Source of the DNA: Tessaracoccus coleopterorum
GTDB lineage: Bacteria > Actinomycetota > Actinomycetes > Propionibacteriales > Propionibacteriaceae
Direction of reading: 5' to 3'
Length of the DNA stretch: 64,000 bases
Assembly (NCBI RefSeq): GCF_011174705.1
Contig: NZ_JAANIJ010000001.1
Span: forward strand, 2,914,001-2,978,000
Shown piece by piece: positions 1-64,000 of this stretch. The first letter of the stretch is position 1, and each line of letters begins with the position of its first letter. A model generated the notes under the pieces. That model was not told the origin of the DNA, did no database searches, and was given only the letters and a program-made list of their open reading frames with translations. The translations under genes were made by a program, and so were the position numbers.

Positions 1-27
1 GGGCCTCCGCCATGCCCGGCCGGACGC

Positions 28-33
28 TAGGCT
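28..33 (+). promoter_or_regulatory. Leaderless -10 element of the first gene
   Basis: TAGGCT lies seven bases before the ATG at 41. This spacing puts the transcription start at or next to the A of the start codon, the usual geometry of a leaderless actinobacterial mRNA. No Shine-Dalgarno sequence is visible before this ATG, which fits. The -35 side is cut off or not recognisable. Confidence 0.55.
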
Positions 34-40
34 CTGGCCC

Positions 41-541
41 ATGCCGGAACTTCCCCAGGTGCCTCGTGACCGTCTGGGTGAGGTGGCCTACCGCGCGCTC
101 TGGTGGGCCATCGTGGTCCTGCCCGGGAGCGTCTTCCTGCTGCGGGCCGCGACGACCGAGCCTGCGGGCATCTTCTTCCTCTACACCGTGATCGCGTTCC
201 CGGCCACCGTGGCCCTGCAGGTGATCGCCGGCCTGCTCGCCTGGTCATACCGGAGGCAGCAGTGGCGCCACTTCCTCGGCCGCCGCTCTGCCACGCTCTC
301 GTTCATCTACTACGGACTCTGGCTGCTGCTCGCGCTGACCCTGCCCGAGTCGGCGCCCGGGCGTGACCTGCCTTCACTGGTCGGCCGCATCTTCGGGTCG
401 GGGTTCGCGGAGGTGCTGAGCGGGCTGATCATCGTCGCCCTGCCCCTGACCTATGTCGCGCTGCTGGCGCTGATCGTGGTCGAGGGACGGCGGGCTGTCA
501 GCGCCTGGGCGAGCGCCCAGCCTCCCACCCGCTCCGGGTAG
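41..541 (+). CDS. Small multi-pass membrane protein, function unknown
   Basis: An intact 166-residue frame with about four hydrophobic segments, at roughly residues 16-35, 45-65, 84-105 and 127-150, separated by short basic loops (for example YRRQQWRHF near residue 70). The mix of hydrophobic helices and arginine-rich turns suggests an integral inner-membrane protein with no soluble domain. I do not recognise the family. The start is fixed by a TAGGCT -10 element seven bases upstream and by good coding bias from the ATG. It converges on the rhodanese gene, whose stop lies 25 bases away. It is one of the few long frames here without a frameshift. Confidence 0.75.
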   Translation: MPELPQVPRDRLGEVAYRALWWAIVVLPGSVFLLRAATTEPAGIFFLYTVIAFPATVALQVIAGLLAWSYRRQQWRHFLGRRSATLSFIYYGLWLLLALTLPESAPGRDLPSLVGRIFGSGFAEVLSGLIIVALPLTYVALLALIVVEGRRAVSAWASAQPPTRSG

Positions 542-565
542 ACGCCGGCACCGGGTGCGCTGTCC

Positions 566-985
566 CTAGCGCTTGTCGAGGGATACGGCTCGATGGGATG
601 CCCGGCCGAGCGCCATGCGGCGAAGCCCCGGCGATGTGTGTGACGTCATCCCTGCCCATCTCCCTCAGGGTCGCCACCGCCAGCGCGGAACGCCACGCGG
701 AGGCGCAGTAGAGGACGAGGCGACGGCCGTCGTCGAGCACGGGACGGTGGTAGGGGCTCGCGGGGTCGATCCAGAACTCGAGCATGCCGCGGGGTGCCCG
801 GTAGGCGCCCGGGATGATCCCCTCCCGCTCCCATTCCTGCGGCTCGCGGATGTCGACGAAGAGGGTGGAGTCGTCGCCGAGCAGGCCGCATGCCTCGTCG
901 AGCGGCAGCGGGGCGTCGAGTCGATCGACCTGGCCACCAACGCGGCCGCCGACACGCCCAGCGGGCTGCCCGGGATGCGTGACAT
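566..985 (-). CDS. Rhodanese-like domain protein (frameshifted in this assembly)
   Basis: Joining three minus frames gives a single-domain rhodanese of about 140 residues. Visible marks are the VDIREPQEWER segment, the PGAYRAPRG stretch, and an active-site loop around LYCASAWRSA with the catalytic Cys in the expected place. Such proteins transfer sulfur from persulfides or act as sulfur carriers in the cytoplasm. The frame is broken near 931, 621 and 583. Restoring one G or C in each run gives a continuous protein ending VSLDKR and a TAG at 566-568. The ATG at 985 has an AGGAGG Shine-Dalgarno sequence about six bases before it. The biological substrate cannot be told. Confidence 0.8.
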
Positions 986-1088
986 GGTGGCCTCCTGCGT
1001 TGGGGGTGACGCTCCTGAGCGTACGCCTGGGCCCACCGGTGGCGTGGGAACCGTCGTGGAGAGGCGGGATGAACGTGGACGACGGAAA

Positions 1089-1123
1089 GGCGGGCCGTCA
1101 GCCGTCGTGCTGACGTCCCGCCT
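1089..1123 (-). terminator. Intrinsic terminator hairpin after the anchored ectodomain protein
   Basis: Arms AGGCGGG-CGTCAGC and GCTGACG-CCCGCCT pair around a six-base CGTCGT loop with one internal mismatch. On the minus strand the stem is followed by a short T-containing run (TTTCC). It sits 25 bases past the stop of the minus-strand gene ending at 1148. Confidence 0.65.
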
Positions 1124-1147
1124 CCGTGGTTGCTTCCCGAGGTGCTG

Positions 1148-2056
1148 CTACCTGAGCAGGTTCTGTGCGGCCTGGTCCAGCGCCGCGGGCATCGCGCACT
1201 GACCCGCGTCCTGGTCGGGGCCGGGGCCACAGTTGTAGTCCATCCCCTGCACCTTCTCGGTCAGCCACAGCACGCGGTCGCCCGCCTGCAGCACCAACGT
1301 CGAGGTGAAGATGCCATCCTCCGCGTCGGGGAAGAGCCCCGAGCCGGTCACGTAGGCCATCTCCACCGGGTCAGCGTCCACCGCCGAGGCATCGAAGGGG
1401 ACGCCGTCGGTCAGGTCGGCGGTGCCGGGATCGGTGAGCCCGGCGTCCGTCATCTGCGCCCTGCAGCCGAGCGCCGCGTCACGGATCGTGCCGAACGCCT
1501 GCCCGGCGTCGGCCGCCGAGTCGTACTGGAGCACGGTGGCCCAGCCGAACGGCTCGGTGTTGTCGACGCCGCCGATCTCCCGCACCAGCACGGCGTCGGG
1601 GAGCCGACGTCGCCGGGGTCGCAGACACCCTTCGCGGCGCCCAGATCGGTGCGCTCACCCATCACCTTGCCCCCGTCGAGGGCCTCGGGTGGGAAGAACG
1701 CCTCGACTCCCGGCACCGTCTCCCACCCAGCTGTCGGACCGGGGTGGGAGCGTCGGTGGGCTGGGGGTGGGCCCGACCGGCGTCTCGGTGGGATCGACCT
1801 GGCTCGGGTAGCGGTCGGTGTCGGGGTCGGGCTCGCCGTGTTGGCCCAGATCGGGTCGTTCAGCACGCCGTCGAGGAGCGGGGAGGTATAGACGCCGAAC
1901 CCGGCGGCGACGGCGACCGCGGCGGCACCGACGGTCGTCGCGACCCGGCGGGTGGTGCGGCGGCGGTTGCCGAGTCGGCGGATCTCTGATGGGGCAGCAT
2001 GGGACCTCCTTGGCCCTGGCCGAGAGTTGGTCCAGCTGGGGGATGCGGTCAGGCAT
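1148..2056 (-). CDS. Membrane-anchored ectodomain protein downstream of ECF sigma factor
   Basis: The reconstructed protein is about 300 residues. It has a short cytoplasmic part (MPDRIPQLDQLSARAKE), one transmembrane helix (TVGAAAVAVAAGFGVYT), a Pro/Thr-rich stalk (TASPTPTPTAT) and a C-terminal extracytoplasmic domain of about 190 residues with at least three cysteines. Its ATG lies within the end of the sigma gene (ATGCCTGA overlap), so the two are translationally coupled. That position is typical of an anti-sigma or signal-sensing partner, but I see no HxxxCxxC zinc anti-sigma motif. The frame is interrupted near 1995, 1850 and 1600. Function is inferred from position only. Confidence 0.65.
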
Positions 2057-2539
2057 GACGGACCTCCGGTTCGGGTGCGAGCAGCTGCGCGAGGGTGGCG
2101 CGGCCGCGTGACAGGCGTGCCTTGACGGTGCCGGTGGGGCGCCGACCTCCTGCGCCACCTGGGTCACGCTCAGGTCGCACAGGTGGTAGAGGACGATGGC
2201 CCGGCGCTGGTCCTCCGGCAGCTTCGCCAGCGCCGCCTCGAGGGCGATCCGGTCGGGCGTGGGTTCGACGTCGCGGGCGTGTTCCAGCGCGCGGTCGGGT
2301 TGGCGGAAGGCCCGCCTGGCCTTGCGCCAGCGGCTGACGGCGAGCCGGTAGGCCGTGGTGCGTACCCAGGCCTCCGGCGAGTTCGCGGTGTCGAGCTTGT
2401 GGCGGTGGTCCCAGGCACGGATGAAGGCCTCCTGGACGCAGTCCTGGGCCTCGGTCAGGTTGCCGCACATCGCGTAGATGGCGCCGACGACCCGGCTGAA
2501 CGACGTCGCATAGAAGCGGTCGAACTGTTCCTCGTCCAC
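2049..2539 (-). CDS. ECF sigma factor, SigE-family type
   Basis: About 162 residues, the size of an ECF sigma factor. Region 2 is seen near residues 10-75 (YAMCGNLTEAQDCVQEAFIRAW, then EAWVRTTAYRLAVSRWR). Region 4 is seen near residues 105-150 (LPEDQRRAIVLYHLCDLSVTQVAQ, a helix-turn-helix). It should direct RNA polymerase to a small extracytoplasmic-stress regulon. The start is a GTG at 2539 preceded by AGGAGAGGGGG. One frameshift near 2140 separates region 4 from its last 28 residues, TVKARLSRGRATLAQLL onward. The next gene begins inside its stop codon region, which marks an operon with the anchored ectodomain protein. Confidence 0.85.
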
Positions 2540-2658
2540 TGGTTTCCCCCTCTCCTGAAGTGTTGTTCATGCTAGATACGTCCGCCGGGGGCGGCGGTTG
2601 CATCGCATGATCAGGAAAGTGGGGGCTCCGTCGTGCCGACCCGGTGACGGCGCGGGCG

Positions 2659-5433
2659 TCAGTGGGTGGCGAGCAGCTCCGCGAGCGACATGGAGGAGCG
2701 GTCGGCCAGTGAGGTCAGCTGCGTCTGGCAGGAGAAGCCGTCGGCCAGCACGATCGCGTCGGGGCGGGCCTCGACGGCCGGGCCCAGGTCGTGCTCGAAC
2801 ACCTTCACGCTGACGTCGTGATGGCCGCGTTCGACGCCGAAGTTGCCCGCCAGGCCGCAGCAGCCGCCGACCACCACGAGCTCCGCGCCGGTCGCCTCGA
2901 GGAGCGCACGGTCTCTCGCCCAACCGAGCACGGAGGCGTGGTGGCAGTGCGGCTGCGCCACGATCGTGTGCCCGCTGAGGTCGGGGGCGGTGAAGTCGGG
3001 ATCCCGGTCGAGGAACTCGGCCAGCGTCAGCACGGCCCCGTTGAGGGCGGCGACGTTGGCGTCGTCGGGGAGCAGCTCAGGAGCGTCGCTCCGCCACACC
3101 GCCGTGCAGGAGGGCTCGACGCCGATGACCGGTACGCCCTCGGCCACGTAGGGGGCGAGCACGGCCGCCGCATTGGTGAGCTGGCGGCGGGCGCCGTCCA
3201 ACTGACCGGTCGAGATCCAGGTGAGGCCGCAGCAGGCGGTCTCGTTCAGCACCTCCGGCTCGTAGCCGAGGCGCACCAGCAGCTGGGCCATGGCGGCGAA
3301 CGAGTTCGACTCGAAGCAGTCCGAGAACGAGTCGACCCAGATCAGCACCCTGCCCTTGGTGCCGGCGGGTCCCTTCCCGAGGCGGGAGCGGGCAGTCCGC
3401 GACGCGAACGTCGGGATCTGACGGCGCGCGTCGACCCCGGCGCCCCAGCGGAGCGCCCTGCCGAGGCCGGGGCCCGGCCGATCGCGTTGACCAGTCGGCC
3501 GAGGCCGGGGACGGTCGTGATGAGGCGGCCCCAACGCGGCAGCCAGCCCAACGCGTAGTGGTTACGGGGCGCAGCCGTCCCTTGTAGGTCTCGTGTGTGA
3601 CGCGGGCCTTGTAGGCGGCCATGTCGACGCCGGTGGGGCAGTCGCGGGCGCAGCCCTTGCACGAGAGGCACAGGTCGAGGGCGGCGTGCACCTCGGGGAG
3701 CGCCAGCCCTGCGTGATGAGGGAGCCGTTGACCATCTCCTGCAGCACGCGGGCGCGGCCGCGGGTCGAGTCCTTCTCGTTGCGGGTGGCCTGGAAGCTCG
3801 GGCACATCACCCCGCCCGTCGCCGTGGAGTTGGCGAGGCACTTGCCGACGCCTGAGCACTGGTGCACGGCCTCGACGAACTCGGCGGCGTCGGCCGAGAG
3901 GGGCGACCGGCTGACCGCCACCATCCGGAGGTCCTGTTCGACGGGGCCGGGTCGACCAGCACCCGGGATTCAGCAGGCCGCGCGGGTCGAACAGCCTCTT
4001 GACCTGCCCGAACAGTTCGATGGCCTCCGGAGAGTACATGTGGGGAGCAGCGCGGAGCGGGCCCGCCCGTCGCCGTGCTCGCCCGACATCGAGCCGCCGA
4101 AGCGGGCCACCAGCATGGCGGCCTCCGTCACGAACTCCTTGTACCGCTCCGCGCCGTCGGGCGCGGTGAGGGGAAGTCGATCCGGCAGTGGACGCAGCCG
4201 TCGCCGAAGTGTCCGTAGGGAAGGCCGTGCAGGCCGTGCCGTTCGAGCAGTGCGTCGAACTCGCGCAGGTACTCGCCCAGGTGCTGCGGCGGGACGGCGG
4301 CGTCCTCCCAGCCACCGTAGGCGGGCTTCGCGAGGCTGACTCCCGCAAGGCCGGCGCCGTCGGCGCGGATCTTCCACAACTGGGAGGCCCGGGCGGGGTC
4401 GTCGACGATCCATCCCTCGGTGGCGGCGGCCGCTCCGACGAGGGCATCGGCGCGGGCACGCACCTCGGCCGCGTCTCCGCCGACGAGTTCGAGGAACATC
4501 CAGCCGTCCCCGGCCGGCAGTGCGCCGACGCTGTCGGGCCCGTTCTTCGCGATGACGACGTCGACGATGCGGCGGTCGAGGCCCTCGCAGGCGGTGGGGG
4601 AGAAGCGCAGCAGGTTGGAGATGTCGTCGCCCGCGTCGGGCATCGTCGGGTAGCCGAGCGCCACCATCAACCGCTCGGGGCATCGGCCACGAGCCGGACG
4701 GTGGCGCGGACGATGACGCCGAGGGTGCCCTCGGTGCCCGCGAAGAACTTGGCGGTATCGAACTTCCGCTCCGGAAGCAGGTGCTCCAACGAGTAGCCGG
4801 ACACCTGCCGGCTGAAGGTGCCGAACCCGGTGCGGATGGTGCCGAGGTTGGCGGCGACGAGCGAGCGCAGTTCCGGGAGGTCGTCGACGCCGAGGGTGAC
4901 GAGGTCGCCGTTGCCCGTGACGATGTCGAGGCTCACCACGTTGTCGGCCATCCGGCCGTAGCCGAGGGCGCGGGGCCGCAGGCGTTGTTGCCGATCATTC
5001 CGCCGACGGTGCAGCGGTTGGAGGTCGACGGGTCGGGGCCCAGCCGCAGCCCGTGCGGGCGGGCCGCCTGCTGGAGTTGGTCCTGCACGACGCCCGGGTC
5101 GATCACGGCGGTCCGTGCGACGGGGTCGATCGAATGGATCGTGGTGAGGTGCCTGGCCACGTCGATCACGAGGCCGGGTCCGACGGCGTTTCCGGCGCAC
5201 GAGGTGCCCGCGCCGCGCGCGGTGATGGGCACGCCCGCGTCGAGCGCGGCCCGTACCAACGTCACGAGTTCGTCAGGGGTGCGGGGGTGGGCGACCAGTT
5301 CGGGTTCGACGCGGTACAGCGACGCGTCGCTCGAGTACAGGGCCCGGGTGAGGGTGGAGTCGTCGAGGATCTCCGAGAGGCCCCCCAGCCGGTCGAGGAG
5401 TCGGGCCTGAGGCGAGGTGGCGGAGATGGTCAC
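2659..5433 (-). CDS. FAD-linked / Fe-S 2-hydroxyacid dehydrogenase (YdiJ/Dld2-like)
   Basis: A very long gene of about 925 residues in at least seven frame pieces. Order of parts: FAD-binding domain (residues 1-220, with ARGAGTSCAGNAVG and TVGGMIGNNACG), FAD-oxidase C-terminal domain (HGLPYGHFGDGCVHCRIDF, MSGEHGDG), a 4Fe-4S segment (CLSCKGCARDCPTGVD), and a C-terminal CCG cysteine-rich domain (ETACCGLTW, GGCCGLAGNFG). This fused GlcD-plus-GlpC layout is that of membrane-associated D-lactate or D-2-hydroxyglutarate dehydrogenases passing electrons to quinone; the substrate is not readable. The GTG start is four bases after the marR stop, so the two form an operon. Breaks in homopolymers look artefactual. 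Confidence 0.85.
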
Positions 5434-5437
5434 CGCC

Positions 5438-5893
5438 CTAGTCTGCCACCGCCAGTGTCGCCTGCATCGCGCGGCCCAGCGCCGCGAAGTCCTCCGGCGA
5501 GATCGCGTCGACGAACACGCGCCGCACGGAGTCGACGTGGGCGGGGGCAGCCTCCTTCAGCAGGTCGAAGCCCTTTGGAGTCATGTGGGCCTGTACCCCG
5601 CGGCCGTCGGAGGAGCACGACGAGCGGGTCACGTAGCCGGCCTGTTCCATCCGCTTGATCGTGTGCGTGAGGCGGGAGCGCGAGTGGCCGACGGCCGCGG
5701 CGAGCTCGCCCATCCGGATGGTGTGGTCGGGTGATTCGCTCAGCCGCACGAGCAGCTCGTACTCCGACAGGCTCAGATTGAAGCGGCGCAGCTCGGCGTC
5801 CAGATACTCTTCGATGTGCGTCTTGGCCAGGAGATAGCTCCGCCAGACCCTCTGCTGACTCTCGTTGAGCCAGCCCGACACTGGTTCAGACAT
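5438..5893 (-). CDS. MarR-family transcriptional regulator
   Basis: An intact 151-residue protein. The winged helix lies at about residues 35-100: SLSEYELLVRLSESP, then IRMGELAAAVGHSRSRLTHTIKRMEQAGYV as the recognition helix, then the wing with a DGR turn (SSDGRGVQAHMTPKG). C-terminal helices would form the dimer. The first ATG at 5893 is preferred over the upstream frame because a TAGAAT -10 sits seven bases before it. It is co-transcribed with the FAD/Fe-S dehydrogenase and divergent from the acyl-CoA synthetase, so it probably controls one or both. The ligand is unknown. Confidence 0.9.
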   Translation of the reverse strand: MSEPVSGWLNESQQRVWRSYLLAKTHIEEYLDAELRRFNLSLSEYELLVRLSESPDHTIRMGELAAAVGHSRSRLTHTIKRMEQAGYVTRSSCSSDGRGVQAHMTPKGFDLLKEAAPAHVDSVRRVFVDAISPEDFAALGRAMQATLAVAD

Positions 5894-5900
5894 GGCCGCG

Positions 5901-5906
5901 ATTCTA
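5901..5906 (-). promoter_or_regulatory. Leaderless -10 element of marR
   Basis: On the minus strand TAGAAT is followed by seven bases and the ATG of the MarR gene. An AT-rich patch (TTGAAATCTAAATC) just upstream stands out against the GC-rich background and may hold the -35 and the regulator's own operator, although I see no clean palindrome in it. Confidence 0.6.
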
Positions 5907-6009
5907 CCACGTGATTTAGATTTCAAGCATGTCGGGTCTCCCGCGAGTGGGCCGGGGACGTTACTCTTGCGGCAAACCCAGTCCCGGATGACCCGAGAAA
6001 GAGCCGAAG

Positions 6010-7836
6010 ATGTCTGTTCGCGAAGAGATCCTTGCCAGTTCACCGAGCAGCGTGGGCGAACTCCTCCGCAGGAGGGTCGCCGCCACCCCCGACCGTCCCG
6101 CCTTCATGGTGCCCGACGGCGCGACGGAGGGCCCGAACACCTGGACCACCGTGTCGTGGCGGCAGACCGGCGACATCGTCGACAGCCTCGCGGGCGGCCT
6201 GCTGGCGCGTGGCCTGAAGTACGAGGAGCGGGTGGCGATCGCCTCCAACACCCGGGTTGAGTGGATCTACCTCGACCTCGCCATCGCGGTGGCGGCCGGA
6301 GCCACCACCACCGTGTACCCCAACACCAAGGCCGATGACGTCGACTACATCCTGTCCGACTCGGGCACCCGCATCCTGGTGGCCGAGGACGCGGCCCAGG
6401 TCGAGAAGGTGCTCGGGGACGCCTCGCTCACCGAACAGATCCACACCATCGTGGTGCTCGACACCGCCGGTGTCACCCTCAACGACCGCATCCTCTCCTA
6501 CGAGCAGCTCCTCGCACTCGGCGATGCGTTCAACGCGGAGAACCCGGGAGCCCTGGACGAGTCGATCGCCTCGACCGGACCCGACACGCTCTCGACCCTG
6601 ATCTACACCTCAGGCACCACCGGCCGCCCAAGGGCGTCAGGCTCAACCACGTCTGCTGGACCTACGTCAGCGCATCGGTGCTCCGCCTCGGGATCCTCGA
6701 CGAGGACGACCTCCAGTACCTGTGGCTGCCGCTCAGCCACGTGTTCGGCAAGGCCCTCATCTCCTGCCAGATCGCGTACGGCTTCTGCTCGGCGGTCGAC
6801 GGTCGCATCGACAAGATCGTCCAGGGCCTCGGCGAGGTCCGCCCGACCATCATGTGCGGCGCTCCCCGTATCTTCGAGAAGGTGCGTGGCGCGGTGCTCA
6901 CCGGCAACACCGGCCTGAAGGCCAAGATCGCCCGCTGGGCCTTCTCCGTCGGCTACGACACGATCGACGACCGGCTCGCCGGCCGCGAGATCACCGGCGC
7001 GCTCGCACTCAAGTACAAGATCGCCGACAGGCTCGTGTTCTCGAAGCTCAAGGAGAGGCTCGGCGGCCGCATCAAGTTCATGATCTCCGGCTCGGCCAAG
7101 CTCAGCCCCAGGTGCAGAAGTGGTTCTACGCGGCGGGCATCCTGATCGTCGAGGGCTACGGTGCCACCGAGACCAGCGCGATCGTCGGCGTCGACCTGCC
7201 GACCGATCCCCACCTGGGCACCGTCGGGGCCCCGCTGCCGGGCATCGAGGCCAGGCTCGCCGACGATGGTGAGCTGCTCCTCAACGGGCCGACGATGGCG
7301 GCCGGCTACCACAACCTCCCCGAACAGACGACCGAGACCTTCGTCGACGGCTGGTACCACACCGGCGACATCGCCCAGATCGCCGAGAGCGGCCACATCC
7401 GCATCACCGACCGGAAGAAGGACCTCTTCAAGACCTCCGGCGGCAAGTACGTCGCACCGCAGAAGGTGGAGGCGGCCATCCAGGCGAACATCCCCTACAT
7501 CGCCCAGTCGATCGCCGTGGGCGACGGGCGCAAGTACGTCTCGGCGCTCGTGGTCCTCGACCCCGCGCTCCTGCAGAAGTGGGCCGACAAGCGCGGCCTC
7601 CAGGGCAGCTACGCCGAGCTGTCGCAGCGTCCCGAGATCCACGCCTCCATCGAGAAGCAGATGACCAGGGCCAACGCGAAGCTCGAGCGGTGGGAGACGG
7701 TCAAGAAGTTCGCGATCCTCGACCACGAGTTGACCGTGGAGAACTCGGGTGTCACCGCGAATATGAAGATCCGTCGTGGCGTCGTCGCAGACACCTACTC
7801 CGATCTCGTCGACTCGCTGTACCCCAGGGCGACTGA
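6010..7836 (+). CDS. Long-chain acyl-CoA synthetase (AMP-forming, FadD15-like)
   Basis: About 610 residues after joining three frames. It has the AMP-binding P-loop LIYTSGTTGRPKG (the break at about 6628 is one C lost inside it), the A5 motif VEGYGATETS, and the A7/A8 segment WYHTGDIAQI with RITDRKKDLFKTSGGKYV. It activates fatty acids to acyl-CoA via acyl-adenylate in the cytoplasm. The ATG at 6010 follows GAAAGAGCCGAAG; an earlier start is unlikely because the MarR promoter lies there. Restoring one G near 7829 gives the end YPRGD and a TGA at 7834-7836, directly abutting the thioesterase GTG. Length and motifs match FadD15-type synthetases. Confidence 0.88.
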
Positions 7837-8681
7837 GTGTTCCTGTACACGTGCCCCAGCGCTGGTCGGACATGGACGCGCAGGGGCACGTCAACAACGC
7901 CGTCATCATCGACTACCTGCAGGAGGCGCGCGTCGCGTTCCTGCGGCAGGGCCCGGCCTCTGCGCTGCTGGACAGCGGCGTGGTCGTCGTCTCGCACCAG
8001 ATCGAGTACCACCGCCCGATCGCCTATGACGCCCTGCCCGTCACGATCGAGCTCGGGGTCTCCGAGCTCAGGGCCTCCCGGTTGCAGCTCAGCTACACGG
8101 TGCGTCAGGGCGAGTTGGCCGCGGTCGCACGGACGGTGCTCTGCGCGTTCGACTTCGACCTGCAGCGGCCGATCCGGCTGCTGCCCGGGTACCGGGAGTT
8201 CTTCTCGGGGCACATGGTCGACGCCGCGCCGTTCCGGGTGATCGAGGCGCCGGAGCTCGCGGGCCGGGGCCTGCCCGTCCCGCTGCCCGTGCGGTGGTCC
8301 GACCTCGACGCCTACGGCCACGTCAATAACGCCATGGTCTACGACTTCGTCCAGCAGGCGCGCGTGGCGGCCACAACGACGTGGGACCCGACGATGGCGA
8401 GGGCGGGCACGAAGGACTCGGACCGGTTGTGGCTGGTGGTCCGGCAGGACGTGCACTACCTGAGCCAGATCCCGCACCGGGTGGAGCCGTTCACCGCGCT
8501 CGTTGCGCCGGTGAAGCTGGGATCGAGCTCCATGACGCTCGCCACGGAGATCATGGACCAGGGGAGCGGGCTCGTGTTCGCGCGGGCGACGACGGTGTTG
8601 GTCTCGGCCGACCTGACGGGACGCCCCGTCGACCTCGGGGACACGACACGCGCCCGCCTCGCGTCGCACCTGGCACCCTGA
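7837..8681 (+). CDS. Acyl-CoA thioesterase with two hotdog domains
   Basis: About 281 residues made of two 4HBT-like hotdog repeats. Each begins with the same signature, RWSDMDAQGHVNNAV near residue 10 and RWSDLDAYGHVNNAM near residue 155, where the Asp and the HVNN stretch form the active-site region. It likely hydrolyses acyl-CoA, balancing the synthetase directly upstream. The GTG start abuts the previous stop. One C is missing near 7856; with it the N-terminus reads MFLYTCPQRWSDMD, a form common in actinobacterial homologues. The remaining frame to the TGA at 8679-8681 is intact. It converges on nei2 with 17 bases between stops. Confidence 0.85.
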
Positions 8682-8698
8682 CCCGCGCCACGCGAGCG

Positions 8699-9522
8699 TC
8701 ACGCCTGGCACCGGGGCACCACCAGATGATGCGCTCCCGGCCCGCCTCGGGGTCGGCGACGCTCGTCGCCCCGCCGAGGGTGTCCTTCAGGATCGCCGTG
8801 CCGCAGCGCAGGCAGGGCCGACCGGCCCGGCCGAACACGAAGGTGGTGTGCCCGCGGCGGTGGTCGCCGGTGAACGTGCGCACGGGGCTCGACAGGTTGC
8901 CGCGCATCAACCGCGCCGACAGGTCGACGATGGCGGGCACATCCACCTCCGACACAGGGGTGGTCGGGCGGATCCCGCGCAGGAAGCAGGCCTCGGCGCG
9001 GTACTCGTTGCCGATGCCCGCCAGGTTGCGCTGATCGAGCAGGGCCTCGCCGATCGTGCGCCCCGGGTCGGCCAGGATCCGGCGCAGCGCCTCGTCCCTG
9101 CCCGACGGCGACCAGCGGCCCTCGCCACCCCAGTCGTCGGCCAGCAGGTCGGGCCCGAGCCACCCGGTGCGCGCGCCGAACTCGGAGGCGGGCCAGAGCT
9201 CCACCAGGCCGAGGGAGTGCCCCACCAGTTCGATGCCGCCCTCGACACGGATCACGACCCGGGCGGTGTGTGCAGGCAGCGACCAGCGGGTGCCCTCCGG
9301 GTGGATCCGCCAGGTGCCGTCCATCCGCAGGTGGGTGTGCAGTACCCGGGCTCCGACCCTCCAGAACAGGTGCTTGCCGTGCGGCCACACCCGCGTGACG
9401 GCCTCGCCCGCCAAGTCGGCCGTGGCGAGCCGGGGCACCCTGAACTGCGAGTACGTCACCGTCCGGCCGACCAGCGGCTGGAGCCGCTCCGAGAGCCTCC
9501 AGACGGAGTCACCCTCAGGCAC
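8699..9522 (-). CDS. nei: DNA glycosylase / AP lyase, endonuclease VIII family (Nei2)
   Basis: About 275 residues. After removal of the initiator Met the N-terminus is PEGDSVWR, where the Pro is the nucleophile and the Glu is catalytic. The H2TH region contains EALLDQRNLAGIGNEYRAE (about residues 150-170). The C-terminal zinc finger is CLRCG...WWCPRC, visible once one C is restored near 8713; the raw frame loses the last Cys. It excises oxidised bases and nicks the abasic site. The GTG start overlaps the end of lhr by eight bases (GTGCCTGA), so it is in one operon with that helicase, as in mycobacteria. Confidence 0.9.
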
Positions 9523-12500
9523 GGGGCGCCTCGATCGTGACGCCCTTCGGGTTAGGCGGGCGCCCGCCGCGAGCATCGCCGACTCGAGCCCGCTCGCGCC
9601 GACGCGTCCGCCGTCGACCTCCTCGATCCGGATCCGCCGCATCCGACCCTCACCCACCGCGGCACGGAGCGCGGCCACGACGAGCCCGGCGACCCCTCCC
9701 GGTCCTCCCCGAAGAGCGTCAGGAGGCGGCCCCCACGGGTCAGGTGGGCCAGCAGCACGCCGTCGGCCATGACCACGAGCGCGCCGGCCGCCCTGGACGG
9801 CCGCGCCGTCGGATGTTCGGGCCAGGGCAGCACGCTGCCGTAGGGGTTCGCGGGGTCGAGCGCGGCCACCACCACGGGGTGGGGTGCGTCGCCCCGAGGG
9901 CCACGGGCCCTGATCGGGTGAGTCGGCGTGGGTGCGCACCTCCCCGATGACGTCGGGCGTCGAGAACTGGGCGCCACCGAGGCCCTCGACGAGGTAGCCG
10001 CGCAGCACCTTGCCTGCCTGCTCCAACTCGGCCAGCAGCCGGTAGGCGGCGGCGAACCCGCCGGGTGTGCCGTCGGCGGTGACCCCGCCGCGCGTGATGA
10101 CGCCGAACCGGGATAGCCATGACGAGGCGAGGGCCAGTGCCCGTTCGGCCGGGGAGGGGCGATGGTCGGGCACCCGGTACCAGCGGCCCCCGTCGAGGGT
10201 TCCGACGGCGTCGCCGTCAGCGGGGCGCGGCCCAGTCGCGGGATGCGGGCCCTGCCACGCGGGTTCGGCCGGGCGGCCTTGTGGGCGCCGCGGGAGGGAC
10301 CCCCGATCCGGGCCCGCACGGGCGCGAAGGAAACGGGGGCGATCGCCCCTGCTCGGCCGCCTTCCACCAGGCCTCGACCGAGCGCTCCGGCAGCGACAGG
10401 TAGGTGCCGTCGCCCGCCGCGAGTGCCCCGGCCACCGCGGCCGACTCGGCATCGGGTGCCTGCTCCGGGTCGCCGACCATGTCGAGGTCGTCGGCAGGGA
10501 CGAGCGCGACGAGCGGGTCGTTCGGGCCGGCCGCGCCCCGGAACCGGATCAACACCTCGCCCTCCGCGATCAGCGCATCCAGATGGGCGGGGAGTAGCCA
10601 CCCAGTCGCGAGGGCAGCACATGGGTCTCCCAGGCGGAGGCGGGCAGCGCGACACCGGCCAGCCGCTGGAGGACGAGCAGCACCTCATCCGGGCTCGACC
10701 CCGGTCGCTCGACCAGTTGATGGGAGGAGGCCAGATAGCGCGCATACCCTGACTGCGACACGGGCTGCAGCTCGGAGCGGGCCTTCGCCAACGAGCGGGA
10801 CCGTAGCCTCCGCAGCACCTCCGGGTCGACGTATTCGAGATCGGAGGACGTGAACCGGCCGGCGCTCAGCCGCCGCCCGGCGGCCTCCCGCTCCAGCACC
10901 AGCGCCACCGTCGCCGGCCCGAGGCCGAGGTCGGCCGCCACCTGCCGTGCCGTGAACGGGCCGTGCGTGCGGGCATACCTGGCCACCAGCTGCGTCAGCG
11001 GGTCGCGCCCTCGGCCGACGGTGGTGCCGCGTGCCCGGCCGGCACCGGGACCCCCAGCGCGTCGCGCAGCAGGCCGAGGTCGGCTGTGGCAACCAGGTGC
11101 TCCCTGCCCGCCAGCTGCACCACCGCGAGCCTGCCCCGCAGCGTGTCGAGGGCCGCCGCGACGTCGATCCCCTCGAGGTGGTCGCCGAGGGAGGCGAGCG
11201 GTATCGGGCCGAGGAGGCGTGGCAGGTCGGCCACCTGTTCGACGGTGCGCGCCCGGCGATCGCCGGACAGGTGCCTGAGCTCGGCGACCACCTCGGCCAC
11301 GATGTCGGGGTCGAGCACCTCCCGCAGGTCGAGCGTGCCGAGCGCCGCCGCCAACAGGTCGGGGTCGAGCGACAGCAGCGCGGCGCGCCGCTCGGCCAAC
11401 GGCACGTCGCCGTCGTAGATGAACGCGCCCGGGTAGCGGAAGAGCAGGCTCGCCGCGAAGGGGCTGGGTCGCTCCGTGACGATCTCCACGAGCCGCACCG
11501 ATCCGGAGCGAAGCGCGTGCATCAGGTCGACAAGCGCGGGTACGTCGTAGACGTCCTGCGTCACCTCGCGCACCGTCTCGAGCACGATCGGGAACCGCGG
11601 GTAGTGGCGGGCCACCTCCAGCAGGTGCGCGGCCCGCTGCCGCTGCTGCCACAGGGGCGCGCGGCGCTTCGGGTCGGGCCGTGGCAGCAGCAGCGCCCGG
11701 GCGGCGGCCTCACGGAACCGGCCCGCGAAGAGGGCCGTCCCGCCGACCTGGGTCGTCACCAGGTCGAGCACGTCGTCGGGATCGACGAGGAGCAACCCGG
11801 CGAGCCGGTCCACCACGTCGGAGTCGGGGAGCCGCAGCACGATCCCGTCGTCGCCGGCCACGGGCTGCACGTCGATGCCCGTCTCCGACGACAGCGCCGC
11901 GGCGATGATGGTGCCCCAGGCCCGAGCACCCGGCGGCCGAGCGGGGAGTGGATCACGACGCGCCAGTCGCCCAACTCGTCGCGGAAGCGTTCGAGCACCA
12001 CCGTCTTCTCGTCGGGGACCACGCCGGTGGCCGCGCGCTGCTCCGTGAGGTAGGTCGCCAGGTTGGTGCGCGTGTTGTCGTCGACGTGGGCATGGGCCAG
12101 CCGGTTGGGATCGCGGGCCGCCTCCCGCTGCAGCCGCCCGATGCCGCGTCCGAGCTCGACGGGGCGCCCCTCGTCCTCGCCGCGCCAGAACGGCAGCCGT
12201 CCGGTGTTGCCGGGGGCGGGCGAGACCCGCACCTGGTCGCGGGTGATCTCCTCGATGCGCCATGACGAGGCGCCGAGCGTGAACACGTCACCCACCCGCG
12301 ACTCGTGCACCATCTCCTCGTCGAGCTCCCCGACGCGGCGGGCTCCCTGCTCGTCGCCGACCAGGAACACGCCGTACAGCCCGCGGTCGGGATCGTGCCG
12401 CCGGAGGTCGCCGCGAGCCGCAGCGCGCCTGGCCGCGGGTAGAGACGCTTGTCATCGCCCAGTACCAGCCGGGCCCGCAGGTTTGCGAAGTCCGCGGACG

Positions 12501-14030
12501 GGTAGGCGCCGGTCAGCAGTTCGACCACCGAGTCGAGCAGCGGCCTCGGCAGGCCTGCATAGGGCTGCGCCCGGGTGACGGTGCCGAACCAGTCGTCGAC
12601 GTCGAGGCCATCCTCACCCGCCGCGGCGGCCGCGGCCACCGTCTGCTGCGCCAGCACGTCGAGCGGATGCCTCGGCACCTTCAGCTCCTCGATCTCGCCC
12701 GCGAGCATGCGTTCGACCGTGACGACGGCGGCGGCGAGGTCGCCCCGGAAGAGGGGTAGACGTCGCCGTGCGAGATGGCGCCCACCACATGCCCGGCCCG
12801 CCCGACCCGCTGCAGCGCGCTGGCCACCGATGGGGGAGCCGACACCTGGATCACCCGGTCGATGGCCCCATGTCGATCCCGAGCTCGAGTGAACTGGTGG
12901 CCACCACGCAGCGCAGGTCGCCCGCCTTCAACGCCGCCTCGATCTCGGCGCGCTGTTCCTTGCTGACCGACCCGTGGTGGGCCCTGGCGATCACCGCCGG
13001 GGCGCCGCGCACGGTGTCCGCCGGAGCCATCACCTGCGCAGGGGCCTGGCCGGGATTGGGGCAGCGTGTCAGGGGCGTGTTCCTCGGCCCACATCTCGTT
13101 CAACCGCCCGGTGAGGCGCTCGGCTGTCCGACGCCCGTTGGTGAAGATCAGGGTGGAGCGGCCTTCCTTGACCCTCCCGTAGATCTCGGCCTCGACGTGG
13201 GGCCAGAGTGACCCGCTGCCGGGGGCGTCAACGGAGACGGTGTCGGTGCCCGCCCTGCGAGCAGCGGGTCGACGGGTGCCTCGGCCCCGGGCGTGGGCCG
13301 GGGTCGGCCATGTCCGGCACCGGCACCCGGACGGCGACGTCCCACGACTTGGTGGTGGGCGGGGCCACGACCGTGACCGGTCGGTCGCCGCCCAGGAACG
13401 CTGCGATCCGGTCGATCGGACGCACCGTGGCCGACAGCGCGACGCGCTGCACATCGTCGCCCACCAGGGAGTCGAGTCGCTCGAGGCTCAGCGCGAGGTG
13501 GCTGCCGCGCTTGGTGCCCGCCACCGCGTGGATCTCGTCGATGATCACGGTGCCGACATCGGTGAGGGTCCTGCGTGCACCGCTTGTGAGCATCAGATAG
13601 AGCGACTCGGGTGTGGTGATGAGGATGTCGGGCGGGTGCCGCAGCAGGGCGGCCCGCTCCCGGGGAGCGGTGTCGCCGGAACGGACGCCGACGGTGATGG
13701 GACGCAGCCCGACCCCGAGCCGCTCCGCCGCGAGCCGGACGCCGGTGAGCGGAGCACGCAGGTTGCGTTCGACGTCGACGCCGAGCGCCTTGAGTGGCGA
13801 CACGTAGAGCACCCGCGTCCCGGGGTCGCGACCGTGGCATTGGCGAGGGCGTCGATGGCCCACAGGAATGCGGCGAGGGTCTTGCCCGAGCCGGTGGGCG
13901 CCACCACGAGCGAGTGTTCACCCGCGGCGATGGAGCGCCACGCCTCGGCCTGGACGGCCGTGGGGGAGGCGAAGACGTCGGAGAACCACTGGCGGGTGGG
14001 CAGCGAGAACGGCGCCAGCGGGTCGGTCAT
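9515..14030 (-). CDS. lhr: Lhr-type ATP-dependent DNA helicase
   Basis: About 1,500 residues spread over some eight frame fragments. Superfamily 2 motifs appear in order: motif I APTGSGKT (about residue 45), motif II DEIH in [11 protein letters not shown], motif [12 protein letters not shown], motif [11 protein letters not shown], motif [15 protein letters not shown], and motif [10 protein letters not shown]. Winged-helix and Lhr-specific C-terminal regions follow (for example [12 protein letters not shown]). Full length matches the Lhr family. It unwinds DNA or RNA:DNA hybrids 3' to 5' in repair. It ends overlapping nei2 and starts 55 bases after gnd. The frame fixes I checked are single G/C losses (for example CTAACCCG near 9551 lacks one C). 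Confidence 0.9.
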
Positions 14031-14085
14031 GCGGGCAATCCTGCCACCCGCCCCCGACCTGCCGGCGCCGTATCGAGGAGGGCCG

Positions 14086-15518
14086 TCAGGCCGTCTGCTC
14101 CTCCGAGCCGTCGGTCGACCAGTTGACGTGGAACGAACCCTCGCGGTCGACCCGGCGGTAGGTGTGCGCACCGAAGTAGTCGCGCAGTCCCTGCGTGAGG
14201 GCCGCGTTCAGTCGCGGGGCGCGGGCCTGGTCGTAGTGGGCGAGCGCCGCGGAGAAGCCCGGCACGGGGACCCCCGCCTTGACGGCGGCCGCGACGACCT
14301 CTCGCCACCCTCCTGCGCCCCGGTCAGGCCCTCGGCGATCGAGGGTGCCTCGAGGAGCGTCACGAGGTTGTTGGCCGCGTACTCCGAGCGGATCCGCTCC
14401 AGTAGGCGGGCGCGGATGATGCAGCCGTCACGCCAGATCCCGGCCACATCGCCGATGTTGATGTCCCAGCCGTACTCGGCCCCGGCCATGCGGATCTCGT
14501 CGAGGCCCTGGGCGTAGGCGACCACCTTGCTCGCCCAGAGGGCCTGGCGGATCTGCTCGATGAAGGCGTCACGGTCGGCTGCCTCGATCACCCCTGCCGG
14601 GCCCGTGAGCGCGCGCTGAGCGGCGGCCCGCAGCTCGGGGGCGGACGAGATGGCCCGGGCGAACACGGCCTCGGCGATGGTGTTGACGGGGGTGCCGAGG
14701 TTGAGGGCGGACTGCACGGTCCAGGTGCCGGTGCCCTTCATGCCGGCGGCATCGACGATCACCTCTACGAGCGGGCGACCGGTTGCGGCGTCGACCTTGC
14801 GCAGCACCTCGGAGGTGATCTCGATCAGGTACGAGTCGAGATCACCCGTGTTCCAGGCGGCGAAGACGTCGGCCATCTCCGGGTAGGTGAGGCCCAGACC
14901 CTTCAGGAGTTGGAACGCCTCGCCGATGAACTGCATGTCGGCGTACTCGATGCCGTTGTGGATCATCTTGACGAAGTGGCCCGCGCCGTCGGTGCCGATG
15001 TAGGTGCAGCAGGGCTCCCCGTCCACCTGGGCGGAGATCGACTCGAGGATGGGGCCCAACGCCTCGTAGGACTCCCGGGAACCGCCGGGCATGATCGAGG
15101 GGCCCTCGAGCGCGCCGACCTCGCCGCCGGAGATGCCTGCGCCCACGAAATGGAGCCCCAGCTCGCGGAGCCTCGCCTCGCGCCGCCGGGTGTCCTCGTA
15201 GAAGGCGTTGCCCCCGTCGACGACGATGTCGCCCTCCTCCAGGAGGGGGACGAGCGCGTCGATGGTCGCGTCCGTGCCGCCTCCGGCCTGCACCATGATG
15301 ATGATGCGGCGTGGCCTCTCGAGCGATGCGACGAAGTCGGCCAGTTCGTGGGCGGGGCGGAAGTCGCCGTCGGAACCGTGTTCGGCCATCACCGCGTCGG
15401 TCTTGGCCGCCGTCCGGTTGTAGATCGCCACCCTGTGTCCCTTGTGGGCCAGGTTCCTTGCGAGGTTGGAGCCCATCACGGCCATCCCCACCACGCCAAC
15501 GTTGGCAAGCTCAGTCAT
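14086..15518 (-). CDS. gnd: 6-phosphogluconate dehydrogenase, decarboxylating
   Basis: About 478 residues, the long dimeric form. The Rossmann start is [16 protein letters not shown]; the substrate signature is [21 protein letters not shown] near residue 125; [11 protein letters not shown] (about residue 262) is present. It oxidises 6-phosphogluconate to ribulose 5-phosphate with NADP in the pentose phosphate pathway. One frameshift near 14297 (in EEGG/REVV) cuts off the last 70 residues, which otherwise continue through [11 protein letters not shown] and [16 protein letters not shown]. The ATG at 15518 follows GGAGGATGGTAA. It is the first gene of a probable gnd-lhr-nei transcript. Confidence 0.93.
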
Positions 15519-15774
15519 TTACCATCCTCCGATCGGTTCGGCCCGAGCCTACCGGGGAGCCGGGTCCCCAGATGGAGCGCCCGCGGGGTGGGCGGGCACG
15601 AGGGAGGCGCAGTGAGCGGCCATGAGCCGCTAAACGGTCAGTATCGCTCAGAGCGGCAGTTCATTTCCGCCAGAATTGTGAGCGGTTCCAGCCCCGATGA
15701 TTGCAGGGCGGTCAGGTCGGTGTACCGTCATTCACACAGAAGAGCTCCCGCTCAAAGTAGATCCGGAGGATTGA

Positions 15775-17113
15775 ATGTCAGTCTCGTTCAAGCGTTACAT
15801 GAAGGTGACCGCGCTGTTGTCGGTGACCGCTCTCGGCCTGTCCGCCTGTGCAGGTACGACGCCGTCGGGGAGCGGGTCGCCCGCCGCCACCGCCGGCGGC
15901 AGCGCCTCGGCGACGGCCCCGGCCGAGGTCGTCGAGCTGCAGTATCTGCACCGTCTCCCCGACGGCGAGGGCATGACCGCCGTCGCGGACATCATCGCCA
16001 AGTGGAACGCCGAGAACCCGAACATCCAGGTCACCTCGACCAAGTTCGACGGCAAGGCCCAGGAGATGATCACCAAGCTCGAGACCGACGTGAAGGCGGA
16101 CAACGCCCCTGTCTCGCGCAGCTCGGCTACGGCGAGGTGCCCGAGATGTTCGTCAAGGGCCTGGTTGAGGACGTCACGGCCGAGGCCGACAAGTACCGCG
16201 ACCAGTTCGGCGGCGCGTTCGACCAGATGAGCGTCGGCGGCGTGACCGTCGGCCTGCCCAGGATTCGGGACCCTCATCTACATGTACAACGAGGCCGAGT
16301 TCCAGAAGCTGGGCCTTGAGGTCCCACCACCGACGCCGAGCTCGTCGAGGTCGCCGCCAAGGCGGCCGCCGCAGGCAAGTACGCCGCCGTGTTCACCCCG
16401 ACGAGGGCCAGAACTGGCTCGCGGGCCAGGCCGCCGGTGCGGGTGCCAACTGGTTCTCGGCCGAGAACGACCAGTGGAAGATCGACACCTCCGACGCGGG
16501 CACCGCCGCCGTCGCCACCATGTGGCAGAGCATGCTCGACGCCAAGTCGGCCCTGGTCGTCAACCGCTGGAGCGAGCAGTGGGATGCCGCCATCCTCGAC
16601 GGCACGATCATCGGTCACGTCGCCGCGGCCTGGGAGACCGGTTTCACCCTCGACTCGCTCGACGGCACCGCCTTCGAGGGCCAGTGGCGGGTCGCTCAGA
16701 TGCCCGCCATCGGCGGCTCGGCCAAGACCGGCCCCGACGGCGGCTCCGGTGTCGCGATCATGAAGGGCTGCGCGAACCCGGCCGAGGCGATGGCCTTCAA
16801 CGCCTGGTTCAACACCCAGGTCGACGACCTCGCCTCGCAGGGCCTCGTCCCCGCCGCGACCACCGCAGCCAAGACCTCCGAGAAGCAGCTGCGTCAGTTC
16901 GGTGGCCAGGATGTCATGTCCGAGCTGGTGACGGCCAACGCCAACACCAACGCCGTCAACTACATCCCCGGCTTCTCCGCCGTCGGCCCGAAGATGAACG
17001 AGGCGGCCGCCGCCGCCGGTTCCGGCACGGGCAAGGTCGCCGACGTCTTCACCGCCGCCGCGGCCGCCTCGATCGCAGCGCTCGAGGACGCCGGTCTCCC
17101 CGTCGCCAAGTGA
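15775..17113 (+). CDS. Sugar ABC transporter solute-binding lipoprotein
   Basis: About 447 residues. A lipoprotein signal peptide runs to the lipobox LSAC at about residue 25, followed by a Gly/Ser/Ala linker. The mature protein shows type-1 sugar-binding fold features: SYGEVPEMFVKGLVEDV after repair, FSAENDQWKIDT, and AAWETGFTLDSL. It should be anchored outside the membrane and deliver an oligosaccharide to the two permeases downstream. Start ATG follows CGGAGG. Frameshifts fall near 16110, 16260, 16322 and 16400, each resolvable as one lost C. A strong hairpin follows before the permeases. The sugar cannot be read from sequence. Confidence 0.88.
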
Positions 17114-17133
17114 TCAACCGTTGATCTGAGAAG

Positions 17134-17172
17134 CGCCGGGCTCGGGACTCACCCTCCCGGGCCCGGCGTTTC
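17134..17172 (+). terminator. Hairpin between solute-binding protein and permeases (terminator or attenuator)
   Basis: Arms CGCCGGGCTCGGGA and TCCCGGGCCCGGCG pair over 14 positions with one G-T wobble around a seven-base loop, extended by AA/TT pairs and followed by TTTCT. It lies 20 bases past the binding-protein stop and 44 before the first permease. It would let the binding protein be made in excess over the permeases. Confidence 0.75.
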
Positions 17173-17215
17173 TGCCGCCACCCCATCGGACAACCTCCCC
17201 TGCAAGGATGATCCC

Positions 17216-18167
17216 ATGACTTCTGCAACCACACCGGGCGCACAGGCGCGCCGAGGTAAGTGGAGCCGACAGGCGAAGCACGAGGCGCTCACCGGGTGGG
17301 CCTTCTCCCTCCCGTTCTTCCTGGCCTTCTGTCTCGTCTTCGCCGCCCCGATCATCTCGGCGCTCTACTCCAGCTTCTTCCAGCAGAAGGCATCCGGCGG
17401 GGCCTCTTCGGAGGCGGTGAGAAGGTCGACGTGTTCGTCGGGCTCGACAACTACCTGGTCGCGGGGAGCGACCCGGCCTTCTGGACCGGCGTCGGGCGCG
17501 TCATGCTGTTCGGCATCGTCCAGATCCCCATCATGATCGGCGTCGCGCTCATCCTCGCGCTCATCCTCGACTCGTTCCTGGTGCGGCGCCGCGCCGGGTG
17601 GCGACTCAGCTTCTTCCTGCCCTACGCGATCCCCGGTCTGATCGCGGCCATCATCTGGGGCTACCTCTATGTCCCGGAGGTCTCGCCCTTCGCGGGCGGA
17701 CTCCCCGCCATCGACGGCAACCCGTTCTTCATGGCACCCCAGGTGATCCTGTGGTCGATGGCCAACATGACGACGTGGACCTACACCGGTTACAACATGC
17801 TGATCTTCCTGGCCGCGCTGCAGGCCATCCCGGGGGACCTCTACGAGGCGGCCCGCATCGACGGGGCATCGGGCTGGAAGATCACCACGAAGATCAAGAT
17901 CCCGATGGTCTCCTCCGCGGCACTCCTCGCGGTCCTGCTGTCGATCGTCGGCACGATCCAGCTCTTCAATGAGCCGACGGTGATGCAGAAGCTGGCCGGG
18001 TGGATGCCCAACACGTACACCCGATGATGATGTCCTACAACTCGATGATGGGTCAGCTGACCCCGTCCGGATCCGGGCCCGCCTCAGCGATCTCCATCCT
18101 GATGGCGCTCATCGCGGGCGTGCTCGCGGTCGGGTACTTCATCATCTCGAAGAAGGTAAACAAGTGA
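17216..18167 (+). CDS. Sugar ABC transporter permease, MalF/UgpA type
   Basis: About 318 residues with six hydrophobic segments, beginning WAFSLPFFLAFCLVFAAPIISALY. The EAA loop that contacts the ATPase is clear: DLYEAARIDGASGWKITTKIKIP near residue 215. No ATPase gene is nearby, as is usual where a shared MsiK-type ATPase serves many importers. Frameshifts near 17398 and 18023 split it; the last part MMMSYNSMMGQL and ISILMALIAGVLAVGYF is in a third frame. Its TGA overlaps the next ATG (TGATG). Start ATG at 17216 is the first with good coding bias; the upstream ribosome site is weak. Confidence 0.88.
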
Positions 18168-19074
18168 TGCCCAGGATGAAGACCACCCTGACGGCCTCGT
18201 CTACCGTCCGTCCATCGATGGCCAGCCGCCGCGCTCCATCGCGCCGAAGCTGCCGGCCCGCGTGCTCACGATCATCCTGCTCGTGTTCACCCTCGTGTAC
18301 TTCCTCTTCCCGATCGTGTGGGTCGTCTTCGCCTCGTCGAAGTCGAACAGCGATCTCGTGTCCACCTTCGGCTTCTGGTTCTCCGACGACATCAACTGGG
18401 CAGGCAACTGGAGCGCCCTGATGGAGTGGACGCAGGGCCTCTTCCCGCGCTGGGTGCTCAACTCCATCTTCTACTCGACCGCCTCCGCGGTCGTCGGCAC
18501 GCTGCTCGCCGTCTCGGCCGGCTACGCCATGGCGAAGTTCAACTACCCGGGCCGCAGCGCGATGCTCGGCACCATCATGGTCGGGCTGCTGATGCCGGTG
18601 GCCCTGCTGACGGTGCCGATGTACCTGTTGTTCAGCAACCTGGGGCTGAACAACACGATCTGGTCGATCCTCATCCCGTGTATGGTCTCGCCGTTCGGCG
18701 TGTTCCTCGGCAACGTCTACGCGACGACGTCGGTGCCCACCGAGCTCCTCGAGGCGGCCCGCATCGACGGCGCGGGCGAGGCACGGATCTTCTTCACCAT
18801 GGTGCTGAGGCTTCTCGCCCCGGCGATGGTGACGATCTTCCTGTTCATCTTCGTCGCCACCTGGAACAACTTCATGCTCCCGTTGATGATGCTGAGCTCC
18901 CCGGAGTTGAAGCCGGTCACGCTGGGCCTCTACGGCATGATGAGCTACTTCTCGCCCGACCGCGGTGCGGTGCTGCTCGGCTCGCTCGTGGGCGTCCTGC
19001 CGCTGATCGTGCTGTTCCTGTTCCTGCAGCGTTACTGGCAGTCGGGTCTGGCCGCCGGAGCGGTCAAGGGCTGA
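18167..19074 (+). CDS. Sugar ABC transporter permease, MalG/UgpE type
   Basis: About 303 residues and six transmembrane segments (first around ILLVFTLVYFLFPIVWVVF). The EAA loop is ELLEAARIDGAGEARIFFTMVLR near residue 195. One frameshift near 18185 separates the first nine residues; restoring one C gives MPRMKTTPDGLVYRPSIDGQPP. It pairs with the MalF-type permease, whose stop it overlaps, to form the membrane channel. The rest is intact to TGA at 19072-19074. It converges on pyrC with a 76-base gap in which I see no strong terminator. Confidence 0.88.
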
Positions 19075-19150
19075 CCCGGCCGTCCGACGAACCGCCGCCG
19101 TGCAGCACCACCGATCGGTCGCAATGGGCGCTCGGGGTGAGCACCTCGGA

Positions 19151-20414
19151 TCAGCGGCGGTACGTCTGCCTGCCGCGGAGGAAGGTGGCCTCGACCGGGT
19201 CGGGGAGCGATCTGCCGTGGTACGGGTTGTTGCGCGACAGCGACGCAGAGGCCGACCTGTCGACAGTCGAGTCCCGCGTCGGGTCGATGAGCACCAGGTT
19301 GGCCGGCTCGCCGACTGCGAGCGGACGGCCGTGGCCCGCGAGGCCCGCGATCCGGGCCGGGGTGTGGCTCATCCGGTCCGCGACCCCCACCCAGTCCAGC
19401 CGGCCGGGCCGCACCATGGTCGCGATGACGACCGAGAGGGCCTGCTCGAGGCCGAGCATCCCGGCCGGGCATCGACGAAGGCGTGGTCCTTGTCGTGCGA
19501 GGCGTGTGGCGCGTGGTCGGTGGCCACCACGTCGATCGTTCCGTCGGCGAGCGCGGCGCGGACGGCCTCGATGTGCTCGTCGGGGCGCAGAGGCGGGTTG
19601 ACCTTGAAGGTGGTGTCGTAGCCCTCCAGTTCAGAGGTGTCGAGCAGGAGGTGGTGTGGCGTGACCTCGGCGGTCACCCGGATGCCGCGGGCCTTCGCCC
19701 AGCGGATGACGTCGACGCCCTCAGCGGTGGAGACGTGGCAGACGTGGAGCCGTGAACCGGTGGCCTCGGCAAGCTGCACGTCACGGGCGATGATCGTCGA
19801 CTCGGCGACGGGCGGCCATCCGCCGAGGCCGAGCCTGCCCGAGATCTCGCCCTCGTGGCAGCAGGCACCGGGCCCGGCCAGGTACGAGTCCTGCGAGTGC
19901 TGCGCGATGACGCCGTCGAACGGCCTGACCCACTCGAGGGCCCGACGCATCAGCAGCGGGTTCATGAGGCAGTGCCCGTCGTCGGAGAACATCGTCACCC
20001 CGGCGGCGGACCTGTGCATGAGGCCGAGCTCGGCCAACTGCTCGCCGGCCAGCCCTTCGAGATCGCGCCGATCACAGCGACGTCGACCCGGCCTGCGCGG
20101 ATTCCGAGCTCGCGGATGTACTCGGCCTTCTCCGCGGTGTCGGTGACGGGTGTCGTGTTGGCCATGGCGCACACGGCGGTGAACCCGCCGCGGGCGGCCG
20201 CCGTCGAGCCGGAGAGCACGGTCTCGGCGTCCTCGCGACCGGGCTCACGGAGGTGGGTGTGCACGTCGACGAGGCCGGGCAGCGCGAGCAGCCCGTCGCA
20301 GTCGATCGACGCGGCGCCCGCGGGGGCCGCGTCGACCAGCACGCCGTCGGCGATGAAGAGGTCGGTGCGGCTGCCGTCGGGCAGCGTCACGGAGCGCAGC
20401 TGGGTGGCGGTCAA
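19151..20414 (-). CDS. pyrC: Dihydroorotase (type I)
   Basis: About 421 residues. The metal site is complete: [10 protein letters not shown] (HxH, about residue 55), [16 protein letters not shown] and TDHAPH (catalytic Asp, about residue 300). It closes carbamoyl aspartate to dihydroorotate in pyrimidine synthesis. Frameshifts near 20060 and 19470 divide it into three pieces. I take the TTG at 20414, five bases after the pyrB stop, as the start because the ACTGACAGCC before it carries AGGGA at a workable distance; a nearby CTG is the alternative. It ends the local pyr operon, with no carA or carB following, only the convergent ABC importer. Confidence 0.9.
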
Positions 20415-20419
20415 GGCTG

Positions 20420-21359
20420 TCAGTCCCTTCGCTCGCTGCCGGTATCTCCGGCCAGCAGGTGGTACAGAACGCTCATCCGGACGGCGACGCCGGAGGAGAC
20501 CTGATCGAGGATGATCGACTGCGCGGCGTCGGCCGCGGGCGAGGAGATCTCGAGGCCGCGGTTCAGTGGCCCGGGTGGGCGATGCAGGCCCCGGCTTGAG
20601 CCGGGCAAGGCGCGTCGCCGTCAACCCGTAGCCCGCGATGTACTCGCGCTCCGAGGGGAAGAAGCCGCCGCTCATCCGCTCGCGCTGGACGCGCAGCATC
20701 ATGGCGACGTCGAGGTCGGCTAGCACCGAATCGAAGTCGGTGGTGACCTCCACACCCCAGGCGTCGACGCCGGGGGCAGCAGCGTGGGGGAGCGACCAGG
20801 ACGGGGAAGGCGCCCAGCTTGTGGAGGAGCGCCACGTTGGAGCGCACCACCCGGGAGTGGAGGAGGTCGCCGGTGATGGCCACCCGTTTGCCCTCGATGT
20901 CGCCGAGATCGTGGCGCCGGAGGTGGCGCCGGATGGCGTGCGCGTCGAGCAGGGCCTGGGTCGGGTGCTCGTGCATGCCGTCGCCGGCGTTGACCATCGA
21001 CGCGCGGACCCAGCCCGCGGCCTGCCGGACCGAGCCGGAGCCGGCGTGGCGCATCACGATCGCGTCCACGCCCATCGCGTCGAGCGTCATGAGCGTGTCG
21101 CGCATCGACTCGCCCTTGCTGACGGAGCTGCCCTTCGCGGAGACGTTGATCGCGTCGGCGGAGAGCCACTTGGCCGCCAGTTCGAACGACGACCTGGTGC
21201 GGGTCGAGTCCTCGAAGAAGAGGTTGACCACGGTGCGGCCCGCAGCGCCGGGAGCTTCTTGATGGGCCGCGACTGCACGTCGTGCATCTCCTCGGCGGTG
21301 GCCAGGATCATCTCGATCTCGTCGCGGCTGAGGTCGGCGATGCCGAGGAGATGCTTCAC
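20420..21359 (-). CDS. pyrB: Aspartate carbamoyltransferase catalytic subunit
   Basis: About 314 residues. Carbamoyl-phosphate motif [18 protein letters not shown] (about residues 50-67), HPTQALLDA (about 132) and [11 protein letters not shown] near the end are all present once frames are joined. It condenses carbamoyl phosphate with aspartate. Frameshifts lie near 21243, 20782 and 20585. The GTG start at 21359 overlaps the pyrR stop as GTGA, and pyrC follows after five bases, so the three are one transcript. No regulatory pyrI is seen, as is normal outside the enterobacteria. Confidence 0.92.
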
Positions 21360-21894
21360 AGGGCGCTCCGTTCAATGGTGACGAGGTCGATGCCGTCGGT
21401 CTCTGCCAGCTGTACCCGCACCCGCTCGGAGCGGGCCGTCGGGATCGACCTGCCGACGATGTCGGCCTGGATGGGCAGTTCGCGGTGGCCGCGGTCGATC
21501 AGCGTGACCAGCTGGATGGCGCGTGGGCGGCCGAGGTCGGCGAGGGCGTGGAGTGCGGCCTGCACCGTGCGGCCGGAGTAGAGAACGTCGTCGACGAGCA
21601 CGACCGTCCGTCCGTCGAGGTCGCCCGGGAGGATCGTGCGGCCGACGGTCCGGGTGGGGTTGGCCCGCAGGTCGTCGCGGTACATGGTGATGTCGAGTTG
21701 GCCGGCCGGCAGCGACTGCCCGTCGCGCTCCGCGATCGCGGCGATGCGGCGTGCCAGGGGCGCCCGCGGGTCAGGATGCCAAGCAGGACCACGCCGTCGG
21801 CGCCGCGGTTTCGTTCGAGGATCTCGTGGGTCATGCGGGTCAACGCCCAGGAGATGTCGTCGCCCGACAACAGGGCGCGCGTGGTCTCGTCCAT
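21356..21894 (-). CDS. pyrR: PyrR regulator / uracil phosphoribosyltransferase
   Basis: About 180 residues of a type I PRTase. The PRPP-binding loop is [19 protein letters not shown] (about residues 98-116). [13 protein letters not shown] at the N-terminus and DLDGRT before the loop match PyrR. In actinobacteria PyrR represses pyr genes through RNA binding and has weak uracil phosphoribosyltransferase activity. It heads the operon. One frameshift near 21762 (TRG/APLARR) is a single lost base. The 170 bases upstream contain GGCCGGTTCGG and ACCGAAC-like stems on the transcript side, but I cannot assign a PyrR-binding hairpin with confidence. Confidence 0.9.
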
Positions 21895-22000
21895 CGCATT
21901 CCTTCCGGAGTCGAGCCGAATCTACAGCACGGGGCCGGTTCGGATGTCTCCGGTCTGTCACCGCGGCCCGGCGCGCGCGTTGGGGCGGTGCCGCTGGGTA

Positions 22001-22054
22001 TTGCCGAACCCGAGGGCCCGAAGTACGGTTAGAGAACGAATGGTTTTCTATTCG
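22001..22054 (+). promoter_or_regulatory. Promoter and short inverted repeat before the PEP-utilising enzyme
   Basis: TTGCCG (22001) and TACGGT (22024) are separated by exactly 17 bases, a good sigma-70 type spacing. Immediately downstream, at 22037-22054, CGAAT and ATTCG form an inverted repeat with eight bases between, placed at the expected transcription start, where a repressor such as the TetR protein encoded downstream could bind. The regulator-site link is inference. Confidence 0.45.
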
Positions 22055-22068
22055 GGAGGTGAGGAGAG

Positions 22069-22113
22069 ATGCTGCTCGCGGCACAGGACGCGGCCCCCGC
22101 CGTCACCCCGTAG
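22069..22113 (+). CDS. Possible 14-residue leader peptide
   Basis: A very strong Shine-Dalgarno region (GGAGGTGAGGAG) precedes an ATG opening a 14-codon frame, [14 protein letters not shown], ended by TAG. The next real start, that of the PEP-utilising enzyme, is 68 bases further. A good ribosome site in front of such a short frame suggests a translated leader, as seen before several inducible actinobacterial resistance genes. The frame is not rescued by any single-base repair into the downstream gene. It may also simply be a decoy. Confidence 0.4.
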
Positions 22114-22181
22114 CGTTCCTGCCGCCCTCCCGCCCTGCCGCTCTGCGCCCGGCAACCGGCCGAACCCCGCCTGGAGCACCC

Positions 22182-24656
22182 ATGACAACCTCCACCACGC
22201 CTCTCGTCGCACCCTCGAGGCCTTCGGGGCCGCCGACCTCGCCACGGCGGGCGGAAAGGCGGCGAACCTGGGGGAGCTGACCCGGGCCGGCCTGCCCGTG
22301 CCCGCCGGTTTCGTCATCACCACCGCCGCGTACCTGGAGGCCGCCGACCTCGCGGGGCTCGGGGACCTGCTCGCCATGGAAGCCCGCCCGAGGCCCTGCG
22401 CGTGGCCCTGCTCGGGGCCGCACTTCCGGAAGGGCTCACCGAGCAGATCTCCACCGCGTACTCCGGTCTCGGGGAGGGGCCGTTGCCGTCCGCTCGAGCG
22501 CCACCGCGGAGGACCTGCCCGGAGCCGCGTTCGCCGGCCAGCAGGACACCATCCTCGGCGTGGTGGGCGTCGCAGATGTCCTCGTGGCCGTCCGACGCTG
22601 CTGGGCCTCACTGTGGAACGACCGTGCCGTCGCCTACCGCGCGGCAAGGGGAATCGAGCCCGGTGACGTGGCCATCGCGGTCGTAGTGCAGCGACTGGTC
22701 GACGCCGACCTCGCCGGGGTGCTGTTCACGGCCGACCCCGTCACCGGTGACCGGGGCACCATCGTCGTCGACGCCGGGGTAGGGCTCGGTGAGACGGTCG
22801 TGTCGGGCCTGGTTACGCCCGACCACTACGTCCTCAACCGGCGCGGACGCGTCCGGGAGTGGCAACGGGGCCGCGGCGAGGTCGCCGTCAGGGCCGCCGA
22901 TGAGGGGGAGTGCGGGAGACCGCCCCGGGGTGGCCGGGAGCCCGCTGCTCGGCGCCCGCAACCTGGCGACGCTGGCGGCGCACGCCCGCGGGATCGCGGA
23001 CCTGTTCGGCACCCCGCAGGACATCGAGTGGGCCATCGCAGAGCGCAAGGTCTGGATCCTCCAGGCCCGGCCCATGACGGCGCTGCCCGAACCGGGACGG
23101 GAACTCGGCCGGATCGACCGGCTGCAGGGGGCGATCCTCGCCGAGTACCTGCCGGTGCGGCCGTACCCGATGGACGTGACCACCCAGCTCGGCCGCGGCC
23201 CGGCCGCGATGATGCGCGACATCACGAGGGCCTTCGGCATCGCTGGAGCATTCACCGACTACCTGCGTGAGGAGGACGGCGTCGTGGTCGAGCTGGTTGC
23301 GCCGCGCGCGAGGCCGACCCTGCGCGCGCTGGCCACCCCGCGAAGCTGATCCGCCGCGCCCGCAGGTTCCCGCCGTCGACCTGGCAGGGCGACCCGCGCC
23401 AGACGGCCTTCCTGGACGAGGTGGCGGCCCTCGAGGCCCTCGACCTCGCGGCCCTGCCCTGGCGCGACCTCGTCGGGGTGCCCGAACGGGCGCTGGAGAC
23501 GCTGATCCCGTGCCGCGATCTGCGGATCGACTACCTGCCCGGCGCCGGTCTCGCGATCGCCCGGTTGGTCGCCGTCACGACGGTGCTCCGCCGCCGGGCG
23601 CTGATCGCCGACCTGCTGGGTGGCGCGCGCACCCGCACCGAGGACGCCAACGACGCGCTCGCGGCGCTGGGTGACCAGGCCCGTGCCGACCCCACCCTCC
23701 TCGGGCTGATCGAGCACGGGCATCCCGGGGACGAGCTCGCCGCGCGCTTCCCCCGCTTTGCCGCGGCGCTCGGGGCTTTCATCACCGAGTTCGGGAGGCG
23801 CGAGACCGTCTCGCCGCTGCTGGTCAGCCCGCCCACCCTCGCCGAATCCCGGACACGGTGCTCGCGATGGTCCGTGCGGCCGCCTTGGACCAGCCCGGGG
23901 AGGGGCGCGCCGGTCACGTTCGGCGGCGGCGTCGGCCTCGCTGCTGGCGCACCCACTGCTGCGTGCCTACGGGGGCTGCGACGCCGCTTCGAGGGGTTCG
24001 TCGCCGCCGCGCAGGCGGGTGTCGCCTTCCGGGAGGACACGCACTTCTACTTCACTGCCGCGCTTCCGGTGTTGCGGAGGTCGCTCCTCGAGATCGGTCG
24101 CCGGCTCACGGCCGTCGGCCTGCTCAACGACCCCGCTGAGGTGTTCCACCTACGGTGGGCCGAGGTCGCGGCGCTCCCCGGGCCTGCTGCCATCCCGGCC
24201 GCCCGGCTCGGGGTGCTCCGCGACGCGGTGGTGCGGCGGGCGGCGCTGCGCTCGGAACTCGAGGGGGTCCCCCTGTTCGACGCATCCCGCTACTTCCCCG
24301 CCCCGCCCGGGGCGATGCCCTCGTGGTGGGCACCCCGCGGGGCAGGGACCGTGACGGGCGTGGCCCGCATCGTGCTCGGCGCCGACGACTTCGGGCGGCT
24401 CGGGGCGGGCGAGGTGCTCGTGTGTCCATACACCAACCCGTCCTGGACGCCGCTGTTCCAGCGGGCCGCCGCGGTCGTGGTCGACAGCGGGTCCACCGCC
24501 TCACATGCGGCGATCGTGGCGCGCGAGTACGGCCTGCCGGCAGTGATGGGAACGGGCCGCGGCACGTCCGTGATTGCGGACGGGCAACGGGTGAGAGTCG
24601 ATGGGACACACGGCACGGTCGTGTCGGCCGAGGGGATGGACGGGCATGGGGCGTGA
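22182..24656 (+). CDS. PEP/pyruvate-binding, PEP-utilising phosphotransferase (PPS or rifampicin phosphotransferase-like)
   Basis: About 825 residues over at least six frame pieces. The N-terminal ATP-grasp (PPDK_N) part has ATAGGKAANLGELTRAGLPVP and the ADPVTGDRGTIVVDAGVGLGE segment. A central domain of about 350 residues follows. At the C-terminus is a swivelling His domain: VVDSGSTASHAAIVAREYG, with the phosphohistidine. This ATP domain / middle domain / swivelling domain order, with no PEP TIM barrel visible, is that of rifampicin phosphotransferases; a true PEP synthase would need the barrel. The exact reaction is uncertain. The ATG at 22182 follows TGGAG. Its stop overlaps the TetR start by 11 bases. 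Confidence 0.7.
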
Positions 24657-25321
24657 CCACCGCAGCGGGCCGCGGCGCCGCGGCGACGCCCTCGTCACCG
24701 CCATCCTGACGGCCACGGTCGACGAGTTGCGGGAGAGCGGGTACGCGGCACTCACGATGGACGCCGTCGCGAGGAGGGCGGGCACCGGAAAGGCCTCGAT
24801 CTACCGGAGGTGGACCTCCCGCGCCGAGTTGGTGCAGGAGGCCGTCTACCGGCTCGTGCCATCCCCGGGCGACCTTCCCGACACGGGAACCCTCCGCGGT
24901 GACCTCCTGGCCATGCTGCGCGGCACCGCCACGACGCTGGCCGGCCCGGCGGGTGAGGCGCTGCGTGGGCTGCTCGCGGAGGCGTTGCCCGACGCCGGAC
25001 GGGTGGCGGGCTGCGGGCCGGTTCACTGGGGCGCAACGCCCAACTGATGGCCGAGGTGCTGGGCAGGGCCGTGGCCAGGGCGAGATCCGGGACGGCGCCG
25101 TGGTCGGGGAGCGACTCGATGTGGGCGGCGCGCTCGTGCGCAACCTGTTCCTGTTCCGGGCCGGTGGCATCCCGGACGACGACCTCGTGGGCATCGTCGA
25201 CGCGGTGCTGTTGCCGCTCTTCTCGACGGTCCCGAGCGGGCCGCATACCGGTCCGCGGGAACCGGACGCCACCGGGGGCCGATCGGATAGGATCTGCGAC
25301 CATGAACCTGTTGCCCCTTGA
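24646..25321 (+). CDS. TetR-family transcriptional regulator
   Basis: About 200-225 residues. The DNA-binding domain is at the N-terminus: ILTATVDELRESGYAALTMDAVARRAG then TGKASIYRRWTSRAELVQEAV, a clear TetR helix-turn-helix. The C-terminal helical ligand domain runs through LRGLLAEALPDAGR and GALVRNLFLFRAG. Two frameshifts near 25015 and 25078 split it, and its true end is unclear: the frame runs to 25321, past the start of the next gene. Its ATG lies inside the end of the PEP-utilising gene, so it is co-transcribed and probably controls that enzyme, possibly at the inverted repeat at 22037-22054. Confidence 0.8.
25288..25293 (+). promoter_or_regulatory. Leaderless -10 element
   Basis: TAGGAT lies eight bases before the ATG at 25302, with no ribosome-binding site between, so the small membrane protein can be transcribed independently of the TetR gene. 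Confidence 0.5.
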
Positions 25322-25504
25322 GGTCCTCCCGGGCTGGCCCGAGCCCGCGCCGTTCAGCGACCTGCACATGTGGCTCCTGCTGATCATCGGGCCGTTCGCC
25401 CTCGGCGCGGTCGTCACCCTGATCGCCTTCGCGCCCAAGCTCGCGCGCGGTGATCGTGGGAAGGCCGCGGCCCCACCAGGGAACTGGTCGCCCCCGAGCG
25501 CTGA
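25302..25504 (+). CDS. Small single-pass membrane protein
   Basis: A 67-residue protein after restoring one C near 25477: MNLLPLEVLPGWPEP, one transmembrane helix of about 23 residues starting MWLLLIIGPFALGAVV, and a short basic tail ending RELVAPER before TGA at 25502-25504. Without the repair the frame runs on through the terminator, which argues for the repaired end. It starts from a leaderless promoter and ends just before a terminator. I do not recognise the family. Confidence 0.6.
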
Positions 25505-25519
25505 CCAACTGACGCGAAG

Positions 25520-25550
25520 AGTGGGTGGGCCTCCGGGCCCACCCCACTTT
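25520..25550 (+). terminator. Intrinsic terminator
   Basis: AGTGGGTGGGCC pairs with GGCCCACCCCACT (one bulged C) around a four-base loop, and TTT follows. It closes the PEP-utilising enzyme / TetR / small membrane protein unit. Confidence 0.7.
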
Positions 25551-25652
25551 CCCATGCCCGGACATCTTTCCGGTGCCCCGTCCGGAGGCGGTAGATTCGT
25601 GACCGCTCAGCGCCGAGCGTTGGACGTCCGATGATTAGGGGTGCTGAGCCAC

Positions 25653-26852
25653 ATGACCGAACTGAGTCCGCGGCGCCGCCGTGCCGCCCTGCTGTCACTG
25701 GCGCTCGGCGGGTTCGGCATCGGCTCGACGGAGTTCGTCGCGATGGGGTTGCTTCCCGAGACCGTGCAGTCGCTGCTTCCGGAACTCTGGGCCTCCGATC
25801 AGGAAGCGGCGCTCGCACGCGGCAGCCTCATCATCTCCGCCTACGCGGCAGGCGTCGTGTTCGGCGCCTTCACCGTGGCCATCGCCACGGTCCGGCTTCC
25901 GCGCAAGGTGGCCGTCACCGCCTTCTGCGTCTCGTTCACCATCGGCACGCTGCTCGCCATCTCGGCCCAGACCTTCCCGTGGCTGGTGGCGGCCCGGTTC
26001 GTCGCCGCGCTGGCGCACGGGGCCTACTTCGGCTTCGCGTCCCTGATCGCGGCCGAACTGATGGGCCCCGGCAGCCGCGGCAAGGGCATCGCGTTCGTGC
26101 TGTCCGGCCTCACGGTGGCCAACGTGATAGGGGTTCCGCTGTTCACCCTGGTGGGCCAGAACTTCGGATGGCGGGCCGCCTACCTGGGGTGGCGCTGATC
26201 TTCGCCGCCGCGTCGGTGGCCATCTGGTTCTTCGTACCGTGGCAGCCGGGCAACCCGAACGCGAGCATGCGCGCCGAACTGCGGGTCTTCCGGCGGCCCC
26301 AGGTGTGGTTGACGCTGGCGATCGGATCCATCGGGTTCGGCGGCTTCTTCGCCGTCTACTCCTACGTCTCGCCAATGGTCACCGATCTGGCGGGGCTTCC
26401 CCCTCCTTCGTGCCTGTCACGCTCGTCGTGATCGGCGTCGGCATGACCATCGGCACCCTGCTCGGCGGGCGCCTGGCCGACCGCGGGCGCTGCGCACGCT
26501 GGTGGGCGTCTACCCGTGGTTCATCGCGGCGCTGCTGGTGCTCGGGGCGTTCTCCCGGCAGCCTGTGGTGCTGCTGATCTTCCTGTTCGCGATGGCGACG
26601 CTGTCGTCGGTGATGATGCCCGCGATCCAGACGCGGTTGCTCGACGTCTCGGGCGACGCCCAGACGCTCGCCTCGGCGCTGAACCACGCGTCGCTCAACA
26701 TCGGAAACTCGATGGGTGCCGCGCTGGCTGGCGCCGTCATCGCGGCCGGGTTCGGGCTCACCGCACCCGCCTGGTTGGGAGCCTCGCTCGCCGCCCTGGG
26801 CCTCGGGCTGGCGCTGGTCTCGGGCCTGCTGCAACGCCGCGGGATGCGGTGA
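25653..26852 (+). CDS. MFS transporter, DHA1 (AraJ-like) drug or sugar efflux type
   Basis: About 400 residues with twelve predicted transmembrane helices. The first loop has GGFGIGSTEFVAMGLLP, as in AraJ/YdhP-type DHA1 exporters, and the helix 2-3 region reads VRLPRKVAVTAF. Three single-base breaks (about 26189, 26398, 26491) interrupt it; the C-terminal half is continuous from VGVYPWFIAALLVLG to LLQRRGMR. I start at the ATG at 25653 (MTELSPRRRR), 12 bases after AGGGG; the in-frame GTG at 25641 would sit on that site. It would export a small hydrophilic compound by proton exchange; the substrate is unknown. Confidence 0.85.
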
Positions 26853-26929
26853 TCGGCGGCCGGTGGCCGATGGTTCCAGCGTGACCGACCGGAGCAGGCC
26901 ACTGACCGGCTGCCACCGGTGGGTGGAAC

Positions 26930-26960
26930 GGGGCGGCACCGGTTGATCCGGTGCCGCCCC
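26930..26960. terminator. Bidirectional terminator between the MFS gene and pepN
   Basis: A perfect 13-bp stem, GGGGCGGCACCGG with CCGGTGCCGCCCC, and a five-base loop TTGAT, lies between the two convergent stops at 26852 and 26974. There is no long T-run on either side. Confidence 0.65.
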
Positions 26961-26973
26961 TGGCTCGCGCGGG

Positions 26974-29558
26974 TCAGGCCTGACGGCTCCGCTCCTGCGC
27001 CCGCAGCGCGCGGCGGGCCTCGTCGAGGCGTTCGTTGACGGCGCGGCGGACCTGCTCGCTCGGCTCGTTGTCGCCCAGCCACGCCTCCACCGTGGCCACG
27101 AGGGAGTCGGACACCAGCGGCTGCGGGAACAGCCACCGCAGCGCCGTGCCGATCGCCGCGTAGCCCTTGGCCTCCCAGATGCCCTCGCGGCGGGAGATCC
27201 GGCCGAGCAGGTCGAGGTAGGCGGCCGGGTACGGCTCAAGCACCTCATCCTGGCCGTAGCGCCAGAAGCCCATGCAGATCGCGCGGTGCGTCTCGTTCGG
27301 TACGTCGGGGTCGGCGGTCGCCAGCGTCCAGGCCTGCGCCTTCGAGTCGGCGTCGGGCAGCGCGGCCGCGGCGCCAGCTGCCGACTCGGCCCCCGCGGAG
27401 GTGTTGTCGCGGTCGAGTTCGGCGCCGATCTCGTCGTGGCCGATCGCGCCCAGCTTCGCCAGCGCGCTCGTGATCGACCAGCGCATGCCGGTGTCGATGG
27501 CGAGACCCGCAGGCACCTCCTCGTCGTTCAGCCAGCCCGTGAGCAGGTCGACGCCGCCGGAGCGCACCGACGCGATGAGCGCGCGTGCGAGCAGCACCTG
27601 CTTGTCGGAGCCCGGTTCGGCCGCCTTCAGGAGCTTCGCGAGCCCCGTGACGAGCTTGGCGTTGAGGTCGTCACGCAGTTCGGGTGCGGTGAACGACAGC
27701 GCGGCGCTGCCCGCCTGCCCGAGCAGGGTGGAGACGGCGGCCATGTCCTCCTCGGTCGGCAGCCCGGCCAGCACGAGGGAGACGTAGTCCTGCGCGGCGA
27801 GTTCGCCGTCGCGGGTGGCCTCCCAGAACGACGTCCATGCCACGGCCCGCGCCAGCGGGTCCGTGAGGCCACCGAAGTGGTCCACCAGGGTGCGGGTGGA
27901 CTCGTCGTCGAGGCGGATCTTGGCGTAGGTGCGGTCGCCGTCGTTGAGCAGCACGAGGTCGCCCTTCGCGACGCCGACCAGGGCGGCCACGGCGGTGCGT
28001 TCACCCATGACGTCGACCTCGACGTAGCTGGTGCGGTTCAGCTTCCCATCCGCGTCGAGCGCGTACAGGCCGATGCCGAGCGGGTGGGTGCGCAGCGTCG
28101 GGTACTCGTCGGTGGCGCCCTGGACCACGTCGAAGCGGGTGAACCGGCCCTCGTCGTCGATGTCGAAGTCGGCGGTGAGCGTGTTCACGCCGGCGGTCTC
28201 GAGCCACTGGCTGGTGTACCAGGAGAGGTCGCGCCCGGAGGCTGCCTCCAGTTCGACGAGCAGGTCGCCCAGGGTGGTGTTGCCGTAGGAATGCTTCACG
28301 AAGTACTCGTGGACGCCCTCGGCGAAGGCCTTCTCGCCGACCACGGACACCAGCAGCTTCAGCACCGAGGCGCCCTTGGCGTAGGTGATGCCGTCGAAGT
28401 TCTGCTCCACCTTCTCCAGATCGGACATGTCTGCCGCGATCGGGTGGGTCGTGGACAGCTGGTCCTGCAGGTAGGCCCACGCCTTGCGCTCGTTGCTGAA
28501 CGACGCCCACGGGTTTGCTCCGGTGGAGTACCGCTCCGCGATGACGTCGTTGGCGTAGTGCGAGGCCCACTCTGCGAACGACTCGTTCAGCCACAGGTCG
28601 TCCCACCAGCGCATCGTGACGAGGTCGCCGAACCACATGTGGGCCAGCTCGTGCAGGATCGTGTTGTCGCGGGCATCCATCTCGCGTGACGTCACGCGGG
28701 AACGGAACAGGTACTCGTCGCGGAACGTGACGCAGCCCGCGTTCTCCATGGCGCCTGCGTTGAACTCGGGCACGAAGATCTGGTCGTAGGTGCCGAAGGC
28801 GTAGGGCACGCCGAAGGTACCCTCGAACACCTCGAAGCCGTACTGCGTGGTGGCGAAGATGCGCTCGGCGTCCAGGTGCTGCGCCAGCGACTGCCGGCAG
28901 GCCACGGAGGCGGGCACGTCACCGGAGGTCGACGCGATGGTGGAGCGCTCCACGTGGAACTCGCCCGCCACCAGCGCCGTGATGTAGGTCGACATCTTCT
29001 TCGTGGTGGCGTGCTCGAAGCGGCCGAAGCCGTCGCCGATGTCGGTGGGCTGGATGCTCGCCGCGTTCGTGAACACGACCCACTGCGACGGCGCGAGCAC
29101 CGTGAGCTGGAAGGTGGCCTTCTGATCGGGCTGCTCGGCGTTGGCGAACATGCGCCGCGCGTCGGCCGTCTCGAACTGCGTGTAGAGATACACGCGCTGG
29201 TCGACCGGGTCGACGAAGCGGTGGAGGCCCTCACCGGAGTTGGAGTACCGGCACACGGCGACGATGCGGATCTCGTGCCCGCCCTCGGACAGCTCGGGGA
29301 GCGGCAGCCGGTACCCGTCGAAGGAAGAGGTGTCGAAGGCCTCGCCGTCGAGGGTGGCGGCCCGGACCTCGTCGGCGATCAGGTCGAGGTGGGTGGACCC
29401 CCGGTGGACGTGAAGCGAAGCGTGGTGTCGGACAGGAACTGGCGCTCCGGCTCCTGCACCTCCCGCCCGGTCAGGTCGACGGTGACCACGTAGGCCTCGG
29501 TCGAGATTACCCGCGAGCGGGCCGCTGCTTCAGCGCGTGTGATGTTGGCCGTGGCCAT
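26974..29558 (-). CDS. pepN: Aminopeptidase N (M1 family zinc metallopeptidase)
   Basis: About 862 residues, nearly intact. The substrate-binding GAMEN sequence (FNAGAMENAGCVTF) and the zinc motif HELAHMWFGDLV with the downstream ligand Glu in WLNESFAEWAS are all present. The ERAP1-like C-terminal domain follows. It removes N-terminal residues from peptides in the cytoplasm; there is no signal peptide. The ATG at 29558 opens MATANITRAEAAARSR, a normal M1 start. One frameshift near 29400 separates the first 53 residues. It is monocistronic and divergent from ligA. Confidence 0.93.
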
Positions 29559-29697
29559 GCGACGTGTCTCCTTGGATCGGCCCCTGTCGTGGCTGACTGC
29601 GGGCGCTCTACCGGGTCATTGTTCTACGAAGCGCGCCCGATCGGTTGGATTTCGACGGGCGGGTGGCCGATCTGACACCTGTGGAACGATGGGACGC

Positions 29698-31793
<2,096 letters not shown>

Positions 31794-31794
<1 letters not shown>

Positions 31795-32279
31795 TGACCA
31801 TGCGAGTCCACATCGCGACCGACCATGCCGCCTTCGAGTTGAAGCAGCACCTGGTCGTCGAGCTGCAGGCCGACGGCTTCGACGTCGTCGACCACGGCGC
31901 TGGCACCCTCGATCCTGCCGACGACTATCCGCCGCTGATGATCGCGTGCGCCGAGGCGGTGGTTGCCGACCCGGGGTCGCTGGGGATCGTGCTGGGCGGC
32001 TCCGGCAACGGCGAGCAGATCGCGGCCAACAAGGTGCCCGGCGTGCGCGCTGCGCTCGCCTACAACGTCGACACCGCCCGGCTCGCCCGGGAACACAACG
32101 ACGCCAACGTCGTGGCGCTCGGTGGCCGGATGCAGTCGCTCGAGGAAGGCCACGCCATCGTGCGTGCGTTCCTCGACACCCCGTTCTCCAACGGGGAGCG
32201 ACACGCGCGTCGGATCGCCATGATCGCCGAGTATGAGAACGGCGGCCGTGCGGCCGCCGAGGTTCTGGAGGACCGATGA
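31794..32279 (+). CDS. rpiB: Ribose-5-phosphate isomerase B
   Basis: Intact, 161 residues. The N-terminal phosphate-binding part is IATDHAAFELKQHL. The active-site loop reads GGSGNGEQIAANKVPG, the mycobacterial type in which a Glu replaces the catalytic Cys of enterobacterial RpiB. EHNDANVVALGGR follows. It interconverts ribulose 5-phosphate and ribose 5-phosphate, the step after the gnd product. Either ATG at 31794 or 31800 could start it; the first overlaps the ligA stop. The end overlaps the next gene as ATGA, so ligA, rpiB and the DUF1707 gene are one operon. Confidence 0.93.
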
Positions 32280-32742
32280 CCGTCCCTCTGCCCGTGCCGC
32301 AGTCGTCCGAGCCCGCCTGGGAGAGGTTCGTCGCGGACCCGCGACGGCCACGCAACGCCGAGATCAGGGTCGGCCACGCCGACCGTGACGTGCTGGCGGA
32401 CCTGCTCGCCGACGCCTACGCCTACGGGAAGCTCGACAACATCGAGTACAACGAGCGGCTCGACCGGGCGATGGAGATCAAGACGGTCGGGAGATCATGC
32501 CGCTGGTGGGTGACCTGATGACGGTGCCGACCACGACCGTGCGGGGTGTCGGGCACGGGCGGATGCTCGCGTCACGGATCCTGTATCTGATCGCGGGCAC
32601 CGTGGTGGGCCTCAACGTGCTGATCTGGCTGCTGGCCAGCCTGTCCGCCGGGTCGCTCCTCTACTTCTGGCCCATGTGGGTCGCCGTCGGGATGGTCGTC
32701 CCCGTGGTGATCGGCGTGGCGTTGGGCCGCTCGACGGACTGA
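32276..32742 (+). CDS. DUF1707 domain membrane protein
   Basis: About 155 residues. The DUF1707 module is seen as AEIRVGHADRDVLADLLADAYAYGKL...EYNERLDRAM (about residues 28-75). Two transmembrane helices follow (ILYLIAGTVVGLNVLIWLL and WPMWVAVGMVVPVVIGVAL). Such proteins are common and uncharacterised in actinobacteria. One G is missing near 32491 (KTVGEIMPLVGD after repair). It overlaps rpiB by four bases. Confidence 0.85.
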
Positions 32743-32840
32743 TCGCGGCGGGGCAGCAGCCTGGCGCGAAGCGCGCGGTCCTTGTCGACGAGACCCGAGA
32801 TCCCGTCGCGCCCGAACTCCCTCGGCTGCTGTTCCGTCAT
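32661..32840 (-). CDS. Small hydrophilic protein, antisense to the end of the DUF1707 gene
   Basis: A 59-residue frame starting MTEQQPREFGRDG, then GLVDKDRALRARLLPRRD. The first 35 residues lie outside any other gene; the last 27 overlap the DUF1707 gene in antisense. A TACGAT -10 element six bases before the ATG supports real leaderless expression. The charged DKDRALRAR run looks protein-like and not like random GC-rich translation. The end may differ if a base is missing. Function unknown. Confidence 0.4.
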   Translation of the reverse strand: MTEQQPREFGRDGISGLVDKDRALRARLLPRRDQSVERPNATPITTGTTIPTATHMGQK

Positions 32841-32846
32841 GCCGTA

Positions 32847-32852
32847 ATCGTA
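32847..32852 (-). promoter_or_regulatory. Leaderless -10 element of the small minus-strand gene
   Basis: TACGAT on the minus strand is followed by six bases and the ATG at 32840. It lies 20 bases from the edge of the repeat array. Confidence 0.4.
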
Positions 32853-32872
32853 GCCACGCGCCCCCGCGCCGC

Positions 32873-33145
32873 TCCGGGGAGGGGCCGCCGTCAAAAAAAA
32901 CGGCCAGTGGCCGCTTCTGATCGGTCCTGCTGGAAATAGTGGCCACTGTCCCGGCCTTCCGGGGAGGGGCCGCCGTCAAAAATCGGCCAGTGGCCGCTTC
33001 TGATCGGTCCTGCTGGAAATAGTGGCCACTGTCCCGGCCTTCCGGAGGAGGGAGCCGCCGCCAAAAATCGGCCAGTGGCCGCTTCTGATCGGTCCTGCTG
33101 GAAATAGTGGCCACTGTCCCGGCGTTCCGGGAGGGGCCGATTTTT
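32873..33145. repeat. Three tandem 83-85 bp repeats plus a truncated fourth, each with a hairpin
   Basis: Units begin TCCGGGGAGGGGCCGCCGTC at 32873, 32958 and 33041, with a 20-base partial unit at 33126. Each holds an A-run (8, 5, 5), CGGCCAGTGGCCG, then CAGTGGCC and GGCCACTG arms about 28 bases apart (32905-32912 and 32941-32948 in unit 1; 11 bp with one wobble when extended). Read on the minus strand each hairpin runs into a T-run, like an intrinsic terminator. The copies are almost identical. The array fills the 430-base gap between the DUF1707 gene and the second glycosylase; no other gene of size is seen there. Confidence 0.85.
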
Positions 33146-33168
33146 TCGGGACGGCCCGGGACGCGGGC

Positions 33169-33174
33169 TAGATT
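33169..33174 (+). promoter_or_regulatory. Leaderless -10 element of the second Nei/Fpg gene
   Basis: TAGATT is followed by six bases (GGCAGG) and the ATG at 33181. It lies just outside the repeat array, so this gene and the small minus-strand gene are divergently transcribed from either side of the array. Confidence 0.55.
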
Positions 33175-33180
33175 GGCAGG

Positions 33181-33992
33181 ATGCCAGAGGGACACGTCAC
33201 ACACCGCCTCGCCACCGCGCTCACCGAGACCTTCGGCGGCCGAGCCGTCGCCGTCTCCTCGCCGCAGGGCAGGTTCGACGCCTCGAGCCTCGACGGCACG
33301 GTGCTCGAGGGTGGCGACTCCGTCGGCAAGCACCTCTTCGTCGATTTCGCGGGCGACCAGAGCGTCCACATCCACCTCGGGCTGATCGGCAAGTTCATGT
33401 TCCAGGAGTACGCCGAGCCGTGGGCCAGGTGCGGATGCGTATCACCGACGGCGTCACCGCCGCCGACCTCCGAGGGCCGCAGTGGTGCCGCATCCTGACC
33501 CCGACGAGAAGCGCGCCGTCATCGACGCCAGCGGCCCGACCCGCTGCGCGATGACGCCGATCCCGACCGCGGCTACGCCCGGGTCAAGCGCTCGGGAAGT
33601 CGATCGCGGCCCTGCTGATGGACCAGAAGGTGGCTGCCGGCGTCGGCAACATCTTCCGCGCCGAGGTGCTCTACCGGCACCGGCTCAACCCGACCACTCC
33701 CGGCCGCGACATTGATGCCCGCACGTGGCGGATCGTCTGGGACGACCTCGTCGGCCTCATGCACTACGCCGTCGACAACGGCCGGATCGACACGGTCCTC
33801 GAGGAGCACGGGCCGGAGGCCCAGGGGCGCCCGCCGCGCGTCGACCGGCACGGCGGCGAGGTCTACGTGTACCGCCGGGCCGGCCTGCCCTGCCTGGTGT
33901 GCGGCACGCCCATCCGCTCGGCGACCCTCGAGGGACGCAACCTGTACTGGTGCCCTCGGTGCCAACGCCGGAAATCCGCGCCCCGACGGTAA
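33181..33992 (+). CDS. Fpg/Nei-family DNA glycosylase (second copy, Nei1-like)
   Basis: About 271 residues. The N-terminus is MPEGHVTHRLA, with catalytic Pro and Glu. The H2TH region has LLMDQKVAAGVGNIFRAEVLY (about residues 150-170). The zinc finger is CLVCGTPI...WCPRCQ. It differs from the lhr-linked Nei2 by MPEGH in place of PEGD and by having its own leaderless promoter. Frameshifts near 33426 and 33545 are single-base losses. It removes oxidised pyrimidines or purines; which ones cannot be told. Confidence 0.88.
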
Positions 33993-33998
33993 TAGGCT
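33993..33998 (+). promoter_or_regulatory. Possible -10 element of the beta-phosphoglucomutase-like gene
   Basis: TAGGCT precedes the ATG at 34004 by five bases, slightly close for a leaderless start. A run of G between may have lost a base. Confidence 0.35.
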
Positions 33999-34003
33999 GG
34001 GGG

Positions 34004-34710
34004 ATGGAGTGGAGTCGCTACCATGCCGTCCTGTTCGATCTCGATGGGGTGATCACGCCCACGGCCGAGGTGCACAAGCGTGCCTGGGCCCATGTCTTCG
34101 CGCCGCTGCTGGCCGGGATACCCGGCCAACGCCCCTATGGAGACGATGACTACTATGCCTACCTCGACGGAAGGCAGCGCGCCGAGGGCATCCGCGACCT
34201 GCTCGCGGCACGTGGCATCCGGGCCCCCGAGCACGCAGGGGACGGCGAACTCAGCGTCGCCTCCATCGATGAGGAGAAGAACCGGCTCTTCCGGGAGTCC
34301 CTCTCCCGTGAGGGGATCGAGCCCTATCCCGGCACCGCCGCGCTCGTGCGTGGCCTGGCCGGCGACGGGGTCCTGCTGGGTGTCGTGTCGTCGTCACGCA
34401 ATGCGCGGCACGTGCTGCTGGCCAGCGGGCTCGCCAGCCTGTTCGACGTCGTGGTTGACGGCGACGACATGGCGGCCGCCCACCTTCCGGGCAAGCCGGC
34501 GCCCGACGCCTTCCTCTACGCCGCGGAGCTGCTCGGCATCGTCGCCCGCGGTGCCATCGTCGTCGAGGACTCCGTCCCGGGGTCGAGGCGGGCGCAGCGG
34601 GAGGTTTCGCGCTCGTGGTCGGTGTCGACCGCGGCGCCGGGCCCGACGCGCTGAGGGCGGCGGGAGCCGACCTGGTGGTGGCCGACCTCGGGGAGCTGGT
34701 GGACGGGTGA
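34004..34710 (+). CDS. HAD-family hydrolase, beta-phosphoglucomutase-like
   Basis: About 236 residues. Motif I is FDLDGVITPT (nucleophile Asp and acid/base Asp near residues 11 and 13), motif II is VVSSSRNARHVL, and motif III/IV is GKPAPDAFLYAAELL with VVEDSVPGVEAG. A helical cap domain lies between residues 20 and 90. In front of a GH65 phosphorylase it most likely turns beta-glucose 1-phosphate into glucose 6-phosphate. One base is lost near 34583. The TGA overlaps the GH65 GTG. Confidence 0.85.
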
Positions 34711-37183
34711 TCCGCGACGTCACGGCCGACCCACTGAACCGGTCACGGTTCCCGGCGCGGCCGTGGGAACTCACGGAGCTCGAGTGGGACGACGCTGACG
34801 TCGGCGCCACCGAATCCATCTTCGCGGTCGGCAACGGGTATCTGGGGATGCGCGGCAACCCGGAGGAGGGGCGCCCCACGTACCTGAACGGCACGTTCAT
34901 CAACGGCTTCCACGAGACATGGCCCATCAAGCACGCGGAGGAGGCCTTCGGGTACGCGCGGACCGGGCAGACCATCGTCAACGTGCCAGACGCCAAGGTC
35001 ATGCAGCTCTACGTCGACGATGAGCCTCTGACCCTCCCTGTGGCCGACCTCGACTCCTACCAACGCACGCTCGACTTCCGCACCGGTGAGCTGCGGCGCA
35101 CCATCGTGTGGCGCACGCCGGGCGGAAAGCGGGTACGCGTGCGCAGCTCGCGGATGACGTCGTTCACCGACCGGCACCTCGCCCTGCTGGAACTCGAGGT
35201 GACGATGCTGGACGGCGACGCCCCGGTCGTCGTCTCGTCGCAGATCGTCAACCGGGAGGACGGCCCCGCCGCGCGCGCCGAGGCAGGATCTCCCGGCTTC
35301 GACCCGCGTCGGGCCGCGCCGCCGGCCGACCGCGTGCTGCAGCCGGCCATCGACCGGCACGACGACACCAGGATGCTGCTCGGCTTCGAGACCTCGCGGT
35401 CGAAGATGACGCTCGCGGTCGCCGCCGATCATGTCATCGAGACCGAGAACGCGTTCGCCGTCGAGGTGAGCACCGGCCCGACCAGGCCACCCAGGTCTAC
35501 AGCGTGGCGGCGCGCCGGGGCGTGCCGTTCGTGGTGCGCAAGGCCGTCGCCTACCACTCGTCCCGTGGCATCTCCGTCGGTGAGCTCTCCGACCGGTGCG
35601 AGCGCACGCTCGACCGGGTCCGGGGCGAGGGGTTCGACCATTACCGTGCGGGTCAGCGGGCCTGGCTGGACGGCTACTGGGCGGCGAGCGACGTGGTCAT
35701 CGAGGGCAGCCGGCCATCCAGCAGGCGGTGCGGTGGTGCCTGTTCCAGGTGGCCCAGGCGGCGGCCCGTAGCGACCAGCTCGGGATCCCGGCCAAGGGCG
35801 TCACGGGCTCCGGCTACGAGGGCCACTACTTCTGGGACACCGAGATCTACCTGGTGCCCTTCCTCTCCTACACGTCGCCGTGGCTCGCCCGCAACGCGCT
35901 GCGCTTCCGGGTGAACCTGTTGCCGCAGGCGCGGCTCCGGGCAACCGTCATGTCGCAGCGGGGAGCCCTGTACCCGTGGCGGACGATCAACGGGGAGGAG
36001 GCGTCGGCCTACTACGCGGCGGGCACGGCGCAGTACCACATCGACGCCGACGTGGCCTACGCCTTCACCAGGTACCGATCCGCCACCGGCGACCGTGGGT
36101 TCATGTACCGCGACGGCGCCGCCGTCCTGATCGAGACGGCCAGGATGTGGGCCGACCTCGGGTTCTGGCGTCAGGGCGCCGACGGGCCGCAGTTCCACAT
36201 CCACGGCGTGACCGGCCCGACGAGTACACCGCGGTGGTCAACAACAACCTCTACACCAACGTGATGGCCCGGGCGAACCTGCGGGCCGCGGCCCAGTTGG
36301 TGCGGGAGATGCGGGAAGTGGACCCAGAGGCATACGAGCGGGTTGCCCGGTCGCTCGACCTCGGCGGCGACGAGGTCGGAGACTGGGAGGAGTGCGCCGC
36401 GAAGATGATGATCTCGTTTGACGAGACGTTCGGCATCCATCCCAGAACGACACGTTCCTCGCCTCGGAACTCTGGGATCTCGAGAACACGCCCGATGATC
36501 AGCGGCCCCTCCTGCTGCACTTCCACCCGCTCGTGATCTACCGCTTCCAGGTGTTGAAGCAGGCCGACGTTGTCCTGGCGCTACTCCTGCAGGGCCACGA
36601 GTTCACCGATGAGGAGAAGCGGGCCGATTTCGAGTACTACGACCCATCACCACCGGCGACTCGACGCTGTCGGGGCCGTCCAATCGGTGATCGCCGCCGA
36701 GGTCGGATACCAGGACATGGCGATGCAGTACTTCCTCGGAGGCCTGTTCGTCGACCTTGCCGACCTCCACAGCAACGCCCGCGACGGGGTGCACGTCGCC
36801 TCCGCCGCCGGCGTGTGGACGGCACTGATCCACGGATTCGCCGGGATGCGCGACCACGGAGGTGACATCTTCTTCGACCCGAGGCTGCCAGTGGAGTGGC
36901 CGGCGATGACGTTCCGGCTACGGGTGCGGGCTCAGTCATGCGTGTCTGCCTGACCGCTTCCTCGATAGTGTTCGACCTGGAGGAAGGAGATCCGTTGGAG
37001 GTCACTGTGAGGGACGGCGCGTCGGGATCGGTGACGACGGATCGGTCAGCATCCGGCTGTACGGCCAGGGGAGCGATTGGCCTCGCTCGAGGGGAGCCAC
37101 CCCATCGTCGGGCTGCACCGCAGCGACGGCTCGGTCGTCCGCGCCGTGCTCCCGGAGGCCTGGCCCACGGCGGTCAACGGTGA
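34707..37183 (+). CDS. Glycoside hydrolase family 65 disaccharide phosphorylase
   Basis: About 827 residues, the normal GH65 size. The N-terminal beta-sandwich has ESIFAVGNGYLGMRGNPEEG. The (alpha/alpha)6 barrel contains GYEGHYFWDTEIYLVP and the general-acid Glu in HGVTGPDEYTAVVNNN; the phosphate loop region is near SALYPWRTINGEE-like residues 420-430 and ITTGDSTLS after repair. It would split maltose, trehalose, kojibiose or a related disaccharide into beta-glucose 1-phosphate plus glucose, without ATP. Five frameshifts (about 35488, 35713, 36218, 36441, 36654) plus two near the end. GTGA overlaps join it to the genes on both sides. Confidence 0.88.
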
Positions 37184-38470
37184 ACGGCCTCGAGCTCACC
37201 GGCCCCATCGAGGAGCGCTTCGAATGGCGCGAGCTTCCCGACGGTATCGAGATCACAGGAACGGGCCGGCTGCTCTCACTGAGCGTCACGTTCCCCGGCT
37301 GGCTCACGCCCCGCGTGTCCGAGGAAGCCGTCGGGATCGACCTCGAGCATGAGGCGGGGGTCAGCGCCCGCGTGCGGTTCCGGTCGGGGCAGCGGCTGCG
37401 TCTCGAGGTCACCGTCGAGTCCGACACCGACGATCTGCTCGCGGTCCCGGGGCCGGTCCTCCGGGTCGGGGGGCCCGCCCGGTGGTCGCCTGGTTCGCGG
37501 GCGCTTCCGGCGAGATCGTGCTGCCCGGTCCCGATGGGCCCGGGATGCTGACGCAGCGCAGGGGTCTGTCCCAGCCGTACGGCGAGCCGGGGCCGGGTAT
37601 CTCCTCGAGGAGGAGGTCACCCTGCGCGCCCGGCATGCGATGAGCGCCGCCTGGACCTACGAGGCCTATCCCGGAGGGCTCCTCGACGTGCCGGCCGAAC
37701 CGTCGTGGCTGCCCTGGGTGCGGTACGTGGAGCGGGGCTACCCCGTCGAGGTGATCGCCCCCGACGGTACCGTGACCGCCGATCCGGGATGCAGGGTGGT
37801 CGAGGTCGATGACGAGTTCGAGATCTACCCACCCGAGGGGCTCTCTGACATCGGATTGTGGGGCGCAGGGGCCGGACCACCCTCGAGGTGGGCGCCTACC
37901 GTGGCGTCGCGGAGCTGCGCGCGCGGGTGGCCCGCGAGGCTCCGCAGGACGACGTCTGGTGCTATGTGGCGCTCAGGCACCTGCTGGAGACGACGTTCGA
38001 CGATCGGCTGATCGACCGGATCGACGCCGTGCTCGGTGAGCTCGAGCCCACGGCGACCGCCTGGTCGGCTGCCGCCTGCCAGCTCGCCACCCAGCTCGGT
38101 CTGCCTCTGGAGGCACAGGCGCGCGGGGCGGCGACGCGCGTCCTGGCCCGGGGAAGGGCCGACGATGTGCTGCTGCTGGCGATGCACCAGTTGGCCCCGG
38201 TCGACCCCACCTCGGGCGGCTGGCCGATCGGTGACTTCGACCGGATGGGTATCGAGGCGGTCGCGGCGCTCAACTACGGACGTGTGACCACCGACGACCG
38301 GGCGGAGCGCGGCCGTGACGTCGCGGTGGCGAAGCTGTTCGCCGCGGGCTGGGGAGTCGGAGCGGGGGCTGCAGGCCGCGGCCTGCGCCCAGGTTGCCGA
38401 GGGGCGGCTGCTGAGCCGGTTGTCGGCGCGCACCAACGCCCTCGACGTCGCCTGGCTGTCCATCCAATGA
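37180..38470 (+). CDS. Unknown two-part protein in the GH65 operon
   Basis: About 430 residues that I cannot assign. The first 250 look all-beta (for example GIEITGTGRLLSLSVTFPGWLTP and RLRLEVTVESDTDDLLAVPGPVLRV, later LPWVRYVERGYPVEVIAPDG). The last 170 look helical (DDVWCYVALRHLLETTFDDR, LGLPLEAQARGAATRVLARG). There is no signal peptide and no transmembrane helix. The GTG overlaps the GH65 stop, so translation is coupled and a role with disaccharide phosphorolysis is inferred. Frameshifts near 37480, 37868 and 38352. It ends 19 bases from the convergent sialidase-like gene. Confidence 0.65.
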
Positions 38471-38489
38471 TGGGCAGACACCCAGGATT

Positions 38490-39494
38490 TCACGATCCTC
38501 TGTGGGGAAGCCGAACCAGGGCGATCGATCTGCGCTGCCAGGAGTAGGTGACCCACACCTCCGGGCCCACCACGATCATCGCGGGGTAGGAGTACTCGCC
38601 CGCGCCGTCGGTGACCACGCCGGTGGCCGACGCGGCGGCGGGGCTGCCGTCCGCCTCGCCGGGCGCGCCCTCCTCCAGCACTGTCACCGGTCGCCATGTG
38701 AGCCCGTCATCTTCTGACGACGAGACGATCAGGCGTGATCTCGCACCCCAGTCGCCTGAGGCGTCGTTGTGCGCACACCAGATGCGTCCGTCCGGGAGCA
38801 CGACCGCCGCGATGCCGGAGTTGTTGTTGGGCAGCCCGGTGGGCTGCAGCGCCGGCCAGTCGGCGGGGTCGTCGGTCGCCGACCGGTAGACGCTGCCCTC
38901 CGTCGACCGGGCGAGGGCGACGAGCCTGGTGCGGCGCCCCGGCACGAGCGTGGGTTGGATGCAGCCTGCACCTCGGAGGCCCCGATGCTCGAGGGGGATG
39001 GGGTGACGCACCCACGAGCCGCCTCCGTCGTGAGTCGCGTCGATGAAGCAGTCCCACCTGGCCGGGTCCCAGCTCTCCACCGACCCCGGCGCCAGCCAGA
39101 GGCCGCCCAACGGGAGAGGTGCCTGCCGGGTGGGGCCGCGCCCGCCGGTCGTGTCGCCGGCGATGAGGGGAGCCGGCGACTCCCAGGTGCGGCCGCCGTC
39201 GTGCGAGCGGGTGACCCAGGTCTCCCAGCTATCGATCCGGTGGCCACGCTTGTAGAACAGCCAGACGGACCCGTCCGGCCCGTCCGCGAGCACCGGGTTC
39301 CAGTGCGGCACCCGGTCGTCCGGGGCCAGCGGTGTGGGGCGACCGGCGGCACGCATCACCGTGATGCCGGTCTCGGGGTGCCCCTCGTGTGGCCCGGCGA
39401 ACCACGCGAAGAGGCATCCACCGTCCGCCAATGCCAGAAGGGTGCTCGCGTGCACCTGGACGCCGTCGACGGGCGGCGTCAGTAGGTGGGTCAC
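38490..39494 (-). CDS. Sialidase-like BNR-repeat protein (predicted neuraminidase, cytoplasmic)
   Basis: Intact, about 334 residues. Features of the predicted-neuraminidase group (COG4692) are present: AWFAGPHEGHPETGI near residue 29, Asp-box sequences SHDGGRTWESP and SEDDGLTWRPV, GPTRQAPLPLGGLWLAPGSVE, NNNSGIAAVVLPDGR and EYSYPAMI. It forms a beta-propeller. There is no signal peptide, so it would act on an imported substrate. Start is GTG at 39494, overlapping the tctA stop as GTGA. It is the last gene of the GntR-controlled operon. Whether it truly cleaves sialic acid is not shown; many relatives are uncharacterised. Confidence 0.78.
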   Translation of the reverse strand: MTHLLTPPVDGVQVHASTLLALADGGCLFAWFAGPHEGHPETGITVMRAAGRPTPLAPDDRVPHWNPVLADGPDGSVWLFYKRGHRIDSWETWVTRSHDGGRTWESPAPLIAGDTTGGRGPTRQAPLPLGGLWLAPGSVESWDPARWDCFIDATHDGGGSWVRHPIPLEHRGLRGAGCIQPTLVPGRRTRLVALARSTEGSVYRSATDDPADWPALQPTGLPNNNSGIAAVVLPDGRIWCAHNDASGDWGARSRLIVSSSEDDGLTWRPVTVLEEGAPGEADGSPAAASATGVVTDGAGEYSYPAMIVVGPEVWVTYSWQRRSIALVRLPHRGS

Positions 39495-40969
39495 GCCGCC
39501 TCCTTCCGCGCGGCGATCGCCTTGGAGATGACCGGCCACAGCAGCGAGCCGGCTGCGAGGATGAGCAGCACCAGCGAGATGGGGCGGGTGAGCAGTTCGT
39601 AGGGCTGGCCGATCAGCAGGGCCCGGCGCAGGTTGGCCTCCGCGAGGGGCCGAGGAGGAAGCCGAGCACGATCGGCCCGGCAGGGATGCCGACCCGCCGC
39701 AGGACGAGGCCGATCACGCCGAAGACCAGCATCTGCACGACGGTCAGCACGTTGTTCGTGGTGGCGTAGGTGCCGACGATGCAGAACACCACGATGATGC
39801 CCAGATCAGCTGTGGCTTCAGATCCAACAGCTTCGTCATCCCACGCGTGCGGACGAGGCTCACGATCGTCGACACGAGGGTCGCCAGCAGCATGATGGCC
39901 ACGATGGTGACCACGATGTCGGGTCGCCGCTCGAACAGTGACGGCCCGGGCTGGATGCCCCAGATGATCATCGAGCCGATCATGATCGCCATCACGGAGT
40001 CGCCCGGGATACCGAGGGAGAGGGTGGTCGTCAGCGCGCCGCCCAGCGTCGAGGAGGACGCTGTATCCGCGCCGACGACACCCTCGATGGAGCCCTTGCC
40101 GAACTCCTCCGGATGCTTCGAGATCGCCTTGGCACGGTTCCACCCGACGAGGCCGGCGATGTCGCCGCCCGCCGCGGGGATGACGCCGATCAGGGCGCCG
40201 AGCACGCCCGACTGCACCATCGGCTTGGCGACCCGCTTCATCTCCGCCCGATTGGGCCACCAACGCCCGAGCGACGAGATGGGGCGCACCTTGCTGGCGT
40301 GGTGGGTGAGTATCTGGTCGAGCACCTCGGTGATGCCGAACAGGCCGATGATCAGCGCGATGAAGTTCAGGCCACCCTTGAGTTCGTTGGTGCCGAAGTC
40401 GAACCGGGCGTCGCCGGTGATGGGTCGAGACCCACCATGCCGAGCGCGATGCCGAGCAGACCGGCGAAGATGCCCTTGGCCAGCGACTGCGACGCGATCG
40501 AGATGATGACGGTGAGGCCGAACACGACGAGCGCGAACATCTCGAACGGGCCGAACCGCAACGCGAAGTCGGCGATCGGTCGGGCAAGGAACACCAGTAC
40601 GAGCATCGACATCAGGATGCCGACGGTGGTGGCGATGGCCGAGACAGACAGCGCGAGGCCCGCCTGACCCTTGCGTGCCATCGGGTAGCCGTCGAGGGTG
40701 GTCGCCACCGCTGCGGGAGTGCCGGGGGTGTTGACGAGGATGGAGGGGATCCGGTCGCCGTACTGGGCGGAAACGTAGATCGCGAGCAGCATGGCGAGGC
40801 CCTGGGCCGGCTCAAGCGTCAGGGTGAAGCTGGTGGCCAGCGCCACAGCCATCGAGATCGTGATGCCGGGGAACACCCCGACCAGCAGGCCGAGGCCGAG
40901 CCCGATGACGAGGCAGAGGAGGGCCGTCGGCTCGAAGAGCGCGGACAGGCCGTCGACGAGCGCGTTCAC
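39491..40969 (-). CDS. Tripartite tricarboxylate transporter, large permease TctA
   Basis: About 493 residues with roughly eleven transmembrane helices. Signatures are GLLVGVFPGITISMAVALA, YGDRIPSILVNTPGTPAAVATTLDGYPMARKG (the conserved substrate-path loop) and its inverted counterpart VIPAAGGDIAGLVGWNRAK and STLGGALTTTLSLGIPGDSV. It is the membrane channel working with TctB and the binding protein TctC. Frameshifts near 40427, 39803 and 39646. GTG start overlaps the tctB stop; stop overlaps the sialidase-like start. Confidence 0.9.
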
Positions 40970-41475
40970 AGGGGAACCTTCAGGAGGAGTTGGAACACCA
41001 GGTAGAGGGTCGCCGCGACGATGGCAGGGAACAGCAGGAGCGTCGTCCAGCGGCGTAGGCCGTAGGCCCAGTTGGTGACGATGAGGAATGCGGGGCCGAG
41101 CACCAGGAAGTTGACGCCGACCTGCCACAGGGCCAAGACCGCTATGAGGGCGGCCACCGTGACGCCGACCTGGATCCAGCCTGAACGGCGGGACGGGTCG
41201 ACGGTCCGGTCGATGGAGACCTTGAGCACCGCATTGACGAGCATCCACACACCGCTGAGGATGATGCCGCCGGAGATGACGGTCGGCCACCAACGGGATC
41301 GATGCCGCCCGTCTCGTTGCGCAATGGGATGCTGCGGGCCGTCACGAGCAGAAAGACGCCGAAGACGATGACCACCGCCGCCGTCACCCTCTCCAGGGTG
41401 GGGAGACGGCCGCGGTGGTCGCTTCGTCCGCGGGGTCGGCGGCGCGTCGGCCGCCGACCCTGCAGCGTCGTCCAT
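40966..41475 (-). CDS. Tripartite tricarboxylate transporter, small permease TctB
   Basis: About 171 residues with four transmembrane segments (RVTAAVVIVFGVFLLVTA, TVISGGIILSGVWMLVNAVL, ALIAVLALWQVGVNFLVLGPAF, LLLFPAIVAATLYLVF). The hydrophilic N-terminus is MDDAAGSAADAPPTPRTK. Size, helix count and place between tctC and tctA identify it. Frameshifts near 41400 and 41293. Start is ATG at 41475, sharing its A with the tctC TGA; GTG at 41478 is the alternative. Confidence 0.82.
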   Translation of the reverse strand: MDDAAGSAADAPPTPRTKRPPRPSPHPGEGDGGGGHRLRRLSARDGPQHPIAQRDGRHRSRWWPTVISGGIILSGVWMLVNAVLKVSIDRTVDPSRRSGWIQVGVTVAALIAVLALWQVGVNFLVLGPAFLIVTNWAYGLRRWTTLLLFPAIVAATLYLVFQLLLKVPL

Positions 41476-42475
41476 CACTGGCCGATGAGGTCCGCGAACC
41501 GCTTCGCCTCGGACTCGGCGAACTCCGTGAACTCCTGCGAGCTGCGGTAGACGACCAGGTTGCCGCTGGAGGTGATGACGTCACGGTACGACTGCTGCTC
41601 GGTGGCAGCCTTGATGGACTCCTCGAGCTTCGCCTTCACGTCCGCAGGCAGGCCCTTCGGTGCGTAGATACCGCCCCAGCCACCGATCTCGAGATCGAGG
41701 CCCTGCTCCTTGGCGGTGGGGACGTCAGGAAGCTCCGGGTGGCGCTCGGAGTGGAAGATGGCAAGCACCTTGAGCTTGCCGTCGGCCAGGTTCTGCTTCA
41801 CCTCGTTGACACCGGAGGCGGCCGCGTCCACCTGGTTGCCGAGGACCGCCGCCACGGCGGGGCTCCGCCGTCGAAGGGCACCGACTTGATCTGTGCGCCC
41901 GACTCCTTGGCGATGCTGATGCCTGCCAGTTCCCAGATCGAGCCGGCACCGGAGTTGGAGACGGTCATCTCCTTGGTCTTGGCGGCCTCGACGAACTCAG
42001 TGAGCGTGTTGTAGGGGCTGGAGGCGGGCACCGACAGGACTCCGGGGCCGAGCATGATCTGGCCGAGCATGTCGAAGTCGGATGGTGCGATGTCGTAGTT
42101 CATGCTGCCGAGCATCGCGATCTCGACGGGACCGAACCCGATGGTGTAGCCGTCGGCAGGCTGGTCCTTCACGTACAGCATTGCCGTCGAGCCGGAGGCA
42201 CCCGGACGGTTCTCGACGATGATCGACTTCCCGATGATCGGCTCCATCGCGCCGGCGAGGGCGCGGGAGGAGAGGTCTGATCCGCCGCCTGCCGCGGCCT
42301 GCACGATGAGGGTGATGTCCTTTGTCGGGAAGTCGGTTACGGGCGCCGGGGCGCCCGACGAGGCGGGTGAGGTCGGCGGGGCGCTGGTGGGTTCTGTTCC
42401 GCGGCTTGTGCAGGCCGAGGTGCCTACGGCGATGGCGGCGGCGGCGGTGCCGAAGATGAGGGTGCGTCGTTTCAT
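41475..42475 (-). CDS. Tripartite tricarboxylate transporter substrate-binding lipoprotein TctC
   Basis: About 333 residues. A lipoprotein signal peptide MKRRTLIFGTAAAAIAVG ends at the lipobox TSAC, followed by a Ser/Pro linker. The Bug-type periplasmic-binding fold shows FPTKDITLIVQAAAGGGSDLSSRALA, VENRPGASGSTAMLYV, and the Asp-containing loop DVPTAKEQGLDLEIGGWGGIYAPKGLP. Members bind carboxylates, usually through two ordered waters and a lid loop. The ligand is unknown; the operon suggests a sugar acid or sialic-acid-like compound. One frameshift near 41860. ATG overlaps the dapA stop (ATGA). Confidence 0.9.
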
Positions 42476-43347
42476 GAGGTGGCTCCTAGCTGTGCTGCGA
42501 GTTCGACTACTTCGTCGATCCGGGTGCGGACATCTGCTTCTGGTTGATCGATGACCATGCGGCATGCACCGCCGGCCCTGCCCTGGATGTCCAGGGCGTG
42601 CTTCAGGTTTGCGATGCTCGGGCCGAGTACGGGAACTACCCTGCGGATCACGTCCTGGGCCCGTGCGGCGGCATCGTCGTCGCCGCGTCCCATGGCGTCG
42701 CGCAGGACGGCCCATGGGGTGGGGCATGCTCCGCTCACTCCGGAGACCGACCCCGTGCCGCCCGCCGCCATGACCGCCGGAACGTCGGCGTCGTTGCCCG
42801 ACCACAGCTTGAACCCGGCCGGGGCGTTGGCGAGGTACCCGGCCACCCGTGTGGATGCGCTCGCCGATACCTTCACCCCGGAGATCCCCGAGGCGAGGAC
42901 CTCGCCCAACTGCTCCGGCAGCACGTCTGTGACGGCGACGTCGGGGTAGATGTAGCCGTAGAGCTCACCCTCGCATGCCTCCTTGATGGCGGCCCAGTGG
43001 CGGATCACGCCCTGGGTGCTCGCGGGAAGGTAGTACGGGGTCAGTGCGGCGAACCGCTGCGCCCCGAGGCGCCGCGACCCGGTGGCCAGCGCGACCGAGG
43101 CCGCCGTGCTGGGGGAGCCGAGATGGACGACGGTGCGGGCCGGCCCGAACGTCTCCAGGCAGGCCGACACAAGTTCCGCGTGCTCCGCCTGGCTGAGCGT
43201 GAGGAACTCACCGGTGGTGCCCGCGACGAAGACGCCGTCGACGAGCGGCTCGAGTTGCTGAAGGTTGTCACGGAAGCCCTTGTGGTCGATGGCCCCGTCT
43301 GGTGTGAATGGCGTGATGAGCGCCGTGAGGATCTCCGGTTGGTTCAT
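42472..43347 (-). CDS. DapA-family lyase (dihydrodipicolinate synthase / N-acetylneuraminate lyase superfamily)
   Basis: Intact, 291 residues. The substrate carboxylate motif is AGTTGEFLTLSQAEH (about residues 42-56), the catalytic Tyr is in LYGYIYPD near 130, and the Schiff-base lysine in SGVKVSAS near 158. The fold is a TIM barrel that makes a Schiff base with pyruvate. It heads an operon with a carboxylate transporter and a sialidase-like protein and is under GntR control, so it is more likely a catabolic keto-acid aldolase or lyase than the lysine-pathway DapA. ATG at 43347 is the only good start. Confidence 0.82.
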   Translation of the reverse strand: MNQPEILTALITPFTPDGAIDHKGFRDNLQQLEPLVDGVFVAGTTGEFLTLSQAEHAELVSACLETFGPARTVVHLGSPSTAASVALATGSRRLGAQRFAALTPYYLPASTQGVIRHWAAIKEACEGELYGYIYPDVAVTDVLPEQLGEVLASGISGVKVSASASTRVAGYLANAPAGFKLWSGNDADVPAVMAAGGTGSVSGVSGACPTPWAVLRDAMGRGDDDAAARAQDVIRRVVPVLGPSIANLKHALDIQGRAGGACRMVIDQPEADVRTRIDEVVELAAQLGATS

Positions 43348-43374
43348 GCGTCCCACTTCGTCGTGTCGTTGACC

Positions 43375-43387
43375 GTTAACGGTTAAC
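43375..43387. promoter_or_regulatory. Probable GntR operator between divergent dapA-type and gntR genes
   Basis: Two GTTAAC hexamers are separated by a single G (GTTAACGGTTAAC), forming a 13-bp near-palindrome in the 97-base divergent intergenic region. AT-rich twofold sequences of this kind are typical FCD-type GntR targets. It lies 28 bases before the lyase ATG. Confidence 0.6.
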
Positions 43388-43444
43388 GAAACGGTAGCGG
43401 TGGGGCGAGAGTGTGCAAGAGTTTCCCGAAAGAAAGGGGCGTCC

Positions 43445-44208
43445 ATGTCGGTGCCTGCCCTGAAGGCCGTCGCGCTCGGTGAGCAGCTTGCGGCGCTGCT
43501 GCGTTCGAAGATCGTGCGTGGCCAGCTGGAACCCGGCGCACACCTCGTCGAGGACGCCCTCGCGGCCGAGTACGGGGTGAGTCGCGGCCCGGTGCGCGAC
43601 GCGCTCCGCGCGCTCCTTGCGGAGGGGCTGCTGGAGAGCCGTAAGCGGGGTACTTCGCGAAGGCGTTCACGCAGCACGACGTGGATGAGCTGTATGCGAT
43701 CCGCGGCGCCGCCGAGCGGTTGGCGGGGGAGTTGGCCATCGCGAGCGCAACTGTCGACTGGGGCCGTGCGGAGGCGCATCTGGACGCGATGGGGCGGTGC
43801 GCCGAGGTGGGCGACTACGACGGGTTCGCCGAGGTGGACCTCGAGTTCCACACGGAGTTCTTCGTGAACTCGGGTAACTCGCGGTTGCTCGGACTCTGGC
43901 GGCAGTACCAGCCGACCTTCGCGACGCTGCTGGGCATCACGAATGCCCAGGATGCCGACCTGCACCCGTCCTACCGGGACCATCTCCAGTTGATCGACCG
44001 TGCGAGGGCCGGCGATCGTGAGGGTCTCGCGGCGGCCCTCGCCGACCACCTCGACGGCTCGCACCGGCGGTTGAGCCGGACTGTGGCGGCGAGGTCGGCC
44101 CGGAGGGCGTCCGCTCAGTTGAGTTCCACCGTTGCCTGGGTGGTCGGGGCATCGGGTGCCGTCGGGGGCGTGCCGCCCACCTGCTCTGCCTTGGAACCGG
44201 CAAGGTAG
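43445..44208 (+). CDS. GntR-family regulator, FCD subfamily
   Basis: About 235-254 residues. The winged helix is at residues 8-70: GEQLAALLRSKIVRGQLEPGAHLVEDALAAEYGVSRGPVRDALRALLAEGLLE. The FCD ligand domain follows with ELYAIRGAAERLAGELA, DLEFHTEFF and YRDHLQLIDRARAGDREGLAAALADHL (metal-binding Asp and His residues). One base is lost near 43652 (KRGYFAKAF). It is divergent from the operon it should control, with an operator between. The end is uncertain: the open frame runs to 44208, 94 bases into the convergent membrane-protein gene, and a lost base may hide an earlier stop. Confidence 0.85.
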
Positions 44209-44450
44209 CCGGCGATGGTTCCGAACAGGGTGAAGACGCCGGTCAGCACCTCCTTGTTCGATGTCAGGAGCACCGTCGTCACCGCGAGGATCGCGAGTGT
44301 GATCAGCCCGTACACCCGGGCAAAGGTCGGCGACAGCGTCCGCTTGACCGATCCGCCCGATCCGTTCGTGCGCGGCCAGCCGTAGGCGATCGTGAACAGC
44401 AGTGCCAGCACCGTTCCAAGCGCGGAGACGACAAGGATGTTGTTCCACAT
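44115..44450 (-). CDS. Small membrane protein with two or three helices
   Basis: Intact, 111 residues. Helices at about residues 3-23 (ILVVSALGTVLALLFTIAYG), 47-64 (YGLITLAILAVTTVLLT) and 70-86 (VLTGVFTLFGTIAGYLAGS), then a Pro/Thr-rich hydrophilic tail (GGTPPTAPDAPTTQATVELN). I do not recognise it; the shape resembles small holin-like or LapA-like proteins. It stands alone before the tRNA pair. The 286 bases upstream hold no convincing gene. Confidence 0.6.
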   Translation of the reverse strand: MWNNILVVSALGTVLALLFTIAYGWPRTNGSGGSVKRTLSPTFARVYGLITLAILAVTTVLLTSNKEVLTGVFTLFGTIAGYLAGSKAEQVGGTPPTAPDAPTTQATVELN

Positions 44451-44737
44451 GATTCCCCGATCTCAAGTTCAGGCATTCTCTCTCCGGGGCGACTGGTGGG
44501 GGCGCCCGCAGGAACGTGGCTCAGAGGCGCGCGGCGAGTCGCGCGCACGCCCGTTGGGGTAGGTGGAGGTCGCCGTGGTGAGCGCCCCGTCCCCGCCTGC
44601 CCGAGTGTGAGTGGGGGCGGTGTCGGGTCGGGCCATCCGGGCGGGGCGTAAGCCATGAAGGAAGCTGCCAGCGGGGATGTGGTTTCCGGTGTGCGGCCCT
44701 GCGAGGGCTCAGCGCTGGTTGGTGAGCGTCGTTCGAG

Positions 44738-44813
44738 TGGTCGGGGCGACAGGACTCGAACCTGCGGTCTCCTGCTCCCAAAGCAGGCGCGCTAGCCACT
44801 ACGCTACGCCCCG
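44738..44813 (-). tRNA. tRNA-Pro(UGG)
   Basis: Minus strand, 76 nt with an encoded 3' CCA. Acceptor CGGGGCG pairs with CGCCCCG; anticodon arm CCTGC-TTTGGGA-GCAGG gives anticodon TGG; T arm has GGTTCGAGTCC. The cloverleaf is complete. Confidence 0.95.
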
Positions 44814-44866
44814 TGAGCGACGGCGGCCCTGTCTGAACTGTGTCTGACAAGGCCGCCGGCACCTCG

Positions 44867-44937
44867 AGCGGATGACGGGAATCGAACCCGCGTAGCTAGT
44901 TTGGAAGACTAGGGCTCTACCATTGAGCTACATCCGC
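44867..44937 (-). tRNA. tRNA-Gly(UCC)
   Basis: Minus strand, 71 nt without encoded CCA. Acceptor GCGGATG pairs with CATCCGC; D arm AGCTCAATGGTAGAGC; anticodon arm CTAGT-CTTCCAA-ACTAG gives anticodon TCC; T arm GGGTTCGATTCCC. It lies 53 bases upstream of tRNA-Pro on the same strand. Confidence 0.95.
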
Positions 44938-44989
44938 AGAACCGCGGATCAGTGTATCAGCGATCCCCGGCCAGCACATTTCGGCGGTT

Positions 44990-45889
44990 TCAGTCGAGCC
45001 CGAGGAAATCCAGGAGCCGCGGAAGCTGCCGCTGCGACTGGCGCCTGCCCGCCTCGAAGGTGGCCCGGAGCCTCGTCAGATTGCGCTCGGAGTTCGCGAT
45101 CGGCATCTCGTCGGGGAAGATCAGGAATGCCCGGCCCTCCCGCTCCGCCTGCAGGAGTTCCTCGAGGCTCCGGTTGTAGTTGGCCGGCCTGTCGACGAGC
45201 GCACGGGCGATCTCCGGGTATCTCCGGAAGACGTGGCGGTACGCCTTGGGAAGCTTCGGCGGCTGCTTGCGGTAGCCGCGCTCCCTGGTCATCACCACGA
45301 GGAACCGGTCGTAGCCGTCGGCCTTCGCCGCGTCGTGCGCGAAGCCGCCGGTCGGGCCGAGCGCGCCGTCGCAGTAGACGACGTCGTCGATTGTGGTCAG
45401 CGGCATCAGTGCGGGCATCGTCGAGGAGGCGCGGACCCGGCGCATCAGGTCGAGCGGGGTATCGATGTCGTCGCGCGACCAGTAGACCATCTCCCCGTCA
45501 TCGCACCGGAATGCGCCCACCCTCACCTCGGCTGGATTCGCGCTGAAGGTCGCGTAGTCGAACGGCAGCACCTGGTGCGGCTCCGAGGTCTGCTCGTAGA
45601 TCCACTCCGAGTTGAAGACGCCCTTGCCCTGCAGCCACGTGCGCCAGTCGCCGAACTCCGGCTCGGCGGCGAGATCGATGAACGACCGCTCGGCGCGCAG
45701 TGGATCGCGGGAGACGTAGTTGGCCACGCAGGTCGTGCCCGCGGAGATGCCACCCACCCAGTCGGCGTGGATGCCGGCCTCGAGCAGCGTCACGAGCACG
45801 CCGGACGAGAAGGAACCGCGCATGCCACCGCCCTCGAAGATCAGTGCCGTGTCCGTGACGTTGCTGGTGATGGGTTCTCGCACGCACAC
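44990..45889 (-). CDS. Patatin-like phospholipase / serine hydrolase
   Basis: Intact, 299 residues. The oxyanion loop is [15 protein letters not shown] (about residues 17-31), the nucleophile elbow is GISAGT (GxSxG, Ser near residue 49), and the dyad Asp is in VYCDGALG (DGA, near 177). The layout matches bacterial YjjU/RssA-type patatins, which are cytoplasmic lipid acyl hydrolases; no signal peptide is seen. Start ATG at 45889 gives [10 protein letters not shown]; a GTG a few codons in is possible. It is divergent from tig and 53 bases from the tRNA-Gly gene. Confidence 0.9.
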
Positions 45890-46009
45890 ATGCTAATCAC
45901 CCTCGGGGTGCCGATCCGGGGAGGAGCCGGGCGCCGTGCCCCAATTGGTGGCTGGGGCCCCGCCCGATACACTTATCCGCGAACCTCATTCACTTTCAGG
46001 AGTCCATTC

Positions 46010-47388
46010 GTGCCTAGCACCGTTGAGAAGCTGAGCCCGACGCGGGTCAAGCTCACCGTCGAGATCCCGTTCGCCGACCTTCAGCCCTACCTCGATAAGG
46101 CCTACAAGGGGATTGCCGAACAGGTCAACATCCCCGGTTTCCGTAAGGGCAAGGTGCCCTCGACCGTCATCGACCAGCGGTTCGGCCGCGGCGTTGTGCT
46201 GCAGGAGGCCATCAACGAGGCCATCCCACCGCCTACAACGAGGCGATCGACGAGGCCAAGGTGTGGCCGATGGCCCAGCCTGAGATCGACGTGACCAAGC
46301 TCGAGGACAAGGAACTCGTCGAGTTCACCGCCGAGGTCGACGTGCGTCCCGAGGTCAAGCTGCCCGACTTCGACAAGGTTGCCGTGACCGTCGATGCGCC
46401 TGAGTCGGCCGACGACTTCACCGCCGAGCGTCTCGAGATGCTCCGTGAGCGCTTCGCCACCACCAACGAGGTCGACCGCGCCGCCCAGGAGGGTGACGTC
46501 CTCACCATCGACCTGGTCGCCACCCAGGACGGGCAGGAGCTCGCCGACGCGACCGCCGAAGGCATCACCTACAAGGTGGGCCAGGAGAAGAACATGCTCG
46601 AGGGGCTCGACGCGGCCGTCACCGGCCTCAAGGCCGGCGAGTCCAAGTCGTTCACCTCGACGCTGGTCGGCGGCCAGTTCCGTGGCCAGGACGCCGACAT
46701 CGCGGTCACGGTCAAGACCGTCTCGGAGCAGGAACTGCCCGAGCTGGATGACGAGTTCGCCCAGATGATCTCCGAGTTCGACACCGTCGAGGAGATGAAG
46801 GCCGACCTCCAGCAGGCCGCCGAGGCCCAGGTCAAGGCCGAGCAGTATGCCAACGCCCGCGACAAGGTCCTCGAGGCCGTCGTCGAGCAGACCGACTTCG
46901 AGCTGCCCGAGGCAGTGCTCGCCGGCGACAAGGAGGCGCGCCGCGCCGAGATCCAGCGCCAGCTCGCGCAGGGCGGCCTGACCGTCGAGGCCTACCTTGA
47001 GCAGGCCGACGACGAGGACGCCGAGACCGCAGACGAGTTCTGGGCCTCGATCGACGAGCGCTCCGAGCAGGCGTTGCGCGCCCAGGTGATCCTCGACGTC
47101 TTCGCCGACGAGAGCAAGATCGACGTCTCGCAGCAGGAGCTGACCGAGATGATCTTCCGCCGCGCCCAGCAGAACGGTTCCTCGCCCCAGGACGAGATCA
47201 ACCACATGATGGAGCACAACCACATGCCCGAGTGGATGCAGGAGATCCGCCGCGGCAAGGCCCTGGCCCAGATCTGCGCCGCGGCCACCGTCACCGACGC
47301 CGAGGGCAACACCCTCGACATGTCGCTGCCGACCGCTGATGACGACGCGGCAGAGGCCGACGACGCCGCCGAGGCCGAGGAGAACTGA
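46010..47388 (+). CDS. tig: Trigger factor chaperone
   Basis: About 460 residues. The ribosome-binding signature GFRKGKVP is at about residue 44. A central FKBP-like PPIase domain ([18 protein letters not shown]) and a helical C-terminal chaperone domain follow, with an acidic tail ([18 protein letters not shown]). It binds nascent chains at the ribosome exit. GTG at 46010 follows CAGGAGTCC; a TACACT -10 sits at 45967. One base is lost near 46226. A terminator follows at 47416, so it is probably its own transcript. Confidence 0.95.
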
Positions 47389-47415
47389 TCCGGTAACACC
47401 GGACAGAGCCTGAAC

Positions 47416-47456
47416 GGGGCCGCCGCGATTTCCACCGGGGAATCGACGGCGGCCCC
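47416..47456 (+). terminator. Intrinsic terminator after tig
   Basis: GGGGCCGCCG-CGATT pairs with AATCG-A-CGGCGGCCCC around a ten-base loop, then TTCCGTTT. The stem is about 15 bp with one bulge. Confidence 0.8.
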
Positions 47457-47500
47457 TTCCGTTTCCCCTGCCGATAGACTCGGCGCGCTGAGGAGGAAAC

Positions 47501-48717
47501 ATGAGCGAAGACGGTCAGGCGGAGCCCACCCGACGGATCGACACCGAGGGCGCAGCCCCCGACGTCTCCGTGGCACCGGGGTGGGCCGGGCCGACCCGGG
47601 CGCACCGGGGCTGAAGGCAACGGCACCAGGCAGCGGAACGAGCCACCTCCGCCGGAGGTCGGCCCCCACGCCGCCCGGGCGGGCGGCCTGCCGCGCCTCG
47701 GCATGATCGCGATCATCGTGGCGGCGGTGGCACTGTCGCTCGGGCTGCTGCGGGACCTGGCGAGCACCATCGCCCCGATGTTTCTCGCGCTGAACCTCCT
47801 GATCGCCGCGTACCCGATCTACCCGCTGCTCAGGAAGGTGCGGGTGCCGAAGTTTGTCGCGGCGGTGATCACGATGCTCACGGTGTTCGTCATCCTCCTC
47901 CTGGGCATCCTCGCCATCGTCTGGTCGGTCACGCAGGTTGTCACCGTGCTCAGCGGGTACAGCACCCAGTTCACCGCCATGTACTACTCGGCGATCGAGT
48001 GGCTCGCCACCCTGGGCCTCGACCAGGAAGCCATCGTCAACGCCCTCAAGTCGATCTCACCGTCGAACGTCATCGACGTGGCCGGATCGATCCTGTCCGG
48101 CACCGGGCCGCCACCGGCATCATCGCGGTGCTGGTCGTGGGGACCGTGTTCATGACGATGGACATCCCGTCCATCAACCAGCGGCTCGGTATCACCCGCC
48201 GCATCCACCCGGGGCTGACCGACTCGATCTCCGCTGTCACCAGCGGCATCCGCCGCTACTGGGTCGTGACTACGATCTTCGGCCTGATCGTTGCGCTCGT
48301 CAACGGCGGAATCATCCTCGCCGTCGGTGTCTCCCTGCCCTCGTGTGGGTCATGCTCACCTTCATCACCAACTACATCCCCAACATCGGCTTCGTGATCG
48401 GCCTGGTGCCGCCCGCGCTGCTCGCGCTGGTTGAGAAGGGCCCCGGCGCGGCGCTGACGGTCGTGGTGGCCTTCAGCCTCGTCAACTTCGTCCTGCAGTC
48501 GCTCATCCAGCCGAAGTTCACCGGCGACGCGGTCGGGATCACGCCGACGGTCTCGTTCATCTCGCTGCTTGTGTGGGCGTGGGTGTTCGGGGCCCTCGGC
48601 GCGCTCATCGCGCTGCCCGCGACGCTGACGGTCAAGGCGCTCCTGATCGATCCCGATCCCCGCACCAGGTGGCTGAATGCCTTCATCAGCAACGACGCGA
48701 AGACAGCGGACGGCTGA
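47501..48717 (+). CDS. AI-2E family (YdjX/PerM-like) permease
   Basis: About 407 residues. A hydrophilic N-terminal tail of about 65 residues (MSEDGQAEPTRRIDTEG) precedes seven or eight transmembrane helices. The family signature region is FITNYIPNIGFVIGLVPPALLAL, then NFVLQSLIQPKFTGDAVGI and LLVWAWVFGALGALIALPATL. Members are exporters of unclear substrate; AI-2 itself is rarely the ligand. ATG follows AGGAGGAAAC. Four breaks (about 47581, 47610, 48107, 48345). It sits between tig and clpP1, where most actinobacteria have nothing. Confidence 0.85.
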
Positions 48718-48776
48718 TGGTTTCACGCCTCGGGCGAACTTCGAGGCGCCGCCCTTGGGCGTTTGCCAATTGCCGG

Positions 48777-48782
48777 TAGGTT
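48777..48782 (+). promoter_or_regulatory. Leaderless -10 element of clpP1
   Basis: TAGGTT is followed by six bases and the GTG at 48789. TTGGGC lies 16 bases upstream as a possible -35. This gives clpP1P2 its own promoter after the permease gene. Confidence 0.55.
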
Positions 48783-48788
48783 AGGGGC

Positions 48789-49414
48789 GTGACTCAGAAC
48801 CCGATTGACGCAATCCGCATGGCCGGGCCCGGCGGCTCCGGTCTCGGCATGACCGACAACGTCTACGCGTCCCTGTTGGCGAACCGCATCATCTTCCTCG
48901 GCTCCGAGGTGAAGGACGACAACGCCAACGCGATTTGCGCGCAGATGCTCCTGCTCAACGCAGAGGACCCCGAGAAGGACATCTACCTCTACATCAACTC
49001 GCCCGGCGGCTCCGTCGACTCCGGCATGGCCATCTTCGACACCATGCAGTGGATCAGCAACGATGTCGCCACCGTCGCCATGGGCCTCGCGGCCTCCATG
49101 GGCAGTTCCTGCTGTCGGCGGGCACCCCGGGCAAGCGCTTCGCACTCCCGCACAGCCGCATCATGATGCACCAGCCCTCCGGTGGCCTCGGCGGCACGGC
49201 CTCCGACATCCGGATCCAGGCCGAGCAGTCGCTGCACATCAAGAAGACGATGGCAGGGCTGATCGCCAAGCACACCGGCCAGACGCTCGATCAGATCGAG
49301 GCCGACTCCGACCGCGACCGGTGGTTCACCGCCGAGCAGGCGCTCGAGTACGGATTCATCGACCACGTCTTCGAGCGTGCGTCCCAGATCAAGTCGGAGG
49401 CTCCGAACCAGTGA
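48789..49414 (+). CDS. clpP1: ATP-dependent Clp protease proteolytic subunit 1
   Basis: About 209 residues. The catalytic Ser is in GLAASMGQFLL (after repair), His in [14 protein letters not shown], and Asp near DSDRDRW, completing the triad. [17 protein letters not shown] forms the substrate channel. It assembles with ClpP2 into a mixed tetradecamer fed by ClpX or ClpC. One base lost near 49107. The GTG start at 48789 follows a leaderless promoter. Stop overlaps clpP2 as TGATG. Confidence 0.95.
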
Positions 49415-50056
49415 TGACGACCAACTTCACGCCCCAGGGCATCGCTCCCGCGGGCGCCGACATGAACTACTACATCCCCAGTGGGAGGAGCGCACCAGCT
49501 ACGGTGTACGGCGCGTGGACCCCTACACCAAGCTGTTCGAGGACCGGATCATCTTCCTGGGCACCCCGATCAACGACGAGGTTGCCAACGCCGTGATGGC
49601 CCAGCTGCTCTGCCTGCAGTCGATGGACCCCGAGCGTCAGATCTCGATGTACATCAACTCGCCCGGCGGCTCCTTCACGGCGCTCACCGCGATCTACGAC
49701 ACGATGCGCTACATCAAGCCCGACATCCAGACCGTCTGCCTCGGGCAGGCCGCCTCGGCCGCCGCGGTGATTCTCGCCGCGGGCACCAAGGGCAAGCGCC
49801 TCGCCCTGCCCAACTCGCGGATCCTGATCCACCAGCCCGCCACCGAGGGGGCTACGGCCAGTCGTCCGACCTCGAGATCCAGGCACGGGAGATCCTGCGC
49901 ATCCGCTCCCTGATGGAGGAGATGCTCGCGAGCGACACCGGTCAGGACGTGGCCAAGGTCAGCAAGGACATCGAGCGAGACAAGTTCCTCACCGCGCAGG
50001 AGGCCGTCGAGTACGGCATCGTCGACGACATCCTGCCGTCGCTCAAGGAACTCTGA
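49414..50056 (+). CDS. clpP2: ATP-dependent Clp protease proteolytic subunit 2
   Basis: About 214 residues. Catalytic Ser in [16 protein letters not shown], His in [11 protein letters not shown], Asp near SKDIERDKF. It is the ClpP2 type, with Gly-Gln before the serine and the insertion of alanines seen in actinobacterial second paralogues. Frameshifts near 49480 ([12 protein letters not shown]) and 49850 ([10 protein letters not shown]). It is translationally coupled to clpP1. A perfect hairpin follows. Confidence 0.95.
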
Positions 50057-50070
50057 GCCCGGCCCGGAGA

Positions 50071-50099
50071 GGCGTCGCCCCGCACCGGGGCGACGCCAT
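50071..50099 (+). terminator. Terminator between clpP2 and clpX
   Basis: GGCGTCGCCCCG and CGGGGCGACGCC form a perfect 12-bp stem with a three-base loop, followed by ATTTCC. It separates clpP1P2 from clpX, which has its own TAGGGT -10 near 50177. Confidence 0.75.
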
Positions 50100-50230
50100 T
50101 TCCGTGGCCGGAAGGACACGCCCAACCGCATATCGACGGTCCGGGTGTGTCGCCTCGGACCGACACCCGCGACGGGTAGGGTGGGGCGAAACAGACGAGA
50201 TCTTCAGGCAACTGCGAGGGGTGGACGGAA

Positions 50231-51513
50231 ATGGCACACATCGGTGAGTCCAGCGACCTGTTCAAATGCAACTTCTGCGGCAAGTCACAAAAGCAGGTCA
50301 AGAAGCTCATCGCCGGGCCAGGCGTCTACATCTGCGACGAGTGCATCGGGCTGTGCAACGAGATCATCGAGGAGGAGTTCCCGATCCGGTCCGAGGCCGG
50401 GCCCGCCACCGAACTCCCCAAGCCGCGTGAGATCCGCGACTTCCTCGACACCTACGTGATCGGCCAGGACGGCGCGAAGAAGGCGCTGTCGGTGGCGGTC
50501 TACAACCACTACAAGCGGATCTCCGCCGACCAGGGCATCCACGGGCGCCGCGCCGAGGGCGAGGACGTCGAGATCGGCAAGTCGAACATCCTCCTGATCG
50601 GCCCCACCGGCTGCGGCAAGACCTATCTCGCCCAGACGCTGGCCCGGATGCTGAACGTCCCCTTCGCGATGGCCGATGCCACCGCGTTGACGGAGGCCGG
50701 CTACGTCGGGGAAGACGTCGAGAACATCCTGCTGAAGCTCATCCAGGCAGCCGACTTCGACATCGCGAAAGCCGAGACGGGCATCATCTACATCGACGAG
50801 ATCGACAAGGTGGCCCGCAAGTCGGAGAACCCGTCGATCACGCGTGACGTTTCCGGCGAGGGCGTGCAGCAGGCGTTGCTGAAGATCCTCGAGGGCACCG
50901 TCGCCAGCGTTCCGCCGCAGGGCGGTCGCAAGCATCCCACCAGGACTTCCTGCAGATCGACACCACCAAGGTGCTGTTCATCGTCGGTGGCGCCTTCTCC
51001 GGCCTCGACGAGATCATCAACCAGCGCGTCGGGAAGCGCCCCCTCGGGTTCAGCAAGGGTGCCGCGGACCCCGTCGCAACCAGCCTCGACCCGTTCGCCC
51101 AGGTGCGCCCAGAGGACCTGCACAAGTTCGGCCTCATCCCCGAGTTCATCGGCCGTCTCCCGATGATGACGACGGTCAGCCCGCTCGACCGCGAGTCGCT
51201 GGTGCGGATCCTCGTGGAGCCGAAGAACGCCCTCACCCGCCAGTTCCAGAAGCTGTTCGACCTCGACGGCGTTGAACTCGAGTTCACCGAGGGTGCCATC
51301 GAGGCGATCGCCGACCTCGCGCTGGCACGCGGCACCGGCGCCCGTGGGCTGCGCGCCATCATGGAGGAACTGCTGCTCGACGTCATGTTCGAGGTGCCCT
51401 CCGAGGACGACGTCGCGCAGGTGTTGATCTCGCGCGAGGCTGTGGATGGCACGGGTGAGCCTGTGCTCGTTCCCCGCGCCAAGCTGGCCCGCCGCCGCGA
51501 CCTGTCCGCCTGA
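50231..51513 (+). CDS. clpX: ATP-dependent Clp protease ATP-binding subunit ClpX
   Basis: About 428 residues. N-terminal zinc-binding domain CNFCGKSQ...[11 protein letters not shown]+ core with Walker [10 protein letters not shown] (about residue 122), Walker [16 protein letters not shown], sensor region [10 protein letters not shown], and the C-terminal small domain [19 protein letters not shown]. It unfolds substrates into ClpP1P2. ATG at 50231 follows GCGAGGGGTGGACGGAA. One base lost near 50940 ([13 protein letters not shown] after repair) splits the gene. Confidence 0.96.
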
Positions 51514-51556
51514 GCCGGCTCCCCGCCCGGCGGATCTGGTGGCTCGGCGTTGGCGG

Positions 51557-51562
51557 TAGGCT
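51557..51562 (+). promoter_or_regulatory. Leaderless -10 element of the tricorn-type protease
   Basis: TAGGCT lies seven bases before the ATG at 51570, with no ribosome site between. Confidence 0.6.
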
Positions 51563-51569
51563 CGCCTCC

Positions 51570-56381
<4,812 letters not shown>

Positions 56382-56435
56382 ACCCCGATGTGACGCCTCC
56401 GACCCTGGTGGCCATGCGCAACGATCGGTGAACCG

Positions 56436-56469
56436 ACACCGCCCCCGACCGGACCGGTCGGGGCGGTGT
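56436..56469. terminator. Bidirectional terminator between GH51 and valS
   Basis: ACACCGCCCC-C-GACCG pairs with CGGTC-GGGGCGGTGT around a short loop, about 15 bp with one bulge. It lies between convergent stops at 56381 and 56484. Confidence 0.75.
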
Positions 56470-56483
56470 GCGTTCAGATCAGA

Positions 56484-59035
56484 TCACTCGGCGGAGACGA
56501 GTTCCACGGCCACGGCCAGCGGCTCGCCGGATTCGCCCCACGTCACGTCGCCGACGATGCGGCCGACTGCGCGCAGGTCGGACTCGATCCCGCGCAGCCG
56601 CGCCACCACGTCGGCGGGGCCCGAGAAGGCGGCGAGGCTCACCTCGGTCTTCATCGAGACCTTCGCGTTCGACTTGGCGCCACGGATGGCGATCAGGGCC
56701 TGCGCGACGTCGCCCAGCAGCGCGGGCTCGCCGTCGATGTCCAGTTCGGCGAGAGTCGGCCAGGACGACGTGTGCACCGAGGTGGCGTTGGTCCAGCGCC
56801 ACACCTCCTCCGTGACGAACGGCAGGAACGGTGCGAAGAGCCGCAGCTGCACGCCGAGCGCGATGTCGAGCGCGGCCTGCGCCGACGCCTTCTCCCTGTC
56901 GTCACCGGTGTAGGCCCGCTCCTTGACGAGCTCGAGGTAGTCGTCGCAGAACGACCAGAAGAACGTCTCGGTCTTCTCCAGGGCGGTGGTGTAATCGAAG
57001 TCCTCGAAGGCGGCCGTCGCGTCGGCGACCACCCCGGACAGTGCGGTGAGCATGGCCCGGTCGACCGGGTTGGTGACCTGATCGAGGGAGCCCGGCAGGT
57101 CGGCGAGCGAGAGCACGAACCGGCCCGCGTTGAGGATCTTCATCGCGAGGCGGCGTCCCACCTTCATCTGGGTCTCGTCGAACGGTGAGTCCATGCCGGG
57201 GCGTGCCATCGCGGCGCGCCAGCGCACGGCGTCGGAGCCGAACCGGTCGAGGATCTCAGTCGGGACGACCACGTTGCCCTTCGACTTGCTCATCTTCTTG
57301 CGATCGGGATCGACCACGAAGCCCGAGATGGTCGCGCGCTTCCAGGGGAGCGCGTCGTTCTCGAAGTTCGCCCGCACGATGCGGCTGAACAGCCAGGTGC
57401 GGATGATGTCGTGGGCCTGGGGAGCCATGTCCATCGGGAAGGTGAGGTTGAACAGCTCCTCGTCGCGGCCCCAGCCGGTGGCCAGCTGCGGGGTCAGCGA
57501 CGAGGTGGCCCACGTGTCCATCACGTCGGGGTCGGCCATGAAGCCACCCGGCCGGTTGCGCTGCTCCTCGGCGAAGCCGGGCGCGGGTCCGCCATCGGGT
57601 CGACGGGGAGGCTCGCCTCGTCCGCGACGATCGGGGAGTCGTAGTCGGGCTCGCCGTCGGCGTCCAGGGCGTACCAGACCGGGAACGGGACTCCGAAGAA
57701 CCGCTGGCGCGACACGAGCCAGTCGCCGTTCAGGCCGCCCACCCAGTTCTCGTAGCGGTGCCGCATGTGCTCCGGCGTCCAGGCGAGCTCCTCGCCGCGG
57801 GCCAGCAGGCGGGCCTTGAGGTCCTCATCGCGGCCGCCGTTGCGGATGTACCACTGGCGGGTCGCGACGATCTCGAGGGGCTTGTCGCCCTTCTCGTAGA
57901 AGTTCGCCATGCGGGTGGTGGCCTTGGGTTCGCCGTCGAGGTCGCCACTGTCGCGCAGCGCCGCCACGGTGGCCTCACGGGCCGAGAACGCGGTCTTGCC
58001 CGCGAGGGGGCGTAGGCGTCGGCGTTGACGACCCATTCGGGCGTCTCGGCCTGGAACCGGCCGTCGCGGCCGATGACGGTACGGGTCGGCAGGTTCAGCT
58101 CGCGCCACCACGTGACGTCGGTGAGGTCACCGAAGGTGCAGCACATCGCGATGCCCGCGCCCTTGTCGGGCTCGGCCGCCTGGTGCGCGAGAACCGGGAT
58201 CTCGACGCCGAACAGCGGCGAGGTGACGGTGCTGCCGAACAGGTCGGAGTAGCGCTCGTCGTCGGGGTGCGCGATCAGGGCACAGACCGACACCAGCAGC
58301 TCGGGTCGCGTCGTCTCGATGTAGATGGGGGAGCCGTCGGCCTTGTGGAAGGCCACCCGGTGGTACGCGCCCGGGTAGTCGCGGGCCTCGAGCTCCGCCT
58401 GCGCGACCGCCGTCTGGAACGTGACGTCCCATAGCGTCGGGCGTAGCTGAGGTAGGCCTCGTCGCGCGCGAAGTTACGCAGGAACGCCTTCTGTGCCACC
58501 GCCTGCGACGACTCGGAGATGGTCGCGTACAGCGTGTCCCAGTCCACCGAGAGGCCCAGTTGGCGCCACAGATCCTCGAACGCCTTCTCATCCACCGAGG
58601 TCAGCTCGTGGCACAGCTCGATGAAGTTGCGGCGGCTGATCGACACCTGGCGCTTCGGGTCGGGCTTGGCGGGCGGCCGGAAGTCGGGGTCGTACGGGAT
58701 CGTCGGGTCGCACCGCACCCCGTAGTAGTTCTGGACGCGCCGCTCGGTGGGAAGCCCGTTGTCATCCCAGCCCATCGGGTAGAAAACCTGCTTGCCGATC
58801 ATCCGCTGGTACCGCGCGATGGTGTCGGTGTGGGTGTAGCTGAACACGTGCCCGACGTGCAGCGAGCCGGAGACCGTCGGGGAGGGGTGTCGATGGAGAA
58901 CACCTGCCCACGCGAGGCCGGCCGTGTGAACGTGTAGCAACCTTCTTCCGCCCATACCTGCCCCCACTTGGCCTCGAGGCCTTCGAGCACGGGCTTGTCC
59001 GGGAGGGCGCGCTGCTGCGCGGTGGTTGCAGTCAT
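56484..59035 (-). CDS. valS: Valyl-tRNA synthetase (short form)
   Basis: About 852 residues. The HIGH-type signature is [16 protein letters not shown] (about residue 55), and KMSKSKGN is near residue 545. The editing domain lies between. The long C-terminal coiled-coil tRNA arm of E. coli ValS is absent; the protein ends soon after [18 protein letters not shown], as in the group of actinobacterial ValS proteins of this size. It charges tRNA-Val and edits threonine. Four frameshifts (about 58888, 58437, 58010, 57592). ATG at 59035 gives [15 protein letters not shown]. Confidence 0.93.
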
Positions 59036-59135
59036 GCGCCCGATCTTAGTTGGCGTGCCGCCGCGGGGGAAACGCCGCGTGCCGGTCCGGCGGGCGGGCA
59101 CCGGCCCGGCCCTGACGGTGCGTCGGACATGCGAA

Positions 59136-59175
59136 GACCCCCGGGAGTTCCCTTCCGGGAACCCCGCCGGGGGTC
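59136..59175 (-). terminator. Terminator after the DsbA-like gene
   Basis: GACCCCCGG...GGGTTCCC pairs with GGGAACTCCCGGGGGTC around a GGAA loop, with two unpaired bases, followed by TTCGC on the minus strand. It lies 20 bases past the stop at 59195 and before valS. Confidence 0.7.
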
Positions 59176-59194
59176 GAACGTGGTGCGAGGCGGA

Positions 59195-60022
59195 TCAGCT
59201 CTCGATCTTCTTGCCGCCCTTTTCCCATGCCTCGGTCACCGCACGCAGGAAGTCGTCGGCGGTGGGCTGGATCAGCGCGTTGCCCGCCTCATCGGCGAAC
59301 TGCAACTGCTGGCCGCTGACGAGGTAGGTCGGGGTGCTGCGGATGCCGTCATCCTGGAACTGCTTGTCCGCGTTGCGGACGAAGGTGTCGAAGGCGCGCT
59401 CGTCGAACAGCTTCTGGAACGTGGTGAGGTCGTCGCCGGTGATGCCCGCCTCCGTGGCGAAGGCGTCGCGGAGCTGCTCGTTGGTGTAACCGACGCCCTC
59501 GGTGGGCTGGTTGCGGTAGACGGTGTCGTGGTAGGCGCGGTACTTTCCGACGCTGTCGGCGGCTGCCGCGGCGATCGCGGCGCGCTTGGAGTCGCCGTCC
59601 TCGACGCGGGTGCCGTCGAGCTTCGAGCCGTCGAGGAAGTATGCGGTGCGGATCTCGACCGTGATCTTTCCGTCGTCGAGCAGCTGGCCGACGACGGGGC
59701 CGTAGGCGGCTTCACGGGCCGCGCAGGCCGGGCACTGGAAGTCCTCCCAGACGACGAGGTGCGGCTTGTCCGCGCTGGGCTCGGTGCCGTCGAGGAGGAT
59801 GCCGTACTGTGCCGTCGCGTTGGGCGGGGTCTGCTGGTCGGCGGTGACGCCGCGTCCGGCGGTGACCGCCTGCACGATCACGATCGCAAGCACCACGATC
59901 AGCACGGCGACAGCGAGGCCGACACCGGCGAACACGAGGCGCTTGTTGCGCTTCGAACGCTCGTCCTGCTCCTGCTGCTGGCGCAGGGCAGCCCGCTTGC
60001 TCAGCGTCGAATTGTTGGCCAT
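59195..60022 (-). CDS. Membrane-anchored DsbA-family thioredoxin-like oxidoreductase
   Basis: Intact, 275 residues. A basic, glutamine-rich cytoplasmic tail (KRAALRQQQEQDERSKRNKR) precedes a signal-anchor helix (LVFAGVGLAVAVLIVVLAIVIV). Outside is a DsbA/Com1-like domain with the redox motif CPAC in VVWEDFQCPACAAREA (about residue 100) and the cis-Pro loop GIRSTPTYLVSG near 230. It would form disulfides in exported proteins. ATG at 60022 follows GAGGAGCACGTGGAAC. It sits between folC and valS but on the opposite strand to folC. Confidence 0.9.
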   Translation of the reverse strand: MANNSTLSKRAALRQQQEQDERSKRNKRLVFAGVGLAVAVLIVVLAIVIVQAVTAGRGVTADQQTPPNATAQYGILLDGTEPSADKPHLVVWEDFQCPACAAREAAYGPVVGQLLDDGKITVEIRTAYFLDGSKLDGTRVEDGDSKRAAIAAAAADSVGKYRAYHDTVYRNQPTEGVGYTNEQLRDAFATEAGITGDDLTTFQKLFDERAFDTFVRNADKQFQDDGIRSTPTYLVSGQQLQFADEAGNALIQPTADDFLRAVTEAWEKGGKKIES

Positions 60023-60206
60023 GTTCCACGTGCTCCTCGGATGGGATCCAGACAAAGGGGCCACCCCGCACGGGCGCGGCTCCCCAAAATGGTAACCGGT
60101 CGTGCAAAAGCGGTTCGCACCATCCTCCCGCCCGACCGAACCGTGGGACGGTGCCCGGGAGCGGGTTCACCGGTCGGTCGCGGACCCACGGTTGGGCGGT
60201 GGCCAG

Positions 60207-60212
60207 TACCCT
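60207..60212 (+). promoter_or_regulatory. Possible -10 element of folC
   Basis: TACCCT lies nine bases before the ATG at 60222, near the upper limit for a leaderless start. No Shine-Dalgarno sequence is seen. Confidence 0.35.
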
Positions 60213-60221
60213 GAAGCCACC

Positions 60222-61551
60222 ATGAGTCACTCCACGCACGAAGAACTGACGGCCGCCCTCACCGCGAGGTGGCCCGAGCACAGGGTCGCTCCCAGCCTGA
60301 ACCGCATCTCCGCCCTGATGGAGCTGCTGGGCGACCCGCAGAAGGCGATGCCGGTCATCCAGGTGGCCGGCACCAACGGCAAGGGCAGCACCGCGATCAT
60401 GATCGACGCCCTGCTGCGCGCCGCAGGCCTGCGGGTCGGGCGCTTCGCCAGCCCGCACCTCAGCGACGTGCGTGAGCGCATCGTCATCGACGGCGAGCCC
60501 ATCGGCGTCGAACGCTTCGACGAGGTGTGGGCCGACATCGAGCCCTACGTCCAGATGGTCGACGAGCAGGGCCACGACGGGGTCGCGATGACCTTCTTCG
60601 AGGTCATCACCGGCATGGCCTACGCGGCCTTCGCCGACGCGCCTGTCGACGTCGCCGTGATGGAGGTCGGGCTCGGGGTCGCTGGGACGCCACAAGCGTC
60701 GCGGACGCGACCGTAGCGGTGGTCACTCCCATCGGGCTCGACCACACCCACATCCTGGGCACCACGCTCGCCGAGATCGCGGGGAGAAGGCCGGCATCAT
60801 CAAGGCCGGCGCCACCGCGGTGCTGGCTGGGCAGGATCCCGCCGCCGCCCGTGTGCTGCTCGAGCGGGCCGTCGACGTCGGGGCGCCCGTCAAGGTCGAG
60901 GGCCGGACTTCGGCGTGATCGAACGGCAGCTCGCCGTGGGCGGGCAGTTGCTCCGCCTTGAGACCGCGGCGGGGCCGGTCGGAGACGTGTTCCTCCCCTT
61001 TTCGGGGAGCACATGGCCCGCAACGCCGCGCTCGCCACGGCGGCCGTGTCCGCTCTGCTCGGGGCGCAGCCGCTGAACCCGGAGATCGTCGTCGAAGGAC
61101 TGGGCGCGGTGGAGGCGCCCGCGCGCCTCGAGCTCGTGCGGACCTCCCCGCCGATCGTCGTCGACACCGCCCACAACCCGCAGGCCGCCCGGGTCACCAT
61201 CGACGCGATCACCGAGAGCTACGACTTCGAGCCTGTCATCGGCGTGGTCGCGATGATGCAGGACAAGAATGCCGAGCAGGTGCTGGAGATCTTCGCCGAG
61301 AAGATGGACCAGATCGTCATCACGAAGGTGTCGTCGAGCCCGCGGGCGCGGTCGGTCGACGAACTCGCCGCCATCGCGGAGACCGTGTGGGCGACGCACC
61401 AGGTGCACCGTGCCGCGACCATGGCTGAGGCGCTCGACCTCGCCGTGATGCTCGCCGACACGTCCACCGCGCAGGCCGGGTGGTCGTCGCGGGTTCGGTG
61501 ATCGCGGCGGGTGAGGCGCGGGATCTGCTCAAGCATGAGGAGCAGGGATGA
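60222..61551 (+). CDS. folC: Folylpolyglutamate synthase / dihydrofolate synthase
   Basis: About 445 residues over six pieces. The P-loop is VAGTNGKGSTAIM (about residue 48), the folate loop GRFASPHLSDVRERI follows, then MEVGLGGRWDATSV after repair, LDHTHILGTTLAEIAGEKAGIIK, and VVDTAHNPQAARV in the C-terminal domain. It adds glutamates to folates and may also make dihydrofolate. Start ATG at 60222 gives MSHSTHEELTAAL. Frameshifts near 60682, 60783, 60903, 61007 and 61478. It overlaps the next gene (ATGA). Confidence 0.93.
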
Positions 61552-61903
61552 TGCTCTCGCCCGACAACCCCATGCGGGTGCCCGCGCTCAGCACGCTCAT
61601 CATGCAGATCATCGTGATCTGGCTCGGCTACATCGGGATGATCCAACTCGAGGGCATCAACCTCGGCGTTGCAGCGGTGTGGTGCGGCGTCGCGACGATG
61701 CTGTGTCTGGCCGGTGCAGCCACCCTCCGCCGGGCCAGGTGGGGCTACCTCATCGGCTGGGCGGCCCAGGTCGCCACCATTGCACTGGGGTGCTGACGCC
61801 CTGGATGTACGCCATGGGTATTATCTTTTCACTGATCTGGGTGACGTGCGTCGTGCTAGGCCGGCGCATCGAAGCCCATCGCAGAGAGGGAAGCGCTCAA
61901 TGA
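61548..61903 (+). CDS. DUF4233 membrane protein
   Basis: About 118 residues with four helices (first around [21 protein letters not shown], last [19 protein letters not shown]). DUF4233 proteins lie between folC and ndk in many actinobacteria, and this has that place and size. Function unknown. One base lost near 61793 (IALGVLTPW). Overlaps folC and ndk by four bases each, so the set is tightly coupled. Confidence 0.85.
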
Positions 61904-62309
61904 CCGCGCGCACATTTGTCATCATCAAGCCCGACGCAGTCGAGGCCGGACACGTCGGGGACATCCTGGCCCGCTACGAGCGCGCCAGCCTGCGCGTCGT
62001 CGCGATGGACCTGAGAACCATCGCCCCGGAGTTCGCCGACCGGCACTACTGGGAACACGTCGGCCGCGAGTACTACCAGCCGCTGCGCGAGTTCATGACG
62101 AGCGGTCCGCTCGTCGCCGCGGTGCTGGAGGGTGGGAGGACACCGTCGCCGAGGTGCGGACGCTGCACGGGGCGACGGATCCCACGCAGGCGGCACCGGG
62201 CACGATCCGGGCGGACTTCGCGCGGTCGAAGCGGCACAACGCGGTGCACGCGTCCGACTCGCCGGTCAACGCGGCGAATGAGATCGCGCTCTGGTTCCCC
62301 TGTCTGTGA
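61900..62309 (+). CDS. ndk: Nucleoside diphosphate kinase
   Basis: About 136 residues. It begins [24 protein letters not shown]; the phosphohistidine is in [25 protein letters not shown] (NxxH-SDS). It transfers phosphate among nucleoside di- and triphosphates. One base is lost near 62136 ([11 protein letters not shown] after repair). The TGA overlaps the GTG of the CPBP protease gene. Confidence 0.95.
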
Positions 62310-63492
62310 CCGGGGAACCGCGTCGCGCCTCGGATGAGCCCCGCAGACCGACTGGGAGGCGCAGCGCGCGCAGTGGCCACCGCCCGGACACGGGGCACCG
62401 CCCGCTCGGCCCCAGCAGTGGGGACCGCCCGCTCGGCCCCAGCAGTGGGGACCGCCGGCGCAGCCTCCGCAGTGGGGACCGCCGGCGCAGCCTCCGCAGT
62501 GGGACCACCCGGACAACAGGTTCCCCAGTGGGCCCCACCGGGGCCGCAGGTTCCGACTTCCGCGCACCGACCCTCGCCGCTGCCTCCGGAGGGCACCCGC
62601 TACCCCAGTTCTGGCGCGCGCCCGGGTCAACAAGGCGATGCCGATCGTCGCGACGGTGCTCATGGCTGTCGTTTTCCTCGCGCTCTCAACCCTCGTCGTG
62701 CTGGGTGTCCTGCTTGCGGGCCGGACCCGCAGGGGCCCTCGAAGGCGTGCTCGACGGCACCCTGACCCCGGAACTTGTCCTCGCCAACAGCGTCTCGATC
62801 GCCCTCGTGCTGCCGTTAGCCTTCCTGATCGTGCGCATGGTGGGCCAGCGGCCGGGCAACCTGTCCTCGGTCACCGGCCGGTTCCGCTGGGGCTTCTTCC
62901 TGCGCTGCAGCGGCGTCACGGCCGCCGTGTACGGCGCCTACCTGGCCCTGTCGATCGCGCTCGACGGCATCGACTCGCTGGGCCTCGAACTCCGGTCCTA
63001 CTCGTGGTGGCTCCTGATCGGCCTGATGCTGGTGACGCCGTTCCAGGCGGCCGCCGAGGAGTACCTGCTGCGCGGGTTCGTGCTGCGCACAGTCGGGTCG
63101 TGGTTCACGGGGCCGATCGTCGCGCTGCTGGTCGGTGGCGTGGTGAACTCGTTGCTCTTTGCGTCGCTGCACGCCTCGACCGACCCCTGGCTGAACCTCG
63201 TCTACTTCTCCATGGGGCCATCGCGAGCTATCTGGCCTGGCGGACGGGCGGACTCGAGGCGGCCGTGGCGATCCACATCGTCAACAACATGGTCGGCATG
63301 GCGCTCCTCCCGTTCCAGGACATGGCATCCCAGTTCGACCGGACATCCGGGGCGGCAGGGCCGGGCGTGCTGCTGCAGGTGGTCGCCTTCGGGCTCGCCG
63401 CCGCCCTCATCGTGCTGGTGGCGAAGCGGTCGGGCGTGGCCGTCGTCGGCCCTTCTCCCGCCGCGCAGGCGGGTGTCACGCCCGAGGCCTAG
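62306..63492 (+). CDS. CPBP-family intramembrane metalloprotease with a Pro/Trp-repeat tail
   Basis: About 395 residues. The GTG at 62306 overlaps the ndk stop (GTGA) and, after repair, opens [22 protein letters not shown] cytoplasmic tail with five QWGPPA-type repeats follows (about residues 25-75). Then come about eight transmembrane helices with the CPBP (Abi) motifs EEYLLR (glutamates), FASLHAS (His) and HIVNN (His, Asn) near residues 255, 290 and 325. Such proteases cleave membrane-bound substrates, often in envelope maturation or bacteriocin immunity. About five frameshifts, including near 62722 and 63222. Confidence 0.82.
62395..62502 (+). repeat. 27-bp in-gene tandem repeats
   Basis: Two 27-bp units (CAGCAGTGGGGACCGCCCGC plus TCGGCCC) are followed by two related 27-bp units (CAGTGGGGACCGCCGGCGCA plus GCCTCCG). 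They encode QQWGPPARP and PQWGPPAQP in the CPBP protease tail. Confidence 0.8.
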
Positions 63493-63529
63493 GGAATCGG
63501 GGCCGCCACCGGTTATTCTGGGCGGCGCT

Positions 63530-64000
63530 ATGACTACCACTGCCGCGCTTCCCCAGCACTCCGTCTTCGACCGGCTCGAGCCGCTGCTCGCCCGGGTGAG
63601 CAAGCCGATCCAGTACGTCGGAGGCGAGCACAACTCCGTCGTCAAGGACTGGGACTCGATCGACGTCCGCTGGTGCCTGTCATACCCCGACGCGTACGAG
63701 GTCGGGCAGCCCAACCAGGGCGTCGCCATCCTGTACGAGGTGCTCAACGAGCGCGACTGGATCCTCGCGGAGCGCACCTACTCGGTGTGGCCCGACCTGG
63801 AGAACCAGATGCGCGAGCATGCGATCCCGCAGTTCACGCTCGACGCCCACCGGCCCGTCGGGATCTTCGATGTGCTGGGCGTCTCGTTCTCGACCGAGCT
63901 GGGCTACACCAACCTGCTGAACCTGATCGACCTGTCCGGGCTCAGCCTGCACGCGGCCGACCGTGGTGAGGACGAACCGATCGTCGTCGCGGGCGGGCAC
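63530..64000 (+). CDS. Radical SAM / B12-binding protein, N-terminal part (TIGR03960-like)
   Basis: Only the first 157 residues are in the window and they are intact: MTTTAALPQHSVFDRLEPLL, then RVSKPIQYVGGEHNSVVKDW and VRWCLSYPDAYEVGQPNQGVAILYEVLN. This matches the N-terminus of the TIGR03960 family (often followed by a TIGR03936 DUF2344 gene and then rne). The region shown is a B12-binding-like domain; the CxxxCxxC cluster would lie further on. The reaction is unknown. A TATTCT -10 lies ten bases before the ATG. Confidence 0.85.
   Translation, partial: MTTTAALPQHSVFDRLEPLLARVSKPIQYVGGEHNSVVKDWDSIDVRWCLSYPDAYEVGQPNQGVAILYEVLNERDWILAERTYSVWPDLENQMREHAIPQFTLDAHRPVGIFDVLGVSFSTELGYTNLLNLIDLSGLSLHAADRGEDEPIVVAGGH

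Follow-up and report, generated by a model that had tools for sequence, protein, structure and literature searches.

A GntR-associated operon of Tessaracoccus coleopterorum as a candidate system for uptake and degradation of Kdo or a related ulosonic acid

Which acid is taken up and degraded by an operon in which a lyase of the DHDPS/DapA superfamily is combined with a transporter of the tripartite tricarboxylate (TTT) type and a propeller protein with the fold of sialidases? Such an operon is found in a 64,000-nucleotide stretch of Tessaracoccus coleopterorum DNA (hereafter the window; contig NZ_JAANIJ010000001.1, positions 2,914,001 to 2,978,000).

The operon and its putative operator

The features of the operon, whose families are all matched above the Pfam gathering cut-offs, are as follows.

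43347-42472, minus strand: DapA-family pyruvate lyase (aldolase), intact; PF00701, 134.3 bits (cut-off 22.1); start and stop codons checked directly
42475-41475, minus strand: TctC, substrate-binding protein that begins like a lipoprotein (read by eye); PF03401, 72 and 67 bits in two pieces; one frame change
41475-40966, minus strand: TctB, small membrane subunit; PF07331, 50 bits; at least one frame change
40969-39491, minus strand: TctA, large membrane subunit; PF01970, 194 and 159.5 bits in two pieces; three frame changes
39494-38490, minus strand: PROP, cytoplasmic BNR_2 propeller with a sialidase fold, intact; PF13088, 186 bits (cut-off 31.4)
43445-44112 (probable end), plus strand: GntR/FCD regulator; PF00392, 61.6 bits, and PF07729, 73.5 bits, in two pieces; at least one frame change
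43368-43387, no strand: operator-like near-palindrome of 20 bp, GTTGACCGTTAACGGTTAAC; core conserved in three relatives

Direct inspection of the start and stop codons bears out the gene order and the overlaps of one to four bases given in the initial annotation: 4, 1, 4 and 4 bases from the lyase through TctC, TctB and TctA to PROP. With TctC, TctB and TctA all represented, the operon encodes a TTT transporter set, although frame changes leave the matches partly in pieces, and both the winged helix of GntR and the FCD domain are matched in the regulator. The arrangement is beyond chance, since Tessaracoccus rhinocerotis (L040), an uncultured Arachnia (L041) and Arachnia propionica OH2822 (L042) share it. 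The divergent regulator gene and the near-palindrome were also described correctly: the 97-base gap between the regulator and lyase genes contains GTTAACGGTTAAC at 43375-43387, within the near-palindrome. The palindrome core is kept in the same three relatives, and a search allowing zero or one mismatch finds a single site in the T. coleopterorum genome (0 in the backward control). This conserved, operator-like sequence supports the predicted control by GntR.

The lyase and the sialidase-fold propeller

The lyase is a member of the DHDPS/DapA superfamily, and its Tyr132 and Lys159, which we take to be the catalytic tyrosine and the Schiff-base lysine, align with conserved positions of the family. 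A role in lysine synthesis was rejected, as the lyase scores 114.3 bits with the lysine-pathway DapA model TIGR00674, below the cut-off of 206.15. Valine occupies the P-x-R position, whose arginine is presumably a functional mark of lysine-pathway DapA, in the window lyase and in those of L040, L041, L042, L050 and L051; because other actinobacterial members keep the arginine, it is not diagnostic. The lyases of Paenibacillus, Clostridia and Enterobacteriaceae are of a subtype with QSSE / YECPxPYKR in place of the TTGE of the window type, so that their product need not equal that of the window lyase. Within the superfamily, NanA and human NPL are able to cleave Kdo (PMC13220900, accessible part), and lyases are able to make Kdo from D-arabinose and pyruvate (PMC4016182, accessible part).

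The AlphaFold2 model of PROP (pLDDT 93.1) has the sialidase propeller fold and aligns with the human cytosolic sialidase Neu2 (1vcu) at a Z score of 34.3 and an rmsd of 2.4 over 298 aligned residues. The site of GH33 sialidases consists of an arginine triad, a Tyr/Glu nucleophile pair and an Asp acid. PROP shares the fold over its whole length, and in the printed alignments its Tyr303 falls at the nucleophile position; together with Arg196, Arg252, His15 and Gln180, this tyrosine is invariant (41 of 41). PROP differs from GH33 sialidases in that His15 and Gln180 presumably stand where motif and spacing suggest the sialidase Arg and Glu, in its low identity to the sialidase rows listed (12-18%) and in its lack of a signal peptide, none being seen on reading by eye, as the initial annotation had also concluded. 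PROP looks to have kept the sialidase fold and nucleophile tyrosine while its other catalytic positions are altered. The counterpart of the Asp acid may be Glu37 or position 41. A weak profile match (E 3e-4) links PROP to PDB 5mqr, which we take to be an enzyme for rhamnogalacturonan II (RG-II) with a Dha-hydrolase domain. Phylogenetically, the window PROP lies within a clade of 16 rows (support 100/98), 10 of them isomerase-linked, and this clade is separated from a sister propeller clade at 100/100 support.

Partner genes in relatives

The propeller is rare in the class Actinomycetes, where 2 of 394 sampled genomes, one of them that of T. coleopterorum, reach E<=1e-40 (five candidates scored per genome), and another member of the genus (G019) carries a propeller with no lyase or carrier beside it. 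Related gene sets nevertheless recur in distant bacteria. The combination of TTT transporter, lyase and propeller, at first suggested to be new, is not unique: Tct genes, DapA and the propeller recur together in Actinomycetota, Enterobacteriaceae and Clostridia. Among 80 named propeller loci (37 with a DapA-family match and 43 without), 18 of the 37 DapA-positive ones contain FucI or a FucI-like isomerase, vs 2 of the 43 DapA-negative ones (p 5e-6 by a Fisher test, which ignores shared ancestry); for an FGGY kinase the counts are 10 vs 0 and for Tct genes 9 vs 0. No isomerase or kinase cluster is found in 17 of the 37.

Three sets of partners accompany DapA and PROP. The first, a canonical L-fucose isomerase with a ribulokinase, is found in Paenibacillus; for instance, the order in Paenibacillus validus is PROP-DapA-FucI-ribulokinase, with 1088 bits for FucI (cut-off 775) and 763 bits for the ribulokinase (cut-off 428), and FucI of loci L092 and L110 and the ribulokinase of L097 also exceed the cut-offs. 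The second, found in Enterobacteriaceae and Actinomycetota, is built on an isomerase of the FucI fold, which an FGGY kinase and TctCBA often accompany. In the Mangrovibacter family, the propeller is matched in 22 of 246 genomes. Among the 11 of these 22 contexts that were examined, seven show the order FGGY-(FucI-like)-DapA-PROP, adjoined in six by TctC and TctA, and in the other four the propeller has no lyase or isomerase next to it. For one of the kinases, the model 'FGGY family pentulose kinase' (cut-off 408.7) gives 551 bits. The model of the FucI-like protein has the D-arabinose isomerase 3a9r as its best Foldseek match (E 1e-19) and aligns with an L-fucose isomerase at a Z score of 35.1 and an rmsd of 2.4 over 332 residues; the protein is thus predicted to have the fold of L-fucose/D-arabinose isomerases. 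The third set, from Lachnospiraceae, comprises a ribokinase-like kinase and an arabinose-5-phosphate-isomerase-like protein. Locus L072 reads PROP-DapA-TctC-TctB (assigned by position)-TctA-ribokinase-like-KpsF/GutQ-like-FucU-YhcH, in which the KpsF/GutQ-like protein scores 117 bits, below the full-length cut-off of 203.7, and its gene set may likewise start from D-arabinose, by a different route. In a Lachnoclostridium locus (L095), a GH106-type rhamnosidase stands between PROP and DapA; such an enzyme would match the Rha-Kdo disaccharide that occurs in RG-II.

In the window and in its three closest relatives, L040, L041 and L042, the operon contains no isomerase or kinase genes. Elsewhere in its genome, T. 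coleopterorum has FucI and several FGGY kinases, and the FucI/FGGY cluster, whose surroundings look like genes for ABC-type sugar carriers, may serve L-fucose. This FucI was rejected as evidence for the pathway, as 33 of 39 genomes from the genus encode a FucI. A search of the T. coleopterorum genome for the FucI-like protein, run without a positive control, gave nothing, and the propeller gene of Salmonella diarizonae had no match at the DNA level in E. coli genomes.

Kdo and other candidate acids

Kdo (3-deoxy-D-manno-octulosonate) is found in the cell walls of plants and in the outer membranes of bacteria. We give about an even chance to the proposal that the operon serves uptake and degradation of a 2-keto-3-deoxy ulosonic acid, with Kdo or a Kdo-containing sugar as the most likely substrate. 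Kdo is favoured because pyruvate and D-arabinose are the lyase products with which all three sets of partner genes agree. The initial annotation had weighed sialic acid against another keto-sugar acid; the latter is the better reading, with Kdo, one of the acids it listed, as the best candidate, and a sialic-acid role is not supported. In the proposed pathway, TctC would bind the acid and TctAB would import it, after which the cytoplasmic PROP would act at the anomeric carbon, either cleaving a Kdo glycoside with its modified sialidase site or opening a closed ring or lactone to yield the keto form. The lyase would then convert the open form, via its Schiff-base lysine, to pyruvate and D-arabinose, as the partner genes of relatives suggest. 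D-Arabinose would be converted to D-ribulose and D-ribulose 5-phosphate by an isomerase and a kinase, which adjoin the lyase in many relatives and would be encoded elsewhere in the T. coleopterorum genome. The FCD-GntR regulator would repress transcription in both directions via the palindrome until the pathway acid binds it. Kdo has one carboxylate. The TTT carrier counts against it because characterised TTT ligands mostly carry two (PMC5812351, accessible part), and a pure mutarotase role for PROP is weakened by Kdo assays in which NanM proved dispensable (PMC13220900, in the part available). Also counting against the proposal are the lack of isomerase and kinase genes in the operons of the window and its three closest relatives, the DapA-positive loci that are without such partners, the contexts of the Mangrovibacter family in which lyase and isomerase are missing beside the propeller, and the different lyase subtype of Paenibacillus, Clostridia and Enterobacteriaceae.

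The proposed lower half equals, in Paenibacillus with its FucI and ribulokinase equivalogs, the known route of D-arabinose degradation by these two enzymes, except that the known route is fed by free D-arabinose and the proposed one by the lyase. The reaction suggested for the window lyase by partner genes is the same as that of Kdo aldolase (EC 4.1.2.23), which converts Kdo to pyruvate and D-arabinose, and to the best of our knowledge no gene is known for this enzyme. Among the matches listed from open-licence literature, mostly titles and the starts of abstracts, there was no identified gene cluster for breakdown of Kdo or Dha.

The operon may instead serve another 2-keto-3-deoxy acid (KDG, KDX, a deoxy-heptulosonate or some other ulosonic acid), the isomerase and kinase of relatives acting on a different aldose. 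The lyase lies below every NCBIfam equivalog cut-off among the models matched, so that its substrate may be a different acid, and FucI-type isomerases act on several aldoses. We consider this unlikely, however, in view of the three different downstream gene sets that fit D-arabinose and of the products of KDG or KDX cleavage, glyceraldehyde or glycolaldehyde, which have no need of FucI and ribulokinase.

Doubtful to a greater degree is Dha (3-deoxy-D-lyxo-2-heptulosarate of RG-II), whose cleavage by the lyase would give pyruvate plus an aldehyde acid of four carbons, with D-threonate as the product of its reduction. The two carboxylates of most characterised TTT ligands speak for Dha, as do the loci of the sister propeller clade, where 9 of 10 have matches to an alcohol dehydrogenase and PdxA2, 8 of 10 a DapA-family gene and 6 of 10 a DtnK-like kinase, several of these matches being only about 27-34% identical to the E. 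coli proteins. In E. coli APEC O1, all of these genes lie together between nagE and glnS. This insert ('GR 6' in the accessible part of PMC12928451) shares with the window a COG4692 propeller and a DapA-family lyase, but its propeller is of the sister clade and is accompanied by an alcohol dehydrogenase, a D-threonate kinase, PdxA2, YhcH and an SLC13 carrier. The window PROP, in contrast, belongs to the other well-separated clade, no DtnK, PdxA2 or alcohol dehydrogenase is encoded within the window operon, and Tct genes accompany FucI-like isomerases in both Actinomycetota and Enterobacteriaceae.

The operon could also be decayed, with genuine frameshifts and no function in this strain. Compared with orthologues that have open frames, GntR and TctC each contain one frame change, TctB at least one and TctA three, which amounts to at least six across four genes; these changes are absent from the initial annotation. 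They are likely to be assembly errors, because argS and the trigger factor gene are likewise split across two frames, the assembly (3.59 Mb, 2 contigs) has a completeness of 60.93% and the frames are open in relatives. As the lyase and PROP frames are also intact, we regard decay as very improbable. The GntR gene probably ends near 44112 rather than 44208, since similarity to the orthologue ceases at 44085 and a minus-strand ORF fills 44115-44450.

Catabolism of sialic acid (Neu5Ac) was rejected and is hardly credible, for despite the sialidase fold of PROP and the YhcH/NanQ-like proteins in 8 of the 37 DapA-positive relatives, the lyase scores 70.1 bits with the NanA model TIGR00683 (cut-off 382), NanE, whose absence at this locus had been claimed, was not found across the T. 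coleopterorum genome by a search that was positive in 8 of 14 control genomes, and the recurrent partner genes identified in relatives encode pentose-type enzymes. The operon resembles the nan pathway (NanA, NanE, NanK, NanM/NanQ) in having a carrier, a DapA-superfamily lyase and GntR/FCD control, with a NanQ-like protein in some relatives, and differs from it also in its TTT carrier.

Kdo and Dha are the two ulosonic acids of plant RG-II; on stereochemical grounds, D-arabinose is left when D-manno Kdo is cleaved, and D-threonate when D-lyxo Dha is cleaved and then reduced. We tentatively suggest, as a reading that may well prove wrong, that COG4692-type cytoplasmic propellers are non-sialidases that form the constant core of two parallel pathways for these acids and catalyze a new reaction at C2, and that the accompanying lyases include the missing Kdo aldolase gene. 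One clade would serve Kdo (lyase, D-arabinose isomerase and ribulokinase) and the sister clade Dha (lyase, alcohol dehydrogenase, D-threonate kinase and PdxA2), which fits because the neighbouring genes lead one to expect D-arabinose and D-threonate as substrates. If true, PROP would carry out its new C2 reaction with a re-tooled sialidase site, and there would be gene candidates for EC 4.1.2.23, an orphan activity that appears in a table of the survey in PMC1940265 (accessible part). An ulosonic acid would become a TTT ligand, of which there is none in the 2018 table of PMC5812351 as far as it is accessible. Proteins now annotated as 'sialidase family' would gain a function, and the D-threonate pathway would gain a physiological source, including in an uncharacterised region of extraintestinal E. 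coli.

Operon layout, conservation and probable control

The five overlapping genes and divergent GntR gene described in the initial annotation were confirmed: the DapA-family lyase, TctC, TctB, TctA and sialidase-fold propeller (PROP) genes lie on the minus strand and overlap by 4, 1, 4 and 4 bases, as checked at the start and stop codons. Their products and the regulator are assigned by Pfam to DHDPS, TctC, TctB, TctA, BNR_2 and GntR plus FCD, each above cut-off. Judged by eye, the N-terminus of TctC is a lipoprotein-type signal (MKRRTLIFGTAAAAIAVGTSAC) and that of PROP shows no visible signal peptide, the latter in agreement with the annotation. At its end the GntR frame overlaps a minus-strand, membrane-protein-like ORF of 111 aa (window 44118-44450) that has no Pfam match at E 0.001; elsewhere in the window, at 32873-33139, an 85-bp unit is tandemly repeated (3.2 copies, 94% matches).

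The operon is conserved, rare and real. Propeller matches at E<=0.001 are found in 18 genomes of a set of 96 that includes the window's own, and only three genomes elsewhere in the genus have strong matches (G025, G023 and G019). The same gene order recurs as a complete operon in G025 and G023; in G019 the propeller stands on its own. All six genes have open frames in Tessaracoccus rhinocerotis (L040) and Arachnia propionica (L042), and likewise in an uncultured Arachnia (L041), but TctB is known there from a tblastn match alone. Compared with open-frame orthologues, there are one frame change in GntR, one in TctC, at least one in TctB, three in TctA and none in DapA or the propeller, for which assembly error is the simplest reading. 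The assembly has 60.93% completeness in 2 contigs and is error-prone, because trigger factor (window 45233-47388) and, outside the window, argS (L128 7108-8750; about 2372107-2373749 of contig C1 of the same genome, G000) are each one gene split over two reading frames; therefore, genes that appear broken elsewhere in the window should be called pseudogenes only after a check.

The 97-base gap between GntR and DapA contains GTTGACCGTTAACGGTTAAC, whose T. rhinocerotis counterpart, GTCAACCGTTAACGGTTGAC, is a perfect palindrome and whose core is retained in L041 and L042. Among nine other actinobacterial gaps inspected, a similar site is present in three (L047, L050 and L051) and absent from six. 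Across the whole genome, the degenerate site occurs with 0-1 mismatches only at the operon gap and with 3 mismatches at one further place; its backward control gave no match in the same genome. Such a distribution fits local control of the operon by the divergent GntR, with the palindrome as its putative site.

Partner genes and downstream routes in relatives

A scan across species genomes yielded 386 relatives, and among the best 80 loci those with any DapA-family match, distant ones included, were compared with the others: FucI or FucI-like isomerase genes are found in 18/37 vs 2/43, FGGY kinase in 10/37 vs 0/43, Tct genes in 9/37 vs 0/43, PfkB in 5/37 vs 0/43 and YhcH in 8/37 vs 2/43. DapA-family, Tct, FucI or FucI-like and FGGY genes thus co-occur in these loci, by a test that ignores ancestry. 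On the 95-row propeller tree, the isomerase label (27 rows, including one without FucI, of the L072 route) needs at least five changes when well-supported branches alone are counted, so the linkage is not a single block passed on by simple inheritance.

Three downstream routes were found, and all fit D-arabinose as the natural starting point. The first pairs FucI with ribulokinase in Paenibacillus and Oceanobacillus, where FucI is canonical (1052-1088 bits, three scored, cut-off 775) and ribulokinase scores 750 and 763 bits (two scored, cut-off 428). The second combines FGGY with a FucI-like protein: in the Mangrovibacter family, which has the propeller in 22 of 246 genomes, FGGY-(FucI-like)-DapA-PROP is found in 7 of the 11 contexts inspected, with TctC plus TctA beside six and an MFS carrier beside one, the form of Mangrovibacter itself (L109). 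Pfam scores of the FucI-like protein are weak in Nonomuraea (33.2 bits) and slightly below the cut-off of 29.3 in Mangrovibacter (28.2 bits). Residues 187-546 of its model (pLDDT 79.5) match L-fucose/D-arabinose isomerases with Z 33-35 vs 27-30 for L-arabinose isomerases, the first 170 residues give general flavodoxin-like matches alone (Z near 10), and the top Foldseek match is D-arabinose isomerase 3a9r, with a TM near 0.5 and an rmsd that is large overall. The third route, in a Lachnospiraceae locus (L072), has the order PROP-DapA-TctC-TctB-TctA, with TctB assigned by position, followed by a ribokinase-like kinase and then by a short SIS protein, FucU and YhcH; the best models for the SIS protein, KpsF/GutQ (117 bits) and KdsD (106 bits), are both below full-length cut-offs. 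In another actinobacterium, G443 (L180), TctC, TctA, DapA and PROP form one row with a FucI-like gene that is only distantly related (25% identity), and LacI is divergent.

Further neighbouring genes were also observed. In A. propionica, a two-ABC-domain ATPase and a BPD_transp_2 permease directly follow the propeller (L042 8981-11589, the same genes as L023 10292-12900) and are possibly a second carrier. In Lachnoclostridium phytofermentans (L095 9007-12147), a GH106-type alpha-L-rhamnosidase (73.9 bits) lies between the propeller and DapA-family genes; plant RG-II contains a Rha-Kdo disaccharide, whose use might need this enzyme.

The propeller and the lyase

The PROP model (pLDDT 93.1) aligns with sialidases end to end, cytosolic Neu2 being the top match (Z 34.3). 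His15, Glu37, Glu140, Gln180, Arg196, Asn223-Gly227, Asn243, Arg252, Tyr303, Tyr317 and Arg321 are invariant across 41 PROP sequences. In the printed alignments, Tyr303 pairs with a sialidase tyrosine that we take to be the nucleophile; by motifs, Gln180 presumably occupies the sialidase Glu position, given also the 16-residue spacing to Arg196, and His15 presumably that of the first Arg. Because the fold and Tyr303 are kept and the Gln180 and His15 positions appear altered, PROP probably acts on a sialidase-related acid and is unlikely to be a classical sialidase. It may be a pure Kdo mutarotase or a classical glycosidase; the first role is weakened by Kdo assays that ran without need for NanM (PMC13220900), the second by Gln180.

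The window DapA scores below every equivalog cut-off among the models matched. The lyase of the module comes in two subtypes: Actinomycetota, including the window, have the TTGE-type, and Bacillota, Enterobacteriaceae and further groups the QSSE-type. This difference weakens inference from the latter to the former. FucI-like genes accompany TTGE-type lyases in L043, L045-L047, L049, L051, L052 and L061, three of which (L047, L051 and L061) also have FGGY. The Arg that in lysine-pathway DapA presumably binds the aldehyde's carboxylate is Val in the window but Arg in several of the FucI-like-linked TTGE loci, so this position is not diagnostic.

Candidate substrates and a sister gene set

A sister propeller type, found in 10 of 398 Pseudomonadota genomes, branches apart from the window's with support 100/100 in a tree without L173. 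Its E. coli member retains His15, Glu37, Arg196, the NNNS stretch, Arg252 and Tyr303 and lacks Gln180 and Glu140. The E. coli gene set is:

E. coli APEC O1 L167 (679000-691500), 3227-12198: genes for SLC13, YhcH, the propeller (sialidase family), a DapA-family protein and alcohol dehydrogenase, with DtnK (D-threonate kinase), PdxA2 and DeoR divergent

It sits between nagE and glnS, a region handled as uncharacterised in an extract of PMC12928451, and includes a frameshifted TerC-family gene between the propeller and DapA-family genes. Across the ten sister-type contexts, PdxA2 and alcohol dehydrogenase matches are found in nine, DapA-family in eight and DtnK-like in six, several at about 27-34% identity; L173 has none of the four. 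We regard the L167 set as a candidate pathway for Dha.

The full names of Kdo and Dha, 3-deoxy-D-manno-octulosonate and 3-deoxy-D-lyxo-heptulosarate, are those in an extract of PMC12168206. By our own derivation, C3-C4 cleavage of Kdo would yield D-arabinose, and cleavage of Dha a four-carbon aldehyde acid whose reduction product would be D-threonate. That the window operon acts on some 2-keto-3-deoxy acid is a prediction we hold with good confidence; for Kdo in particular, the chances are roughly even. Counting against Kdo are the absence of isomerase and kinase from the operon in the window's own clade, the lack of isomerase and kinase clusters in 17/37 DapA-positive loci (best 80 of 386), and the commonness of FucI, present in 33 of 39 genus genomes. 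A further point against it is that most TTT ligands known by 2018 had two carboxylates, according to an extract of PMC5812351. Among the matches listed from the open-licence literature searched, none made a gene-level claim for a Kdo aldolase. The operon probably encodes a predicted ulosonic-acid pathway, which would differ from the sialic-acid scheme in its lower half and its carrier.
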